Shown here one piece after another: positions 1 through 64,000 of a stretch of 64,000 nt of DNA (position 1 is its first letter; every line of letters starts with the position of its first letter). A program made the translations under genes and the position numbers. The notes beneath the pieces were generated by a model. That model saw only the letters and a program-made list of their open reading frames with translations. It ran no database searches and was not told where the DNA came from. Source of the DNA: Burkholderiales bacterium (lineage in GTDB: Bacteria > Pseudomonadota > Gammaproteobacteria > Burkholderiales > Burkholderiaceae_C); assembly GCA_003963075.1 (NCBI GenBank), contig RXJV01000036.1:1-64000 (forward strand). Reading direction: 5' to 3'.

Positions 1-597
1 ACAAGGCCGGTCACAAGACCGCCCTGCATGCTTTCAGGCGGTCGCCTTTCCGGTAACCCTCTGATGAACCGCCAAGCATCGCAGAGCGCCGAGGCGGGTG
101 ATGTTCGGCCTGGCACGAGAGCGCAAGTTGGAGCCGCGCCAGCGGATTGACGATGTGCTGGCCCCCGGCAACAGCCAGCGTGGCCGTGTCGCGCTGGTGG
201 TGGCCGCCATGCTGCGGCCCTCGCCTCGCGGGTGAGGCGTTCTGCGTGAAGCCAAACGTGGTGCCAAACCGGCAAGCCATGACGATCGCGCGGTGAGCAG
301 CGAAAGCGCTGGCCGTGAACACCCCTGGGCGATTCAACCAACAGGCGCCGCGGCTGCGGGCCGCATGCGGGGGAGGCTGCCGGGTCGGAGGGCGTTGACT
401 ACCGCCCCCGGTTTCGTCCCCAAGGGCTGTCGGCAAGCTTGACATCGAGCCGGCCCACTTCCGCACCTGAGGCGCCAAGTTCTTGCCCCAATTGAACATT
501 TCTGATCTGGCCCGGCAATTGCTTAGCAGGCGATGGCCAGCGCTGCTGCGCGATACGCCCGTTCCGCCTACGGGTTTCCACCAAGCAAGGAGTTACT
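1..597. other. stretch without a supported gene
   Basis: No reading frame here looks like a real gene. The longest track entry (162 codons, minus strand) is rich in Arg, Pro, His and Gly with no recognisable domain, as expected of a shadow frame in GC-rich DNA. The last ~20 bases carry the AAGGAG ribosome binding site of the PEP-CTERM gene that starts at 598. The base composition is somewhat lower in GC than the core genes further on, so decayed accessory DNA is possible. Confidence 0.5.
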
Positions 598-1197
598 GTG
601 ACGACGATCCTCAAGCTCGCAACCGTGATCGGCGCTGTCGCGCTGACAACTTCTGCACTCGCCGCACCGGTCATTCACGAAGACCCAGCAAGCCTTCTTG
701 TGACCAACCGCGGCATCGGTAGCGCTCCGGTGGGGCGGCTGACGGTCAGTTCGGCCCAGACCATCAGCAGTTTTGGCTTGAAGGTGGACCTTGCCCAGGC
801 CGGCAACCTGACCTTCGAGATTTTCGATTCGACCACGGGTGCACTGTTGTACGCGTCCGGCCCGAAGTTCTTCGCCGACGATGGCATGAGCTACAAATTC
901 TCCGACGACTTTTCCTTCACCTTCCAAACCGGCATCACCTATGGTTTGACGGCCTTCAGCGACGTTGCTGCCTCGTTCAGTGTCGATTTCAACGCAAACA
1001 CCGTCGGCGCCTTCAACTTCCTGACCGGCAATCAAAACGTGAACGGCAAAACCTTGGATCGCGGCCAAAACTGCTGCGATGTCTGGACGGCGCTCAACGT
1101 CGGCGAAGCGAACCAAGTGCCGGAACCCGCCACGTTGGCATTGACCGGCCTGGGCCTTTACGCGGCCAGCCGCACGCGCCGCCGTCAGGTGGCCTGA
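598..1197 (+). CDS. PEP-CTERM sorting domain protein
   Basis: Secreted protein of 199 residues with a GTG start preceded by an AAGGAG site. Residues 1-22 are a signal peptide ending ALAA, the middle is a beta-rich, Phe/Thr/Asp-rich domain of unknown function, and the C-terminus carries VPEPATLALTGLGLY followed by the Arg-rich tail RTRRRQ. That tripartite tail is the PEP-CTERM signal recognised by exosortase in exopolysaccharide-producing Gram-negatives. The protein is therefore expected to be exported and processed at the outer face of the inner membrane; its specific role is unknown. It stands alone and is followed by a rho-independent terminator. No exosortase is encoded in this window. Confidence 0.85.
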   Translation: MTTILKLATVIGAVALTTSALAAPVIHEDPASLLVTNRGIGSAPVGRLTVSSAQTISSFGLKVDLAQAGNLTFEIFDSTTGALLYASGPKFFADDGMSYKFSDDFSFTFQTGITYGLTAFSDVAASFSVDFNANTVGAFNFLTGNQNVNGKTLDRGQNCCDVWTALNVGEANQVPEPATLALTGLGLYAASRTRRRQVA

Positions 1198-1281
1198 AGC
1201 CGGCGCCAATGCGGCCGGGTCGACAAGGGTGACCCGAAGCCAGCCGCACCGCCAGCGTTGAGCTGGCCGATACCGAACGCC

Positions 1282-1312
1282 AAGCGGGGCGCCTTTGCGG
1301 CCCCGCTTTTTT
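1282..1312 (+). terminator. rho-independent terminator of the PEP-CTERM gene
   Basis: A seven-pair GC stem (GCGGGGC / GCCCCGC), lengthened by flanking AA/TT pairs, encloses a 9-base loop and runs into TTTTTT. It lies about 85 bases after the stop of the PEP-CTERM gene. Confidence 0.8.
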
Positions 1313-1915
1313 ATTGAAGCGTTGGGATCCTGCAAGCCGAAGCCTCCATGCGCCGCGGAAGGCGACAAGCGCCCGGCGAGATGAGGAACAAAACGGCTGT
1401 TCTCGCCTGTGGCCAGCGGCCAAAGCCAACGGACCTCGGCCACAGCCGGCCAGCCCCGAGCGACTGCCAAGCCGGTGCCATGCGTCTGCGCGGCGGCCTG
1501 GGATCGACGTCAACCTGCCGATCACGGCTTGCAGCCGGCGCCGGATCGGCGCAGCCCGCTGTTGGCGGTGTCGTGCAAGCCAGGCCTGGGGCTCCGGACG
1601 GCGGGACGACGGCTCGCCGCAGCTGGCCGTGCGGGCCAATGCGCACAATCCGGGTCGGCCAGCGTCTGTCCATCTGCCGCGACCCCGACCGCCACCCCTG
1701 ACACGCCCATGGCCGCCACCGCATCGCCTTTGCGCAGGCCGTGGGCGGTGGGGTGACTTGTTGCTGGATCGTTCGGCGGACATCGTTCGGCGGACATCGT
1801 TTGGCGGAAAGCATGTCGCGGATACACCCGCAATCCCAGCGCCGGCTTTGACAGCGCCAAACCAACGCTGAATTGACCTCAGCCCCACCCGCAGAGCCTG
1901 ACGGGTTTACCCACC
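1313..1915. other. gene-free stretch, possibly decayed mobile DNA
   Basis: About 600 bases without a supportable gene. Several overlapping frames are open on both strands, but their translations are Arg/Pro/Ala-rich shadows with no domain. Near the right edge lies a short tandem repeat (listed separately) of the sort found at insertion-sequence ends. The leader of the M28 peptidase follows, without an obvious strong ribosome binding site. Confidence 0.45.
1768..1809. repeat. three tandem 14-bp repeats
   Basis: The unit ATCGTTCGGCGGAC occurs twice without a gap, and a third copy (ATCGTTTGGCGGAA) differs at two positions. Short tandem units of this kind occur as transposase-binding repeats at the ends of some insertion sequences. 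No transposase remains beside it, so assignment to a particular family is only a guess. Confidence 0.6.
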
Positions 1916-3001
1916 ATGCAAACATCAAGAGCCCGTCGTCGTCTGCCAAGCCTTGTCCACAATGTTTTGAGCCTTGCGCTGAGCCTGGCGATCGGCCCGG
2001 GCCATGCCGAAATGCTGGCAAGCCCCAGCCCCGAGGTGCTGGCCGCCAGAAACAGTATTGATGCCGGGCGCATGAGTGACCTGGTTCATGAGCTGTCCAG
2101 CCGTCGGTATCTGGGCCGGCTGCCGGGCAGCGACGGCGACAAAAGGGCGCGGGCTTATCTTGAAAACCTGTTCCGGCAAATCGGCCTGGCACCGGCGGGA
2201 ACCAATGGCTTTCTTCAGGAATTCAATACCCAGATCACCCAGCCCGACGGTGAATCTCACGGCAACCCGAGAAACCCACTGCTGGGGCGCTCCGCAAGAA
2301 CGGCCAATATCATCGGCACCCTGCCCGGCACCGACCCGAAGCTGAAGCATGAAATCATCATCATCAGCGGGCACCACGACCATTTGGGCTGGCGGCCACG
2401 CGACGAGGATGCCGACGACGACAGTCCCGTCGAATACTACCCAGGGGCCAACGACGACCTGTCCGGCATTGCGTCCGTGCTCGAACTGGCGCGCGCGTTC
2501 AAGCGCCTCAAAGGACCCCAGAACCGACGGACCTTGCTGTTTGTCGCCTACGGCGCCGAGGAACAGACCGAGATGGGCTCGATCGCGCACGTCAAAAAGC
2601 TGCGTGACGAAGGCAGCCTGAGCAAGGTGATTCTGATGCTCAGCATCGACATGATCGGCCGCGGCTACAAGCAGTTCGACGAAACCCTGGCCGCCACCTG
2701 GGCCCGACAAGCCTATCGGGGCGAACCGGATGACGGCGACATGTATTCACACAAATATGAATGCGAACCCGGCCCGACCTTCGATTACGACGCTGGCCCC
2801 TTTGCCCACCACGGCATCAACAACCGCGTGATCGGGCGCGCCGATGTCGATCATTACCACAAACCGTCCGACACCGCCAAAACGGTCGAATTCGAGGCCG
2901 CCGCACGGGTCACCAAGGCGATATTCGATTTCATCTGGCATATTGACCAGGCCGATATCCCGCCCAAGCCGGCCGGTATTCCGGCCAAATGCCGGAAGTA
3001 G
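1916..3001 (+). CDS. M28 family zinc aminopeptidase, exported
   Basis: Exported metallopeptidase of 361 residues, likely releasing N-terminal amino acids from peptides with a two-zinc centre. Residues 1-31 form a signal peptide ending GHA. The family's ligand motifs appear in order: HHDH near 153-156, GANDD near 177-181, the Glu pair at 215-216, Asp in SIDMIG near 245, and His in VDHYHKPSD near 313-315. Length fits the compact bacterial M28 peptidases. The gene stands alone and converges on the flavoprotein gene beyond. Substrate specificity cannot be read from the sequence. Confidence 0.87.
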   Translation: MQTSRARRRLPSLVHNVLSLALSLAIGPGHAEMLASPSPEVLAARNSIDAGRMSDLVHELSSRRYLGRLPGSDGDKRARAYLENLFRQIGLAPAGTNGFLQEFNTQITQPDGESHGNPRNPLLGRSARTANIIGTLPGTDPKLKHEIIIISGHHDHLGWRPRDEDADDDSPVEYYPGANDDLSGIASVLELARAFKRLKGPQNRRTLLFVAYGAEEQTEMGSIAHVKKLRDEGSLSKVILMLSIDMIGRGYKQFDETLAATWARQAYRGEPDDGDMYSHKYECEPGPTFDYDAGPFAHHGINNRVIGRADVDHYHKPSDTAKTVEFEAAARVTKAIFDFIWHIDQADIPPKPAGIPAKCRK

Positions 3002-3174
3002 CGCTTAAACCGGGCGCGAATTCGGGGTCAAGGCATCCGACCTCAGGCGGCCGACGCAAACACCCGTTTCCCGTCAGGACCAGGCCTTCGCCTCAAGGGC
3101 CGGTTGGGGGGGCGCCGGCGCGCATGCGGGCGGCACGCGTGCCGACTTGCTGGCGGTGAGCGAGACGCGGGCTT

Positions 3175-4407
3175 CTAGATCTGAGGCCTGGCGCCGAAGC
3201 TTCCGAAGCTCCCCTTCAGCCGCTTCCAGATGCTGGCCTGCACATCGCTCGGGTAACCCTTGGTGCCCATGAAGACATCGGCCACGCGGTCGGCGAGCTG
3301 CTGGCCAAACTGCTTCAGCAGCAGGTTGCGCAGCACCGTGTTGCCATAGAAGAACTTGGACAGCCGTGCGGAGGCATGCAGCTGCGGCCGCAGCGCCTGG
3401 TCGATGAAGGCGTCGTAGCGCGCGGCAGCGGTGGCGGCTTGCACCTCGCCCCGCGCGTTGCGGCTGGTCGCCAAGGCCTGCGCCGCCTGCTGCCCGGTGA
3501 GCATGGCGTTGGAAATGCCTTCGGCGGTGAGGGCGTCTGCGGTGCCGGCGGCATCACCCACCAACATCACACCCCCCTGGCACAGGGAACCCTGGCGCAG
3601 CGACACCGGGATCACGAAGCCATGGCTTTCTGTCCGGAGCACCTCCTGAATGCCCAAGGCCTGAAGGTAGCGTTGGTAATGCTGCTTCAGCGCGGTCTTG
3701 TCGCCGTCGTCCTTTTGAAACAGCGCCACGCCGATCGACAGGTGATCGCGCTTTGGGAAGCTCCAACCGTAGCCGTGCGGGATCGCATCCATGTCAAAGC
3801 GTGGATCGTCCTGGAGGCGGGCGAAATCGGCCTCGCCCACCCACACCTCGCATTCCAGGGCCGGGATGATCTGGCGGTCATCCACAAACCCGGCCAGCTT
3901 GGCGGTGGGGCTGGTCGCACCATCGGCCACGATGACGGCGCGGGCGGTGCAGCGCCGCTGGTCGGTGTGCAGATCGATCACGCTGCCACCGTGCGCGTCC
4001 AACGACCGATCCAGCCGACGCACGGCTTCGCCGGTGATCACGCGGACGCCCAGGCCCTGCGCGTGTTGCACCAGGGCGTGGTCGAAGCGATCGCGCATCA
4101 CCATGGTCACCAAGGGCTCGCTGCGCTGGGCCGAGTAGCGATCGCGGTACTCGTTGTTGTAGACATTGATCTGGCCGCAGCTCACCTCCAGCGCCGCTTG
4201 CAAGGCCGGGCTGGGGTGTTGACGCAGCGCCTCGGGCAGCAGTTGGCGACCGCGAAACACCAGCCCGCCGCCGCAGACCTTGTAGCGGGGCAGCTCGGCC
4301 TTGTCGATCAGCACGGTGCGCACACCGGCTTGGCCGAGTTCACAGGCCGCCATGGCACCCGCCGGCCCCCCGCCCACGATGGCCACTTCAAAAATATCTG
4401 CTTCCAA
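3175..4407 (-). CDS. geranylgeranyl reductase family FAD-dependent oxidoreductase
   Basis: Flavoprotein of the GGR/FixC-like group, which reduces isoprenoid double bonds or oxidises related substrates using FAD. The N-terminus has the dinucleotide-binding motif VGGGPAGAMAA, then YKVCGGGLV, and in the second half GDAAGTADALTAEGI, the second FAD-contact motif of the family. The track starts at a GTG (4449) with no ribosome binding site; a TTG at 4407, preceded by GGAGAAGG and directly before the Rossmann fold, is the better start (410 residues). It is transcribed alone. The substrate is unknown; no carotenoid or chlorophyll genes are nearby. Confidence 0.8.
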   Translation of the reverse strand: MEADIFEVAIVGGGPAGAMAACELGQAGVRTVLIDKAELPRYKVCGGGLVFRGRQLLPEALRQHPSPALQAALEVSCGQINVYNNEYRDRYSAQRSEPLVTMVMRDRFDHALVQHAQGLGVRVITGEAVRRLDRSLDAHGGSVIDLHTDQRRCTARAVIVADGATSPTAKLAGFVDDRQIIPALECEVWVGEADFARLQDDPRFDMDAIPHGYGWSFPKRDHLSIGVALFQKDDGDKTALKQHYQRYLQALGIQEVLRTESHGFVIPVSLRQGSLCQGGVMLVGDAAGTADALTAEGISNAMLTGQQAAQALATSRNARGEVQAATAAARYDAFIDQALRPQLHASARLSKFFYGNTVLRNLLLKQFGQQLADRVADVFMGTKGYPSDVQASIWKRLKGSFGSFGARPQI

Positions 4408-4682
4408 CTGCCTTCTCCGCGCGCCTGGCTGTGCCCCGAAAAGCAGCACAGCTGCGGGCTGGCTCAGCCGGGCCGGGATTATGTCCGAGGGGTTTCGACC
4501 GCCACTTTGGCCCTGATCCGCAGAAGTGAGGCGAAGCGCTCGGACACCGACTGGAGCGTCCAGGGCCGGCGAGGCTCAAGAAACCTTCACCGCCGGCTGG
4601 TGTCTCAGCGCCGCCAGCGCCGGCCGTTTCGGGCGTGATGCGGTGCACGCAAGCCGATCATCCGGGACGGCAGGCGCCGGCG

Positions 4683-5303
4683 TCACTTGGCCCCGACGCC
4701 CAAGAAGCGGTCAGGGTCAAAGTCCGCGATATCGATCTTTCCAAAATCCCGGGGCGGCCGGTAAGTCCGCACCCGCATGGAGCGTTCGGGCTCGGTCGAG
4801 CGGAAGGACGCCGATTCCACCTTCACCAGCTGCCACGTCTGGTCGCGACGCGAATAGCCGAACGAATAGGTGGCCGTCCACCGCAATGTGCTGCCCCCGT
4901 AGTGCCCGATGGTGAAGCGGCCGGGACCGACCTCCACCCGCTGCAAGGGGTCGCCCATCACACCGCCACAGGTACGGCACATCACCGCCGTGTCACTCGT
5001 CTTGGCCAGCCGCAAGCTGCCGTCCGGCTGACGCAACAACAGGCGTAGGGAGCGCGTGCCTTGCCCGGCGTCGGCCGCTTCGCCATTGGCGGTCTCGAGG
5101 ATCAACAGCACATCGTCCATCCCTCGCAGGCTCAGGTCGGCCTGCTCAAGCGCCACAACGATCGCCCCGGGCGGGATGAAGGGCCGGACTTGCGAGGGAA
5201 TGCTCGCCTCGTCGACCCCTGGCCCGGCCCATGCCGCCCACGCGCCGATGGGCGCGACGGCGCACGACAGCACGATGGCCGCTGGATACATCGCTCTGAT
5301 CAT
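4683..5303 (-). CDS. exported protein of unknown function
   Basis: I do not recognise a family. With the start at MIRAMYP the product has 206 residues, beginning with a hydrophobic signal-like segment ending in AWAAWA. The rest is soluble and contains a short Cys pair, CRTCGG, in the middle. The upstream part of the longer track entry is Arg-rich and belongs to the preceding gene's DNA. Start and upstream stop overlap as ATGA, so the gene is translationally coupled to the membrane protein at 5300-5770; the two probably work together in the envelope. Confidence 0.65.
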   Translation of the reverse strand: MIRAMYPAAIVLSCAVAPIGAWAAWAGPGVDEASIPSQVRPFIPPGAIVVALEQADLSLRGMDDVLLILETANGEAADAGQGTRSLRLLLRQPDGSLRLAKTSDTAVMCRTCGGVMGDPLQRVEVGPGRFTIGHYGGSTLRWTATYSFGYSRRDQTWQLVKVESASFRSTEPERSMRVRTYRPPRDFGKIDIADFDPDRFLGVGAK

Positions 5304-5770
5304 TCGGTGTCCTTGAAGCCCAATGCCGCCACCTCGCGCCGCCGCCCGACGACCACGACCACGACGCTGAACGCAGCAAGCAGCGCGATCGCGCACAGCC
5401 ACAGGCCGAAGCCCGCGCCCAAGCCCCTGATGGGTGTCAATTCGGCTTCATCGAAAACCCAGCCCGTCGTGGCGAAGCTCGTCAGGCCCAACAGCAGGGC
5501 CACGAGGCTTGACCCGAGCGCGATGCGCTCTCGCCCCACCGCGAGTGCCACACAAGCCGCTAGGAAGCAGGGGTTGGCGTACCAGCCGAACTCGAGCAGC
5601 ACCGGCCCCATCCACCCGCTCAGCAGAACTTCGATCCCCCTCAGCGACCGGTGGCCGTCGAAGAAGAAGACGGGCAACGCCCAGGACACCGCATAGGCCA
5701 GACCGACGCAGGTCAAAACCCATCGCTTCAACGTCGGCCACCGGACCGGCGGCTCATATCTCATGCTCAT
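5300..5770 (-). CDS. small integral membrane protein, unknown function
   Basis: A 156-residue protein with about four hydrophobic segments: after WPTLKRW, around GPVLLEFGWY-FLAACVAL, at LVALLLGLTSF, and near LWLCAIALLAAFSVVVVVV. The tail is short and charged. No known domain is evident. It is the first gene of a two-gene unit; its stop overlaps the start of the next gene as ATGA. The start could equally be the second Met two codons on. Confidence 0.65.
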   Translation of the reverse strand: MSMRYEPPVRWPTLKRWVLTCVGLAYAVSWALPVFFFDGHRSLRGIEVLLSGWMGPVLLEFGWYANPCFLAACVALAVGRERIALGSSLVALLLGLTSFATTGWVFDEAELTPIRGLGAGFGLWLCAIALLAAFSVVVVVVGRRREVAALGFKDTE

Positions 5771-6159
5771 GCCCCATTCGATCGCGCAAACTACCGAGGC
5801 TCCGGCGTCAGGCTTCGAACCTCAAGCCGTGCAGACTCAGATCGCAGTTTGCATTTGACTCGGGCGGTTGCATGGAACCCAGTGGACCCCAACGAAGCCT
5901 GTGGGTTCCATGACGGGATTCGAACACTGGCCGCCCCCAAAGAAGTCTGCATCGAGGCTGAGCATCCCGCGCGACGCCGACCGATTGTCCCGAAGGCCCC
6001 ACTCGTGCCGGAGTCACGACGGGGCGAGCGCCAGGTCCCCGGCGCGCTGGCAAACACGCGGGCCTGAGGCGACGTTCGCCACAGAGACCCGTTCGGGGGC
6101 ATCGCCGGCCCCGAAGGCTGAGAATGCGCTTGCCACTCACTCCTTCAAAAGACCCGACC
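5771..6159. other. intergenic stretch, nothing recognised
   Basis: A 389-base gap between the divergent membrane-protein gene and the glutathione transferase gene. It must contain promoters for both directions, but I cannot pick a convincing pair of boxes. A stretch near 5910-5935 resembles a tRNA T-loop but does not fold as a tRNA. Confidence 0.4.
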
Positions 6160-6852
6160 ATGCTGAAGTTCTACTACTCGCTCGCGCCCAACCCGATGAA
6201 GGTCGCCCTGTTGCTGGAGGAGCTGGGGCTGCCCTATGAGGCCATCCCGGTGGACACCCGCAAGGGCGAGCAGCATGCGCCGGCCTTCCTGGCCTTGAAC
6301 CCGAATGCCAAGGTGCCGGTGATTGTCGACGGTGCCATCACGGTGTTCGACAGCAATGCCATCCTGCTCTACCTGGCGGACCGGGCCGGGCAGTTCCAGG
6401 CCGATCCGCAGGACCGGGGCCCGCTGCTGTCGTGGCTGATGTTCGTGGCCTCCGGCGTGGGGCCCTTCACCGGCCAATGCGTGCACTTCAAGCACTTCGC
6501 GCCGGAGCCCAAGGACTATGCGCTGAACCGTTATGACTTCGAGGCCTGGCGTCACTGGAAGATCCTCGATGCGCACCTGGCCCGGCAGCCCGAAGGCCAG
6601 CCCTGGATGATCAGCGGCCGCTACAGCCTGCTCGACATGGCGGTGTGGGGTTGGGCCCGCGCGGTGCCGTTTGCGCTGGGGGAGCAGGCCTGGGAGCAGC
6701 TGCCGCATGTGAAGCGGCTCTTTGACGCCATCAGCGAGCGGCCCGCAGCGCAGCGCGCCGCGGCCCTCAAGGACCGGCACACGTTCAAGACCGAGATGGA
6801 CGACGAAGCGCGGCGCGCGATGTTCCCGCAAAACGAGCGCCTCAAGGGCTGA
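6160..6852 (+). CDS. glutathione S-transferase family protein (YfcG/GstB-like)
   Basis: Cytosolic protein of 230 residues with an N-terminal thioredoxin-like domain (FYYSLAPNPMKVALLLEEL, then ALNPNAKVPVIVD and the glutathione gamma-glutamyl contact FDSNAILLYLA) and a helical C-terminal domain with the Asp-capped motif SLLDMAVWGW. This pattern fits the bacterial Nu-class group with glutathione-dependent disulfide reductase activity; the exact substrate is unknown. The start is placed at MLKFYYS, 12 codons inside the track entry, because the fold begins there. It is followed 88 bases later by an exported redoxin. Confidence 0.85.
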   Translation: MLKFYYSLAPNPMKVALLLEELGLPYEAIPVDTRKGEQHAPAFLALNPNAKVPVIVDGAITVFDSNAILLYLADRAGQFQADPQDRGPLLSWLMFVASGVGPFTGQCVHFKHFAPEPKDYALNRYDFEAWRHWKILDAHLARQPEGQPWMISGRYSLLDMAVWGWARAVPFALGEQAWEQLPHVKRLFDAISERPAAQRAAALKDRHTFKTEMDDEARRAMFPQNERLKG

Positions 6853-6940
6853 GCACGGCGCCTCGCCGGCAGCCACGGGTCTTTTCGCAATCACCGTCAG
6901 CCCGGCGCGACCTCGGTTCGCGCCGCCCAGGAGTCAGATC

Positions 6941-7507
6941 ATGAAACTGTTTGCCGCCTTGCTGGCCGCCTTGTGCCTCATCGCCCCGCGGGCCGTGATG
7001 GCCGAGCCCTGGAACGTCGGTCCGCCGACCGGCTCGGCCGTGCCGGCCCTGCATGCCACCGACGCCAAGGGCAGCCCGGTCGGCCTGGCCGACCTCTACG
7101 GCAAGAACGGCCTGGTGCTGGTGTTCTTCCGCTCCGCCAAATGGTGCCCGTTTTGCCAGAAGCAGCTGATCGAGCTGAAGGAGGCCACGGCCCCGCTGGC
7201 GCAGAGGGGCTACAGGCTCGCGGCCATCAGCTATGACGCCGGCGAGGTGCTGGCCCAGTTCACGGCCAAGTGGCAGATTGCCTACCCGCTGCTGTCGGAT
7301 GCTGGCTCGGTCACGATCGATGCCTGGAAGCTGCGCGACATGCGCTACAAGCCCGACAGCTACGCCTGGGGCGTGCCCTATGCCTCGATCTATGTGATCG
7401 GCACGGATGGTCTGCTCAAGGCCAAGCTGGCCGAGGAGGACTACAAACAAAGGCCACAGCTCGCCGCCATCCTGGACGCCATCGACAACGCGTCCAAGCG
7501 GCGCTAA
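6941..7507 (+). CDS. exported AhpC/TSA-type redoxin
   Basis: Periplasmic thiol protein of 188 residues. The start at MKLFAALL follows an AGGAG site and opens a signal peptide ending VMA. The mature part is a peroxiredoxin-like thioredoxin fold: VFFRSAKWCPFCQKQ supplies a CPFC active site, followed by LAAISYD and a C-terminal FVIGTDG-like strand. A CxxC pair suggests thiol-disulfide exchange as much as peroxide reduction. The track entry begins 219 bases earlier inside the preceding GST gene; that extension is not coding. Confidence 0.82.
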   Translation: MKLFAALLAALCLIAPRAVMAEPWNVGPPTGSAVPALHATDAKGSPVGLADLYGKNGLVLVFFRSAKWCPFCQKQLIELKEATAPLAQRGYRLAAISYDAGEVLAQFTAKWQIAYPLLSDAGSVTIDAWKLRDMRYKPDSYAWGVPYASIYVIGTDGLLKAKLAEEDYKQRPQLAAILDAIDNASKRR

Positions 7508-7532
7508 CTGCGCAGGCCGGCGGCTCGCTGAC

Positions 7533-7554
7533 GGGCACGCCGGCTGGCGTGCCC
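7533..7554. terminator. GC hairpin between convergent genes
   Basis: A perfect nine-pair stem (GGGCACGCC / GGCGTGCCC) with loop GGCT lies in the 51-base gap between the converging redoxin and choice-of-anchor genes. There is no U-run, so it is a candidate bidirectional terminator or transcript stabiliser, not a classical one. Confidence 0.4.
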
Positions 7555-7558
7555 GGCC

Positions 7559-8611
7559 TCAGGCCCGGGTACGCCGACGCCGGCTCAGGAAGGCCAGCGC
7601 GCCCAGGCCGGCCATCAGCAGTGCGCCGGCATCCGGCTCAGGCACCGGGCTCAGCGTCACGAAGGGCTCATAGCCCAGCTCCAGCTTGCTGCCGTTGGCC
7701 GACGGGGCCAGCGAATTCGCGATCAGCGTGCCTTCCAGGTGACCGGAGCCGGTCACTGCCGCATTCGGCGCCAGCACGCTGCCGTTCAAGAAGCTGTTGA
7801 CGCTGACGCTGCTCGCCTGGCTCAGGTTGAACACCAGGCGGTCCCGGCTCAGGGCCAGCGCATCGGTGGAGTTGACCTGGTCGCCGCCGAGCTGGCCGCC
7901 GAAGCTGACCTGCGTGGCGCTGCTGTTGATGACGATATGCGCACCGCGCTTGACGTTGCTCAGCTGCAGATTGCTGAGGTTGCCGACATTGCCGAGGTTG
8001 AACACCTGCACGTCCGAGACGCCGTCGCCGACGAGGCTGATGCCGCTGTTCAATGCGGACCAGCTGCCGTTCTGGGTCTGAGCCGCGAGCTGGGTCGAGA
8101 GCGCGCCCAGCTTGGTCTTCGCGGCGGCGAAATCGATGAAGCTCGCATTACGGACGGCGCTGCCGTACTGCCAGCTCTGGGCATTCAGGCTGCCGCCGTA
8201 GACGATCTGGCCCGGCGCGGTCTGCGCGGTGATCCAGGCCCCGGTGCTCGGACCGATGGAGGCATTGGTGTTGGTGTTGTAGGTGGGGCCGTTGTAGATC
8301 GATCCGGCATTGCCGCCCCATTCGCTGGTCAGCGACACATTGCCCTTCACCACCAGCGTGGGCCCGGCGGCGTTGTAGGGGTTGCGATAGCCGACATCGA
8401 AGCCACGCGTCAGATTGCCGCCGACCGCCAGGCGGCCTTCCACGTCTGCGGCGCCGCTGACGTCGCCAAAGAAGAAACCGCTGTAGCCGTTGGCCACACC
8501 GAAATCGATGGTGGGCACCGCCATCGCCGCGCCACAGACCCAACCGGCCCCCAGCGCAAATACCATTCGAATACCACGCGAAACGCTCGACAGACCCTGA
8601 GAACCGAACAT
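7559..8611 (-). CDS. choice-of-anchor A family protein with PEP-CTERM tail
   Basis: Secreted protein of 350 residues preceded by an AGAGGAAA site. After a signal peptide ending AMA, residues from about 36 match the choice-of-anchor A repeat-free domain: DFGVANGYSGFFFGDVSG, DVEGRLAVGGNLT and later SVNSFLNGSVLAPNAAV with EGTLIANSL. That domain occurs on surface proteins that use different anchors in different bacteria; here the anchor is VPEPDAGALLMAGLGAL plus RRRRTR, an exosortase signal. A role in adhesion or biofilm matrix is family-level inference. It is followed on the same strand's upstream side by another PEP-CTERM gene at 8804. Confidence 0.85.
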   Translation of the reverse strand: MFGSQGLSSVSRGIRMVFALGAGWVCGAAMAVPTIDFGVANGYSGFFFGDVSGAADVEGRLAVGGNLTRGFDVGYRNPYNAAGPTLVVKGNVSLTSEWGGNAGSIYNGPTYNTNTNASIGPSTGAWITAQTAPGQIVYGGSLNAQSWQYGSAVRNASFIDFAAAKTKLGALSTQLAAQTQNGSWSALNSGISLVGDGVSDVQVFNLGNVGNLSNLQLSNVKRGAHIVINSSATQVSFGGQLGGDQVNSTDALALSRDRLVFNLSQASSVSVNSFLNGSVLAPNAAVTGSGHLEGTLIANSLAPSANGSKLELGYEPFVTLSPVPEPDAGALLMAGLGALAFLSRRRRTRA

Positions 8612-8803
8612 CCTGTTTCCTCTACAAGTTGGGGGTTTTCCCTTGGAAGGGGCTCGGCGCGATTGTTCGGGCGGTGCTCCGACTGGCCTACCCCCCGACT
8701 GATGTGGTATCGGACTGGTTTGTGTGCTCCTTCACGGAATGCCCGGCCGGATGCGGGCCTGCCGCGACGCTCGGCCGCCGACGCGGGGCCGGTGTCGCCG
8801 ATT

Positions 8804-9373
8804 TCAGGCGCGGCGGCGGCGGCCGAGCGCGATCAACAGCGCAGATCCGGTCAGCGCCAGGCTGCCCGGCTCAGGCACGTTGGCCGCGATGTTGTCGAGC
8901 GCAAACCCGCCCGTGCCCGCAAAGCTGACCTCGGTGAGCTGGGCCCAGCGGCTGTCCAGCACCAGGTGGCTGGCACTCGACAGGTCGGCGGCGAGCGAGG
9001 CGACCTGCACGCCGTCGAGCAGGCCGCTGACGAGCAGGGTGCCGGGGCCAAAGCCAAAATCCTCGGGCAGCGCATCGAAGGACTGCAGGCTGAACAGGCC
9101 GCCGCCTTCGCGGCTGAGCGTGAAGGGCGTGCTATCGAAGCCGCCAAACATCGCGTCATCCAGCGGCAGAAAGCTCGCGGACGGCCCGCTGATGACGAAG
9201 CCCGCCTCGTGATAGCGGGCGATGTCGGTGGCGTTGTCGATGTCGATCAGGCCAGGGTGGTCAAAGGTGAGCAGGCCGGCATGCGCAGCGCCGCCTCCGC
9301 ACAGGGCGGCAGCGACTGCAGCGGCACCGACGAGGCGCGGCAAAAATGAAGCGGGGCGGTTGAGCGGTGACAT
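8804..9373 (-). CDS. PEP-CTERM sorting domain protein
   Basis: Secreted protein of 189 residues with the start at MSPLNRPAS, which follows GGAG; the 88-codon extension in the track is spurious. A signal peptide ends AAHA. The mature protein begins LLTFDHPG and resembles short lectin-like/PEP-CTERM exported domains, with no assignable function. The C-terminus is VPEPGSLALTGSALLIALGRRRRA, a complete exosortase tail. It lies 192 bases upstream of the choice-of-anchor gene on the same strand and may share its regulation. Confidence 0.82.
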   Translation of the reverse strand: MSPLNRPASFLPRLVGAAAVAAALCGGGAAHAGLLTFDHPGLIDIDNATDIARYHEAGFVISGPSASFLPLDDAMFGGFDSTPFTLSREGGGLFSLQSFDALPEDFGFGPGTLLVSGLLDGVQVASLAADLSSASHLVLDSRWAQLTEVSFAGTGGFALDNIAANVPEPGSLALTGSALLIALGRRRRA

Positions 9374-9672
9374 GAGATCTCCGTGAGGCGTGGCGGTGGC
9401 AAGAGTCAATGCGCCGGCGGGGCCGCAGCGGGCGCGAGCCCGGCCTTGGCCTGGCGGCATCTGGCATACGCAGCCCAGGCCGGACGGATGCAGGGCCGCG
9501 ACGCTTTCGCCCCCCCAAACTGGGGGAAGGGGCGGCGGCCAGCGCCTAGCATCGACACCCATGCACCGCCCTGTTCCGACCCTCGCCCCGTGCCTGGCCA
9601 CCGCCGCAGCCGGCCTGCGGCCGCAGGCGCATGCCACGCACCGGCCAGCCAGCCCGCACTGAGTTGCCCACG
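9374..9672. other. divergent intergenic region, nothing recognised
   Basis: About 300 bases between the PEP-CTERM gene and pbpC. The open frames here are extensions of neighbouring genes' frames with no domain. Promoters for both directions should lie here; none is clear enough to name. Confidence 0.4.
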
Positions 9673-12069
9673 ATGCCCCTGCCCCGTCTGCGCCGTGTCG
9701 AGCTCGCCGTCGCGGCCTTGGGCATCGCCGTGCTGGCGCTGGACCTCGCCTTCCCGTTGCCGCAGCCTGCCAGCGACGCCCCCACGCTGACCGTGCTCGC
9801 CGCCGACGGCACGCCGCTGCGCAGCTGGGCCAGCGAAGACGGCGCGCAGCGCCAGCCCACCACGCCCGAGGCGGTGTCGCCGCGCTATCTGCAGGCGCTG
9901 CTGCATTACGAGGACAGCTGGTTCCGCTGGCACCCCGGCGTGAACCCCGTGGCGCTGGCGCGCGCGGCCTGGCAGTGGGCGCGGCATGGGCACATCGTGT
10001 CGGGCGGGTCCACGCTGACGATGCAGGTCGCGCGCCTGGTGGACGAGAAGGCCGCCGGCCGCAGCCTGGCCGCCAAGCTGCGCCAGATCGCCCGCGCGCT
10101 GCAGCTGGAGCTGCACTGCAGCAAGCGCGAGATCCTGACGCTCTACCTCAACCTCGCGCCCATGGGAGGGCCGCTGGAGGGCGTGGAGACGGCCAGCCGC
10201 GCCTACCTCGGCAAGCCCGCGGCCGAGCTCTCGGCTGCCGAGGCCGCGCTGCTGGTGGCGCTGCCGCAGTCGCCCACCCGGCTGCGCCCGGACCGCGCGG
10301 TGCAGGCCGCGCAGGCCGCGCGCGACAAGGTGCTGACCCGCATGCAGACCCTGGGCGTGTGGCCCGCCGCCGAGGTGGCCGATGCCAAGCTGGAGCGCGT
10401 GTTCGCGCCGCCGCTGCGCGCGCGCTGGCTGGCGCCGCTGGCGGCCGAGCGGCTGCGCCAGCAGGCCCGCCGCGAGGGCCGGCGCGAGGCCGTCATCCAG
10501 ACCACGCTCGACGCCGGCCTGCAGGCCCGGCTGGAGCAGCTGCTGGCCGACCGGCTCAACACCCTGCCCGAGGCCAACTCGATGGCGGCGCTGGTGGTGG
10601 ACAACCGCACGCTGGAGGTGCGCGGCTACGTCGGCTCGGCCGACTTCAGCGATCCGCGCCGCGGCGCCCATGTGGACATGGTGCGCGCCCAGCGCTCGCC
10701 GGGGTCCACGCTCAAGCCCTTCCTGTACGGCATGGCGCTGGACGAGGGCCTGATCCACTCCGAAAGCCTGCTGATCGACGCGCCGCAGAACTTCGGCGGC
10801 TACGCGCCGGGCAACTTCCAGGCGGACTTCTCCGGGCCAGTCAGCGTGAGCGAAGCGCTGCAGCGCTCGCTCAACGTGCCTGCCGTGGACCTGCTGGACC
10901 GCCTGGGCCCCGAGCGCTTTGCCGGCCGGCTGCGCCACGCCGGCCTGCGGCTGCGCATGCCCGCCAACGCGGCGCCCAACCTCAGCCTCATCCTCGGCGG
11001 CGGCAGCACCTCGCTGGAGGAGCTGGTCGGCGCCTACACGGCGCTGGCGCGCGGCGGCCTGGCCGGGCGGCCGCGGCTCACGCCCGGCGCGGCCCCGCAC
11101 GAGGTGCGACTGATGAGCGAGGGCGCCGCCTTCATCGTGCGCGAGATCCTGGAAAACGGCGGCCGCCCGGGCAACCCGTTTCGTGAGAGCAACCAGCGCG
11201 TGGCCTGGAAGACCGGCACCAGCTTCGGCTTTCGCGACGCCTGGGCGCTGGGCGTGACCGACCGCTACACGGTCGGCGTGTGGGTGGGCCGGCCGGACGG
11301 CACGCCCAACCCCGGCCACTTCGGCGCTAACACCTCGGCCCCGCTGCTGCGCGACCTGGCCGCCGCCCTCGGCCCGGACGAGGCCCGCCAGCAGCTCGCC
11401 CCGCGCCGCCAGCCCGACAGCGTGCGCGCCTTGCCCATCTGCTGGCCGCTGGGCCGGGCCGAGGCCGCCACCCCGACGGCCCAATGCCTACAGCGCCGCA
11501 GCGCCTGGACGCTGGACGGCGCCGTGCCGCCCACGCTGCCGGACCGGCTGCAGCCCGGCAGCCTGGTCGAGACCGCCTGGACCCAGGGCGGCCACCGGGT
11601 GCGGCCCGACTGCGCGCCCGATGCCACACGGGCCGAGCTGGTGCGCTGGCCCACGCTGCTGGGCCCCTTCCTGGACGCCGCGCGGCTCGACCCGCTGGCC
11701 CGCCTGCCCTGGGCGCCGGGCTGCGCGCCCCGCAGCCCAGCGGCGCAGGCGCTGCGCATCGTCGGCCTGGAGCCCGGCACCGTGCTGCGGCCCGCGCCCG
11801 GCCGGCGCGACGTGACGCTGCGTTTGCAGGCCATTGGCGCCCAGCAGGGCGTCAATTGGCTGCTCGACGGCCAGCTCGTCGGCAGTGACCTGGGCAACTC
11901 GCAGACCCTGACCCTGCGCGCGCCCGGCAGCCATGCCCTGACGGCCATGGACGGCCGCGGCCGCTGGGCACGCGTCGGCTTCGAGCTGCAGGCCGAGGCG
12001 CCGGCGCGCGCAGGCAAAGGCGCCGACGATCCGGCCGTGACGAGCGCCAGCCCCAGCGCTCTTCGCTAA
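9673..12069 (+). CDS. pbpC: penicillin-binding protein 1C
   Basis: Bifunctional peptidoglycan synthase of 798 residues, anchored by one N-terminal transmembrane helix (VELAVAALGIAVLALDLAF). A GT51 glycosyltransferase domain follows, with EDSWFRWHPGVNP near 80 and GGSTLTMQVARL near 110. The transpeptidase domain carries SPGSTLKPF (catalytic Ser in STLK), SLN in LQRSLNVPAVD, and KTGT. The last ~200 residues match the PBP1C C-terminal beta-sandwich domain (QGVNWLLDGQ). Start set at MPLPRLRR; the track starts 14 codons earlier and neither has a good ribosome binding site. In many genomes pbpC follows an alpha-2-macroglobulin gene; that partner is missing here. Confidence 0.92.
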   Translation: MPLPRLRRVELAVAALGIAVLALDLAFPLPQPASDAPTLTVLAADGTPLRSWASEDGAQRQPTTPEAVSPRYLQALLHYEDSWFRWHPGVNPVALARAAWQWARHGHIVSGGSTLTMQVARLVDEKAAGRSLAAKLRQIARALQLELHCSKREILTLYLNLAPMGGPLEGVETASRAYLGKPAAELSAAEAALLVALPQSPTRLRPDRAVQAAQAARDKVLTRMQTLGVWPAAEVADAKLERVFAPPLRARWLAPLAAERLRQQARREGRREAVIQTTLDAGLQARLEQLLADRLNTLPEANSMAALVVDNRTLEVRGYVGSADFSDPRRGAHVDMVRAQRSPGSTLKPFLYGMALDEGLIHSESLLIDAPQNFGGYAPGNFQADFSGPVSVSEALQRSLNVPAVDLLDRLGPERFAGRLRHAGLRLRMPANAAPNLSLILGGGSTSLEELVGAYTALARGGLAGRPRLTPGAAPHEVRLMSEGAAFIVREILENGGRPGNPFRESNQRVAWKTGTSFGFRDAWALGVTDRYTVGVWVGRPDGTPNPGHFGANTSAPLLRDLAAALGPDEARQQLAPRRQPDSVRALPICWPLGRAEAATPTAQCLQRRSAWTLDGAVPPTLPDRLQPGSLVETAWTQGGHRVRPDCAPDATRAELVRWPTLLGPFLDAARLDPLARLPWAPGCAPRSPAAQALRIVGLEPGTVLRPAPGRRDVTLRLQAIGAQQGVNWLLDGQLVGSDLGNSQTLTLRAPGSHALTAMDGRGRWARVGFELQAEAPARAGKGADDPAVTSASPSALR

Positions 12070-12123
12070 GCTGCCATCTCCGTGCCCGAGGATGCGGCAT
12101 CCGCTGCACTCGTGGCCTGCCCG

Positions 12124-13176
12124 ATGATGATTGAGCTGTTGATTTGTATCCTGGCCGCCGCGCTCGGCGTGGTGTTTGTCGGCCTGCTGTGGTGGGGGCG
12201 TCGCCGCCAGCAGCGCGTTCGCGAGGCCGCCGCGCAGCGCGAGGCCCAGCGCGCGATGCTGGAGCAGGCCGAGCATGTGGCGCGCGCCCAGCGCCTCGCC
12301 GCTGAAGCCGAACAGCAGGCCCGCGAACAGGCCGAGCGCGACGCCGCCGCGCGGGCGGCACGCCAGGCCGCTGAAGCCGAGCGGGCACGCGTTGCGGCGG
12401 AGCGCGCAGCCCGTGAGCAAGCGGAACGGGAAGCCGCCGAGCGGGCGCGCCTGGCCGCCGAGGCCCGGGCCGAAGCCGAGCGCCTGGCCCGGGAACGCGC
12501 CGAGCAAGCGGCCGAGCAGGCGGCCCGTGAGGCGGCCGAAGCCGCCGAGGCCGCAGCCCGCCAGCGGGCCGAACGCGAAGCCGCGGAACAGGCCCGTCTG
12601 GCCGCTGAGGCCGCTGAGGCCGCCGAGGCCGCCGCCCGCGCCGACGCCGAACGCGCGGCACAGCAACGCGCGGAGCAGGAACGGGCAGAACAGGAACGGG
12701 CCGAGCAGGCCGCGGCAGCGCAACGTGCCGAGGCCGAACGCCAGGCGCGTGAACAGGCCGAACAACAAGCCGCCGCCGCGGCCCGCGAGCTGCGCGCCGA
12801 TGAAACCCTGGTGCTGGTGGCCGATGATTCCAAGATCGTGCGCGTCAAGCTCAGCCGGCTGCTCGCCACGCGCAGCTACCGCATCGCGCTGGCCGAGAGC
12901 GGCGAGCAGGCGCTGGAACTGATCGCCGCCGAACGCCCCCACGTGCTGATCACCGACGTCGAGATGCCCGGCATCGATGGCTTCGAGCTGACCCGGCAGG
13001 TGCGCGCCAACCCGGCCACGGCCACGCTGCCGGTGCTGATGATCACGTCCTCCGACGACCGCCAGCAGGCCGCCGCCGACGCCGGCGTCACCCAGCTGCT
13101 CGGCAAGCCCTTCTCGGAGGACGCGCTGCTGGCCGCCATCGAGCAGGCACGCCTGACGGTGCGCGTGCCGATCTAG
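12124..13176 (+). CDS. membrane-anchored coiled-coil response regulator
   Basis: About 350 residues in three parts. One transmembrane helix (LLICILAAALGVVFVGLLWW) is followed by roughly 190 residues made almost only of Ala, Glu, Arg and Gln, read as one long TolA-like coiled coil. A C-terminal CheY-like receiver has all key residues: the acidic pair in VADDSK, phosphoacceptor Asp in ITDVEMPG, Thr/Ser in ITSS and Lys in LGKPF. There is no output domain, so the signal must pass by protein contact. A GTG 14 codons earlier is an alternative start. No histidine kinase is adjacent. It sits 54 bases after pbpC on the same strand, so a cell-envelope role is possible. Confidence 0.8.
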   Translation: MMIELLICILAAALGVVFVGLLWWGRRRQQRVREAAAQREAQRAMLEQAEHVARAQRLAAEAEQQAREQAERDAAARAARQAAEAERARVAAERAAREQAEREAAERARLAAEARAEAERLARERAEQAAEQAAREAAEAAEAAARQRAEREAAEQARLAAEAAEAAEAAARADAERAAQQRAEQERAEQERAEQAAAAQRAEAERQAREQAEQQAAAAARELRADETLVLVADDSKIVRVKLSRLLATRSYRIALAESGEQALELIAAERPHVLITDVEMPGIDGFELTRQVRANPATATLPVLMITSSDDRQQAAADAGVTQLLGKPFSEDALLAAIEQARLTVRVPI

Positions 13177-13216
13177 GGCCTGTCAACACGACGGCAGCAG
13201 GCCCCAGGCCCCGAGC

Positions 13217-13867
13217 TCACTGGCCCTGCAGGGTCTGGCGGTAGCGCTGGCCCCGGAAGCGCAGCACCAGCTCGCGCGGGCGGATCTGCTCCAGCACCAG
13301 CTCGCCGCCGAGGCTCGCGCCCTCGCGCATGACCTCGCCGTTGACGATGACGAAGCGGCTGGCCGCGTCGTCCGAATAGACCGAACCGCTGATCGCCAGC
13401 CGTGGCAGCTCGCGGCGCGTGCTCTCGGGCAGTTCGGCCAGCCGCGGGATGCGGGCGTCCGGTGCCGGGGCCACGGCGGCCGCTGGCGGCACCGGCGGCA
13501 GATAGGGCGAGGCGGACGCCGCCGGCGCGGGCTGGGGCACGGCAGCCGGCGCGACGGGTGCGGTGGGCGCCGCCGCAGTGACCGACCGCGGCGGCAGCGG
13601 CGGCACCTGGGGTGGCACCGCGGCGACGGGCGCGGCCGGGGGCGTTGGCGCGGCGCTGTCCGGCGGGCCGCTGGCCCACCAGCTGCCGGCCCCGAGGCCG
13701 GCCAGCAGCAGCAGGCCAGCACCGGCCCAGGGCAGCCAGCGGCGCGGGCCGGTGCCTGCCGCGGGCGCGCTGCCGGGCAGCGGCTGGGCATGCAGACCGG
13801 GCACCTGGCCGCGCTCGCGTTCGCGGTCGGCTTCGGCACGGCGCAGGGCGTCGAGGATGTAGGACAT
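13217..13867 (-). CDS. gspB: general secretion pathway protein B (ExeB-like)
   Basis: Inner-membrane protein of 216 residues. It begins with the family signature MSYILDALRRAEADRERERG, has one transmembrane helix (LPWAGAGLLLLAGLGAGSWW), a long Pro/Ala linker that can span the periplasm, and a C-terminal domain (LAISGSVYSDDAASRFVIVN, then GEVMREG) typical of GspB. With GspA it helps build the type II secretion secretin through peptidoglycan. It follows gspA by six bases and is surely co-transcribed. The core gsp operon is not in this window. Confidence 0.88.
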   Translation of the reverse strand: MSYILDALRRAEADRERERGQVPGLHAQPLPGSAPAAGTGPRRWLPWAGAGLLLLAGLGAGSWWASGPPDSAAPTPPAAPVAAVPPQVPPLPPRSVTAAAPTAPVAPAAVPQPAPAASASPYLPPVPPAAAVAPAPDARIPRLAELPESTRRELPRLAISGSVYSDDAASRFVIVNGEVMREGASLGGELVLEQIRPRELVLRFRGQRYRQTLQGQ

Positions 13868-13873
13868 GGCGGT

Positions 13874-15553
13874 TCAGTCGGTCGATCGGGGGTCCAGCCG
13901 CGGCTCGGCAATGCCGGCTGCGCGGTTGACCTGCATCAGCGTGATGGGGCCGAGCCGGCCGTCCGGCTGCAGGCCCTGGCTGGCCTGGAAGGCCTGCAGC
14001 TGGCGCGTCAGCTCGGGCCAGCCGGGCGTGGCGCTGACCGGCACGGTGGGCGCCGCCGAGCCGGGCAGGCGGGCGAGCTGCGCGGCCAGCCAGTCGTGCA
14101 GCGGCGCGCTGTTGTCGGCGCGGCCAACATAGCCCGGTGGCACGCGCCACAGGGTCGTGAACTCACCCCGCCACACGGCCGCCAGCTCGGTCAGCCCCAC
14201 CGCGCGCGGCACGCCGTCCACCAGCAGCGTGGCCTGCTGTGGGTCCAGCCCCACGAGCGCGGCGAGTGCCGGCGGCTGACCCGGGCGGCGCAGCGTCAGC
14301 AGCACCGGCCGGTCGATCAGCCGGATCAGCGACAGGCTGCCGTTGCTGCTGCGGTGGCAGGCCAGGCCCTGGCGCGCGGCCGTCGCGCAGGGGTCGGCCT
14401 GGGGCGGCAAGGGCAGGCCCCAGCGCTGGGCCAGCCCGGCCCAGGCATCGGCGTCGCGTGGCGTCCAATCGGCCAGACGCAGCGGCGCCGCGGCGGGCCG
14501 TGTCGCCGGGCTGCTGCTCGCGGCCGACGCCTGCGGCAGCGCCTCTGACGCGGCGCGGGCCGTGGGTGCCGGTGAAGACGCGGCCGGCGCCGGCGACGCC
14601 GCCCGGCCGCTGCGCCCGGCCTGCGACTGCTGCTGCAGCGCCCAGGCCAGGCCGGCGCCGGCGACGGCTGCGGCCAGCAGCAGCAGGCCGATGCCGACCG
14701 GGTCGCGCCGGCGCTGGCGGCGGCGCAGGACGGGCTGGGGCGGGGCATCGAACACCTCGGCCGCGGCGCGCTGCACGATGGCCGGCGTGACCTGGGCCTG
14801 GCCGGTGGCATAACCACCCAGCAGAGCGCGGTCGCAGAGCAGATTGATGCGGCGCGGCACGCCGCGGGTGAGCTGGTGGATCAGGTGCAGGGCCTTGCGG
14901 TCAAACGGCGAGGCGCCGTTGAGGCCGGCCACCTTGAGCCGGTGGCCGATGTACTGCGCCGTCTCGGCCTCGGACAGCGCACCGAGATGAAAGCGCGCAA
15001 TCACACGCTGCGCCAGCTGCTCCAGCTCCGGCCGGGCCAGCATGCCGCGCAGCTCGGGCTGGCCGATCAGCACCACCTGCAGCAGCTTGCGCGTCGCGGT
15101 TTCGAGGTTGGTCAGCAGGCGCAGCTGCTCCAGCACGTCGGCCGACAGGTTCTGGGCCTCGTCGATGATCAGCACGTTGTTGCGGCCCGCCGCGTGCTGG
15201 GCCAGCAGGAAGGCGTTCAGCGGGTCGACAAAGTCCTTGACCGTGCGCGCCCCCGCCGGCACCGGCACGTGGAACTCGTCGCAGACGGCCTGCAGCAGCT
15301 CCGGCACGGTGAGCTTGGGGTTGAAGATGTAGGCGACGTTGCAGTTCGTCGGGATCTGCTCCAGGAAGCAGCGGCAGACGGTGGTCTTGCCAGCGCCGAT
15401 CTCGCCGGTGAGCAGCACGAAACCGCCGCCGCCGTCCAGGCCGTACAGCAGATGGGCCAGCGCCTCGCGGTGGCGCTCGCTCATGAAGAGGTAGTGCGGG
15501 TCCGGCGCGATCGAGAACGGCGCTTGTTTCAAGCCGAAGAAGGGCGCGTACAT
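13874..15553 (-). CDS. gspA: general secretion pathway ATPase GspA (ExeA-like)
   Basis: Protein of 559 residues. An AAA ATPase domain starts with MYAPFFGLKQAPFSIAPDP and carries Walker A GEIGAGKTT, Walker B NVLIIDEAQNL and GVPRRINLLCDRAL. A transmembrane helix follows (GIGLLLLAAAVAGAGLAWAL), then a Pro/Ala-rich linker, a C39-peptidase-like region (WRGEFTTLWRVPPGYVG) and a C-terminal peptidoglycan-binding motif (LQAFQASQGLQPDGRLG-type). The order matches ExeA, which binds and opens peptidoglycan for secretin assembly in type II secretion. First gene of the gspA-gspB unit. Confidence 0.9.
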   Translation of the reverse strand: MYAPFFGLKQAPFSIAPDPHYLFMSERHREALAHLLYGLDGGGGFVLLTGEIGAGKTTVCRCFLEQIPTNCNVAYIFNPKLTVPELLQAVCDEFHVPVPAGARTVKDFVDPLNAFLLAQHAAGRNNVLIIDEAQNLSADVLEQLRLLTNLETATRKLLQVVLIGQPELRGMLARPELEQLAQRVIARFHLGALSEAETAQYIGHRLKVAGLNGASPFDRKALHLIHQLTRGVPRRINLLCDRALLGGYATGQAQVTPAIVQRAAAEVFDAPPQPVLRRRQRRRDPVGIGLLLLAAAVAGAGLAWALQQQSQAGRSGRAASPAPAASSPAPTARAASEALPQASAASSSPATRPAAAPLRLADWTPRDADAWAGLAQRWGLPLPPQADPCATAARQGLACHRSSNGSLSLIRLIDRPVLLTLRRPGQPPALAALVGLDPQQATLLVDGVPRAVGLTELAAVWRGEFTTLWRVPPGYVGRADNSAPLHDWLAAQLARLPGSAAPTVPVSATPGWPELTRQLQAFQASQGLQPDGRLGPITLMQVNRAAGIAEPRLDPRSTD

Positions 15554-15610
15554 GGGGCGGCAGGATAACCAGTGCCATGCCCGCGCCGCGCCCGGGGCCG
15601 CCGCCGATGT

Positions 15611-16270
15611 TCAGCGCGGCAACGCCAGCCGTGCCGACAGGGCCGAGCCGCGCGCCCGCAGGAAGGCCTTGAGCCGGTCGGCGTAGTCCGTCGTCACCGC
15701 GTCGCGCACCGAGGGCCTCGCCGACAACGCGGTGCGCCAGGCCTGCACCCGCGGCAGGCCGTCGAACAGGCCGTCCTCCGGGATCACGTCGAAGTAGCGG
15801 AACACCGGGCCGAAGACCGCGTCCACCAGGCCGAAGCGCGCGCCTGCAAACCAGGGGCCGTCGCCCAGCACCGCGTCCAGCTGCTCGAAGCGCGCCCGCA
15901 GCGCAGCTTGGGCCCGTGCCAGCGCTGCCGCGTCGGCCGCGTTGTAGAGCGCCGCGACGCCGTTCAGCACGGCCGAGCCGAACTCCATCCAGGCCCGCTC
16001 GCGCGCCCGGGCCAGCGGGTCGGCCGGGTGCAGGCGCGGCGGCTGGGTCTCGTCCAGGTACTCGCAGATGACGGCCGATTCGAACAGCGCCTCGCCGTCC
16101 ACCACCAGCACCGGCGTCTTGCCCAGCGGCGACAGGCGCAGGAACCAGTCGGGCTTGTGCGCCAGGTCCACATCCACGCGCTCGAAGGCCACGCCCTTTT
16201 CCGCCAGCACGATGGCCGCCCGCTGCACATAGGGGCAGAGGGCATGGCTGACCAGCAGCAGCCCGCTCAC
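15611..16270 (-). CDS. glutathione S-transferase family protein
   Basis: Cytosolic GST of 219 residues. The thioredoxin-like domain has SHALCPYVQRAAI with a CPYV active site, as in omega/beta-like classes with glutaredoxin-type chemistry, then LGKTPVLVVDG and FESAVICEYLDE for glutathione binding. The C-terminal helical domain includes FGLVDAVFGPVFRY. The GTG start overlaps the stop of the upstream DoxX gene as GTGA, so the two are translationally coupled and controlled together, most likely by the divergent LysR regulator. Confidence 0.85.
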   Translation of the reverse strand: MSGLLLVSHALCPYVQRAAIVLAEKGVAFERVDVDLAHKPDWFLRLSPLGKTPVLVVDGEALFESAVICEYLDETQPPRLHPADPLARARERAWMEFGSAVLNGVAALYNAADAAALARAQAALRARFEQLDAVLGDGPWFAGARFGLVDAVFGPVFRYFDVIPEDGLFDGLPRVQAWRTALSARPSVRDAVTTDYADRLKAFLRARGSALSARLALPR

Positions 16271-16677
16271 GCGCCACCCCAGGTGAAGCGCGCGCTGCGC
16301 CGCAGCGCGCCGGCGCCGTCACCGGCCAGCCACAGCACGAGGGACGCCGCCGCGAGAAACGCCGGGTACTCCCAGCCGCCGCCCGGCGCGGTGAACACCC
16401 AGCCATTGGGCGCATGCACCCAGGCCGCGCCGAGCAGCACCGGCGCGAGCGCCAGCGCCACCTGGCGCGGGTAGACGCCCAGCAGCAGCATCGCGCCGCC
16501 CAGCGCCTCGGCCGCCAACACGGCATAGGCCAGCGCAGCGGGCAGGCCGTGGCTTTCGAAGAACTGCGCGGTGCCGGGCAGCGTGAACACGAAAAGCTTG
16601 AGCCCCGCGTGCGCGAGGTACATCAGCCCGAGGGACAGGCGCAGCAGCAGCAGGCCGAGGGCGGTCGAGGACGGCAT
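16267..16677 (-). CDS. DoxX family membrane protein
   Basis: Integral membrane protein of 136 residues with four hydrophobic segments, beginning LGLLLLRLSLGLMYLAHAGLK, the DoxX signature region, and ending in FTWGGA. The start at MPSSTAL has GGAG seven bases upstream; the 69-codon extension in the track crosses the divergent promoter and is not coding. DoxX-like proteins are linked to thiosulfate/quinone chemistry or oxidative stress in several bacteria, but most have no assigned reaction. First gene of a two-gene unit with the GST. Confidence 0.82.
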   Translation of the reverse strand: MPSSTALGLLLLRLSLGLMYLAHAGLKLFVFTLPGTAQFFESHGLPAALAYAVLAAEALGGAMLLLGVYPRQVALALAPVLLGAAWVHAPNGWVFTAPGGGWEYPAFLAAASLVLWLAGDGAGALRRSARFTWGGA

Positions 16678-16741
16678 GGAGCATCTCCAAAGCGGGTGGG
16701 AAGGCACGCACTCTAGGTAGGCATGCCGCGCATGAAAATGC

Positions 16742-16764
16742 GCAATCCGATCAAGCCTGATTGC
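16742..16764. promoter_or_regulatory. LysR-type operator candidate
   Basis: An inverted repeat GCAATC-N11-GATTGC lies in the 91-base gap between the divergent DoxX-GST unit and the LysR gene, five bases before the regulator's start codon. The ATC...GAT dyad fits the LysR operator pattern, and its position suggests autoregulation along with control of the divergent pair. Confidence 0.5.
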
Positions 16765-16768
16765 AGCC

Positions 16769-17641
16769 ATGCAATACGACATCACCCCCGCCGACCTGGG
16801 CCTGGTGCTGGCCCTGCACCGCGCCGGCACGCTGGCGGCCGCGGGTGAGCGCCTGGGCGTCAACGCGTCCACGGTGTTCCGCATGCTGCAGCGGCTGGAG
16901 CGCGGCCTGGGGCAGGCACTGTTCGAGCGCGGCCGCCGCGGCTACCGGGCGCTGGAGCTGGCCCGCGCGCTGGCCACCCAGGCCGAGCAGGTGGAAGCCG
17001 CGCTGGAGGCCGCCCGCGCCGCCGCTCAGACCCAGCCCGGCCAGGCCGCCGGCACGGTGCGCCTCACGACCACCGACACCCTGCTGCACGGCCTGCTGGC
17101 GCCCGCGCTGGCGGCCCTGCACCGCGCGCAGCCGCGGCTGCAGTTCGAGCTGCACACCGGCAACGAGCTGGCCAGCCTGACGCGGCGCGACGCCGACATC
17201 GCGCTGCGCGCCACCCACAAGCCGCCGGAGCACCTGATCGGCCGGCGCATCGGCCCCATCCGCGTGGCGCTGTATGCCGCACGGGCCAGTGCCATCCGCC
17301 ACTGGCACCAGGTGGAGGCCGGCGAGGCGGCCTGGGTGGCGCCGGACGACGGCCTGCCCGACCACCCCTCGGTGCGCTGGCGGCAGCGCCACTTCCCGAC
17401 GCTGCAGCCGGCCTTCCGCACCGGCAGCGTGCAGAGCGTGGCGGAGCTCGTCGCGCAAGGCCTGGGCGTGGGCGTGCTGCCGCTGTTCCTGGCCGAGCCG
17501 CGCCACAAGCTGCGCCGGCTGACCGAGCCGCTGGACGAGGCCGAGACCGACCTCTGGCTGCTGACCCACCCCGAGACGCGCCACCTGCAGCGCGTCCACA
17601 CCGTGTGGGCCCACCTGGCCGGAGCGCTCAGCCTGGCGTGA
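16769..17641 (+). CDS. LysR family transcriptional regulator
   Basis: Regulator of 290 residues. The N-terminal winged helix spans about residues 6-65 (LVLALHRAGTLAAAGERLGVNASTVFRMLQRLE), followed by the LysR_substrate domain from about 95 (TVRLTTTDTLLHGLLAPAL) to the end, with the usual late motif LVAQGLGVGVLPLFLAE. It diverges from the DoxX-GST pair, its likely target. Its 3' end overlaps the next LysR gene tail-to-tail by 14 bases. The co-inducer is unknown. Confidence 0.88.
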   Translation: MQYDITPADLGLVLALHRAGTLAAAGERLGVNASTVFRMLQRLERGLGQALFERGRRGYRALELARALATQAEQVEAALEAARAAAQTQPGQAAGTVRLTTTDTLLHGLLAPALAALHRAQPRLQFELHTGNELASLTRRDADIALRATHKPPEHLIGRRIGPIRVALYAARASAIRHWHQVEAGEAAWVAPDDGLPDHPSVRWRQRHFPTLQPAFRTGSVQSVAELVAQGLGVGVLPLFLAEPRHKLRRLTEPLDEAETDLWLLTHPETRHLQRVHTVWAHLAGALSLA

Positions 17642-18536
17642 CGGCGTCCCAGGGCGCGCCGTCGAAGCGAGCAGCCAGGAAGTCCAGCAGCAGGCGCAGC
17701 GCCAGCGGCTGGTGCTGGCGCGACAGGTAGACGGCATGCACCCCCAGCGGCTCGGGCTCGTGGTCGGGCAGCACCGCCACGAGCCGGCCGGCGCGCAGGT
17801 CCTCGCCGACGAAATAGGTCGGCAGCACCGCCAGCCCGCCGCCCGCCAGCACCGCGCTGCGCAGCGTCGCCGCGTCGTTGGTGGACAGCGCGTCGGTGAT
17901 CGGCAGCTCTACCAGCTCGCCCGCGTGCCGGAAGCGGTACTGCGCCGCGCTGACATAGGCATGCGCCAGGCAGCGGTGCTGCGCCAGGTCCGCCAGCGTC
18001 TGCGGCATGCCGTGGGCGGCTAGGTAGGCGGGCGCGGCGCACAGCACCGAGCGGCAGGTGGCCAGCGGCCGCGTGATCAGCGTGGGCTCCAGCGTGTTGG
18101 TGATGCGCACGGCCAGGTCGATGCGCTCGGCGGTGAGGTCCACGCTGCGGTCGGCCACCATCAGCGTGAAGGCCACGCGCGGGTGCTGACGCTGGAAGTC
18201 CATCAAGGCCGGGGCGAGCTGGGTGTCCGCGAACGACGGCGAGCAGGTGATGCGCAGCCGGCCCGACGGCTCGCGGTGGGCGCGGCCGGCGCGTTCCTCC
18301 ACATCGGCGCTCAGGTCCAGCAGCTGGCGGCAGCTGGCCAGCGCCGCCTCGCCGGCTTCGGTCAGGCTGAGCCGCCGCGTCGTGCGGTGCAGCAGCCGCG
18401 TGCCCAGCCAGGCCTCCATCGCGGCCAGGTAGCGGCTGACCATGGCCGTGGACATGTCCAGCCGCTCGGCGGCGAGCGTCTGGCTGCCCTGCTCGACGAC
18501 CGTGACGAAGACGCGGGTGGCGGCCAGCCGGTCCAT
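17628..18536 (-). CDS. LysR family transcriptional regulator
   Basis: Regulator of 302 residues of the CrgA/DsdC-like subgroup. The helix-turn-helix begins MDRLAATRVFVTVVEQGSQT and continues LDMSTAMVSRYLAAMEAWLG, then TRRLSLTEAGEA; the substrate domain starts at GRLRITCSPSFADTQLAPAL. It diverges from the MBL-fold gene at 18643, which is its likely target. The intergenic DNA is unusually AT-rich. Tail-to-tail overlap of 14 bases with the LysR gene at 16769. Confidence 0.88.
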   Translation of the reverse strand: MDRLAATRVFVTVVEQGSQTLAAERLDMSTAMVSRYLAAMEAWLGTRLLHRTTRRLSLTEAGEAALASCRQLLDLSADVEERAGRAHREPSGRLRITCSPSFADTQLAPALMDFQRQHPRVAFTLMVADRSVDLTAERIDLAVRITNTLEPTLITRPLATCRSVLCAAPAYLAAHGMPQTLADLAQHRCLAHAYVSAAQYRFRHAGELVELPITDALSTNDAATLRSAVLAGGGLAVLPTYFVGEDLRAGRLVAVLPDHEPEPLGVHAVYLSRQHQPLALRLLLDFLAARFDGAPWDAVTPG

Positions 18537-18642
18537 GGTTTACGACGATTAATGCAATAAATATTCGACGGAGTTGAACTTTATCAACCGAAACGCGGCC
18601 AATACAGTGCCAGGCATCGATTCACCCCCTTTGGAGACCCGC
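18537..18642. promoter_or_regulatory. AT-rich divergent promoter/operator region
   Basis: The 106-base gap between a LysR gene and the MBL-fold gene contains an AT-rich core (ATTAATGCAATAAATATTC) that stands out in this GC-rich DNA. On the minus strand TTGATA and ATATTT with 17 bases between them make a plausible promoter for the regulator. LysR binding here is expected from arrangement. Confidence 0.4.
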
Positions 18643-19536
18643 ATGAACCGCTTCCTGCCCCGCCTGCTGAACCGCCTGCTCGCCCCCGCCCTGGCGCTGG
18701 GCGTGGTGGCCACGGCCGCCGCCCAGGCCCCCGCCAGCCCGCTGACCGTCAAGGTCATCAACGCCGACGCCGGCAGCTTCCACGTCAACGCCGTGCTCGT
18801 GACCGGCAAGACCGAGGCCGTCGTCATCGACAGCGGCTTCACCCGCGCCGACGCGCTGCGCATCGCGGCCCAGGTGCTGGACAGCGGCAAGACGCTGAAG
18901 ACCATCTTCATCAGCAATGCCGACCCCGACTTCTACTTCGGCGCCGAAGTGCTGAAGGGCCTGTTCCCGCAGGCCCAGCTGCTGACCTCGCCGGCGGTGC
19001 GCGACAAGATCCAGGCCAAGATGGCCGGCAAGGTGGCGTTCTGGGGCCCCAAGATGGGCACCAACGGCCCGCGCCAGCCGCTGCTGCCGGACGCCCTGAC
19101 CGGCAGCACGCTGAGCGTCGACGGCGAGGCCATCGAGCTGCGCGGCACCACCGGCCTGCTCGCCCACCGGCCATGGATGTACATCCCGTCCAGCCGCGCC
19201 ATCGTGGGCAATATCGCCATCGTCGGCAATCTGCATGTGTGGACGGCCGACACGCAACAGCCCGCCGAGCGGGAAGCCTGGCGCGCCCAGCTGGCCGAGA
19301 TGCTCGCGCTGCAGCCCGCCCTCGTCGTGCCCGGCCACATGGCCGCCGGCACCGCGCTGGACGCCAGCAGCATCCGCTACACGCTGGACTACCTGACCCG
19401 CTTCGAAGCCGAGCTCCCCAAGGCCGCCAACGCCGTGGCGCTGATCGCCACCCTGCAGCAGGCCTACCCGCAGGCCGGCCTGGGCATCGCGCTGGACATC
19501 GGCGCCAAGGTGAACAAGGGCGAAATGGCCTGGTGA
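18643..19536 (+). CDS. exported MBL-fold protein lacking the usual metal-binding histidines
   Basis: Protein of 297 residues, start at MNRFLPRLL after GGAG, with a signal peptide ending AAAQA. The metallo-beta-lactamase fold is visible: VLVTGKTEAVVIDSGFTRADA, then TIFISNADPDFYFGAEVL where most members have THxHxDHxGG, and later VVPGHMA. In the key motif the first two histidines are replaced by Asn and Asp and the last by Phe, so a standard dinuclear zinc site is unlikely. Relatives in this subgroup are annotated only as MBL-fold hydrolases. Divergent from a LysR regulator. Confidence 0.78.
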   Translation: MNRFLPRLLNRLLAPALALGVVATAAAQAPASPLTVKVINADAGSFHVNAVLVTGKTEAVVIDSGFTRADALRIAAQVLDSGKTLKTIFISNADPDFYFGAEVLKGLFPQAQLLTSPAVRDKIQAKMAGKVAFWGPKMGTNGPRQPLLPDALTGSTLSVDGEAIELRGTTGLLAHRPWMYIPSSRAIVGNIAIVGNLHVWTADTQQPAEREAWRAQLAEMLALQPALVVPGHMAAGTALDASSIRYTLDYLTRFEAELPKAANAVALIATLQQAYPQAGLGIALDIGAKVNKGEMAW

Positions 19537-19616
19537 TGCGGCGGGGCGAGCGCGCGCTGGGGCCGACGGCGGCAGGCGCGCTATCGTTCGCGCATCGCAC
19601 TGCCTGCCCGCTCACC

Positions 19617-20048
19617 ATGCGCCTCGCCCTCCTTGCCCTCCTCACCCTGGCCGCCGCCGGTGCCCAGGCCGATTCCTTCGTGTCTTCCGCGGCCGGCGCT
19701 GGCTCGGCCTCGTCGGGCAGCGTGTCCGACTCTCTCAAGCAGTCCTCCGCCAGCAGCAGCGCCGGCGAGCGCCGCGCCGAGGGCCGCTACCGCGTCACCG
19801 AGGTGGCACGGGCCGACGACGTCGACAAGCTGCGGCTGACGCTGCAGCGCGATGGTGAGGCGCCGCTGGCGCTGACGCTGCCATGGCAGGCCCTGGCGGC
19901 ACGGCCGGTGAAGGTCGGCGATGAGGTGCAGGCCACGCCCCAGCCCTATGGCATCGCGTTCGCGCATGTCGACACCGGCCGGCCCTTCTTCCTGGTGCTG
20001 GAAGACGACTGGGCGCGCGAGCTGGCGACGCGCGCGGTCACGCCTTGA
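19617..20048 (+). CDS. small exported protein of unknown function
   Basis: A 143-residue protein beginning MRLALLALLTLAAAGAQA, a clear signal peptide. After a Ser-rich stretch (SSAAGAGSASSGSVSDSLKQSS) comes a beta-rich domain (YRVTEVARADDVDKLRLTLQ, then EVQATPQPYGIAFAH). I do not recognise a named family, although it pairs with a DUF2145 gene whose start overlaps its stop (TGATG). Coupling suggests a joint periplasmic role. Confidence 0.7.
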   Translation: MRLALLALLTLAAAGAQADSFVSSAAGAGSASSGSVSDSLKQSSASSSAGERRAEGRYRVTEVARADDVDKLRLTLQRDGEAPLALTLPWQALAARPVKVGDEVQATPQPYGIAFAHVDTGRPFFLVLEDDWARELATRAVTP

Positions 20049-20926
20049 TGCGGCTGGCCGCCGCAGCGGCCCTGGCCTTGGCGGCCGGCCTCAGCCAGGC
20101 CGGCGCGCTGCCGCGCGGCTGCGAGCGCCACACCGCCGTGACGGCCGCCCAGCAGGACCGGCTGCTGCGCTTCGCGGCCGTGGTGCGCCGCGTGCTGGCG
20201 GAGTCCGGCGCCGAGGCGGCGCTGATCGCGCGCTCGGGCACCGACCTGTCGCGCTTCGGCCTGCGCTATTCGCATGCCGGCATCGCCCTGGCCGACGGCC
20301 TCGGCAGCCCCTGGGCCGTGCGCCAGCTCTACTACGCCTGCAGCGAGGGCGCGCCGCGCCTGTTCGACCAGGGCCTGGCCGGCTTCGTGGCCGGCAATGA
20401 CGACGCCGACCTGGGCTATGTCAGCCTGGTGTTGCTGCCCCCGGAGGCCGCCGCCCCGGTGGCCCGCGCGACGCTGGACAAGGGCGTCGCGCTGGGCCTG
20501 CTGAGCCCGCGCTACAGCGCCAATGCCTACCCGTTCAACACGGCCTATCAGAACTGCAACCAATGGGTGGCCGAGATGATCGCCGCCGCGGTGGGCGGCA
20601 GCTCCAGCCGTGAGGCCGCCCAGGCCTGGCTGCAGCAGGCCGGCTACTCCCCCGCGCCGGTGCATGCCGCGCCCTGGCTGATGCTGGCCGGCCGCTTCGT
20701 GCCCTGGCTGCATTTCAGCGACCATCCGACCAGCGCCCTGGAAGCCGGGCAGGTGCAGACCAGCCTGCCCGACAGCCTCGACGCCTTCGCCCTGCAGCGC
20801 TGGCCCGGCGCGCGCCGCATCGAGTTCTGCCACGGCCCGCAGGGCGTGCTGCTGCGCGAAAGCGGCGCGCCGCTGGCGGCAGGCTGCGTGCCGCAGGACG
20901 GCGACCGGCCGGTGGCGCTGGACTGA
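20048..20926 (+). CDS. DUF2145 family exported protein
   Basis: Protein of 292 residues with a signal peptide (LAAAAALALAAGLSQAGA). Conserved features of DUF2145 are clear: RSGTDLSRFGLRYSHAGIAL near 60-80, WAVRQLYYACSEG, DQGLAGFVAGND and FNTAYQNCNQWVAEM. The His in YSHAG and the Cys in QNCNQW recall papain-like NlpC/P60 active sites, so a peptidase or amidase role is possible but unproven. The ATG at 20048 overlaps the stop of the preceding small gene. Confidence 0.8.
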   Translation: MRLAAAAALALAAGLSQAGALPRGCERHTAVTAAQQDRLLRFAAVVRRVLAESGAEAALIARSGTDLSRFGLRYSHAGIALADGLGSPWAVRQLYYACSEGAPRLFDQGLAGFVAGNDDADLGYVSLVLLPPEAAAPVARATLDKGVALGLLSPRYSANAYPFNTAYQNCNQWVAEMIAAAVGGSSSREAAQAWLQQAGYSPAPVHAAPWLMLAGRFVPWLHFSDHPTSALEAGQVQTSLPDSLDAFALQRWPGARRIEFCHGPQGVLLRESGAPLAAGCVPQDGDRPVALD

Positions 20927-20928
20927 GC

Positions 20929-22206
20929 TCAGCGCACCGTCTGCCAGCCACTCGGCGTCCAGCGCAGAAGTACGTCGGTCAGCGGTCCGGGCACACGGCG
21001 CATCAGCTCACGCACCTGCATGCGCAGTGCATCCAGACCGGCCGGCGAGTCGTCAGCGGCGTAGAGCAGCACGTCCTTGGATGGCAGCGCAACGATGAGA
21101 ACGCCCTGCTGGGCCTGGGCGAGCGGCGCCCAGTCCTCATACAGCAGCACCCGACCCGATTCGTAGAAATCACCCTGCAGTGTCCCGATGGCGCCGTGCT
21201 TGAGCGGCTGGGCCACCTCGCTCAGCGGCCTCAGCGTGCGGCGCAGGTTCGCCAGCGCAAGCTCCTGTGCCTGAAGGGGCGACAGTCCCAGCGACTGGCA
21301 ATCGGCCTCGCCGAGCAGTCGCGCACTGCGCGGCGAGTCGACCATGGACATGGCCACCAGACCTTCGGCGAAGGGGCGATACAGGGCCGTGGCCTGGCCC
21401 GCCGCAGACCGTGTGGCCGTCTCGGCATAGGCAACCGTGCGCACGACGGCCCGCAGCGCCTCGCGGGTCACCGCAACGGCGCTCTTGCCATGGACGTCGA
21501 CAACGGCCTGCACATAGCGCTGCAGTTCGTCGTCACAGCCTCCGGTGTTGCTGCGGCAGAAGTCGTAGACCCGGTCCAGGTTGGCCTGCAGATCACCGAT
21601 CTTCAGCGTCAACGGTGCGGCAATGACGACGGCCGCATCGCCGAGCCGGGAGCGCAGCAATGCCGCTGCACGCTCGGTGAAGGCGGTCCGTTCGGCGAGG
21701 CTGTCATCGCCAGCCTCCCAATGCACGCTGCGGAACAGCCCTTTGACGGCCTCATGCTGAGCGGTGGTGGGGCCATGGCCCTCGAACGTGACGAAGGCGA
21801 TGGGGCCGTGGCGCGCCGTCAGGGCGTACTGCAAAAAATACCCTGTCTTGAACAGCCCGCTGACCTCGCTGCCGATGGACTGAAGCTGGGTCCCGTCCGG
21901 CAGGGTCTCGCTGGCCAGCGGCAGGACCACCTGGCCCGCCTTGCGGGCCTGCTCGGTCAACAGACGCTCGATCGAGGCCTGCAACTTGGCGAGCGCCTCG
22001 GGGCTTGCCTTGGCCGATGGCCCCGGCCGCATCACCGTCACCAGCACCTTGGCGCCGTCCGGGCCGCTGAGTTCGAAGGGCGGCCGACCGGACTTCAGCG
22101 TGTAGCCGACCGGCCAGTCCAGGGACAGTGATCCGAGGCGGATCTCGTGAGCCCCGGCGAGGCCGGTACTCAGCGCCAGGCTGACGAGAAGCAGCGCGAT
22201 GCGCAT
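20929..22206 (-). CDS. exported protein of unknown function
   Basis: A 425-residue protein with start ATG at 22206 (the track uses the preceding TTG) behind GGAGAG. A signal peptide ends GLAGA. The first third contains LSLDWPVGYTLKSG and a PsbP/DUF1795-like pattern (TLPDGTQLQSIGSEVSG, FEGHGPT..AVKGLFRSV), and the rest is a helical and mixed region with one Cys pair (CRSNTGGCDDE). No catalytic motif is recognisable. GC content is somewhat lower than in neighbours. It converges with the DUF2145 gene. Confidence 0.62.
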   Translation of the reverse strand: MRIALLLVSLALSTGLAGAHEIRLGSLSLDWPVGYTLKSGRPPFELSGPDGAKVLVTVMRPGPSAKASPEALAKLQASIERLLTEQARKAGQVVLPLASETLPDGTQLQSIGSEVSGLFKTGYFLQYALTARHGPIAFVTFEGHGPTTAQHEAVKGLFRSVHWEAGDDSLAERTAFTERAAALLRSRLGDAAVVIAAPLTLKIGDLQANLDRVYDFCRSNTGGCDDELQRYVQAVVDVHGKSAVAVTREALRAVVRTVAYAETATRSAAGQATALYRPFAEGLVAMSMVDSPRSARLLGEADCQSLGLSPLQAQELALANLRRTLRPLSEVAQPLKHGAIGTLQGDFYESGRVLLYEDWAPLAQAQQGVLIVALPSKDVLLYAADDSPAGLDALRMQVRELMRRVPGPLTDVLLRWTPSGWQTVR

Positions 22207-22300
22207 CAAGATGCTCTCCGGTTGATCCTCAATGCCATGGATGATGCCAAAGGGCGCCGTTAGCGATTGGGCCTACAGTCGCGGCCACGCTGCAGCCCCG

Positions 22301-22765
22301 ATGAGCACCATGCGCGACCCCACAGCCCGCCAGGTGGCCGACATGATCGCCCGCTACACGCCGGAGATCGCGGACGCGATCACGGCCTGCCGGCGCAAGC
22401 TCTGCGCCCGCGTGCCGCGCGGCTATGAGCTGGTCTACGACAGCTACAACGCGCTGGCCATCGGCTATGCCTGGGCCGACCAGGCCTCGGCCAGCCTGGT
22501 GTCGATTGCCGCCTACCCGCGCTGGGTGACGCTGTTCTTCCTCTACGGCCAGGGCCTGCCGGACCCCGAGGGTCTGCTGGAGGGCGACGGCGTGCGCGTG
22601 CGCAGCCTGCGTCTCGGCGCGCCGGAAGATCTCGACCGGCCGGCCGTGCAACAACTGCTGGAGCTGGCGCTCGCGCCGCATGCCGCGGACTTTGCGGCCG
22701 CACCGCCGCTGCAGACGGTCGTGAAGGTCATCGCCGCCAAGCGGCGCGAGCGCCGGCCGGCCTGA
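22301..22765 (+). CDS. DUF1801 domain-containing protein
   Basis: Cytosolic protein of 154 residues. The core from VPRGYELVYDSYNALAIGYA through AAYPRWVTLFFLYG to VRVRSLRLGAPEDLDRPAVQ follows the DUF1801 (YdhG-like) pattern. Members bind small ligands or iron-sulfur-like partners in some models, but no reaction is assigned. The start at MSTMRDP avoids a 23-codon upstream extension with no similarity. Monocistronic; converges with the GST gene. Confidence 0.72.
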   Translation: MSTMRDPTARQVADMIARYTPEIADAITACRRKLCARVPRGYELVYDSYNALAIGYAWADQASASLVSIAAYPRWVTLFFLYGQGLPDPEGLLEGDGVRVRSLRLGAPEDLDRPAVQQLLELALAPHAADFAAAPPLQTVVKVIAAKRRERRPA

Positions 22766-22782
22766 GACGGGCGCGTCCGGCG

Positions 22783-23484
22783 TCAGTCGCGCGCCGGGAT
22801 CTGGAGCCCGCGCTGCACCGCCGGCCGCGCGAGAAAGGCCTGCAGCACCCGCTCGACCTCGGTGAACTCGTCGAAGCCCACCAGCTCCCGCGCCCCGTAG
22901 AAGCCGACCAGGTTGTTGACCCACGGGAAGGTCGCGATGTCGGCGATGCCGTACTCGTCCACCAGCCAGTCGCGACCGCGCAGTTGCCCGTCCAGCACCT
23001 GGAGCAGCCGGCGCGTCTCGGCCACATAGCGGTCGCGCGGGCGCTTGTCTTCAAAGTCCTTGCCGGCGAACTTGTGGAAGAAGCCGAGCTGGCCGAACAT
23101 CGGCCCGACACCGCCCATCTGGAACATCAGCCACTGCAGCACCTCGTAGCGGCGCGCGATATCGGTGGGCATGAACCGGCCGGTCTTGGCGGCGAGGTAG
23201 AGCAGGATGGCCCCGCTTTCGAACAGCGCCAGCGGCTCGCCGTTCGGGCCGTCGGGGTCGAGGATGGCCGGGATCTTGTTGTTCGGGTTCAGCGACAGGA
23301 ACTCGGGGCTGAGCTGGTCTTGGGTGCTGAAGCTGACGAGATGGGGTTCGTAGGGCAGGCCCAGTTCCTCAAGCAGGATGCTCACCTTCACGCCATTCGG
23401 CGTGGGCAGCGAGTAGAGCTGCAGGCGGTCTGGGTGGCGGGCGGGCCACTTCTTCGTGATGGGGAAGTCCTTGAGCGTCTTCAT
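22783..23484 (-). CDS. glutathione S-transferase family protein (YghU-like)
   Basis: Cytosolic protein of 233 residues. The thioredoxin-like domain has [39 protein letters not shown] and [12 protein letters not shown], the Nu-class glutathione-binding set shared with YfcG and YghU, in which a Thr/Asn near the N-terminus replaces a catalytic Tyr or Cys. The C-terminal domain includes [14 protein letters not shown]. Start at MKTLKDFP; the 168-codon extension in the track is antisense to ubiA. The third GST-family gene in the window. Confidence 0.87.
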
Positions 23485-23578
23485 GGGCGGATCCAAGCCT
23501 GGGCCGCTGACTGTAGGCGGGCAGGCCCGGCCCGGCTTGCACGGGGTCATCGCCGCGGCGCCGCGTGAAAATCGCCGC

Positions 23579-24496
23579 ATGACCTTCGCCGCTCCCGCCG
23601 CTCCCGGCCCGGCCCAGCCTTCCCGGTTGAGCCTGTACCTGCAACTCATCCGCTGGGACCGGCCGGCCGGCTGGCTGCTGCTGCTCTGGCCCACGCTGTC
23701 GGCGCTGTGGATCGCGGCCGACGGCTTCCCCGGCTGGCATCTGCTGGCGGTGTTCACGCTGGGCACGGTGCTGATGCGCTCGGCCGGCTGCTGCGTCAAC
23801 GACGTGGCCGACCGCGACTTCGACCGCCACGTCAAGCGCACTGCCCAGCGCCCGGTGACGACCGGCGCGGTGTCGGCCAGGGAGGCCCTGCTGCTGGGCG
23901 CGGCGCTGGCGCTGCTGGCCTTCGGCCTGGTGCTGACCACCAACCCGCCAGCCATCCTGCTAAGCTTCGCGGCGCTGGCGGTGGCCATCGCCTACCCGTT
24001 CGCCAAACGCGTGCTGGCGATGCCGCAGGCGGTGCTCGGCGTGGCCTTCTCGTTCGGCATCCCGATGGCCTTCGCGGCGGCGCAGGGCGGCGCGGAATGG
24101 CATCTGCACTCGGTACCGCTGTCGGCCTGGGCGCTGCTGGTGGCCAATCTGTTCTGGGTGCTGGCCTATGACACCGAGTACGCGATGGTCGACCGAGACG
24201 ACGACCTGAGGATAGGCGTGCGCTCGTCGGCCATCGCGCTGGGCCGTTTCGATGTGGCGGGCATCATGGCCTTCTACGCGGCCTACCTCGCGCTGTGGAC
24301 GGGGCTGAGCCTGCGCCTCGGGCTGGGCCGCTGGTTCCTGCTGGGCGTGGCCGCCGCGGCGGCGCAGGCGGTCTGGCACTTCCTGCTGATCCGCGGCCGC
24401 GGCCGCGAGGGCTGCTTTCGCGCCTTCCGCGCCAACCACTGGCTGGGCTTTGCGATCTTCGCCGGCACGGTGCTGGACCTGGCGCTGCGTCACTGA
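23579..24496 (+). CDS. ubiA: 4-hydroxybenzoate octaprenyltransferase
   Basis: Inner-membrane prenyltransferase of 305 residues, joining the polyprenyl tail to 4-hydroxybenzoate in ubiquinone synthesis. Both aspartate-rich motifs are intact: [15 protein letters not shown] near 75 and [16 protein letters not shown] near 200. About eight hydrophobic segments separate them. Start placed at MTFAAPA; the track's longer form is antisense to the GST gene. ubiC, whose product makes the substrate, is 1.9 kb away on the other strand, not adjacent. Confidence 0.93.
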
Positions 24497-24532
24497 AGCC
24501 GCGCAGCCGCCGGACGCGCGGCGCCCGGCAGC

Positions 24533-25564
24533 TCAGCGCTTGCGGTTCACGCCGCCCGGGAACTTCGCGCGGATCGCGTCCATCCAGCGCAGCAGGGCGA
24601 GCGTCTCGGCATGGGGCATGCGCGGGCTCTCGATGAGCCCGCCACGGATGCAGGCCTGGGCCTCGGCGATCTCGCCCTCGAAACCGTTCAGCACGAAGGG
24701 CGCGTGCGCCCGCTCGGTGGGCGCCTTGCGGGTGATGCGCTCGACCGCCTCGGCCTGCCAGAAGTCGGCCGGGAAGCGCAGGCTGCTGCGGCTGCCCTGC
24801 GCCTCGAAGGCATTGACCGACGTGGCATCGAAGGCGCAACGGAACTGCGAACTCACGCCACCGGGGAACTGCAGCGTCACGTCCAGCGCGGCATCCACGC
24901 CGGTTGGTGCGAGCCGGACGCTCACATCGAGTGCGGTCGGCTCGGGGCAGACACCGCCGTTCGTCTGCTGCAGCACCCAACGCGTCACGGCGAGGTTGTA
25001 GATGCCGATGTCCCACAGCGCGCCGCCGGCCAGCGCCGGGTTCCAGCAGCGGTGCAGCGGGTCGTCCGGTGCGACGAAGCAGAAGCTCGACTGCATCGCG
25101 CGCAGCTCGCCGATGGCGCCCTCGCGCAGCCAGCGGCCGGCCAGCTCATAGGCCGGCAAAAAGCGCGTCCACAGTGCCTCCATCAGGAACACGCCCCGCT
25201 CGCGCGCCAGCGCCACCAGGGCCTCGCCCTCGTCGAGCGAGGTGACGAGCGGCTTCTCGCACAGCACCGGCTTGCCGGCCTGCAGCGCGGCGCGGATGTA
25301 GCCGCCATGGTGGGCGTGGGGCGTGGCGATGTAGACCGCATCGACGTCGGCCGCATCCAGCACGCCGGCCAGCTCGGTGGTCACGCGGGCCGGCTCGCCG
25401 CCGTGGCGCCAGCGCTCGGCATAGGCGCGGCCCTTGGCGGGATCGCGCGCGAACACGGCGCCGAGCCGGGCGCCCGGCACCGCCGCCAGCGCCGCGGCAA
25501 AGCGGTTGGCGATACCGCCCGGGCCGATCACGCCCCAACGGAAGATGGATTCGTCAGCGGCCAA
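24533..25564 (-). CDS. Gfo/Idh/MocA family oxidoreductase
   Basis: NAD(P)-dependent dehydrogenase of 343 residues. The N-terminal Rossmann fold begins FRWGVIGPGGIANRFAAAL, with VDAVYIATPHAHHGGYI and the conserved EKP motif in GKPVLCEKPLVTS. The C-terminal domain contains GALWDIGIYNLAVTRW, the substrate-side helix of dimeric dihydrodiol dehydrogenase-like members, with Asp/His positions retained. It probably oxidises a sugar or cyclic diol; the substrate is unknown. Transcribed alone. Confidence 0.85.
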   Translation of the reverse strand: MAADESIFRWGVIGPGGIANRFAAALAAVPGARLGAVFARDPAKGRAYAERWRHGGEPARVTTELAGVLDAADVDAVYIATPHAHHGGYIRAALQAGKPVLCEKPLVTSLDEGEALVALARERGVFLMEALWTRFLPAYELAGRWLREGAIGELRAMQSSFCFVAPDDPLHRCWNPALAGGALWDIGIYNLAVTRWVLQQTNGGVCPEPTALDVSVRLAPTGVDAALDVTLQFPGGVSSQFRCAFDATSVNAFEAQGSRSSLRFPADFWQAEAVERITRKAPTERAHAPFVLNGFEGEIAEAQACIRGGLIESPRMPHAETLALLRWMDAIRAKFPGGVNRKR

Positions 25565-25699
25565 GGCGGTGTGCTTTCAGAGAGTGGCAGGGCATGCGGG
25601 CGCGGGCCCGCCGCGCATGCATGCCTGGCGTCCTCCGGGCCGGGCAGCCGTGACTGGCCGCCCGCCGCGGATTGTGATCGCCCGCGCCGCCGTGGCAGC

Positions 25700-26248
25700 T
25701 CAGCCGCGGCCGAGCAGCCCCGCCATCTGGGTCTTCAGGGTCAGGGCCTGGGCGCGGCGCTCCTTGGTCGCGGCGCGCTGGTAGGCGGCCTCGGCCTTCT
25801 CGCGCAGCGCCACCGCACGCTCCAGTGCCTCCTGATAGCGCTCGACCGTGTAGGTGTTCTCGGTGCCGATGTAGACGCTGCGCGCCAGCGGCGTGTCGCC
25901 GAAGCGCGGCAGGGTCACCGCGAAGCTGCAGTCGCGCACCCGGCTGCCAGCGCGCTGGCGCACGATGGGACCGGAAATGCCCGAGGGCAGATCGCTCTGT
26001 TTCTTGCAGCTCGGCGTGCGGCGCAGCCGGGACGGCGCCGGCATCGTGGCGATGCGTTTGAGCAGCTCCTTGGTGGCCAGCGCCAGCGCCTTGCGCGCGC
26101 CGCTGCCATCCTGGCTGTGGTCCGAGAACAGCTTGGTGCCGCCGTAGCGGAGCTGCCAGCCATGCGTCGACAGATGGTCGATGCGTTGAATGCACTGCGG
26201 CACATCAAACCGTTCGCCGCTGAAAATCACCACGCTTCGGGTCTTCAT
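25700..26248 (-). CDS. conserved hypothetical protein
   Basis: A 182-residue soluble, basic protein that I cannot place. Its middle (SGISGPIVRQRAGSRVRDCS, then FAVTLPRFGDTPLARSVYIG) looks like a small beta-sheet, and it is followed by a helix (YQEALERAVALREKAEAAYQRA). That strand-strand-helix order is loosely like AP2-type DNA-binding domains, a weak impression only. It has a Lys-rich N-terminal half. Codon use and gene length support a real gene. Neighbours give no clue. Confidence 0.55.
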   Translation of the reverse strand: MKTRSVVIFSGERFDVPQCIQRIDHLSTHGWQLRYGGTKLFSDHSQDGSGARKALALATKELLKRIATMPAPSRLRRTPSCKKQSDLPSGISGPIVRQRAGSRVRDCSFAVTLPRFGDTPLARSVYIGTENTYTVERYQEALERAVALREKAEAAYQRAATKERRAQALTLKTQMAGLLGRG

Positions 26249-26404
26249 GCTACTGCCCCAATCTTGTGCCTGCCGTCGTCATGCGCGGCGGGTCGTCTAA
26301 CGCCCCTGTGGTACGGGGAAGTTTAAGAGGGTTTATGGGCAAACAGCGAATTTATGACTCGGTGAAAACACTTCCTTCCCACGGCCCCGGTCCTGGGGCA
26401 GCGC

Positions 26405-26947
26405 CTAGCGGCGCGGCCGCCCGGGGCGTTGCCCGGCCAAACCCGGAGCGAACAGCTCCATCACCCGCAGCAGCGCGCCGCCGCGGTGGAACACCGAGTG
26501 GCGCGACCACTGCATCTGCGCCGGCATGGCCGCGCCGGTCGCGGCCCGCCACTGGCGCGCGGCGTGGCGGCGGGTGTGGCCCTGGCGGGCCAGCCGGCGC
26601 GGCTGCAATTCGCTGCGGTGGATGCGGTAGTCGTCGTACAGCAGATGGGCCAGCGGCCGGCTGCCCAGCCCCTTGAGCGCCCGCCACGGCCCGGTGGTCG
26701 CGCGCTGGTGCACGGCCGAGCGGGCCCACACCAGCGGCTCGCCGTCCACCCGCAGGATGACCTCGCGCACCACCGTCAGCCCGCGCGGCGGCAGGCCCAG
26801 GGCCGCCCGCTCCAGCGCGCGGAAGGGCGCCACGCCCTGGCGCAGCACCTGCACCTCGAAGCGCTGGCCGAGCGCCGCCAGGCGCCGGCTCAGCGAGCCC
26901 GGGGCGCGCAGCCAGTCGCGCAGGCTGTGTCGCGTGGCGATGCCCAC
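26405..26947 (-). CDS. ubiC: chorismate lyase
   Basis: Cytosolic enzyme of 180 residues converting chorismate to 4-hydroxybenzoate and pyruvate, the first step of ubiquinone head-group synthesis. Family motifs are clear: LTVVREVILRVDGEPLVWAR (the Arg/Glu active-site region), LKGLGSRPLAHLLYDD, and SVFHRGGALLRVMELFAP with the terminal catalytic Glu. The GTG start follows the proC stop directly (TGAGTG), so it is translated from the proC message. The N-terminal 10 residues may vary with start choice. Confidence 0.88.
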   Translation of the reverse strand: MGIATRHSLRDWLRAPGSLSRRLAALGQRFEVQVLRQGVAPFRALERAALGLPPRGLTVVREVILRVDGEPLVWARSAVHQRATTGPWRALKGLGSRPLAHLLYDDYRIHRSELQPRRLARQGHTRRHAARQWRAATGAAMPAQMQWSRHSVFHRGGALLRVMELFAPGLAGQRPGRPRR

Positions 26948-27760
26948 TCAGCCGAACTCTTTGCCCAATTCCGCCGCCCGGCGCTGCGCCGCCGCCACCG
27001 CGCGGCGGATGGCCACGTCCACACCGTCGGCCTGCATCGACGTGATGGCCGCATGCGTGGTGCCGCCCTTGCTGGTGACGCGTTCGCGCAGCGTGGTGGG
27101 CGACTCGTCGGACGCCAGGCCCAGCGCCGCCGAACCCGCGCAGGTGGCCAGCGCCAGGCGCCGGCCCTGCTCGGCCGTCAGGCCCAGGTCCACCGCCGCG
27201 GCCATCAGGGCCTCGACGAAGAAGAAGAAGTAGGCCGGGCCCGAGCCCGACAGCGCGGTCACGGCATCGAGGTCGTCCTCGCGTTCGACCCACAGGGTCT
27301 GGCCGGTCGGCGCCAGCAGCCGCTCGACGCTGGCCCGCTCGCCGGCCGAGACCGCCGGCCGCGCATACAGGCCGGCCATGCCCTGACCGATCAGGGCCGG
27401 CGTGTTGGGCATGCTGCGCACGACGCGCTCGCTGCCGGTGGCGCGTACCAGCGAGGCCGACGGGATGCCGGCCATCACCGACAGCTGCAGCGCGCCGTCC
27501 ACCCAGGCGCGCAGCGGCGCGGCCGCCTCGGCGAACAGCTGGGGCTTGACGGCCCAGACGACGATGTCGGCCTCGGCCAGGGAAGCATCCCCCTGGCCCA
27601 GCGCCTGCACGCCGAATTCGGCGAGCAGCTTGTCGCGCTGCGGCGCATGCGGTTCGACGACCGCCAGCTGCGCCGGTGTGAACCCGGCGCGCAGCAGGCC
27701 GCCCAGGATGGCGCTGGCCATGTTGCCGCCGCCGATGAACGCAATCCGAGGGGAGCTCAT
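26948..27760 (-). CDS. proC: pyrroline-5-carboxylate reductase
   Basis: Cytosolic NADPH-dependent enzyme of 270 residues making the last step of proline synthesis. It begins SSPRIAFIGGGNMASAILGGL (Rossmann motif), and carries VVRSMPNTPALIGQGM and SGSGPAYFFFFVEAL, then VTSKGGTTHAAI near the C-terminus, all ProC signatures. The track reports a 1277-codon frame here only because the frame stays open through the antisense of the next two genes; the ATG at 27760 is the real start. It heads a proC-ubiC unit. Confidence 0.94.
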   Translation of the reverse strand: MSSPRIAFIGGGNMASAILGGLLRAGFTPAQLAVVEPHAPQRDKLLAEFGVQALGQGDASLAEADIVVWAVKPQLFAEAAAPLRAWVDGALQLSVMAGIPSASLVRATGSERVVRSMPNTPALIGQGMAGLYARPAVSAGERASVERLLAPTGQTLWVEREDDLDAVTALSGSGPAYFFFFVEALMAAAVDLGLTAEQGRRLALATCAGSAALGLASDESPTTLRERVTSKGGTTHAAITSMQADGVDVAIRRAVAAAQRRAAELGKEFG

Positions 27761-27859
27761 GCCGGCAAGTCTAAGCCTGGTGTTTCTGCGGGGGCCCAGA
27801 GCAATATGCCAGCGACATGGCGCGGCTATCGTGGCGCCCGCATCCACTGCCACGCCGCC

Positions 27860-28851
27860 ATGACCCGCAGACGAACCGCCTCGGCCCTGCTGCTCGCCAG
27901 CCTCACGCTGGCCGGCTGCGCGGGCGGGCCGCCACCCCCCTGGTCCGAAACCGCCACGCGCGAACTGCAACTGGCGCTGGCCAGCTTTGAAGTTCAGGGC
28001 CGGCGCGTGAGCCTGACGCGCAGCGCCGCCGCACCGGCCGCCACGCCGGTCGTCGTCTACCTGCCGGGCCTGGGCCAGGGCAGCCAGGCGCAGGACAGCG
28101 GCCAGCGCTGGGCCGCGGCCTGGGCCCAGGCCGGCTACACCGTGCTGGCGGTGCAGCCGCTGGAGGCCGACGCGGCGGCCTGGCGCTCGGAGCTGGCGCG
28201 CAGCGGCGAGTTCCGCGCGCTGGGGCTGCTGCATTACGGCGACACCCTGCGCGCCGAGCGGCTCGCGGCCCTGCGCCGGCTGCTGCCGGCCCTGCGCGCG
28301 GCCCAGCCGGCGCTGGACTGGGGCCATGCGGCCCTGGCCGGCTACGAGACCGGCGCACAGACCGTGCTGGACGCGCGTGCCGACCCGGGCTGGCAGGCCG
28401 TCATCGCCATCAGCCCGCCGGCCATGCAGGCGCCCGCCGGCGGCGCGGCCACCCTGCTGATCAGCAGCGACCTCGACCAGGACCCGCTCGGGCTGCTGCG
28501 CGGCCCGGCCGAACGCCGCCAGGCCTTCGACGGCTTCGCCCCGGGCACGGCCTGGCTGCTGACGCTGGCCGGGGTGTCCCACGCGGCACTGGCCGGCACG
28601 CTGGCGCCCGAGGGCTGGCATGCTCAGGACCAGCACCGCACCGCGCCCGCCGGCCTGGGCCGCGGGCGCGGCGGCGGCGAAGGTGGCGGACTGCCAGGGC
28701 CGGCCGGCGGCGGCGCGCGCGGGCCGCGCAGTGGCAGCGCAACCGAGGCGGCCCAGACCGATATGAGCGAGGCCCTGCGCCTGAGCACCGCCTTCCTGCA
28801 GGCCCAGCTGCGCGGCGCGGCGATGCCGGCAAGCCCCGCGTTGCAGACGCG

Positions 28852-28855
<4 letters not shown>
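27860..28855 (+). CDS. lipoprotein with alpha/beta-hydrolase-like fold
   Basis: Predicted lipoprotein of 331 residues: signal peptide with lipobox LTLAGC. The body looks like an alpha/beta hydrolase, with VVVYLPGLGQGSQAQDSG (oxyanion-hole region), WAQAGYTVLAVQP and an elbow ALAGYETGAQT in which Glu replaces the usual nucleophilic Ser. Near the C-terminus is a Gly/Arg-rich, probably disordered stretch (GRGRGGGEGGG). A late His occurs in GVSHAAL. Possibly catalytically inactive. The track's 808-codon version begins antisense to ubiC and is wrong. Confidence 0.7.
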
Positions 28856-30708
<1,853 letters not shown>

Positions 30709-30781
30709 CCGGCGAGTGTCGCTCGCCAGCGCTGTCAATCCTTGGCAGCAGGCTGCGGGCCGCCGCGCGCGGCCGCGGCAA

Positions 30782-31213
30782 TCAACGGCTTGCTGCCGAG
30801 GCCGGCAAGGCCGCCGGCGCCGTCTGCGGCACCACCACGCCGGGGCTGATGGACACATCCTCGACCAGCGTGATGCCGGTGACGAAGTAGCGCGTCTCGC
30901 CGAAGCAGGAGGTGGGCAGGCCGACCTTCTGCTCGTAGTGCAGGTTCACGCGCCGGCCCATCAGCTTGTTGATGGCAGCGGCGGTGGCCTCGTCGTGCAC
31001 GGTGAACTGGAACTTCTCGACCGTGGCCGTGCCGGGCAGCGACACCAGCGCCTGCTCGCCCTCCCAGGTCTTGCAGACCCAGCCCTTGCGCGAGAACTTC
31101 TGCACCCAGCCGGCACGCTCGCCCTCGGAGTAGCTCCAGTGCCACGCAAAGGCAAACCAGGCCGCGACGAGCAGCAGCAGGGCGACGACGGACAGGGCGA
31201 GCTTGAGGCGCAT
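30782..31213 (-). CDS. membrane-anchored conserved hypothetical protein
   Basis: A 143-residue protein with one N-terminal hydrophobic helix (LALSVVALLLLVAAWFAFAW) and a soluble domain beginning EGERAGWVQKFSRKGWVCKTWEGE. This pattern recurs in betaproteobacterial hypothetical proteins with no known role; a wrong 6-phosphogluconate dehydrogenase label exists for some relatives and nothing in the sequence supports it. Two Cys are spaced for a possible disulfide (KGWVCKT, LPTSCFG). It lies 73 bases upstream of the ABC gene on the same strand. Confidence 0.7.
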   Translation of the reverse strand: MRLKLALSVVALLLLVAAWFAFAWHWSYSEGERAGWVQKFSRKGWVCKTWEGEQALVSLPGTATVEKFQFTVHDEATAAAINKLMGRRVNLHYEQKVGLPTSCFGETRYFVTGITLVEDVSISPGVVVPQTAPAALPASAASR

Positions 31214-31250
31214 GGCAGGTGAAGGAAGCCGAGGGCGCGGCGATTGTGCG

Positions 31251-31529
31251 TCAGCCCGGTGACCGGCCGAAGCGCTCGGCCGAGCGAGCCCTCGCCTTGG
31301 CGGCCTCCAACTCGCGGTCCTTGGGTGGGGCCGTGGTCGTCAGCGACGCGATCAACACGCGCGCCTCGGCCGCGATGGCCTGCACCGCGTGGTCGAACGC
31401 CGCCGCATTGGCCTGCGACGGCACATTGAAGCCGCTCAACTTGCGAACGAACTGCAGCGCCGCGTCACGGATCTCGACCTCGGTGGCCGCGGGTTCGAAA
31501 TTGAAGAGGGTGCGGATGTTGCGGCACAT
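31251..31529 (-). CDS. DUF2277 family protein
   Basis: Small cytosolic protein of 92 residues beginning MCRNIRTLFNFEPAATEVEI, the DUF2277 signature, and continuing AALQFVRKLSGFNVPSQANA. The family is widespread and short, with a helical fold and no assigned function. Start ATG at 31529 lies deep inside a much longer spurious frame in the track. It follows the oxidoreductase-like small gene by 21 bases on the same strand, a likely two-gene unit. Confidence 0.85.
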   Translation of the reverse strand: MCRNIRTLFNFEPAATEVEIRDAALQFVRKLSGFNVPSQANAAAFDHAVQAIAAEARVLIASLTTTAPPKDRELEAAKARARSAERFGRSPG

Positions 31530-31543
31530 GGCGGAGTCCTCGG

Positions 31544-31717
31544 TCAGGCGGAGTCGGGGTGCCGCGCCTGCCAGGCCCGCAGCGCCTGGCGGTAGGCGTC
31601 CATCGCGAGGTCGTGCAGGTCGAAGATGCAGGGGTCGCAGCCATTGCCGCAGCAGGCGTCGAAATCGGGCGCCGGCGGTGGCACCGGCGGGGGGTCGGGG
31701 TCGGGTGCGTCGGTCAT
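31544..31717 (-). CDS. oxidoreductase-like domain small protein
   Basis: A 57-residue protein. The N-terminal half is Pro/Asp-rich (APDPDPPPVPPPAP) and the rest is the oxidoreductase-like motif DACCGNGCDPCIFDLHDLAM with four closely spaced cysteines, as in the small domain named from Xanthomonas and mitochondrial relatives. The Cys cluster suggests metal or iron-sulfur binding. Start at MTDAPD; the upstream 21 codons of the track overlap the divergent gene's promoter. Just upstream of DUF2277 on the same strand. Confidence 0.8.
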   Translation of the reverse strand: MTDAPDPDPPPVPPPAPDFDACCGNGCDPCIFDLHDLAMDAYRQALRAWQARHPDSA

Positions 31718-31785
31718 CGGTATGGATTGTCCGGCGGCGGGCCGGATCGGCGTTTGCTGATCTACTCGCAGCCGCACCACCCGCC

Positions 31786-32439
31786 ATGCCTGACATGACC
31801 ATCACCCACCGCCTGACCGACCAGCTGCTGCGCAGCGAGGCCGAGCTGCGCGCGCTGATCGGCGAGCCGCTGCCGCTGACCTGCGCCAAGATCACCGACC
31901 GGCTGAACGCCGCCACGCGCGTGTTCGTCGAGCGCGCGCCGCTGGTGTGCGTCGCCACCAGCGACGCCGAGGGCCGCTGCGACCTCAGCCCGCGCGGCGA
32001 CCCGGCCGGCTTTGTGCGCATCCTGGACGACCGCACTCTGCTGCTGCCCGAGCGCCCGGGCAACCGCATCGCCGACACGCTGCGCAACCTGCTGCAGAAC
32101 CCGCAGATCGGCCTGCTGTTCATCGTGCCCGGCTGGACCGACACCTTCCGCGTCAACGGCCGCGCGCTGCTGACGACGGATGCGGCCCTGCTCGCCCCCA
32201 GCGCGGTCGAGGGCAAGGCGCCCCAACTCGGCCTGCTGGTGGACATCGAGGAGGCCTACACCCAGTGCTCCAAGGCGCTGCTGCGCTCCCACCTCTGGGA
32301 TCCGGCCCGGCACACCGACCCGGCCGCCATGCCCACCGGCGGCGCCGTGTTCCGCGCCATCCAGGGCGAGGGCTTCGACGCCGAGCGCTACGACCGCGAG
32401 CGCGCCGAGCGCTACCGGCGGCGCGAGGGCTTTTATTGA
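31786..32439 (+). CDS. PPOX-class FMN-binding flavoprotein (MSMEG_1061-like)
   Basis: Cytosolic protein of 217 residues in the pyridoxamine-5'-phosphate-oxidase fold. The body reads RVFVERAPLVCVATSDAEGRCDLSPRGDPAGFVRI, DDRTLLLPERPGNRIADTLRNLL, IGLLFIVPGWTDTFRVNGRA and the late CSKALLRSHLWDP, the pattern of the MSMEG_1061 FMN-dependent group. Such proteins bind flavin or heme; the substrate is unknown. The ATG at 31786 is 68 bases from the divergent small Cys protein; the track's longer version is not coding. Confidence 0.82.
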   Translation: MPDMTITHRLTDQLLRSEAELRALIGEPLPLTCAKITDRLNAATRVFVERAPLVCVATSDAEGRCDLSPRGDPAGFVRILDDRTLLLPERPGNRIADTLRNLLQNPQIGLLFIVPGWTDTFRVNGRALLTTDAALLAPSAVEGKAPQLGLLVDIEEAYTQCSKALLRSHLWDPARHTDPAAMPTGGAVFRAIQGEGFDAERYDRERAERYRRREGFY

Positions 32440-32474
32440 CCAGGCCCGTGCCGGCAAGCCGTTAGCCTCTGGGC

Positions 32475-33695
32475 ATGGACTCGCTGATTGCCGCTGCCGC
32501 GCGCGCCCTGGCCGAGGGCGACACCCTGCGGGCGCTCAAGCATGTGGCGCTGCGGGAGGACGCACCGGCGCTGGCGCTGCGCGGCATTGCGATGGCGCGG
32601 CTCGGCGAACTGGCCCGTGCGCGCGAGCTGCTGCGCCGGGCGGGCCGCGGCTTCGGAGCCCACGAGGCCCAGGCGCGGGCGCGCTGCGTGGTGGCCGAGG
32701 CCGAGGTGGCACTGGCGCTGCGCGACTTCAGCGAGCCCCCGCGCAAGCTGGCCGCCGCGATGGCGGCGCTGCAGGCCGGCGGCGACCGCGCCAACGCGCT
32801 GCAGGCCCGGCTGGTGGCGGCGCGGCGCTGCCTGCTGCTGGGCCGGCTGGATGCCGCCGCGGCGCTGCTGGCACCCGTCGACACCGACGGCCTGGCGCCG
32901 GCGCCGGCCGCCGTCGCCGCCCTCGCGGCGGCCGAGCTGGCGCTGCGCTCGCTGCGCCTCGATGCCGCCGAAGCCGCGCTCGCACAGGCCGAACAGGCCG
33001 CGCAGCAGGCCGGCATTCCGGCCCTGCAGGCCGAGGTGGCGCGCGCCCGGGCCCTGCTGATACAGCCGGCCGCGCGGCGCCTGGGCGCCGGCGCTGCGCA
33101 GCCGCTGCGCCTGCACGAGGTGGCCGCGCTGCTGGCGTCGGGCGCCCTGGTGGTGGATGCCTGCCGCCACACCGTACAGGCCGGCACGACCCGGCTCGGG
33201 CTGGCGCGCCGGCCCCTCCTCTTCACGCTGCTGCGAGGCCTGGCCGAGGCCTGGCCGGATGAGGCGGGCCGCGAGACGCTGATCGCGCGCGCCTTCCGGC
33301 TGCGCGAGGCCGACGACAGCCACCGCGCCCGCTTGCGCGTGGAGATCGGCCGGCTGCGGGCGCTGCTGGCGGGCCAGGCCGAGATCGACGCCACGCCGCG
33401 CGGCTATGCGCTGCGGCCGGCAGGCGGGCGCGAGGTCGCGGTGCTGGCGCCGCCGATGGACGGCGAGGCCGGCGAGCTCATCGCGCTGCTGGCCGACGGC
33501 GCGGCCTGGTCGACCTCGGCCCTGGCCCTGGCCCTGGGTGCCAGCCAGCGCACGGTGCAGCGCGAGCTGGCCGCGCTGGAGGCCGCCGGCCGCGTGCGGG
33601 CCATCGGCCAGACCCGTGCCAGGCGCTGGCTGGCGCCGCCGCTGACCGGTTTCACGACGATCTTGTTACTCCCCGCCGCGCTGCCGCTTGGGTAG
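32475..33695 (+). CDS. helix-turn-helix regulator with two winged-helix domains
   Basis: A 406-residue protein, not a standard family. Residues 1-200 are Ala/Leu-rich helices like TPR repeats. Residues ~215-315 (LVVDACRHTVQAGTTRLGLARRPLLFTLLR, then DDSHRARLRVEIGRLRALL) resemble the OmpR-type winged helix used in TPR/SARP regulators, and ~335-390 (LAAALGASQRTVQRELAALEAAG) form a DeoR/MarR-type winged helix. It is followed 40 bases later by a beta-propeller gene and then DUF899, so it probably controls that unit. Confidence 0.68.
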   Translation: MDSLIAAAARALAEGDTLRALKHVALREDAPALALRGIAMARLGELARARELLRRAGRGFGAHEAQARARCVVAEAEVALALRDFSEPPRKLAAAMAALQAGGDRANALQARLVAARRCLLLGRLDAAAALLAPVDTDGLAPAPAAVAALAAAELALRSLRLDAAEAALAQAEQAAQQAGIPALQAEVARARALLIQPAARRLGAGAAQPLRLHEVAALLASGALVVDACRHTVQAGTTRLGLARRPLLFTLLRGLAEAWPDEAGRETLIARAFRLREADDSHRARLRVEIGRLRALLAGQAEIDATPRGYALRPAGGREVAVLAPPMDGEAGELIALLADGAAWSTSALALALGASQRTVQRELAALEAAGRVRAIGQTRARRWLAPPLTGFTTILLLPAALPLG

Positions 33696-33735
33696 ATTGC
33701 CGCCATGCGCCAGGGCTGGCGCCCAGGAGCGACCG

Positions 33736-34407
33736 ATGACAGCCGAGCACCAGACCGCCGAGATCCTGCGAGAGTTCGGGCCCTTGGAGGGCGTGGCGTC
33801 GATCGCCGGCGTCACACACGACGGCGACCGCGTCTGGGCCGCCGCAGGCACCGAACTGCTGGCCATCGACCCGGCCACCGGCGCGGTGCTGCGCCGCCTG
33901 CCCCAGGCCGCCGATGCGGGCACGGCCTTCGACGGCCAGCATCTCTACCAGATCGCCGAGGCGCGCATCGACAAGATCGACCCGGTCAGCGGCCGCGTGC
34001 TGGCGTCCATTCCGGCGCCCGGCCAGGGCGGCGACTCGGGCCTGGCCTGGGCCGAGGGCAGCCTGTGGGTCGGCGAATACCGCGCGCGCAAGATCCATGA
34101 GGTCGACCCGGCCACCGGCGCGGTTCGGCGCACGCTGGAGTCCGACCGCTTTGTGACCGGCGTGACCTGGGTGGACGGCGAGCTCTGGCACGGCACCTGG
34201 GAGGGCGAGGCCAGCGAGATCCGCCGCATCGATCCGGCCAGCGGCGCGGTGCAGCAACGCCTGCACATGCCCGCCGGCCTGTTCGTCAGCGGTCTGGAGT
34301 CCGACGGCCACGGCCACTTCTACGCCGGCGGCGGCAGCAGCGCCACCCTGCGCGTGGTCAAAAAGCCCCGCGCCGCGCCGCGCCCGGCCGAACGCGGGCG
34401 GCGCTAG
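33736..34407 (+). CDS. beta-propeller protein (Vgb/glutamine-cyclotransferase-like)
   Basis: A 223-residue protein without a signal peptide, built of four or five repeats with the pattern LLAIDPATGAVLRRL, KIDPVSGRVLASIPAP, EVDPATGAVRRTLES and RIDPASGAVQQRLHMP. These are blades of a beta-propeller like those in Vgb lyase, PQQ-binding and glutamine cyclotransferase proteins. No catalytic set can be named. The start at MTAEHQ follows AGGAG; the track's earlier start is in the regulator's tail. Likely co-transcribed with the regulator before it and DUF899 after it. Confidence 0.75.
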   Translation: MTAEHQTAEILREFGPLEGVASIAGVTHDGDRVWAAAGTELLAIDPATGAVLRRLPQAADAGTAFDGQHLYQIAEARIDKIDPVSGRVLASIPAPGQGGDSGLAWAEGSLWVGEYRARKIHEVDPATGAVRRTLESDRFVTGVTWVDGELWHGTWEGEASEIRRIDPASGAVQQRLHMPAGLFVSGLESDGHGHFYAGGGSSATLRVVKKPRAAPRPAERGRR

Positions 34408-34499
34408 CCGGTCCGCCGCCCCCATTCAGCTTCCCCCTTGCGACGCCTGCCCGGCCCGGGCGGGGCTGCCGCATGCCTTCGTCAACCTCAGGAGATGCC

Positions 34500-35261
34500 A
34501 TGACCACCCCGCAAACCCGCCACCATCCCGTCGTGTCGCGCGACCGCTGGCTCGCCGAACGCCAGGCCCTGCTCGACCGCGAAAAGGCGCTGACCCGGCT
34601 CGGCGACGAGGTCAGCGCCGCGCGGCGCGCGCTGCCCTGGGTGCAGCTCGCGCAGGACTACCGCTTCGACACCGTGGAGGGCCCGCGCGGGCTGAGCGAG
34701 CTGTTTCAGGGCCGGCGCCAGCTGCTGGTGCAGCACTTCATGTTCGGCCCGGGCTGGGAGCAGGGCTGCAAGAGCTGCTCCTTCATGACCGACCATCTGG
34801 ACGGCATGGCCATCCACCTGGCCCACCGCGACATCGCGCTGCTGCTGGTGTCCAGCGCGCCGCTGGCCGAGATCGAGCGCTTTCGGCAGCGCATGGGCTG
34901 GCGGCTGCCATGGGTGTCGTCGCAGGGCAGCGATTTCAACCGCGACTTCCAGGTCAGCTTCACGGCCAAGGAACTGGCGCGCGGCGAGGTCTTCTACAAC
35001 TACGGGTGGTCGAGCTTCCCGCTGACCGAGGCGCCGGGCATCAGCGTGTTCTGCCGCGATGACAGCGGCCAGCTCTTCCACAGCTACTCGACCTACGGCC
35101 GGGGCCTGGAAGTGATGATGGGCGCCTATGGCCTGATGGACCTGACGCCGCAGGGCCGCGGCGAGGATGAGCTGGACTTTCGGATGGCCTGGGTCCGCCA
35201 CCACGACCGCTACGAGGACGCGCCGGCCGCCGCCTGCTGCAGCAGCACGGCGCCGGCCTGA
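34500..35261 (+). CDS. DUF899 family thioredoxin-like protein
   Basis: Cytosolic protein of 253 residues. Start at MTTPQT after CAGGAG. Family features: VVSRDRWLAERQALLDREKALTR, LFQGRRQLLVQHFMFGPGWEQGCKSCSFMTDHLDG, a CxxC-type pair, and FYNYGWSSF with the tail DLTPQGRGED. DUF899 proteins have a thioredoxin-like fold; enzymatic role not established. In several bacteria it sits by HTH and propeller genes as here. It precedes a small membrane protein by two bases. Confidence 0.85.
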   Translation: MTTPQTRHHPVVSRDRWLAERQALLDREKALTRLGDEVSAARRALPWVQLAQDYRFDTVEGPRGLSELFQGRRQLLVQHFMFGPGWEQGCKSCSFMTDHLDGMAIHLAHRDIALLLVSSAPLAEIERFRQRMGWRLPWVSSQGSDFNRDFQVSFTAKELARGEVFYNYGWSSFPLTEAPGISVFCRDDSGQLFHSYSTYGRGLEVMMGAYGLMDLTPQGRGEDELDFRMAWVRHHDRYEDAPAAACCSSTAPA

Positions 35262-35263
35262 GC

Positions 35264-35842
35264 ATGGACCTCGCGCCCTGGCTGGCGGTGGCCGGTGCCG
35301 GCGCGCTGCACGGCCTGAACCCCTGCACCGGCTGGGCGCTGGCGGCCGCCGGCGCCGGGCAAGACCGCCGGCAGGCCTGGCGCGCGCTGCTGCCGCTGGC
35401 GCTCGGGCATGCGGCCTCGGTGGGCGTGGTGGCCGGCCTGGTGGCCCTGGGCCTGTTGGCGATGCAGCATCTGCCCTGGCTGGCCGCGGCGGGCCTGGTC
35501 GCGCTGCTGGCGGCCCGCTGCATGCGTCGCCCGGCGCCCAGGCGCTGGGCCGGGCTGGCGCTGTGGTCCTTCAGCGTCGCCAGCGCCCAGGGCAGCGGGC
35601 TGATGCTGCTGCCGGCGCTGCTGCCGCTGTGCCTGAGCGGATCGCCGGCGCGCGAGATCACCGCCTCCGGTTCGCTCGCGCTGGCGCTGGCGGCGGTGGC
35701 CCTGCACCTGGCCGCGATGCTGGCGACCACGGCGCTGGCCGCGCGCGCCGCCGTCCAGGTTCTGGCCTGGTGCGCGCGGCGCTGGCCGCAGCGGGCGCGG
35801 CTCAGGCCGGCGTGCCGCCCAGCTCGCGCAGCAGGCCGCTGA
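35264..35842 (+). CDS. small polytopic membrane protein (UreH/NicO-like)
   Basis: A 192-residue membrane protein of about five hydrophobic segments. The first pairs contain HGLNPCTGWALAA and the second ALGHAASVGVVAG: histidines at the start of two related helices recall the metal-permease pattern of UreH/NicO or TauE-like proteins, so metal or sulfite transport is possible but not shown. It follows DUF899 by two bases and overlaps the convergent DUF1631 gene by 41 bases at its end. Confidence 0.65.
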   Translation: MDLAPWLAVAGAGALHGLNPCTGWALAAAGAGQDRRQAWRALLPLALGHAASVGVVAGLVALGLLAMQHLPWLAAAGLVALLAARCMRRPAPRRWAGLALWSFSVASAQGSGLMLLPALLPLCLSGSPAREITASGSLALALAAVALHLAAMLATTALAARAAVQVLAWCARRWPQRARLRPACRPARAAGR

Positions 35843-38006
35843 GCGCGCGTTGCACGGCGCTGGGCTCGGCCACCTCGGTGGCCAGGCCGCCGCTGCGCAG
35901 GCGCTTCAGGCCGCGCAGGGTCAGCGAGTGCATGCCGCCCGCCAGGTTGCTGGTGAACATGAAGAACTCGCCGTTGTCGCTGCGCCAGGCCAGCTTGGTG
36001 GTCGTCCAGCGGCCCTGCAGATAGAGCTTGAAGCGCATGCCCGGCCGCAGCGATGCCAGCCAGGCCGACAGCTGGGCCTCCGCGTCGTCGGCATCGTCCA
36101 GGCCCATCGGCACGGTCGGCAGGCCACCGATGTTGGTGTCGCTGGCCTCCCAGCCGGCCGGGGCGGGCACGCTGTCGTGCAGGCTGTCCTCCAGTTCGAT
36201 GCGGGGCGCGGCGCTCGGTATCGGTATCGGGGTCGGGGTCGGGGTCGGGGCGAGCGCCGCTGCCGGCTCGGGCGCCGCGGTGGCCGCGGGTGCGGGGCTG
36301 GGCGCCGCGGCGGGCGGGCGCTCGAAGAGGTTGGCGCGGTGGGCCTGCATCAGATGGGCCATCACGCGTTCGCGGTGCGGCCCCGGCAGATCGATCAGGT
36401 CCATGCCCTGCTGCAGCCGGGCGACGAGATCGGGCAGGCGCCTGCGCAGCGCGACCCGCTCGGCCTCGGTGGCCGGGCGCTGCAGGCTGGCCAGCAGGTC
36501 GTCCACCGTGCCCACCAGGGCTTGGGTCTGCGGCGCGTCAGCGCCCTGCGAGACCATGGCCTGGGCCAGGGCATCGACCCAGGGCCCGAGCAGGAAGGTA
36601 CGCAGCAGCGGGCTGACCGCCTCGGCGCGGTCGAGCTGCAGCGCCACCTGGGGGCGCAGCAGTGGCAGCAGGCGCTTGGCCTCCTCGGCCTGGCCGAGCG
36701 CGTCCAGCATCGGCCGGGAGCGCTCGACCCGCTCGACGCGGTCCTGCTCGACGAAGCGCTGCACATCGCCCAGCGCCTGCTCGAACGCGCCCGGCTGGGC
36801 CGGCGCATTGGCGAGGCGGTCGATCAGCGGCTCGACGAAACGATGGAAGTCCTCGCCGCGGGTGGCGTCCTGGGCGGGCAGTTCGCCGGCATGGGCCGCG
36901 AGCTGGTTGATCAGCGCCCATGCCGGATGCTGCTCCGAGGTCAGCAGGCCGGGATCCTGGCGGGCGAGCTGCTGCAGCGGGGCCTGCAAGCGCCCGAGCG
37001 AGCCGCGCAGCGCGTCGGTGAGCTGGGGGTCGTCCAGCAGGCGCGCGAACAAGCGACCGAGCAGCGCGGTGGTGGCGGCATCGCCCCCGGCGTCCGCATC
37101 GGTGCCGCGCGGCGGCAGCCGGCTGGCGGCCACCTCGCCGTCGCCAGGCATGGGCTCCAGCCGGAAGCTGGCCAGCTCGGCCACGAGGGCGTCGTCGACG
37201 CCCTCACGCGGACGGGGCGCCGGTGCCGCGCCCGGCAGGCCGCTCTGCAGCAGGGGCAGGCGCTGCAGCAGCTGCGCCAGCACCTCGGGCGGCAATGTGG
37301 GGCCGGCCGGCGCGGCCGCCGCCGGCGCGCCGGCGGAGCCCGCCGCTGCGCTGGGCGTCAGGATGGCCCGGTAGCGCGGGGCCGGCACGCCAGCGACGCG
37401 CAGCGTTTCGGACGTCCGGCTGTAGAAGGCGGTGAGCCGGGCCGAGAAGCAGCGGCCCGCGATGCGCAGCCACAGGGCGCGCACCGGATCGGCCATCGGC
37501 AGTGCATAGGCGGTCTGGCTGATCGCGCGGGCGAACACGGCCGGGCCGCAGGCGCTCGGGTCTTCGCGATCCGGAACGTCCGGCAGCATATTGATCGCAA
37601 AACCCTGCAGCTCGCGCAGCTGCCATTCGGCGTTGAGGTCGAGCAGCTGCACGATGCGGGAGATCTCGATGTCCTTCTCGGCCTGGCTTTCGTCGACGAG
37701 GCTGAGCTCGTCGATGTCGAAGCCGCTGAGCGCCGCCGCGCTGCCGGCATGCCCGAGGGCGCGGGCCTGCGCGCCGGTGATGCCGGCGCGCAGATGGCCG
37801 GTCAGCAGCTCGGCGATCACGCTGCGCTGGGCCTCCAGCGCGGTCAACAGGTCACCCAGCAGGCGCCGGTCCTGCGACGCGAGGCCGGAGCCGGCCGGGT
37901 CGCGCAGGGCGTCCAGGGTGTCGGCAACCCAGCCTTCGGCCAGTGGCGCCGCCTGGTGGAGCAGATCCTCGATGTAGGTGTTGAAGTGGCGGTGGGTCGT
38001 CGGCAT
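35802..38006 (-). CDS. DUF1631 family protein
   Basis: Large cytosolic protein of 734 residues. The N-terminal part (NTYIEDLLHQAAPLAEGWVADTLDALRD, later EAQRSVIAELLTGHLRAGITG) and the mid-region with repeated helices (DEEAEKDIEISRIVQLLDL type) match DUF1631. The last ~150 residues (MRFKLYLQGRWTTTKLAWRSDNGEFFMFTSN) resemble a PilZ/ Sh3-like regulatory fold, so a c-di-GMP-linked role is conceivable but is inference. The TTG start in the track is five codons upstream; ATG at 38006 preferred. Partly overlaps a convergent membrane gene. Confidence 0.8.
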   Translation of the reverse strand: MPTTHRHFNTYIEDLLHQAAPLAEGWVADTLDALRDPAGSGLASQDRRLLGDLLTALEAQRSVIAELLTGHLRAGITGAQARALGHAGSAAALSGFDIDELSLVDESQAEKDIEISRIVQLLDLNAEWQLRELQGFAINMLPDVPDREDPSACGPAVFARAISQTAYALPMADPVRALWLRIAGRCFSARLTAFYSRTSETLRVAGVPAPRYRAILTPSAAAGSAGAPAAAAPAGPTLPPEVLAQLLQRLPLLQSGLPGAAPAPRPREGVDDALVAELASFRLEPMPGDGEVAASRLPPRGTDADAGGDAATTALLGRLFARLLDDPQLTDALRGSLGRLQAPLQQLARQDPGLLTSEQHPAWALINQLAAHAGELPAQDATRGEDFHRFVEPLIDRLANAPAQPGAFEQALGDVQRFVEQDRVERVERSRPMLDALGQAEEAKRLLPLLRPQVALQLDRAEAVSPLLRTFLLGPWVDALAQAMVSQGADAPQTQALVGTVDDLLASLQRPATEAERVALRRRLPDLVARLQQGMDLIDLPGPHRERVMAHLMQAHRANLFERPPAAAPSPAPAATAAPEPAAALAPTPTPTPIPIPSAAPRIELEDSLHDSVPAPAGWEASDTNIGGLPTVPMGLDDADDAEAQLSAWLASLRPGMRFKLYLQGRWTTTKLAWRSDNGEFFMFTSNLAGGMHSLTLRGLKRLRSGGLATEVAEPSAVQRALSGLLRELGGTPA

Positions 38007-38173
38007 CGCAGGGCGCCTCAATGGCCATGCGGCCCGGTGGACCTCGCGGCCCGGCCCGGGGCGGTGGCGACGACGCGCCGGGGGTGTGCGGGGCTGGGGC
38101 GCGGAGCGGTGAGAGCCATGACCGGATTGTGACCCGGCCCGGCGGTCTGCGATGCGGCGCAGGCCGCCGCGGT

Positions 38174-39436
38174 TCAGCTGCCTCGCGTGACCGGCATGGC
38201 GATGCGGTCCGCCGGCAGCTTCATGTGGCTGGCGATCTCAAGCTTGGCCAGCGAGTTGCGATGCACCTCGTCCGGGCCGTCGGCCAGGCGCAGGGTGCGC
38301 TGGTGGGCCCACATCATGGCCAGCGGGGTGTCGTCGGACACGCCCATGCCGCCGAAGACCTGGATGGCCCAGTCGATGACCTGCAGCGCCATATTGGGCG
38401 CGACGATCTTGATCATCGCGATCTCGGCCTTGGCGACCTTGTTGCCCACGGTGTCCATCATGTAGGCGGCCTTGAGCGTCAGCAGGCGCGCCTGCTCGAT
38501 CATGCAGCGCGCCTCGGCGATGCGCTCCTGCGTGACGGTCTGCTGGGCGATGGTCTTGCCGAAGGCGGTGCGGGCGATGGCGCGCTCGCACATCAGCTCC
38601 AGCGCACGCTCGGCCGCGCCGATGCTGCGCATGCAGTGGTGGATGCGCCCGGGGCCGAGCCGCCCCTGGGCGATCTCGAAGCCCCGGCCCTCGCCGAGCA
38701 GGATGTTGGCGACCGGCACGCGCACGTTCCTCAGCTCCACCTCCATGTGGCCGTGGGGCGCGTCGTCGTAGCCGAACACCGACAGCGGGCGGATGACGGT
38801 GATGCCGGGCGTGTCGGCCGGCACGACGACCATGGACTGCTGCTCGTGGCGGCCGGCCTCGGGGTTGGTCTTGCCCATCACGATGTAGACGGCGCAGCGC
38901 GGGTCGCCGGCACCGCTGCTCCACCACTTGCGGCCGTTGATGACGTAGTCATCGCCGTCGCGCTCGATGCGGCATTCGATATTGGTGGCGTCGCTGGACG
39001 CCACGGCCGGCTCGGTCATCAGGAAGGCCGAGCGGATCTCGCCGCGCAGCAGGGGCTCCAGCCAGCGGTCCTTCAGCGCCTCGCTGGCATAGCGCTCCAG
39101 CGTCTCCATATTGCCGGTGTCGGGGGCCGAGCAGTTGAACACCTCGGGCGCCCAGAACACCCGGCCCATGATCTCGCACAGCGGCGCGTATTCGAGGTTG
39201 CTCAGGCCCTCGGGCGCGCGGCTGGACTTCGGAAGGAACAGGTTCCACAGACCGGCGGCGCGGGCCTTGGGCTTGAGTTCCTCGATCACGGTGGTGGGCA
39301 GCCAGGGGTTGCCGGCACGGCGGTTGGCGGCGACTTCGTCGAGGTAGCGCTTTTCGTTGGGCGTGATGTGCTCGGCAAAGAAGGCGAGCAGGCGCTCGCG
39401 CATCTGCACGACCTGGGGGGAATAGTCGAAGTTCAT
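38174..39436 (-). CDS. acyl-CoA dehydrogenase family protein
   Basis: FAD enzyme of 420 residues oxidising an acyl-CoA at the alpha-beta bond. Start at MNFDYSP. The signature regions are [38 protein letters not shown], and the FAD-end motifs [39 protein letters not shown] and [11 protein letters not shown]. This set is closest to the ACAD10/11-type subgroup. Substrate length unknown. Transcribed alone, with the Kef-type antiporter gene downstream of its promoter on the same strand. Confidence 0.88.
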
Positions 39437-39522
39437 GGGGCCGGCTCCGTGTTCGTGTGCCGGCAGTGTGGCGCAGCCGCCGCCCACGGCTTGTCGCCGA
39501 GGCATCAGAACTGAGCGGGCGA

Positions 39523-41514
39523 TCAGCCGGCCAGCAGCTTGGCTTCGGCCAGGGCCAGCGCCGCCGGCACTCCGCTCAGCACCAGCGTGTCGCCCCCGGC
39601 CAGCGTCGCACCGTCGACCCGCTCACCCTTGCCGTTGGCGCGGCGCAGCGACACCACGGCGACACCGAGGGCGTGCAGGGCCAGGTCATCGAGCGGCTGG
39701 CCCGCCAGCGCGCTGGCCGTGGGCAGGGTGACCGAGGCCAGGCGGGCCTGGTCGAGCTCATCCACGGTGTCGTCATCGGCGCCGTGGAAATAGCCACGCA
39801 GCAGGCCGTAGCGGCGGTCGCGGGCATCGCGCGTGATGCGGATGACGCGCCGCATCGGCACGCCCACCAGCGCCAGCGCATGGGAGGCCAGCATCAGGCT
39901 GCCCTCGATGGCCTCGGGCACCACCTCGGTGGCGCCGGCGGCCTTGAGCCTTTCGAGGTCGGCATCGTCGATGGTGCGCACCACCACCGGCACCCGGGGC
40001 GCATGGGTCTGCACGAGGTGCAGGATCTTCAGCGCCGACGCCGTGTCGTGATAGCTGACGACGACGGCGCTGGCGCGCGCCAGGCCCGCGGCCATCAGGC
40101 TCTGCACCTTGGCGGCGTCACCGAAAACCACGCTCTGTCCGGCGGCGGCGGCCTGGCGCACGCGGTCGGGGTCCAGGTCCAGGGCCATGTAGGGGATGCG
40201 CTCGCCCTCCAGCAGCCGCGCCAGGTTCTGGCCCGAGCGGCCGTAGCCGCAGATGATCACGTGGGCCTCGCTCTTGATCGCCTTTTTGGCGATGGTGGTC
40301 AGCTGCACCGACTGCATCAGCCAGTCGCTGCTGCTGAGCTTCATCACGATGCGGTTGCTGTACATCACGATGATTGGCGTGGCCAGCATGGACAGCACCA
40401 TGCTGGCCAGCACCGGGCTGACCCAGCGCTCGGCGATCAGGTGCTGCTGCGCGCCCAACGTCAACAGCACGAAGCCGAACTCGCCGGCCTGCGCCAGAAA
40501 CAGGCCGGTGCGCAGCGCCGTGCCGGTGGGCGAGCGGAGCAGCTTGGCGAGCGCGGCGATCAGCACCGCCTTGGCCAGCACCGGCAGGGCGGTCAGCAGG
40601 ATCACCAGCCACCAGCTGTCGACCAGCGGGCGCCAGTCCAGCTTCATGCCGATGGTGATGAAGAACAGGCCGAGCAGCACGTCGTGGAAGGGCCGGATGT
40701 CGGTCTCCACCTGGTGCTTGTATTCGGTCTCGGCGATCAGCATGCCGGCCACGAACGCGCCCAGCGCCAGGCTCAGGCCGGCGTGTTCGGTCAGCCAGGC
40801 CAGGCCCAGCGTGACCAGCAACAGGTTGAGCATGAAGAGCTCGTCGCTCTTGCGCCGCGCCACCAGCGTGAGCCACCAGCGCATCAGCTTCTGGCCGCCA
40901 TAGAGCAGCAGGGTCAACAGCACCACGGCCTTGAGCCCGGCCCAGGCCAGGGCCTCGGCCATCTGACCGCCGCTGCTGTTCAGCGCCGGGATCAGCACCA
41001 GCAGCGGCACCACGGCCAGATCCTGGAACAGCAGCACGCCCATCACCTGCCGGCCATGCGGGCTCTCCAGCTCCAGCCGCTCGGCCAACAGCTTGACGAC
41101 GATGGCGGTCGAGCTCATCGCCATCGACGCCCCCAGCACCAGCGCACCCTGCCAGCCCAGGTCCCAGGCCCGGCCCAGCATCGCAAAGCCCGCCATCAGC
41201 AGCGCATTGCCCAGCACCGCGCCGCCGATGGTCAGCACCACCTGCATCAGGCCCAGGCCGAACACGGCGGTCTTGAGGGCGCGCAGCTTGGGCAGGTTGA
41301 ACTCCAGCCCGATGACGAACATCAGGAACACGACGCCGAACTCGGCGAGATATTCGATGCTGGCCGAGTCGTGCGCGAAGGCCAAGGCATTCGGCCCGAT
41401 CAACACCCCCACCGCCAGATAACCCAGCATCGGCGGCAGCTTCAGCGAGCGGCAGGCCACCACACCCAGCACGGCGGCCACGAGGTAGAGCAGGGCGAGG
41501 TCGAGGGAGGTCAC
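39523..41514 (-). CDS. Kef-type monovalent cation:proton antiporter (CPA2 family)
   Basis: Membrane exchanger of about 663 residues: 11-12 transmembrane helices with [16 protein letters not shown] and [17 protein letters not shown], then a cytosolic TrkA_N domain ([20 protein letters not shown], the NAD-binding motif) and a TrkA_C-like tail ([19 protein letters not shown]). This is the KefB/KefC/YbaL layout for K+ efflux under thiol stress. The track starts at an ATG (41583) that overlaps the divergent protease start; the GTG at 41514, right before [10 protein letters not shown], gives a more normal N-terminus and leaves room for a promoter. Confidence 0.85.
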
Positions 41515-41581
41515 GAAGGGATGGTAGACGGCGGCGGGCGCCCCGAGTAACACTCCGCGCCTCTTCAAGGAAGCCGCCGCC

Positions 41582-42397
41582 ATGTCCCGCCACCTTCACA
41601 CCCGGATCACCCAGCCGCTCGCGGCCGCCTGCCTGGCCCTGGCCTGCGGCTCGGCCGCCGCCATCGTGGGTGGCACCCCGACCAGCGACTTTGGCGTCGT
41701 CTCCTCGGGCGTGCAGGTGCTGCCGAACTGGGTGCTGACGGCCCGCCACGTCGGCCTGGGCGTTGGCGACGTCTACAGCAACGGTTTCGGCAGCGCCGTC
41801 ATCGCGGCCCGCTACAACGCCGGCAGCGGCGCCTTCCCCCAGGACGACCTCGCCCTGCTGCGCCTGGCCACCCCGATCGCGGCGCCCGCTTTGAGCCTGG
41901 TCAGCGACGCGCTCGCGGCCGGCAGTGGCTATGCGCTCGACGCCACCCTCACGACCGGCGCCAACCAACAGCCGCGCGGCTATGCCTTCGGCCAGGTGCG
42001 CGAGTTCCAACCGAACTACGAGACCAATGGCCCCACGCCGTCGGTGCCCGTCAACTGGCTGGTCACCTATGACAACGCCTTCGGCGCGCCCTATGTCGAG
42101 AACGGTGACAGCGGCGGCGGGCTGTTCGCTGGCCATGTCACGGGGCTGGCGAGCGGCGCGCCGCTGTGGGGCATCACCTCGGTGGCGATCACCGGCACGG
42201 GCGGCCAGGGCCAAGACCTGCACGCCTCCGGCTTCGTCCAGCTGGCCAGCTACCGCGGCTGGCTGGACACCACCCTGGCCAACGACCTGGCGGACGCTCA
42301 GGCGCTGAACTGGACGCAGCTCAGCCCGGTTCCGGAACCGGCTACCGGGCTGCTGATGGGCCTCGGTTTGTGCTGGTTTGCACGCCGCCGACGCTGA
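41582..42397 (+). CDS. trypsin-like serine protease with PEP-CTERM tail
   Basis: Secreted protein of 271 residues. The signal peptide (LAAACLALACGSAAA) is followed at once by IVGGTP, the trypsin-family mature N-terminus. The catalytic triad is readable: His in LTARHV, Asp in DDLALLRL and Ser in ENGDSGGGLF. A C-terminal VPEPATGLLMGLGLCW plus RRRR is a PEP-CTERM tail, so an exosortase should anchor or process it at the envelope. Specificity is unknown. Starts one base from the longest antiporter frame on the other strand. Confidence 0.85.
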   Translation: MSRHLHTRITQPLAAACLALACGSAAAIVGGTPTSDFGVVSSGVQVLPNWVLTARHVGLGVGDVYSNGFGSAVIAARYNAGSGAFPQDDLALLRLATPIAAPALSLVSDALAAGSGYALDATLTTGANQQPRGYAFGQVREFQPNYETNGPTPSVPVNWLVTYDNAFGAPYVENGDSGGGLFAGHVTGLASGAPLWGITSVAITGTGGQGQDLHASGFVQLASYRGWLDTTLANDLADAQALNWTQLSPVPEPATGLLMGLGLCWFARRRR

Positions 42398-42438
42398 CAC
42401 CGGGGGGCCATGCGTGGCTTGCATAACAGCATACGCAC

Positions 42439-42467
42439 TTGGCTAGACAAGTTGTGGCGACTAGGCT
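42439..42467 (+). promoter_or_regulatory. possible promoter of gdhA
   Basis: TTGGCT and TAGGCT separated by 17 bases lie 47 bases before the gdhA start. Both match sigma70 boxes moderately in a locally AT-richer stretch. No experimental support. Confidence 0.3.
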
Positions 42468-42513
42468 GGGGTTCGCGCTACCGTTCGCCCCACTCAAAGT
42501 TACGGAGCATTTC

Positions 42514-43785
42514 ATGCCCAACCTGTCGTTTGTTTCGCCCACGCGCAACAGCCCGTGGGGAACCTATCTGTCGCAGATCGACGCGGTCGAGCCCTACCTC
42601 GGCCATCTGGCCCGCTGGGTCGAGACGCTGCGCCGCCCCAAGCGCGCGCTGATCGTGGACATCCCGATCGAGCTGGACAACGGCACCATCGCCCACTTCG
42701 AGGGCTACCGTGTCCAGCACAGCCTGACCCGCGGCCCGGGCAAGGGCGGTGTCCGCTACCACCCGGACGTGACGCTGGAAGAGGTGATGGCCCTGTCGGC
42801 CTGGATGACCATCAAGAACGCCGCGGTCAACCTGCCCTATGGCGGCGCCAAGGGCGGCATCCGCCTGGACCCCAGCGTGCTGTCGATGAAGGAGCTGGAG
42901 AAAGTTACGCGCCGGTACACCAGTGAGATCGGCATCATCATCGGCCCGACCCAGGACATCCCGGCGCCCGACGTCAACACCAACGGCCAGATCATGGCCT
43001 GGATGATGGACACCTACTCGATGAACGTCGGCGCCACCGCAACCGGCGTCGTCACCGGCAAGCCCATCCCGCTGGGCGGCTCGCTGGGCCGCGTGGCCGC
43101 CACCGGCCGGGGCGTCTTCGTGGTCGGCCGCGAGGCCATGCGCCGCCTCAACATCGACATGGACGGCGCCCGCGTCGCGGTGCAGGGCTTCGGCAATGTC
43201 GGCTCCATCGCGGCCAAGCTGTTCGCGGCGAATGGCGCCAAGATCGTCGCGGTGCAGGACCACACCGGCACCATCCTGAACGAGAACGGCTTCGACATGG
43301 CCAGCCTGCTGGACCATGTCGCCAAGACCCGTGGCGTGGCCGGCTTCAAGGGCGCCGATGCGATCGACAACGAGAACTTCTGGGACGTGAAGAGCGATGT
43401 GCTGATCCCGGCCGCGCTGGAAGGCCAGATCACCGCCGAGCGCGCCAAGCGCATCCACACCCGCCTGGTGCTCGAAGGCGCCAACGGCCCGACCACGCCC
43501 GACGGCGAGGACGTGCTGACCGACCGCGGCATCGTCGTCGTGCCCGATGTGATCGCCAATGCCGGCGGCGTGACCGTGTCCTACTTCGAGTGGGTGCAGG
43601 ACTTCTCGTCCTTCTTCTGGACCGAGGACGAGATCAATGTGCGCCTGGACAAGATCATGATCGGCGCCTTCAAGCACATCTGGGAAACCGGCGAGCAGCA
43701 CAAGATCGCGCTGCGCACCGCCGCCTTCACCGTGGCCTGCACCCGCGTGCTGGAGGCCCGCGAGGAACGGGGCCTCTATCCCTGA
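42514..43785 (+). CDS. gdhA: glutamate dehydrogenase
   Basis: Cytosolic Glu/Leu/Phe/Val dehydrogenase of 423 residues, most likely NAD(P)-glutamate dehydrogenase interconverting glutamate and 2-oxoglutarate plus ammonia. It starts at MPNLSFVSP behind CGGAG. The substrate-domain Lys is in [14 protein letters not shown], followed by [14 protein letters not shown], and the Rossmann domain has [26 protein letters not shown] closes the family pattern. It has its own terminator. Confidence 0.93.
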
Positions 43786-43806
43786 GCCGACCCCGGCGCC
43801 CTGCTC

Positions 43807-43831
43807 AAAGCCCGCCTCGCGCGGGCTTTTT
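43807..43831 (+). terminator. rho-independent terminator of gdhA
   Basis: A nine-pair stem AAAGCCCGC / GCGGGCTTT with a five-base CTCGC loop runs into TTTTT, 22 bases after the gdhA stop. Confidence 0.88.
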
Positions 43832-43878
43832 CATCGGCGGCTCGGCGCTCGGCCCGAACCGCGCCTGAAGGACGGCAT

Positions 43879-44322
43879 TCAGCCCATCAGCACCGCGCCG
43901 GTGCTGTCCAGCACCCGCAGCGTCACCGGCACGGCCGGCGCCACGCTCTGCGTGACGGTGCAGTAATCCTCAAAGGTGTCCAGCACGCGGGCGAGGTGGG
44001 CCAGCTCGGCCGCCGGCCGGCCCAGGTGCAGGTCCACGCTCAGACCCAGCACGCGCATCCGGTTGCGCTCGTTGCGGCCCACCGTGGCCTTGACCTCGGC
44101 GTGCAGGGGTGCGGGATCGTCCTTGTACTTCTGGCAGGCAAACAGCAGCGAAGCGCTCAGGCAGTTGCCCACGGCCGAAGCCAGCAACTGCACCGGATCC
44201 GGCCCCTGGCCGCTGCCCAGCGGCGGCGGCTCATCGGCCAGCAGCACGGGCAGCTCCGGGGAATAGCGGTGATCGAACTGATAGCCCTGGCGCTGGGTCA
44301 GGGTGACGCTGGGTTGGTCCAT
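43879..44322 (-). CDS. OsmC family peroxiredoxin-like protein
   Basis: Cytosolic protein of 147 residues. Start at MDQPSVTL. The OsmC fold shows VGNCLSASLLFACQ, providing the first catalytic Cys, and FEDYCTVTQSV with the second, plus RMRVLGLSVDLHL. OsmC/Ohr proteins reduce organic hydroperoxides with a Cys pair; which subfamily (YhfA-like) is not certain. Monocistronic, minus strand, converging with gdhA. Confidence 0.82.
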   Translation of the reverse strand: MDQPSVTLTQRQGYQFDHRYSPELPVLLADEPPPLGSGQGPDPVQLLASAVGNCLSASLLFACQKYKDDPAPLHAEVKATVGRNERNRMRVLGLSVDLHLGRPAAELAHLARVLDTFEDYCTVTQSVAPAVPVTLRVLDSTGAVLMG

Positions 44323-44583
44323 GGAGGGGTCCTGGTGGTGAGAGGCGGTTGATAACAAAGTGTCGAACAGGAGTTCACTCCCGGACCGCGCGACGCCGAC
44401 AACTGTTCCGGCGGCTCAGCCTGCCGCATGCGGCGTTGCTGCCATGGTGGCGCAGAGTCCATGCCGGCATGGGGACCAGCACGATGCCACAACAGATGCC
44501 GGATCGACGGCTGCTGTTGAATCTCTCAGCCAGACCCTTTCGATCAGGCCTTTGCCGTTGTGGGGGAGCCCATGCAGGAAGGG

Positions 44584-45120
44584 TCAGGCGTCATCTCGCG
44601 GCAGGGCGTACACCCGTTCCGTGCACGCCTCGCCTCGAAAGACGACTTCTCGACTTTCGACGCACGCAAAGCCAAGGCGCTCCAGCAGACGGATGCTGGG
44701 CAGGTTGCGCGCGTCGGTGATGCCCAAGACGCGAGTGACGCCGGTGGCTGCGAAAAGGAGTTGAAGTGCCTCGCGTACCGCCAGGGCTGCGATGCCGCGA
44801 CGTTGCGCCGACGGCTGGAGCGTGAACCCGACTTCGCCGGTCGTCCCATCGTCGGAGAGGTACAAGCCAATGTCGCCGACGAGCACGTCGGAGTCCGGCT
44901 CGGCGATTCCGAGTTGCACCCACTGGCCCACAGCAAACAGTGGCGCTCGACTCATTTCGTCCAGAAACTCAAGCGCCTCGGCTTCGGACATGGGCGACCA
45001 GCCCTGATAGCGGCCAAGCTCCGGGATTGCGCGATAGATCTGGAAAGCCCGGTGATCGCGCAACTGAAGTCGCCGCAGGCGGCCACCATGGAACTCTCGT
45101 GGCAACAGCGTCTCGTGCAT
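44584..45120 (-). CDS. GNAT family N-acetyltransferase (RimJ/RimL-like)
   Basis: Cytosolic acetyltransferase of 178 residues. The layout is the RimJ/RimL branch of GNAT: RLRRLQLRDHRAFQIY at the N-terminus, then GDIGLYLSDDGTTGEVGFTLQPSAQRRGIAALAV, in which the acetyl-CoA loop reads QRRGIA, and DARNLPSIRLLERLGFACV. GC content is visibly lower than in flanking core genes, so recent arrival is likely. Substrate unknown; may be ribosomal-protein or a small amine. An IS fragment lies just beyond its 5' end. Confidence 0.83.
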   Translation of the reverse strand: MHETLLPREFHGGRLRRLQLRDHRAFQIYRAIPELGRYQGWSPMSEAEALEFLDEMSRAPLFAVGQWVQLGIAEPDSDVLVGDIGLYLSDDGTTGEVGFTLQPSAQRRGIAALAVREALQLLFAATGVTRVLGITDARNLPSIRLLERLGFACVESREVVFRGEACTERVYALPRDDA

Positions 45121-45239
45121 GACGGCTAAAGACTGAGAGGGACGTCCACGTCCCGAACCCGCCGCGTTGCGGCCAACGGCAGGCAGTTGCCACGATGGGA
45201 CCTGAGGTTTCTCATCAGCTCATTCGGAAGGGGAAGTGC

Positions 45240-45457
45240 ATGACGATTCTGACCGTGCGCATCGACCTCGCCACGAATGGTTCGCGGTTCGCAGGGCCGG
45301 GTGCGGCGTCACGCTGAGACCCGTTCGACGCTCCGTTCGCCGGTTCCTCAAGCGTTCGCAGCAGCCAGCGTCGACCCAAACACCGGTGCGCCGTGCTGCA
45401 GCGCCGGCACGAGGCAGGGCGCTGGCGCTGGCACGGAAGCTGCAACGCCCGCTGCAG
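45240..45457 (+). pseudogene. decayed 5' fragment of an IS110-type transposase
   Basis: The frame opens after GGAAG with MTILTVRIDLATN, like the IS110/IS1111 start (VGIDLAKN), then hits stops. Downstream, other frames continue family-like pieces: VRRSVRRFLKRSQQP (the RRsxllxFL region) and, near the end, a stretch reading ARKLQR preceded by a Gly/Ala segment, as in the conserved HWARKLQRLGH region. Several indels separate these pieces and the rest of the gene is absent. This is comparison from memory of the family, without alignment. Confidence 0.45.
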
Positions 45458-45492
45458 TCAGTTGTCTCCTCCATCCACCCGGATGGCTTCAC

Positions 45493-45525
45493 GCCCCGAG
45501 CTGGTTCAGCTTCGGGGCTTTTTTT
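45493..45525 (+). terminator. rho-independent terminator without a gene
   Basis: GCCCCGAGCTG pairs with CAGCTTCGGGGC (one bulged T) around a short GTT loop and is followed by seven T on the plus strand. The only plus-strand feature before it is the decayed transposase fragment. Confidence 0.75.
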
Positions 45526-45561
45526 GTGCGCGCGCCCCGCGACGGGGCACCGGGCCTGCCG

Positions 45562-46209
45562 TCACGCCGGGCGGGCGTCGGGGGTCATCAGCGCCAGCAG
45601 CAGGTCGCGGTGGGCCGAGCGCAGCCTCGCGTCGCCGAGGGCCAGGCCCGGGGGCAGCACCGTCTGCATCAGCAGGCCCTGCACCGCGGGGGCCAGCACC
45701 AGCCAGGGCTCGCGGGCCAGCAGCGGCGGCCGGCCGTCGCGCCCCGCCGGCAGGCCCTGGGCCAGCAGCGCACCGAGCGCTTCCACATAAGGCTGCACCA
45801 CCTGGCCATGCCACTGCGCCACCAGCGCGGGCACGCGCTCGCTCTCGGCCACCAGCAGGCGCAGGCCGGCGCGCAGACCGGGCTCGGCGAAGTGGTCGTA
45901 GAGCGCGTCGAGCAGCCAGTCCACCCACTGCGCCGGCTCCCAGGGCTGGGGCGGCGGCACCAGCGCGGGCGGCGCCAGCAGGCGCGACAGCAGCGCCTCG
46001 AAGACCTCGTCCTTGCTCGCGAAGTGCGCATACAGCCCACCCTTGGACAGGCCGGCCGCGGCGGCGATGTCGTCCATCCGTGCGGCGGCATAGCCCCGCT
46101 CGCAGAACACGGCCAGCGCGGCGTCCAGGATCTGGCGCGTGCGCACCTGCGGTGGCAGGCGCAGGCGCACCGGCGGGCGCCGCCCGGATGCGGCCGACCT
46201 TGTCTCCAT
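45562..46209 (-). CDS. TetR/AcrR family transcriptional regulator
   Basis: Regulator of 215 residues. The N-terminal DNA-binding domain reads [44 protein letters not shown], the standard TetR helix-turn-helix. The ligand domain ([14 protein letters not shown] onward) is typical of the C-terminal region of fatty-acid-related repressors, but the ligand is unknown. The second ATG (METRS) has AAGGAG at good spacing; an ATG two codons earlier is too close to it. It diverges from the phaC-fabI-exporter module, its probable target. Confidence 0.88.
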
Positions 46210-46239
46210 GTGCATGTCTCCTTGATGACCGGCAGTAGA

Positions 46240-46259
46240 TACCGACTCGCGAGTCGCTA
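46240..46259. promoter_or_regulatory. TetR-type operator candidate
   Basis: The 20-bp sequence TACCGACTCGCGAGTCGCTA is a palindrome with one mismatched pair; its inner 14 bp are perfect. It lies in the 138-base gap between the divergent TetR gene and phaC, 31 bases upstream of the regulator's start. Length and ACCGACT...AGTCGGT style are usual for TetR-family operators. Confidence 0.65.
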
Positions 46260-46347
46260 GCTTGATCTGGCGCAAGCCCCGCCGCCGACCGCCTGCCTAC
46301 AGTGGCCGCGCCGCCCCACCGCCGGGGCCGGTAGCCCTGGAGGACCC

Positions 46348-48090
46348 ATGACAGACACCGCCGCCACCGCGTCGCCCACCGAGCGTCTGGACGACCTCGT
46401 GCACGCCAGCCTCGCCCGCAGCACGCGGGCGCTGTCGGTCGTGTCGCCCGGCCTCGCGCTGGCCGACTGGGCCCTGCATCTGGCGTTGTCGCCGGGCCGC
46501 TGCATGGAACTCGGCACCCTGGCCCTGCAGATGGCCCGCGCCTGGGCCGAGCATGCCGCCGCCAGCACCCGAGCGGCGCTGCCGCTGCTTGGCGGCGCGC
46601 CGCCCGAGCCGGTGCAGCCGGACCGGCGCTTTGCCGCCGCCGCATGGCAGCGCTGGCCGTTCAATGTCTGGCAGCAGGCCTTTGTGCTGCAGGAGCGCTG
46701 GTGGGCCGAAGCGACCGGCCCGACCTGGGGCGTCGAGAAGCATCACAGCGATCTCGTCGGCTTCTGGGCGCGGCAGTGGCTGGACGTGACCTCGCCGGCC
46801 AACCTGCCGGCCACCAACCCGCTGGTGCTGGAACGGGCAGCCCAGGAGGGCGGCGCCAACTTCCTGCGCGGCGTCCAGGACTGGGCTGACGACCTGCGCC
46901 GCGCGAACCGAGGCGAGCCGCCGGCCGGTACCGAGGCCTTCCAGGTCGGCCGCAACCTCGCCACCACGCCAGGCAAGGTCGTGTGGCGCAACGCGCTGAT
47001 GGAGCTGATCCAGTACGCGCCGCAGACCGCCACCGTGCAGGCCGAGCCGGTGCTGATCGTGCCGGCCTGGATCATGAAGTACTACATCCTCGACCTCGCC
47101 CCGGGCGGCTCGCTGGTCGAGCACCTGGTGCAGCAGGGCCACACGGTGTTCGCGATCTCCTGGAAGAACCCCGGCGAGGCCGAGCGCGACCTGGGCATGG
47201 ACGACTACCTGCAGCGCGGCATCGCCGAGGCGCTGCAGGCCATTGCCGCCATCGTGCCGCGCCAGAAGGTGCACGGCGTGGGCTACTGCCTGGGCGGCAC
47301 GCTGCTGACGATTGCCGCGGCCGCGCTGGCCCGTGACGGCGACGCGCGCCTCGCGTCGCTGACGCTGTTCGCGGCGCAGACCGACTTCAGCGACCCCGGC
47401 GAGCTGGGCCTGTTCATCGACGAAAGCCAGCTCAGCCTGCTGGAGGCGCAGATGAAGCAGACCGGCTATCTGCGCGCCGACCAGATGGCCGGCGCCTTCC
47501 AGATGCTGCGCTCCTACGACCTGCTGTGGTCGCGCCTGGTGCAGGACTACCTGCTGGGCGACCGCGCCCCGCTGAACGCGCTGATGGCCTGGAACGCCGA
47601 CGCCACCCGCATGCCCGCGCGCATGCACGGCGACTACCTGCGCCAGCTCTTCCTGCGCAACGACCTGGCCGAGGGCCGCTACCGCGCCCAGGGCCGGCCG
47701 GTCGCGCTGAGCGACCTGCAGCTGCCGGTCTACCTCGTCGGCACCGAGACCGACCATGTCGCGCCCTGGCGCTCGGTCTACAAGCTGCACCACCTCTGCC
47801 CGGCCGAGATCCGCTTCGTGCTGACCAGCGGCGGCCACAACGCCGGCGTCGTCAACCCGCCGGGCGAGGGCCACCGGCACTACCGCGCCGCCACCGCCGC
47901 GCCGGGCCAGGGCTATGTCGCGCCGGACGACTGGCTGGCCGCCACGCCCACCACCGAGGGCTCGTGGTGGCCCGACTGGTGCCGCTGGCTGGCCGCGCGC
48001 AGCGGCCCGCGCGTGAAGCCGCCGCGCCTGGGCGCAAAGGCCGCGCCCGTGCTGGGCGATGCGCCCGGCTCCTACGTGATGGAGCATTGA
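46348..48090 (+). CDS. phaC: PHA/PHB synthase family protein
   Basis: Cytosolic alpha/beta-fold protein of 580 residues, starting after GGAGG. The PhaC core has the Cys nucleophile in the lipase-like box GVGYCLGGTLLT (near 314), Asp in ETDH near 472 and His in GGHNAG near 500, and the conserved WNADATRMPARMH. These residues polymerise hydroxyacyl-CoA to polyhydroxyalkanoate. There is no adjacent phaA/phaB/phasin, so this may be a second synthase (PhaC2-like) working on products of its operon. First gene of the long module. Confidence 0.85.
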   Translation: MTDTAATASPTERLDDLVHASLARSTRALSVVSPGLALADWALHLALSPGRCMELGTLALQMARAWAEHAAASTRAALPLLGGAPPEPVQPDRRFAAAAWQRWPFNVWQQAFVLQERWWAEATGPTWGVEKHHSDLVGFWARQWLDVTSPANLPATNPLVLERAAQEGGANFLRGVQDWADDLRRANRGEPPAGTEAFQVGRNLATTPGKVVWRNALMELIQYAPQTATVQAEPVLIVPAWIMKYYILDLAPGGSLVEHLVQQGHTVFAISWKNPGEAERDLGMDDYLQRGIAEALQAIAAIVPRQKVHGVGYCLGGTLLTIAAAALARDGDARLASLTLFAAQTDFSDPGELGLFIDESQLSLLEAQMKQTGYLRADQMAGAFQMLRSYDLLWSRLVQDYLLGDRAPLNALMAWNADATRMPARMHGDYLRQLFLRNDLAEGRYRAQGRPVALSDLQLPVYLVGTETDHVAPWRSVYKLHHLCPAEIRFVLTSGGHNAGVVNPPGEGHRHYRAATAAPGQGYVAPDDWLAATPTTEGSWWPDWCRWLAARSGPRVKPPRLGAKAAPVLGDAPGSYVMEH

Positions 48091-48091
48091 C

Positions 48092-48859
48092 ATGGCCGGT
48101 GAACTGCAAGGCCGCCGCGGCCTCATCGTCGGCATCGCGAACGACCAGAGCATCGCCTGGGGCTGTGCCCAGGCCTGCCGCGCCGCCGGCGCCGAACTGG
48201 CGCTGACCTGGCTCAACGACAAGGCCCGGCCGCATGTGGAGCCGCTGGCCGCGCAGCTGGGCGCCACGCTGCGCCTGCCGCTGGACGTGGAGCAGCCCGG
48301 CCAGCTGGAGGCCGTGTTCGAGGCCATCGCGCGCCAGTGGGGCGGGCTGGACTTTCTCGTCCACTCCATCGCCTTCGCGCCCAAGGCCGACCTGATGGGC
48401 CGCGTCGTCGACACCAGCGCCGCCGGCTTCGCCCGCGCGATGGACATCTCCTGCCACTCCTTGCTGCGCATGGCGCGGCTGGCCGAGCCGCTGATGACGC
48501 AGGGTGGCAGCCTGGTCACCATGAGCTACCTCGGCGCCGAGGAGGTGGTGCCCAGCTACGGCCTGATGGGCCCGGTGAAGGCCGCGCTGGAGTCCAGCGT
48601 GCGCTACCTCGCGGCCGAGCTGGGCCCGCGCGGCATCAGCGTCAACGCGGTGTCGCCTGGGCCGGTGGCCACCCGCGCGGCCTCGGGCCTGCCGCATTTC
48701 GACGAACTGCTGCAGCGCTCCCGCGAGCGCGCGCCGCTGCGCCGGCTGGTGGACATCGCCGAGGTCGGCGCGCTGTGCCGCCATCTCGTCAGCCCGCTCG
48801 GACGGGCTCTGACGGGCAATGTGCTCTATGTCGACGGCGGCCTGCACATCCTGGGATGA
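48092..48859 (+). CDS. fabI: enoyl-[acyl-carrier-protein] reductase (FabI type)
   Basis: Cytosolic SDR enzyme of 255 residues reducing enoyl-ACP (or enoyl-CoA) with NAD(P)H. It opens GRRGLIVGIANDQSIAWGCA, the FabI nucleotide motif, then FLVHSIAFAPK, and the active site SYLGAEEVVPSYGLMGPVKAALE holds the Tyr pair and Lys in FabI spacing. C-terminal LTGNVLYVDGGLHILG. It begins one base after phaC, so acting on the same substrate pool is likely. Whether it is the housekeeping copy cannot be told here. Confidence 0.9.
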   Translation: MAGELQGRRGLIVGIANDQSIAWGCAQACRAAGAELALTWLNDKARPHVEPLAAQLGATLRLPLDVEQPGQLEAVFEAIARQWGGLDFLVHSIAFAPKADLMGRVVDTSAAGFARAMDISCHSLLRMARLAEPLMTQGGSLVTMSYLGAEEVVPSYGLMGPVKAALESSVRYLAAELGPRGISVNAVSPGPVATRAASGLPHFDELLQRSRERAPLRRLVDIAEVGALCRHLVSPLGRALTGNVLYVDGGLHILG

Positions 48860-48863
48860 AGCG

Positions 48864-50258
48864 ATGCGATTGACTGTTCCTGCCGCCGGCCTGGCGGTGC
48901 TGCTGGCGGCCTGTGCGCCGCTGGCTCCTCAGCCTGCGCCCGACGCGGGCCTGCCACCGCGTTTTGCCGGTGACGCGGCGCTAGCCGGCGTCGGCACGCC
49001 CGCCTGGCGCGACTACTTCAGCGACCCGGCCCTGCAAGCCCAGATCGAGCAGGCCCTCGCCCACAACCGCGACCGCGCGCTTGCCCTGGCCCGGCTGGAC
49101 GAGGCCCGGGCCCTGGCCGGCCTGCAGGCCAGCCAGCGGGCACCGCAGATCGCGCTGGACGCCCAGGGCCAGCGCGGCCGGGTGCCGGGGGATCTCAACC
49201 TGACGCGCCGGCCGCTGCTTGGCGACCAGTTCCAGCTCGGCCTGGGCCTGGCGAGCTGGGAGCTGGACCTGTGGGGCCGCCTGGCCAGCCTCGACACCGC
49301 CGCCCGCCAGGCCTGGCTGGCCAGCGAGGCCGCCGCGCAGGCCGTCACGCTCGCCCTGGTCCACCAGGTCGCGCAAACCTGGCTGCAGCTCGCCGAGCTG
49401 GACGAGCGCCTGCGCCTGGCGCGGCGCGCGCTGGACAGCCGCGAGGAGACGCTGCGCATCTTCAGGCGCCGGGTCGAGCTGGGCGCCACCTCGCGACTGG
49501 CGCTGACCCAGGTGCAGTTGCTGCAGACGCAGGCCGCGGCCCTGGTGTCGCAGCTGCAGCAGCAACGCGAAGCGCAATGGCAGGCGCTGACGCTGCTGAC
49601 CGGCGGCGCGCCCGCCACCGGCGAACCTCGCCTCACGGCGCTGGCGCCGCTGCGCGCCGGCCTGCCCGCCGAGCTGCTGCGCCAGCGGCCCGACCTTGTC
49701 GCCGCCGAACACCAGCTGCGCGCGGCCGACGCCAATGTGCAGGCGGCCAGCGCCGCCTACCTGCCGCGCATCAGCCTGACGGCCGCGTTCGGCAGCGCCA
49801 GCGCCGAGCTGTCCGGCCTGCTGAAGACCAGCAGCAAGGCCTGGAGCCTGACGCCCGACCTGGCGCTGCCGCTGCTGGACGGCGGCCGCCGCGAGCAGGC
49901 CCTGGCCGTGCAGCAGGCCCGCCGCCAGCAGGCGCTGCTGGCCTACGAGCGCGCCGTGCAGGGCGCGCTGCGCGACGTCAACGATGCGCTGTCGGCGCGC
50001 CAGCGCTATGCCGAGCAGCTGGACATCGCCGGCCAGACCCTGGCCGCCCAGGGCGAGCGCGCCCGCCTTGCGCAGCGCCGCTACGACACCGGTGCCGCCG
50101 CCTTCCTCGAAGTGCTGGACGCCCAGCGCGACCTGCTCGCCGCCGAGCAGCAGCAGGTCCAGGCCCGGCGCGCGCTGCTGGCCAGCCAGGCCAGCCTCTA
50201 TGCCGCCCTCGGGGGCGGTGACCTCACGACCCCAGACCCCCAGGGAGCCCGCCCATGA
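48864..50258 (+). CDS. outer-membrane efflux lipoprotein (OprM/NodT family)
   Basis: Outer-membrane channel lipoprotein of 464 residues. Signal peptide with lipobox LLAAC. It consists of two OEP repeats: [23 protein letters not shown] followed by [22 protein letters not shown], and [29 protein letters not shown] followed by [26 protein letters not shown]. It starts five bases after fabI and its stop overlaps the adaptor start (ATGA). Together with HlyD and the ABC genes it forms a tripartite exporter. Confidence 0.88.
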
Positions 50259-51328
50259 CCGCCCCGTTGCTGAAGAAGACCCTGCTGCCCGCCGCGCTGG
50301 GCCTGGCCGTGCTGGCCCTGGCCGGCTGGGGTTGGACAAGGCTGCGCCCGCAGGGCCCGGGCGAGGCCTTCGTGCAGGGCAACGGCCGCATCGAGGCCAC
50401 CGAGATCGACATCGCCACCAAGCTGCCCGGGCGGCTGCGCGATGTGCTGGTAGGCGAGGGCGACATCGTTCAGACCAACCAGCCCCTGGCCCATCTGCAG
50501 GTGCAGAGCCTGGAGGCCCAGTACGCCGAGGCCCAGGCGCGGCTGCGCCAGGCCGAGTCCGGCGTGGACAGCGCGCGGGCCCAGGTGGCCGTGCGCGAAA
50601 GCGACCGCCGCGCGGCCCAGGCCGTCGTGGCCCAGCGCGAGGCCGAGCTGGATGCCGCGCGCCGCCGCCTCGCACGCTCGCAAGCCCTGGCGCAGGAGGG
50701 CGCCTCGTCCGAGCAGGAGCTGGACGATGACCGCGCCCGCGTGCGCAGCGTCGAGGCCGCGCTGGCCGCCGCCCAGGCCCAGGTCGCGGCGGCCACGGCC
50801 GCCGTCGAGGCCGCACGCACCCAGACCACCGGCATGCAGGCCACGGTCAAGGCTGGCGGCGCGACGGTGGACCGCGTCAAGGCCGACCTGGACGACGCCG
50901 TGCTGACCGCGCCGCGCGCCGGCCGCGTGCAGTACCGCATCGCCGAGGCCGGTGAGGTGCTGGGCGCCGGCGGCAAGGTGCTCAACCTGGTCGACCTCAG
51001 CGACGTCTACATGAGCTTCTTCGTGCCCGAGGCCGTGGCCGGCCGGCTGGCCCTGGGCAGCGAGGTGCGCCTGGTGCTGGACGCGGCGCCCGGCCTGGTC
51101 ATCCCGGCCAAGGTGTCATTCGTGGCCAGCACAGCGCAGTTCACGCCCAAGACGGTCGAGACCGCCAGCGAGCGCCAGAAGCTGATGTTCCGCGTGCGGG
51201 CCCAGATCGCGCCTGAGCTGCTGAAGAAGCATGCCGAGCAGGTCAAGACCGGGCTGCCCGGCGTGGCCTGGGTGCGGCTGGACGCACAGCAACCCTGGCC
51301 CGCCGCGCTGTCGAAGGTGGTCGACTGA
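50255..51328 (+). CDS. HlyD family periplasmic adaptor (YhiI-like)
   Basis: Membrane-fusion protein of 357 residues: an N-terminal anchor ([18 protein letters not shown]), the lipoyl half [20 protein letters not shown], a long helical hairpin of about 150 residues ([20 protein letters not shown] to [12 protein letters not shown]), the second lipoyl half [20 protein letters not shown], and a beta-barrel. Resembles YhiI/YbhG-type partners of ABC exporters. Overlaps the genes on both sides as ATGA, indicating tight coupling. Confidence 0.88.
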
Positions 51329-54036
51329 TGACGCTGGCCCGCCTGCACGCCCTGAGCCTGCGCTACGGCCACACGCAGGCGCTGGCCGACGTGACGCTGG
51401 AGCTGCCGGCAGGCCGCATGCTGGGCCTGATCGGGCCCGACGGGGTCGGCAAGTCCAGCCTGCTGTCGCTGATCGCCGGCGCACGCGCGCTGCAGGACGG
51501 GCGGCTGGAGGTGCTGGGCGGCGACATGGCCTCGCGCCCGCACCGCGAGGCGGTCTGCCCGCGCATCGCCTACATGCCCCAGGGCCTGGGCCGCAACCTC
51601 TACCCCACGCTGTCGGTCGAGGAGAACCTGCAGTTCTTCGGCCGCCTGTTCGGCCACGGCGCGGCCGAGCGGCGCCGGCGCATCGACGAGCTCTGCCGCA
51701 GCACCGGCCTGCTGCCCTTCCTGGACCGGCCGGCCGGCAAGCTCTCGGGCGGCATGAAGCAGAAGCTGGGTCTGTGCTGCGCCCTCATCCACGACCCCGA
51801 CCTGCTCATCCTCGACGAGCCCACCACCGGCGTGGACCCGCTGTCGCGCGCGCAGTTCTGGCAGCTGATCGCGCGCATCCGCGCCCAGCGGCCGGGCATG
51901 AGCGTCATCGTCGCCACCGCCTACATGGAGGAGGCCGAGGCCTTCGACTGGCTCATCGCGATGGACGCCGGCCAGGTGCTCGCCACCGGCACGCCGGCCG
52001 AGCTGCGCGGCGGGCACGCGTCGCTGGAGCAGGCCTTCATCGCGCTGCTGCCCGAAGACAAGCGGCGCGGCCACCGCGAGGTCGTCGTACCGCCGCTGGC
52101 CGCGGAGGCCGACGCCCAGGTCGCCATCGAGGCGCGCGGGCTGACGATGCGCTTTGGCGACTTCACGGCGGTGGACCATGTCGACTTCCGCATCCGTCGC
52201 GGCGAGATCTTCGGCTTCCTCGGCTCCAACGGCTGCGGCAAGTCGACCACGATGAAGATGCTCACCGGCCTGCTCAGCGCCAGCGAAGGCCAGGCCTGGC
52301 TGTTCGGCCGCGAGGTGGACCCGCGCGACCTGCAGACCCGCCGCCGCGTCGGCTACATGACCCAGGCCTTCTCGCTCTACGGCGAGCTGAGCGTGCGCCA
52401 GAACCTGGTGCTGCACGCCCGGCTGTTCGAGGTGGCCGAGGCCGGGCTGGAGGCCCGCGTCGACGAGATGCTGCAGCGCTTCGACCTCGTCGCCGTGCAG
52501 CACAGCCTGCCCGAGGCCCTGCCGCTGGGCATCCGCCAGCGCCTCTCGCTCGCGGTGGCCATGGTGCACAGCCCCGAGCTGCTGATCCTGGACGAGCCGA
52601 CCTCGGGCGTGGACCCGGTGGCACGCGACATGTTCTGGCAACTGATGGTGGAGCTGGCGCGCCGCGACGGCGTGACCATCTTCATCTCCACCCACTTCAT
52701 GAACGAGGCGCTGCGCTGCGACCGCGTCTCGCTGATGCACGCCGGCCGCGTGCTGGTGAGCGACACGCCCGCCGCCATCCAGGCCTCGCGCGGCGCGGCC
52801 AGCCTGGAGCAGGCCTTCATCGCCTATCTGCAGGAGGCCGCCGGCGCCGGCGCGCCCGAGGCCGCAGCGCCCGCCGAAGTCCCGGCACCGGCCACTGCCC
52901 GGCCGGCGCGCCGCTTCAGCCTGGCACGCGCCTGGAGCTACAGCCTGCGCGAGGCGCTGGAGCTGCGCCGCGACCCGGTGCGCGCCACGCTGGCCCTGCT
53001 GGGCACGGCGCTGCTGATGCTGATCATGGGCTATGGCATCAGCCTGGACGTCGAGAACCTGCGCTTTGCCGTGCTCGACCAGGACCAGACCGGCCTCAGC
53101 CAGGGCTATGCGCAGCGCCTGGCCGGCTCGCGCTATTTCATCGAGCAGCCGCCGCTGCACGACCACGCCGAGCTGGACCGCCGCATGCGCGCCGGCGAGC
53201 TGGCGCTGGCGGTGGAGATCCCGCACGGCTTTGCGCGCGACGTGGCGCGCGGCCACCGGGCCGAGATCGGGCTGTGGGTGGACGGCGCCATGCCCTCGCG
53301 CGGCGAGACGGCGCGCGGCTACGCGCTGGCCATGCACCAGCTCTGGCTGGCCGAGATGGCCCGCGAGCGCCTGGGCGTGACGCTGGCCGGCCCCAGCACC
53401 GTGGAGCTGCGCTACCGCTACAACCCCGACGTGAAGAGCCTGCAGGCCATGGTGCCGGCCGTCATCCCGATGCTGCTGATGATGATCCCGGCCATGCTGA
53501 CGGCGCTGTCCGTGGTGCGCGAGAAGGAGCTGGGCTCCATCCTCAACCTCTACGTCACGCCGGTGCGGCGCAGCGAGTTCCTGCTCGGCAAGCAGCTGCC
53601 CTACGTCGCGCTGGCGATGCTGAACTTCTTCATGCTGGTGGCGCTGGCGGTGGGCTTCTTCGAGGTGCCGCTCAAGGGCAGCCTGGGCGCGCTCAGCCTG
53701 GCGGCGCTGCTCTACGTGACGGCGGCCACCGGCCTGGGGCTGCTGGCGTCCACCTTCACCCGCAGCCAGATCGCGGCGCTGTTCATCACCATGATCGGCA
53801 CCATCATTCCCTGCGTGCAGTTCGCGGGCCTGATCGACCCGGTGTCGTCGCTGGAGGGCACGGGCGCGCTGATCGGCCAGATCTACCCGGCCGCCCATTT
53901 CCTGACCATCAGCCGCGGCGTGTTCAACAAGGCGCTGGGCCTGCAGGACCTGTGGAGCAGCCTGTGGCCGCTCGGGGTGGCGGTGCCGGTGATTCTGGGG
54001 GCGGCGATGGGGCTGCTGAGGAAGCAGGAGACGTGA
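51328..54036 (+). CDS. double ABC ATPase fused to an ABC-2 permease (RbbA-like)
   Basis: Protein of 902 residues: two ATP-binding domains then an ABC-2 membrane domain. First domain: [36 protein letters not shown]. Second: [13 protein letters not shown], a degenerate signature [12 protein letters not shown], and [13 protein letters not shown]. The last ~370 residues start with one helix ([17 protein letters not shown]), a large periplasmic loop and five helices. This is the RbbA (YhiH) layout, next to YhiI-like and YhhJ-like partners as in E. coli yhiI-rbbA-yhhJ. Substrate unknown. Confidence 0.87.
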
Positions 54037-54074
54037 TGCCGCTTCGAGGCATGTGGTTTGCGGTCAGGCCCAGC

Positions 54075-54632
54075 GGGGAGTTCGCCCCCGCGGGCGACCT
54101 ACTTTGGCTTCGCCGAAACCTTCGGTTTTCTGGCCCGCCAGAAAGTAGGCAAAGAGCGGCCCCTGCAAAACCGCCCACCCTGCGGGTGGGTGCCCTGCGA
54201 TGCTCGAAGCCCAGGGCCGCGCCGAACTCACTTCGCTACGCTCCGTTCAGACAAGCGGCGCGAAGTCAGTCGTTGATGCGCGCTGCGCGCGCGCCCTGGG
54301 CTTCTGCGCTTCTCGGCGGTTTAGAAGGGGAGACCCCAAACAGCCAGCAGCCAAGCGCGCACTCCCTCTGGTCGTGGCTGCTTCTTCATTCCCCCTCTGA
54401 GCCCGCCGAGGAGCGCAGGTCTTCAAGCCCGTTCGCGAAGCGAACCTCAAGCACTGACTCGCGGCGACTGTCCGAGCAGAGCGTAGCGGCGCGAGTTCGC
54501 CGCGCGGGCTTGAAGGCCGAGCACCGCAGGGCAGCCCGCTGCGAAGCAAAGGGCCGGGCGGTTCGGGGGCGCTTTCTTTGCCTACTTTCTTGTGCGCACA
54601 AGAAAGTAGGTCGCCCGCCGGGGCGAACTCCC
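54075..54632. mobile_element. 558-bp element with 30-bp terminal inverted repeats
   Basis: The ends match as inverted repeats: 54076-54105 (GGGAGTTCGCCCC...CCTACTTT) and the complement of 54603-54632 differ at one base of 30. Each end carries an internal hairpin (CCTACTTT...AAAGTAGG on the left, a perfect 30-bp palindrome on the right). The interior is full of GC hairpins and has no protein gene; open frames are shadows. Similar structured repeats are common between genes in Burkholderiales, as I recall. It looks like a nonautonomous, MITE-like element, lying inside an operon. Confidence 0.7.
54581..54610. repeat. perfect 30-bp palindrome
   Basis: CCTACTTTCTTGTGC is followed directly by its reverse complement. 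It lies at the right end of the MITE-like element and would fold as a hairpin in RNA or a cruciform in DNA. Confidence 0.85.
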
Positions 54633-54685
54633 GGCATGGGCCTTGCCATCAACCCGCCGCCTCAACAGCGGACCGAGTGACCGAC

Positions 54686-55816
54686 ATGCCCCGCCTCCAC
54701 CTCGCCCACATCTACCGCCTCGGCATCAAGGAGCTGTGGAGCCTCTGGCGCGACCCGATGATGCTGGTGCTGATCGTCTACACCTTCAGCCTCTCCATCT
54801 ACGCTGGCGCCACCGCCATGCCCGAGAGCCTTCGGCATGCGGCCATCGCCATCGTCGACGAGGACGCCTCGCCGCTGTCGGCGCGGCTGGCCGAGAGCTT
54901 CTACCCGCCGCGGTTTCGCAGCCCCGAGCTGATCTCGGCCCGCGAGATCGACCCCCGCATGGACCGCGGCGACGACACCTTCGTGCTCGTCATCCCGCCC
55001 GGCTTCCAGCGCGACGTGCTGGCCGGGCGCCAGCCGCGGCTGCAGCTCAACGTCGACGCGACGCGCATGAGCCAGGCCTTCACCGGCGGCGGCTATGTGC
55101 AGCAGATCATCGCGGCCGAGGTCAACCGTTTCGTGCTGCGGCACAGCGGCGGCGCCACGCCACCGGTCGACCTGGCGGTCCGCATGCGCTTCAACCCCAA
55201 CCTGGAGCACCCCTGGTTCGGTTCGCTGATGGAGATCATCAACAACGTCACCATGCTCTCCATCATCCTGACCGGCGCCGCGCTGATCCGCGAGCGCGAG
55301 CACGGCACCGTCGAGCACCTGCTGGTGATGCCGGTCACGCCGGGCGAGATCATGCTGGCCAAGGTCTGGTCCATGGGCCTGGTGGTGCTGGTGGCGGCCA
55401 TGGCCTCGCTCAGCTTCATCGTGCAGGGCGCGCTGGGCGTGCCGGTGCAGGGCTCGGTCGCGCTGTTCGCGCTGGCCGCCGCGCTGCATCTGTTTGCGAC
55501 CACCTCGCTGGGCATCTTCCTGGCCACGCTGGCACGTTCGATGCCGCAGTTCGGCATGCTGCTGGTGCTGGTGCTGCTGCCGCTGCAGATGCTGTCCGGC
55601 GGCGTCACGCCCCTCGAAAGCATGCCGGCCCTGGTGCGCTGGGTCATGGGGGCCGCGCCGACCACGCATTTCGTTGCCGCCGCCCAGGCCATCCTCTACC
55701 GCGGCGCCGGCCTCGCGGTGGTCTGGCCCCAGCTGCTGGCGGTGGGGGCCATCGGCAGCCTGCTCTTCATCGCCGCCCTGTCACGCTTTCGCAAGACCAT
55801 CGGCCTGATGGCCTGA
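54686..55816 (+). CDS. ABC-2 type permease (YhhJ-like)
   Basis: Membrane protein of 376 residues: an N-terminal helix (MMLVLIVYTFSLSIYAG), a periplasmic region of about 140 residues, then five helices with TMLSIILTGAALIREREHGTVEHLLVMPV, the ABC-2 permease signature. It pairs with the membrane part of the RbbA-like protein to form the exporter channel. The start at MPRLHLAHI lies past the MITE-like element; the track's extra 36 codons come from that element. Spacing to the next gene is 14 bases. Confidence 0.88.
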   Translation: MPRLHLAHIYRLGIKELWSLWRDPMMLVLIVYTFSLSIYAGATAMPESLRHAAIAIVDEDASPLSARLAESFYPPRFRSPELISAREIDPRMDRGDDTFVLVIPPGFQRDVLAGRQPRLQLNVDATRMSQAFTGGGYVQQIIAAEVNRFVLRHSGGATPPVDLAVRMRFNPNLEHPWFGSLMEIINNVTMLSIILTGAALIREREHGTVEHLLVMPVTPGEIMLAKVWSMGLVVLVAAMASLSFIVQGALGVPVQGSVALFALAAALHLFATTSLGIFLATLARSMPQFGMLLVLVLLPLQMLSGGVTPLESMPALVRWVMGAAPTTHFVAAAQAILYRGAGLAVVWPQLLAVGAIGSLLFIAALSRFRKTIGLMA

Positions 55817-55830
55817 GCCCGAGGAAACCC

Positions 55831-57240
55831 ATGAACGCCTCCACCCTGGACCTGCTGCGCAACCGCACCTTCGACGAGATCGCCGTCGGCGACAGCGCCG
55901 CGCTCGAACGCACCGTCACCGCCGAAGATCTGCAGCTCTTCGCCGTGATCTCCGGCGACCTCAACCCCCAGCACCTGGACGCCACCTTCGCCGCATCCAC
56001 GCGTTTCCACGGCGTCATCGCCCACGGCATGTTCGGCGGCGCGCTGATCTCGGCCGTGCTCGGCACGCGCCTGCCCGGTCCCGGCACCATCTACCTCGGC
56101 CAGAGCCTGAAGTTCTTGGCACCGGTGCGCATCGGCGACCTGCTGCTGGTGCGCGTGACCGTCAGCGCCCGCGACGAGGCCCACCGCCGGCTGACGCTGG
56201 ACTGCCGCTGCCTGAACCAGGAGGGCCAGACCGTCATCGAGGGCGAGGCCCAGGTGATCGCGCCCGCCGAGTCCATCGAATGGCGGGCCAGCCAGCTGCC
56301 CGAGGTCAAGCTCAGCGAGGGCGGCGGCGGCCTGGCCCGCCTGCTGGCCGCGGCCCGGCCGCTCGGGCCGCTGAAGGTGGCCGTGGTCCACCCCTGCGAT
56401 GCGGTGAGCCTGCAGGCCGCGCTGGAGGCGCGTGATGCCGGCCTGATCGAGCCGGTGCTGGTGGCGCCGCGCGCCAAGCTGGAGGCCGTGGCCGCCGCGC
56501 AGGGCTGGGACCTGAGCGGCCTGGCTGTCGAGGACGTGCCCCACAGCCACGCCGCCGCCGCCCGCGCCGCCGCGCTGGCCGGCGAGGGCGCCGTGGGCGC
56601 GCTGATGAAGGGCAGCCTGCACACCGACGAGCTGATGTCCGCCGCGCTGGCGTCTGAGGCCGGCCTGCGCACCAAGCGCCGCGCCAGCCACTGCTTCCTG
56701 ATGCAGACGCCGGCCTACCCGCGGCCCTTCATCATCACGGACGCGGCGCTGAACATCGCGCCCACGCTGGAGCACAAGGCCGACATCGTGCGCAACGCCA
56801 TCGAGCTGGCCCAGGCCATCGGCGTGGCGCGGCCCAAGGTGGCCATCCTGGCCGCGGTGGAAACCGTCAACGCCCAGATGCCCGCCACGCTGGACGCTGC
56901 GGCCCTGTGCAAGATGGCCGACCGCGGCCAGATCGCCGGCGCCGAGCTCGACGGGCCGCTCGCCTTCGACAACGCCGTCTCCATCGCCGCGGCGCGCATC
57001 AAGGGCATCGAGTCGCGCGTGGCGGGCCAGGCCGATGTGCTTGTGGTGCCCGACCTGGAGAGCGGCAACATGCTGGCCAAGCAGCTCGAATACCTCGGTG
57101 GCGCCGCCAGCGCCGGCCTCGTGCTGGGCGCGCGCGTGCCCATCATCCTCACCAGCCGGGCCGACGGCGCCGAGTCGCGCATCGCCAGCTGCGCGCTGGC
57201 CGTGCTGCTGGCCCACCACCACCGGAGCACGCCGCCGTGA
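55831..57240 (+). CDS. bifunctional enoyl-CoA hydratase / phosphate acyltransferase
   Basis: A 469-residue fusion. Residues ~10-150 are a MaoC-type (R)-hydratase: FAVISGDLNPQHLDATFA with its Asp/His dyad and FHGVIAHGMFGGALISAVLG. Residues ~165-469 are a PTA_PTB phosphotransacylase (AVVHPCDAVSLQAALEARDAGLIEPVLVAP; later GSLHTDELM, FIITDAALNIAPT and SAGLVLGARVPIILTSR). It hydrates enoyl-CoA and swaps acyl-CoA for acyl phosphate; the next gene, a kinase, would use that. RBS GAGGAAA; overlaps the kinase gene (GTGA). Confidence 0.88.
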   Translation: MNASTLDLLRNRTFDEIAVGDSAALERTVTAEDLQLFAVISGDLNPQHLDATFAASTRFHGVIAHGMFGGALISAVLGTRLPGPGTIYLGQSLKFLAPVRIGDLLLVRVTVSARDEAHRRLTLDCRCLNQEGQTVIEGEAQVIAPAESIEWRASQLPEVKLSEGGGGLARLLAAARPLGPLKVAVVHPCDAVSLQAALEARDAGLIEPVLVAPRAKLEAVAAAQGWDLSGLAVEDVPHSHAAAARAAALAGEGAVGALMKGSLHTDELMSAALASEAGLRTKRRASHCFLMQTPAYPRPFIITDAALNIAPTLEHKADIVRNAIELAQAIGVARPKVAILAAVETVNAQMPATLDAAALCKMADRGQIAGAELDGPLAFDNAVSIAAARIKGIESRVAGQADVLVVPDLESGNMLAKQLEYLGGAASAGLVLGARVPIILTSRADGAESRIASCALAVLLAHHHRSTPP

Positions 57241-58451
57241 ACGAACCGACGCAAGCCCTCGCCGTGCTGAACTGCGGCTCCTCCAGCATCAAGTTCGCAC
57301 TCTTCGACGCCAGCACCGTCGAGCCCCCACGCCAGCCTTGGTGGGGCGGCCAGGTGCGCGGCATTGGCAGCGCGCAGGCCAGCCTGCAGACGGCCGGGCG
57401 CCCCGAGCAGCCGCTGGCCCTCGGCACGGCCGAGCCCTACCACGACGCCCTCGCCGTCATCCGCGACGCGCTGCGCGCGCAGCTCGGCCCCGTGCCGCTG
57501 CGCGGCGTGGCCCACCGCGTGGTGCACGGCGGCGCCCACCATGCCGCGCCGCTGCGCATGGACACGGCCGCCTTGGCCGAGCTGCGCGGCTACATCCCGC
57601 TCGCGCCTCTGCACCAGCCCTTCGCGCTGGAGGCCATGGAGGTGCTGCTGGCCCAGCAGCCCGAGCTGCCCCAGGTCGCCTGCTTCGACACCGCCTTCCA
57701 CCACACGCTGCCCGACGTGGAGCAGATGCTGCCGCTGCCCTGGTCGGCCTGGCAGCGGGGCCTGCGCCGCTACGGTTTCCATGGACTGTCCTACGAGTAC
57801 CAGTCCCTGGTGCTGCCCGAACGGCATGGCGAGCTGGCCTATGGCCGTTGCATCGTCGCCCACCTCGGCAGCGGCGCCAGCCTGTGCGCGATGCGCGGCG
57901 GCCGCAGCGTGGCCACGACCATGGGCTTCTCGGCGCTGGACGGGCTGATGATGGGCACCCGCTGCGGCGCCCTGGACCCCGGCGCCCTGCTCTACCTGAT
58001 GGAGGTCGAAGGCCTGGACGTGCACCAGGTCGGCCAGATGCTCTACCACCAGAGCGGGCTGCTGGGCGTCTCCGGCCGTTCGGCCGACCCGCGCGAGCTG
58101 CTGGCCCACGAAGCCGACGACCCGCAGTGCGCCGCCGCATTGGCGCTCTATGTGCGGCGCATCGTCCGCGAGGTCGGCGCGCTGGTGGCCGTGCTGGGCG
58201 GGCTGGACCTGCTCGTCTTCACCGCCGGCATCGGCGAGCACCAGGCCGAGGTCCGCGCCCGGATCGTGGCCGGCCTGGGCTTTCTGGGCGTGGCACTCGA
58301 CGACGCCGCCAATGCCCGCCACGCCCCGGTCATCTCCGCGCCCGCCAGCGCCGTGCGCGTGGCGGTGGAGCCCACCAACGAGGAATGGGTGGCGGCGCGG
58401 CAGGCGCTGGGGGTGCTGGGCAAGCATCGGCCCATGGTGCCCGGTCCGTAG
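57237..58451 (+). CDS. ackA: acetate/propionate family kinase
   Basis: Cytosolic kinase of 404 residues in the acetokinase fold: VLNCGSSSIKFALFD at the start, then RVVHGGAHH, ACFDTAFHHTLPD, RRYGFHGLSYEYQ, IVAHLGSGASLCA, MGTRCGALDPGALLYL, LVFTAGIGEHQAEVR and VEPTNEEW. The GTG start overlaps the phosphotransacylase stop. It should convert acyl phosphate and ADP to acid and ATP; preferred chain length is unknown. Last gene of the module. Confidence 0.9.
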   Translation: MNEPTQALAVLNCGSSSIKFALFDASTVEPPRQPWWGGQVRGIGSAQASLQTAGRPEQPLALGTAEPYHDALAVIRDALRAQLGPVPLRGVAHRVVHGGAHHAAPLRMDTAALAELRGYIPLAPLHQPFALEAMEVLLAQQPELPQVACFDTAFHHTLPDVEQMLPLPWSAWQRGLRRYGFHGLSYEYQSLVLPERHGELAYGRCIVAHLGSGASLCAMRGGRSVATTMGFSALDGLMMGTRCGALDPGALLYLMEVEGLDVHQVGQMLYHQSGLLGVSGRSADPRELLAHEADDPQCAAALALYVRRIVREVGALVAVLGGLDLLVFTAGIGEHQAEVRARIVAGLGFLGVALDDAANARHAPVISAPASAVRVAVEPTNEEWVAARQALGVLGKHRPMVPGP

Positions 58452-58469
58452 CGAGCGTCAGCCTCCCAC

Positions 58470-58508
58470 GCACGCCCCACAAGCAGGGCGGTTCAAGATG
58501 GGGCGTGC
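58470..58508 (+). terminator. possible terminator hairpin after ackA
   Basis: A ten-pair stem (GCACGCCCCA / TGGGGCGTGC) with a 19-base loop follows the kinase stop by 18 bases. There is no T-run, so factor-dependent termination or transcript protection is as likely as intrinsic termination. Confidence 0.35.
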
Positions 58509-58649
58509 GGCGACGGCGCTTATCAGGCGCGTGACCGAGGTGAAGACCTCAGCATGAAACAGCGGGTGTGCTGTGAAGGCGAGCCACCCTCGCGCGCATC
58601 GGCGCTGGGTTTTGCAACGCCAAGCTGCCTCGCTCATGAATCCATTCGG

Positions 58650-59099
58650 CTAGGGCGTTGTCCAACCGTCAGGGACTGGAATCGGTGAAAACAGGCCGCG
58701 GCAGGCTCTTGCTCGAAGGAGCGCCAGATGGTGTGGGAGCGCCGCGCATGCCGCCTGGCAAAGACTCCCGACTTCGACCACGAGATCGCCAAAATTGGAG
58801 CGTGTCAGTTCGAACTGCGGTGGCGCACCGCAAACGATCCGATTCAAGCGCCCTTCGGCGTGATGCGCCATCTTGGCGCTGCCCTGAGGCGTGAGTTCCG
58901 GAAACCGGACGCGGATGTTGATGTAAAAGATCCAAGGCTCCTCACCCGAGTTCCAGTCGCTTCCTTGGATATTGATCAGCTCCACATGACTGCCTTGGTC
59001 ACGGCTGAACGTCGAACCTCGCTTCGTGAAACCCTCTGCCTTGAAGCATTCAATATGGAGTTGGGTAGCGAATTTGGTGCCGAGATCGCGAACCGTCAT
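58650..59099 (-). CDS. DUF4304 domain-containing protein
   Basis: A 149-residue cytosolic protein matching DUF4304: FKAEGFTKRGSTFSRDQGSHVELINIQ followed by WIFYINIRVRFPEL. The family is of unknown function and is often found in toxin-immunity-like or accessory settings. The start at MTVRDLG has an AGG upstream; a GTG 19 codons earlier is possible. Base composition is clearly lower in GC than neighbours on both sides, which supports horizontal arrival. It stands alone between two operons. Confidence 0.72.
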   Translation of the reverse strand: MTVRDLGTKFATQLHIECFKAEGFTKRGSTFSRDQGSHVELINIQGSDWNSGEEPWIFYINIRVRFPELTPQGSAKMAHHAEGRLNRIVCGAPPQFELTRSNFGDLVVEVGSLCQAACAALPHHLALLRARACRGLFSPIPVPDGWTTP

Positions 59100-59238
59100 G
59101 CGTACCTGCTGAAAGCGGCGCCGTGTAGGCTGGGCTGACTTCGAAAAGCCCAACACACCATGTGTCGGAATCCCAAATGCACCCCGGCAGTGATCGATCC
59201 GAGAGGTATCAATCGCTCCGCTCGTGTTTCTGAACTGG

Positions 59239-59757
59239 TCACCGCGCCGCGATGACCTCGATCTCCACCAGCCAGCCCGGCACCACGAGGCCGGCCACCT
59301 GCATCACCGAGCGGGCGGGCAGGTTGGGCTGGGTGGCGGTGCCGTAGAACTCGCGGTAGGCGGCCATGAAGCCGTCGAAGTCCATCTTGCCGCCCTTGGC
59401 CGGGTCGCCGACGAGGAAGACCTGCATCTTCACCACGTCGCCCAGGCCCAGGCCCTGGGACTGCAGCTGGCGCTCGATGGCCTTGAGCACGCCCTGGGTC
59501 TGGGTGCGGGTGTCGCCGTAGGCGGCCAGGCTGCCACGCTCGGCCTTCTCATCAACCACCGGCGGCACGGTGCCGCTGACGAAGACCAACGCGCGGCCGG
59601 CCGGCACCTCGACGGCGCTGGCGATGGGGAAGGTGGAGCCCGGCGGGCGCAGGCGCTGGATGGGCGCGGGCGGCTCGGCGGCCAAGGCGGAGGACAAGGC
59701 CGTGGGCAGCAGGGCGGCAGCGGCGAGCAGTGCCGCGAGGGCGCGGGTGGGGGTCAT
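59239..59757 (-). CDS. exported RidA family imine/enamine deaminase
   Basis: A 172-residue protein, start MTPTRALAAL, with a signal peptide ending ALAA; most RidA proteins are cytosolic, so export is unusual. The fold shows ALVFVSGTVPPV, TQTQGVLKAIERQL, DVVKMQVFLVG and the active-site Arg in PARSVMQVAGL. RidA hydrolyses reactive imines and enamines to ketones and ammonia. It follows the cytochrome gene by 19 bases and is the last gene of the flavin oxidase operon, where imines would be made. Confidence 0.85.
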   Translation of the reverse strand: MTPTRALAALLAAAALLPTALSSALAAEPPAPIQRLRPPGSTFPIASAVEVPAGRALVFVSGTVPPVVDEKAERGSLAAYGDTRTQTQGVLKAIERQLQSQGLGLGDVVKMQVFLVGDPAKGGKMDFDGFMAAYREFYGTATQPNLPARSVMQVAGLVVPGWLVEIEVIAAR

Positions 59758-59776
59758 CGGTGTCTCCGGGTCAGGG

Positions 59777-60247
59777 TCAGTGGGCGGCGGCGCTGGCGGG
59801 CGGGGCGGGGGCGGCGGCTGACGCCGGGCGCAGCGCGTGCACCTCGTCGGGCGTCACGCGGGCAGCGGCTTCGCTCAGGCCACCGAAGCGCTGGCGCACA
59901 TGGCTAGCGACGGCGGCCACCTGCTCGTCGCTGAGCTGGCTGCCGAAGCCGGGCATGGCGCGGTTGCCGTTGACCACCATGTGCAGCAGATAGGGCGTGG
60001 CCGCAAGCCTGGGGTTGCCTTGCAGCGCCGGGTAGGCGGCCGCGCCCTTGGCGCCGCGGCCGTCGGGCATGTGGCAGGCGGCGCAGAGGGCCCCGTAGAT
60101 CGCCGGGCCGCTGCGCTGTTCGAAACGCCAGCCGGACGAGAAGCGCGGCTCGGCAGCGGGCGCCATGGCCTGGGCCAGGGCGGCGACGGGGCCAAGCAGC
60201 AGGGTGGCGAGGGCGCCGGCGCGCGAGGGGGTGCGGGTGCGGGTCAT
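59777..60247 (-). CDS. exported class I cytochrome c
   Basis: A 156-residue protein with a signal peptide (LATLLLGPVAALAQA). The heme site is CAACH in YGALCAACHMPDGRG, and the distal Met is in NRAMPGFGSQLSDEQVAAVASHV. The C-terminus is an Ala/Pro tail. The start overlaps the stop of the flavin oxidase gene (ATGA), so the two are translated together. It is likely the electron acceptor of that oxidase. The track's long version starts inside the oxidase gene. Confidence 0.88.
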   Translation of the reverse strand: MTRTRTPSRAGALATLLLGPVAALAQAMAPAAEPRFSSGWRFEQRSGPAIYGALCAACHMPDGRGAKGAAAYPALQGNPRLAATPYLLHMVVNGNRAMPGFGSQLSDEQVAAVASHVRQRFGGLSEAAARVTPDEVHALRPASAAAPAPPASAAAH

Positions 60248-61851
60248 CGGGTGCCTGGCGCTGCGGTCTGCAGCGCCGCCTCGTGCAGCTGGGTGACGGC
60301 GTGCTGGGCCGAGAGCACGGCACCCTCCTGCCAGGCGGGCAGGCGGGAGGCGTGCTCGCCGGCGAGGATGACGCGGCCGTCCATCTTCAGCAGGGTGGGG
60401 TAGTGGCGCTCGCGGGTCTCGGGCGTCCAGAACGCGAAGCAGCCGAGCGTGGTCGGCACGCGGTGCCAGGCGACCGCCATGCCGCACTCGTACTCCTGGC
60501 GGTACTGCGGGTGGATCTGGGCGCCGAAGTCCAGCGTGGCCTGGATGCGCTGCTCGGGCGCCATGGCGGTGTACTCCAGCGCCTGGGTGCCGAAGGCGTA
60601 GGCACCCAGCACCACGCCCTTGCGGCCGTGGAAGCCGTGGTTGGGGTAGGCGATCAGGCGATTGGGCAGGCTGGTGCTGCTGAAGCCGCCGTAGATGCCT
60701 TCGTCCTCCTCCCAGAAGCGGCGGCGGAACTGCAGGCCGACCTTGACGGACGGGAAGTAGGCCACCGCATCGATGGCCTCGCGCAGCGCCGGGCTCACGC
60801 GCATCTCGGTCTGCGACAGCACCGACAGCGGCAGGGTGCACACGCACCAGTCGGCGCGGGCCAGCTGGGCCGGGCCGGTGCCGTCGCGTGGGGTGTAGCG
60901 CACGCGCACGCCGCGCTCGTCCTGTTCGATGGCGGTGACCTTCACGCCGTGGCGGATGCGCGGGCCCACCGCGCGGGCCAGGGCCTGGGCGATGCGGTCC
61001 ATGCCGCCCTCGGGCTGGAACAGCGGGCTCTGGAACTCGAAGGCCGGCGCCAGCTCCAGCTGCTCCAGCAGGCCGCTGCGCAGCAGCTCGGGCAGCGGCC
61101 GCCCGGCCACCTGCGGCGCCTCAGTCACCACGCCCTGGCCGGGGAAGGGTTCATGGCCGCGGCGCTCGGCGGTCAGCGCACTGGGGCGGTAGCGCAGTTC
61201 GTCGTCCAGCGCGCCCTGGTGGCGCAGCAGCTCGATCAGGCGCTCGCGGTCCGCGGCGTCCAGCGGCTGGTCCAGCGACTTCTGATTCACCAGCTTGGCG
61301 AGCAGCTCGTCGAGATCGCCGTTGAGGTCGGCCATCAGCTCGCGGCGGCGCTGCGGCCGGCCGCCGAAGGCCCGGGGGCTGTGCACCCAGGCGTTGTCGT
61401 TGATCTGGATGAAGGGCTGCAGCGCGACGCCGAGCTGGCGGCAGTAGTCCAGCACGCCGTGGTGGTGGAAGGGGACGCGCCACGGGCCGGGGTTGAGGTA
61501 GTGGCCGGTGTCGAACTGGCAGTGCTGGGTGGCGCCACCCAGCTCGGTAAAGCGGTCGCCGCCGCGCAGCGTCCAGCAGCGGCCGCCGACGCGGTCCTGG
61601 TACTCCAGCAGCTGCACGCGGTAGCCGGCACGTTGCAGCTCCAGCGCGGAGACAAGGCCGGCCACGCCGGCGCCGAGCACCAGCACGGTCTGCCCACGCG
61701 GCGCCGGGGAGAGCTTGAAGCCGGGGCGGGCCGGTGAGGCCTCGGCGAGGCCGAGGGCGCACAGCGCGCCGTAGGCCGCGGCGCCGCCGCCGCTGCGGGC
61801 CAGCGCCTGCAGCCAGCGGCGCCGCGTGAATGGGGAGCTAGCAGGTGCCAT
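60244..61851 (-). CDS. Tat-exported flavin monoamine/L-amino-acid oxidase family protein
   Basis: FAD enzyme of 535 residues. The N-terminus FTRRRWLQALARSGGGAAAYG is a twin-arginine signal. The mature protein opens VLVLGAGVAGLVSALEL with VGGRCWTLRGG and FTELGGA, and ends MDGRVILAGEHAS-LPAWQEGAVLSA, the amine-oxidase FAD motifs. Such enzymes oxidise amines or L-amino acids to imines. Coupled by overlap to a cytochrome c gene, followed by an exported RidA: it may act as a periplasmic dehydrogenase rather than an oxygen-using oxidase. Substrate unknown. Confidence 0.87.
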   Translation of the reverse strand: MAPASSPFTRRRWLQALARSGGGAAAYGALCALGLAEASPARPGFKLSPAPRGQTVLVLGAGVAGLVSALELQRAGYRVQLLEYQDRVGGRCWTLRGGDRFTELGGATQHCQFDTGHYLNPGPWRVPFHHHGVLDYCRQLGVALQPFIQINDNAWVHSPRAFGGRPQRRRELMADLNGDLDELLAKLVNQKSLDQPLDAADRERLIELLRHQGALDDELRYRPSALTAERRGHEPFPGQGVVTEAPQVAGRPLPELLRSGLLEQLELAPAFEFQSPLFQPEGGMDRIAQALARAVGPRIRHGVKVTAIEQDERGVRVRYTPRDGTGPAQLARADWCVCTLPLSVLSQTEMRVSPALREAIDAVAYFPSVKVGLQFRRRFWEEDEGIYGGFSSTSLPNRLIAYPNHGFHGRKGVVLGAYAFGTQALEYTAMAPEQRIQATLDFGAQIHPQYRQEYECGMAVAWHRVPTTLGCFAFWTPETRERHYPTLLKMDGRVILAGEHASRLPAWQEGAVLSAQHAVTQLHEAALQTAAPGTR

Positions 61852-61916
61852 GGGCACCGACCATAGCAAGCCGCCTGCGGCTCGGCCAGGGGAGGAACGT
61901 GGGGGAGGGCCGCGGC

Positions 61917-62570
61917 TCAGCGCAGGTCGTCGGTCTCGAAATAGAGCTGCGTCACCGCCGTGGCCCGCAGCGCCCGCGGCAGGGCCTCGAGCGGTGGCGT
62001 CAGCCCGCGCAGCGGCACGGCCACCCGGCCGCGCGCGCGCGGTGCGGTCACGCGCAGGATCTGGTCGAAGTCGGGCCGCCGGTCGATCTCCTTGACCGCG
62101 AACCACTCCTCGCCCCGGCCGATCAGCCGGTACTGGCCCACCGCAGCCGCGCGGGGTGTGGCGTCCAGGCGGCGGAAGAACAGCAGCTCGTCGACGATGA
62201 CGCCCTGGTCGGCGGCCTGCGGCCGGCCGCCGCGCTCGAAGTGCCCCTCGAAGAAGCGCGCCTTGAACGCGCGCAGCGGGCGGGCATGGCCAGGTTGCAA
62301 GCGCAGCAGGTCAAAAGGCTCGGGGTCGAAGGTCCAGAGCCGCGGCTCACGGGCGAGGGTGTCGCGCAGCGCGGTGTCGGCCGTGGGGTCGGCGAGGTGA
62401 AAACGCAGCAGCACCTGGCTGTCGTGCGGGGCATGGAACATCGGCAGGTGCGAGGCATACAGGCCCTCGCGGCCACCGAACACGGCCATGCCATGGCCGC
62501 CCATCGCCGTTTCCTCGGCGGCCGCGAACAGCGGCAGCAGCGCGGCGATGGCGACGCTGCGGCGCCTCAT
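61917..62570 (-). CDS. exported protein of unknown function
   Basis: A 217-residue protein with a signal peptide (SVAIAALLPLFAAAE). The start of the mature part is rich in His and Met (MGGHGMAVFGG, SHLPMFHAPHDSQ), which suggests metal binding but does not prove it. The rest is mixed, with LLFFRRLDATP and TQLYFETDDLR at the end. I know no named family. Its start overlaps the stop of the oxidoreductase gene (ATGA) and it lies 65 bases before the flavin oxidase, so it probably serves the same pathway. Confidence 0.7.
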   Translation of the reverse strand: MRRRSVAIAALLPLFAAAEETAMGGHGMAVFGGREGLYASHLPMFHAPHDSQVLLRFHLADPTADTALRDTLAREPRLWTFDPEPFDLLRLQPGHARPLRAFKARFFEGHFERGGRPQAADQGVIVDELLFFRRLDATPRAAAVGQYRLIGRGEEWFAVKEIDRRPDFDQILRVTAPRARGRVAVPLRGLTPPLEALPRALRATAVTQLYFETDDLR

Positions 62571-63703
62571 GCCAGGGCCTCGACCAGCAGCTTGCCGCGG
62601 TGGTCGCCGGTGAACAGGCTCTGCAGCGCGCCCGGCAGCTGCTCGAAGCCCTGCACCACGGTCTCCTCGAACACGATCTCGCCGCGCTGCACCATCGGCC
62701 CGACCACGCGCAGCATCTCGTCCATGCGGTGCAGGTAGTCGCGGGCCAGCATGCCCTGGATGGTGGCGCGCTGGTAAAGCAGGTGATGCAGCAGGCGCGG
62801 GCCCAGCTCGGGCGTGTCCAGCCCGCCGGAGTACTGGCTGATGGCGCCGCAGATGACGATGCGGGCGCGGCGGTGGATCAGCGGAATGATGGCGTCGGTG
62901 ATCCAGCCGCCGACGTTGTCGAAGTACACGTCCACGCCGCCGGTCAGCGCGCGGATCTCGTCGGCGAGGGACTCGGTCGTGGCGTGGGCCTTGTAGTCCA
63001 CCGCCCAGGTCAGGCCCAGGCGTTCACGCAGCCAGCCACACTTGGCCGCGCCGCCGGCGATGCCCAGCACGCGGCAGCCGTTCTTCAGCGCGAACTGCGC
63101 CACCAGCGAGCCCACCGCGCCGGCCGCGCCGGACACGACGACCACCTCGCCCGCTTTGGGCCGGCCCGACTCCATCAGCCCGAACCAGGCCGTGCGCCCC
63201 GGCATGCCCAGCAAGCCAAGGGCCGTCGACGGCGGCGCCACGGCCGGGTCGAGCTTCCTCAGCACCGAGTGGTGCACCCGGGCGTGGGTCTGCCAGCCCA
63301 GCATGCCTTCCACCCAGTCGCCCGCGGCCAGCGCGGGCACCGACGAATCCAGCACCCGGCCGACGACGCCGGCCGTCTGCACCGTGTCGAGCGCATGCGG
63401 CAGCTCGTTGTAGGTCGGCTTGAGCGACTGGTTGATGCGCATATACGGGTCCACCGACCACCAGCGCGCCTCCACCAGCACCTCGCCGGCGGACAGCGCC
63501 GTGGCCAGCGGCGTGGTGACCAGCTCGTAGTGCTCGGGGCCGACCAGGCCCTCCGGGTGGCGGCGGTACAGCCACTGACGGTTGCTCACCCACCCCGTAG
63601 CGGCTTCGCCGGCCCCGTCAAGGGGGCGCTCCCGGCGGCCCGGCAGAGCCGGATCCGCGGGAGCCGCTGGGGAAGGCAGGACAGCTTGCGAAACAGTGTT
63701 CAT
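62567..63703 (-). CDS. NADP-dependent oxidoreductase, zinc-free MDR family
   Basis: Cytosolic enzyme of about 378 residues. The MDR core shows VLVEARWWSVDPYMRINQSL, VVVSGAAGAVGSLVAQFAL (NADP motif), VDVYFDNVGGWITDAII and RIVICGAISQYSGG, typical of the prostaglandin-reductase/curcumin-reductase group that reduces enone double bonds. No zinc ligands are seen. Residues ~10-38 are translated from a repeat-like sequence (see 63590-63670); a GTG at 63589 (SNRQWLYRR) may be the true start. First gene of the operon, divergent from a LysR gene. Confidence 0.82.
   Translation of the reverse strand: MNTVSQAVLPSPAAPADPALPGRRERPLDGAGEAATGWVSNRQWLYRRHPEGLVGPEHYELVTTPLATALSAGEVLVEARWWSVDPYMRINQSLKPTYNELPHALDTVQTAGVVGRVLDSSVPALAAGDWVEGMLGWQTHARVHHSVLRKLDPAVAPPSTALGLLGMPGRTAWFGLMESGRPKAGEVVVVSGAAGAVGSLVAQFALKNGCRVLGIAGGAAKCGWLRERLGLTWAVDYKAHATTESLADEIRALTGGVDVYFDNVGGWITDAIIPLIHRRARIVICGAISQYSGGLDTPELGPRLLHHLLYQRATIQGMLARDYLHRMDEMLRVVGPMVQRGEIVFEETVVQGFEQLPGALQSLFTGDHRGKLLVEALA
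63590..63670. repeat. repeat-like GC-rich sequence inside the 5' end of an oxidoreductase gene
   Basis: The stretch from CACCCCGTAGCGGCTTCGCC to GGATCCGCGGGAGCCGCTGG has the wording of a short intergenic repeat that I have seen in Burkholderiales (CCCGTAGCG...CCCCGTCAAGGGGGC...CCGGCGGCCCGGCAGAGCCGG). It contains hairpin halves CCCCG/CAAGGGGG and CCGGCGGCC. Only one copy is seen in this window. It lies in-frame inside the oxidoreductase N-terminus. Confidence 0.4.
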
Positions 63704-63781
63704 GCGCCGCATTCTTCCGCCGCGTCTAGTGCCTGTGAAGCAAAACAAAGTCCACAATCGGTGCCCAGCCAGACACAACCC

Positions 63782-64000
63782 ATGGACATCGCCGACCTGC
63801 GCAGCTTCCTCGTCATCGCCCGCCACGCCAATCTGCGCGCCGCGGCGGACGAGCTGCACCAGACGCCGTCGGCCCTGTCCAAGGCGGTCAAGCGGCTGGA
63901 GGGGTCGCTCGCGACGCCGGTGTTCGACCGCGTCGGCAAGGCCATCCGGCTGAACGCGGCGGGCGAGCGGCTGCGCGAACGGGCGCTCGCGCTGGTGGCC
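63782..64000 (+). CDS. LysR family regulator, 5' part (runs off the window)
   Basis: The first 73 codons encode a LysR DNA-binding domain: DLRSFLVIARHANLRAAADELHQTPSALSKAVKRLEG, then VFDRVGKAIRLNAAGERL. The ligand domain lies beyond the window. It diverges, across 78 bases, from the operon headed by the NADP-dependent oxidoreductase and is its likely regulator. Partial gene. Confidence 0.88.
   Translation, partial: MDIADLRSFLVIARHANLRAAADELHQTPSALSKAVKRLEGSLATPVFDRVGKAIRLNAAGERLRERALALVA

Follow-up and report, generated by a model that had tools for sequence, protein, structure and literature searches.

A probable membrane-anchored single-domain response regulator with a long charged helix, from a small protein family in a branch of Burkholderiales

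The 64,000-nucleotide stretch of DNA analyzed here (the window), from a genome of Roseateles/Pelomonas type (Sphaerotilaceae in NCBI taxonomy), encodes a protein with one N-terminal transmembrane (TM) helix, a ∼190-residue stretch of Ala, Glu, Arg and Gln, and a C-terminal receiver. We call it a variant of single-domain response regulators; the family to which it belongs is small, undescribed and shared with related bacteria. The reading we favor, with somewhat better than even confidence, is that of an orphan regulator held on an inner-membrane tether and acting, like CheY or Spo0F, either through contact with another protein or as a sink for phosphate. The features to which we refer are the following.

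9631–12069, + strand: pbpC (PBP1C), 54 bp upstream of the receiver gene (Pfam, NCBIfam, congener loci)
12124–13176, + strand: whole gene, TM helix, charged helix and receiver; an intact open reading frame of 350 aa (ORF, orthologue starts)
12136–12192, + strand: TM helix, residues 5–23, N-out/C-in as judged by charge (mean hydropathy 2.81)
12199–12216, + strand: conserved basic cluster RRRQQR, residues 26–31, predicted to lie just inside the membrane (orthologue comparison)
12211–12774, + strand: long A/E/R/Q helix, residues about 30–217, of putative single-alpha-helix type (composition, periodicity, AlphaFold2)
12775–12807, + strand: short flexible hinge with conserved ELRADE, residues 218–228 (alignment, model confidence)
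12811–13143, + strand: receiver domain (PF00072), residues 230–340 (Pfam, alignment, Foldseek)
12823–12849, + strand: alpha-1 motif DDSKIVRVK (DNA pattern search of the genome)
12955–12957, + strand: phospho-acceptor Asp278, invariant (alignment)
13096–13098, + strand: Leu325 at the position of CheY Tyr106, hence no aromatic switch (alignment)
Contig C121, about 122.8–123.5 kb, outside the window: second tethered receiver (L182/L210), with TM helix, Pro-rich linker and receiver, 250 aa

Orthologous N-termini read MNELL, which makes the second ATG, at 12127, the better and likely the true start of the protein (349 aa). The receiver is complete, as the original prediction had it, with a full-length Pfam Response_reg match of 88 bits and with Asp234, Asp235, Asp278, Thr308 and Lys328 invariant (21–23 relatives aligned). 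Foldseek comparison with solved receivers gave target-normalized TM-scores mostly between 0.83 and 0.92 for single-domain targets, and this PDB fold search returned ordinary receivers only. The receiver is also the last domain, followed only by a ten-residue tail, and Pfam places no further domain in the protein, in agreement with the proposed absence of an output domain.

With the receiver as query, we found an orthologue in 17 of the 19 congeners searched, at 82–91% receiver identity, and all 17 carry the TM helix, the basic cluster, the charged helix and the receiver; this conservation of order and sequence lifts the architecture above chance. Across the GTDB family, the family receiver sits in a short open reading frame in about 23 of 301 genomes and 9 of 141 genera, and nearly all of the remaining matches listed fall within open frames of ∼2000 aa, the size expected of a ChpA-like kinase. 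The readable short proteins outside the genus keep the same order, some mixing helix with Pro-rich stretches (a comparison made without genome G338, and in which the G031 copy is cut by a contig end). That no named family covers this arrangement was borne out by the libraries, where Pfam and NCBIfam matches are to generic receivers only, those in NCBIfam far below equivalog cut-offs. A search of the literature (open-license PMC papers) and of the family libraries returned no named family or paper with this architecture; an archaeal census does mention a membrane-anchored response-regulator domain, MetOD3.

The TM helix is a single segment, as predicted, with no Lys or Arg ahead of it and five within the 15 residues behind. 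The same bias appears in 36 of 36 family proteins measured (at most one Lys or Arg before, four to seven in the 15 residues after). Judged by the positive-inside rule and by the presence of a receiver, so uniform a bias should place both the helix and the receiver on the cytosolic side, and the internal location first proposed for them is thus probable.

The composition of the long helix is as originally described, with 93% A/E/R/Q over about 194 residues, and the suggested span of ∼28 nm holds as arithmetic (194 × 0.15 nm = 29 nm if fully helical). The heptad-like pattern and the coiled coil read from it, on the other hand, were not recovered: hydrophobicity at period 3.5 did not rise above shuffled sequences in the window protein (z = −0.1 for the longest uniform stretch and −0.6 in windows, against 8.3 in the windowed test for a positive control, the MCP signaling domain from a related locus). 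Only five Leu, Ile, Val, Met or Phe occur among 169 helix residues. Opposite-charge pairs are enriched at i,i+4 (z = 5.9; mostly 2.5–8 in relatives), a trait of single alpha-helices, though not at i,i+3. AlphaFold2 models residues 3–217 as one continuous helix, followed by a hinge and a confident receiver, with the lowest confidence (about 60) at residues 211–220; the alignment behind this model is thin (23 rows) and the prediction is of a monomer, so that dimers are still compatible with it. Single alpha-helices are rich in Glu, Arg and Lys and are stabilized by salt bridges (PMC5347031), and they serve as linkers in prokaryotes too (PMC5378345). Although it contains more Ala and Gln than textbook examples (PMC5347031), the stretch is read, from its sequence and model, as a boom resembling a single alpha-helix rather than a TolA-like coiled coil, its monomeric state being a prediction. 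In one family member, L149 (G275), 13-residue repeats that are nearly perfect (AEREAAEAAARAQ) make up the helix, which offers a natural test of how a helix can be designed without heptads.

A very long helical region and a receiver also occur together in FrzS and AglZ of Myxococcus xanthus (PMC1974792), which raises the alternative of a true coiled coil serving as a polar or filament-forming scaffold. We regard this as very improbable. FrzS indeed combines a receiver with a 258-residue coiled coil, but its receiver is N-terminal and not phosphorylatable, and no TM helix is described for it (PMC1974792), whereas the receiver of the window protein is C-terminal and has the complete set of phosphorylation residues. 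A heptad signal is lacking in the window protein, although one orthologue, L044, does have it (z = 4.9), and the internal repeat periods of the helix (e.g., 5, 13, 26, 37, and 48–50 residues) are not multiples of 7.

Variation in linker length bears on what the helix can do. A coil of variable length among orthologues had been named as grounds against the original interpretation, and the linker does vary: it measures 174–296 residues within the genus, where receiver identity stays at 82–91%, and about 147–513 residues across genera. A fixed-length ruler is therefore ruled out, and a role as spacer, as first suggested, or as tether is still plausible. On the favored reading, the charged helix would set only reach and local concentration, so that its length could drift even as the anchor and the receiver stay conserved. 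Asp278 would be phosphorylated by a histidine kinase whose gene lies elsewhere, and the phosphorylation state would alter the receiver's binding partner near the membrane, as in CheY; alternatively, the receiver may drain phosphate from its kinase.

The switch position speaks to the choice between these two outputs. It is Leu or Val in 29 of 29 members of the window family and Ile in 5 of 5 members of a second tethered family described below, against Tyr or Phe in 19 of 19 ChpA receivers; PilG, PilH, CheY and nearly all other receivers sampled are likewise aromatic. An aromatic residue here (CheY Tyr106) is typical of receivers, though neither universal nor strictly required. Its loss suggests that output does not run through the usual Tyr–Thr coupling. 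Together with the intact phosphorylation residues and the missing output domain, this is consistent with a membrane-localized phosphate sink or relay (Spo0F-like or sink-CheY-like) that serves a CheA-type or other kinase and has no target of its own. We treat this branch of the favored explanation as a minority view, since a non-aromatic switch is by itself no proof that output is missing and a sink has no obvious need for a 29-nm boom.

Gene neighborhood supplied no partner. An inspection for nearby kinases had been suggested, and across 41 loci (kinase motif search plus neighbor clustering) none recurred as a conserved neighbor, which makes the window protein an orphan regulator. Orphans make up about 40% of two-component genes (PMC3018481), so that status alone is ordinary. 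An operon with pbpC was considered and rejected: pbpC adjoins the receiver gene in only 8 of 17 congeners and is not its neighbor in other genera, so it is probably not a functional partner. In other congeners, branched-chain ABC transporter genes and an AraC regulator lie beside the receiver gene, and in other genera the surrounding genes are unrelated. Several features of individual loci may be recorded. In one congener the receiver gene is followed directly by an MCP chemoreceptor gene (6745–8304 in L057). In the window, a gene pair resembling GspB and ExeA/GspA (AAA plus peptidoglycan-binding; 13217–15553, − strand) is convergent with the receiver gene and was not seen at this position in congeners. 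Two PEP-CTERM proteins are encoded at 7559–8611 and 8804–9637 (− strand); the second falls just below the Pfam cut-off, and one of the two has an ice-binding-like adhesive domain.

The closest relatives within the host genome, which has 91 receivers that we found, were ranked with a profile of the family. After the window protein itself came the receiver of a 2025-aa ChpA protein with Hpt, HATPase, CheW and receiver domains (124 bits), a 250-aa protein 110 kb away (89 bits), and two small receivers beside chpA (83 and 73 bits); chpA, pilG and pilH are so named from domain order and gene cluster. With the ChpA receiver first and the small receivers of its cluster third and fourth, the window protein might take its phosphate from ChpA and serve as an additional receiver in Pil-Chp, the chemosensory system of type IV pili. 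We think this unlikely. The ChpA/PilL in-cis receiver, though nearest by profile score, lies within the 2025-aa kinase, has an aromatic switch and carries other alpha-1 residues, as do PilG and PilH; no synteny with pil-chp genes appeared in the loci compared; and ChpA-like receivers are present in most genomes of the GTDB family, the window family in about 8%. A tree, built on few columns and with a bootstrap that does not settle, groups each receiver family but gives neither their order nor a relation to ChpA. ChpA is a possible phosphate donor, even though its contact helix differs and the window family is far rarer than ChpA.

The second-ranked 250-aa protein leads to another tethered family. 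The DNA pattern for DDxx(V/I)VRxK occurs in exactly two genes of the host genome, both encoding membrane-tethered receivers (the reversed pattern, as a chance control, matches once per strand). The second family shares with the first the TM anchor, a C-terminal orphan receiver, the VVRxK alpha-1 and a non-aromatic switch, and differs in having a short Pro-rich linker and a wider distribution. It occurs in 45 of the 301 genomes of the GTDB family and, within the genus, in 19 of the 20 genomes searched, with a TM helix and short linker in the readable members. The two families do not co-occur obligately: of the 23 genomes with the window family, only 9 have both. No neighborhood is shared across genera in the loci compared. 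In one genome (L211, G031:C22, 9448–10107) the second tethered receiver lies between flhDC/motAB/cheYZ-like and flagellin-like genes, as judged by eye; the other genomes looked at have no such flagellar neighbors, and a flagellar link was rejected. That a second family uses a quite different, Pro-rich linker suggests that tethering itself, rather than helix chemistry, matters. We tentatively propose, at well under even confidence, that the two families form an undescribed signaling class in this part of Burkholderiales; they would use the VVRxK face of alpha-1 to share a common kinase and would serve as phospho-sinks or recruiters at the membrane, with tether chemistry tuning reach.

The usual picture of a response regulator is of a freely diffusing protein. 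A conserved family with a complete receiver anchored to the membrane on a long helix of varying length would make the effects of tethering on two-component signaling testable, and the second family offers an internal comparison of a long charged helix with a short Pro-rich linker. The window family is, in addition, a natural bacterial candidate for a single alpha-helix.

Among known systems, CheY, Spo0F and DivK likewise lack an output domain and have a receiver whose phosphorylation residues are all present; the window protein differs from them in its membrane anchor, long helical tether and Leu/Val switch. TolA, to which the helix had been compared, also has one N-terminal TM helix followed by a long helix of Ala, Glu and charged residues. 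The likeness holds for composition and stops there: the TolA helix is periplasmic, the reverse of the topology inferred for the window protein with its cytosolic C-terminal receiver, and Pfam finds no TolA domain in the latter. In topology the closer parallels are ZipA and EzrA, which have a very short outside N-terminus, a single TM helix, and a cytosolic linker and C-terminal part; their domains are unrelated to those of the window protein, and the parallel is one of analogy only.
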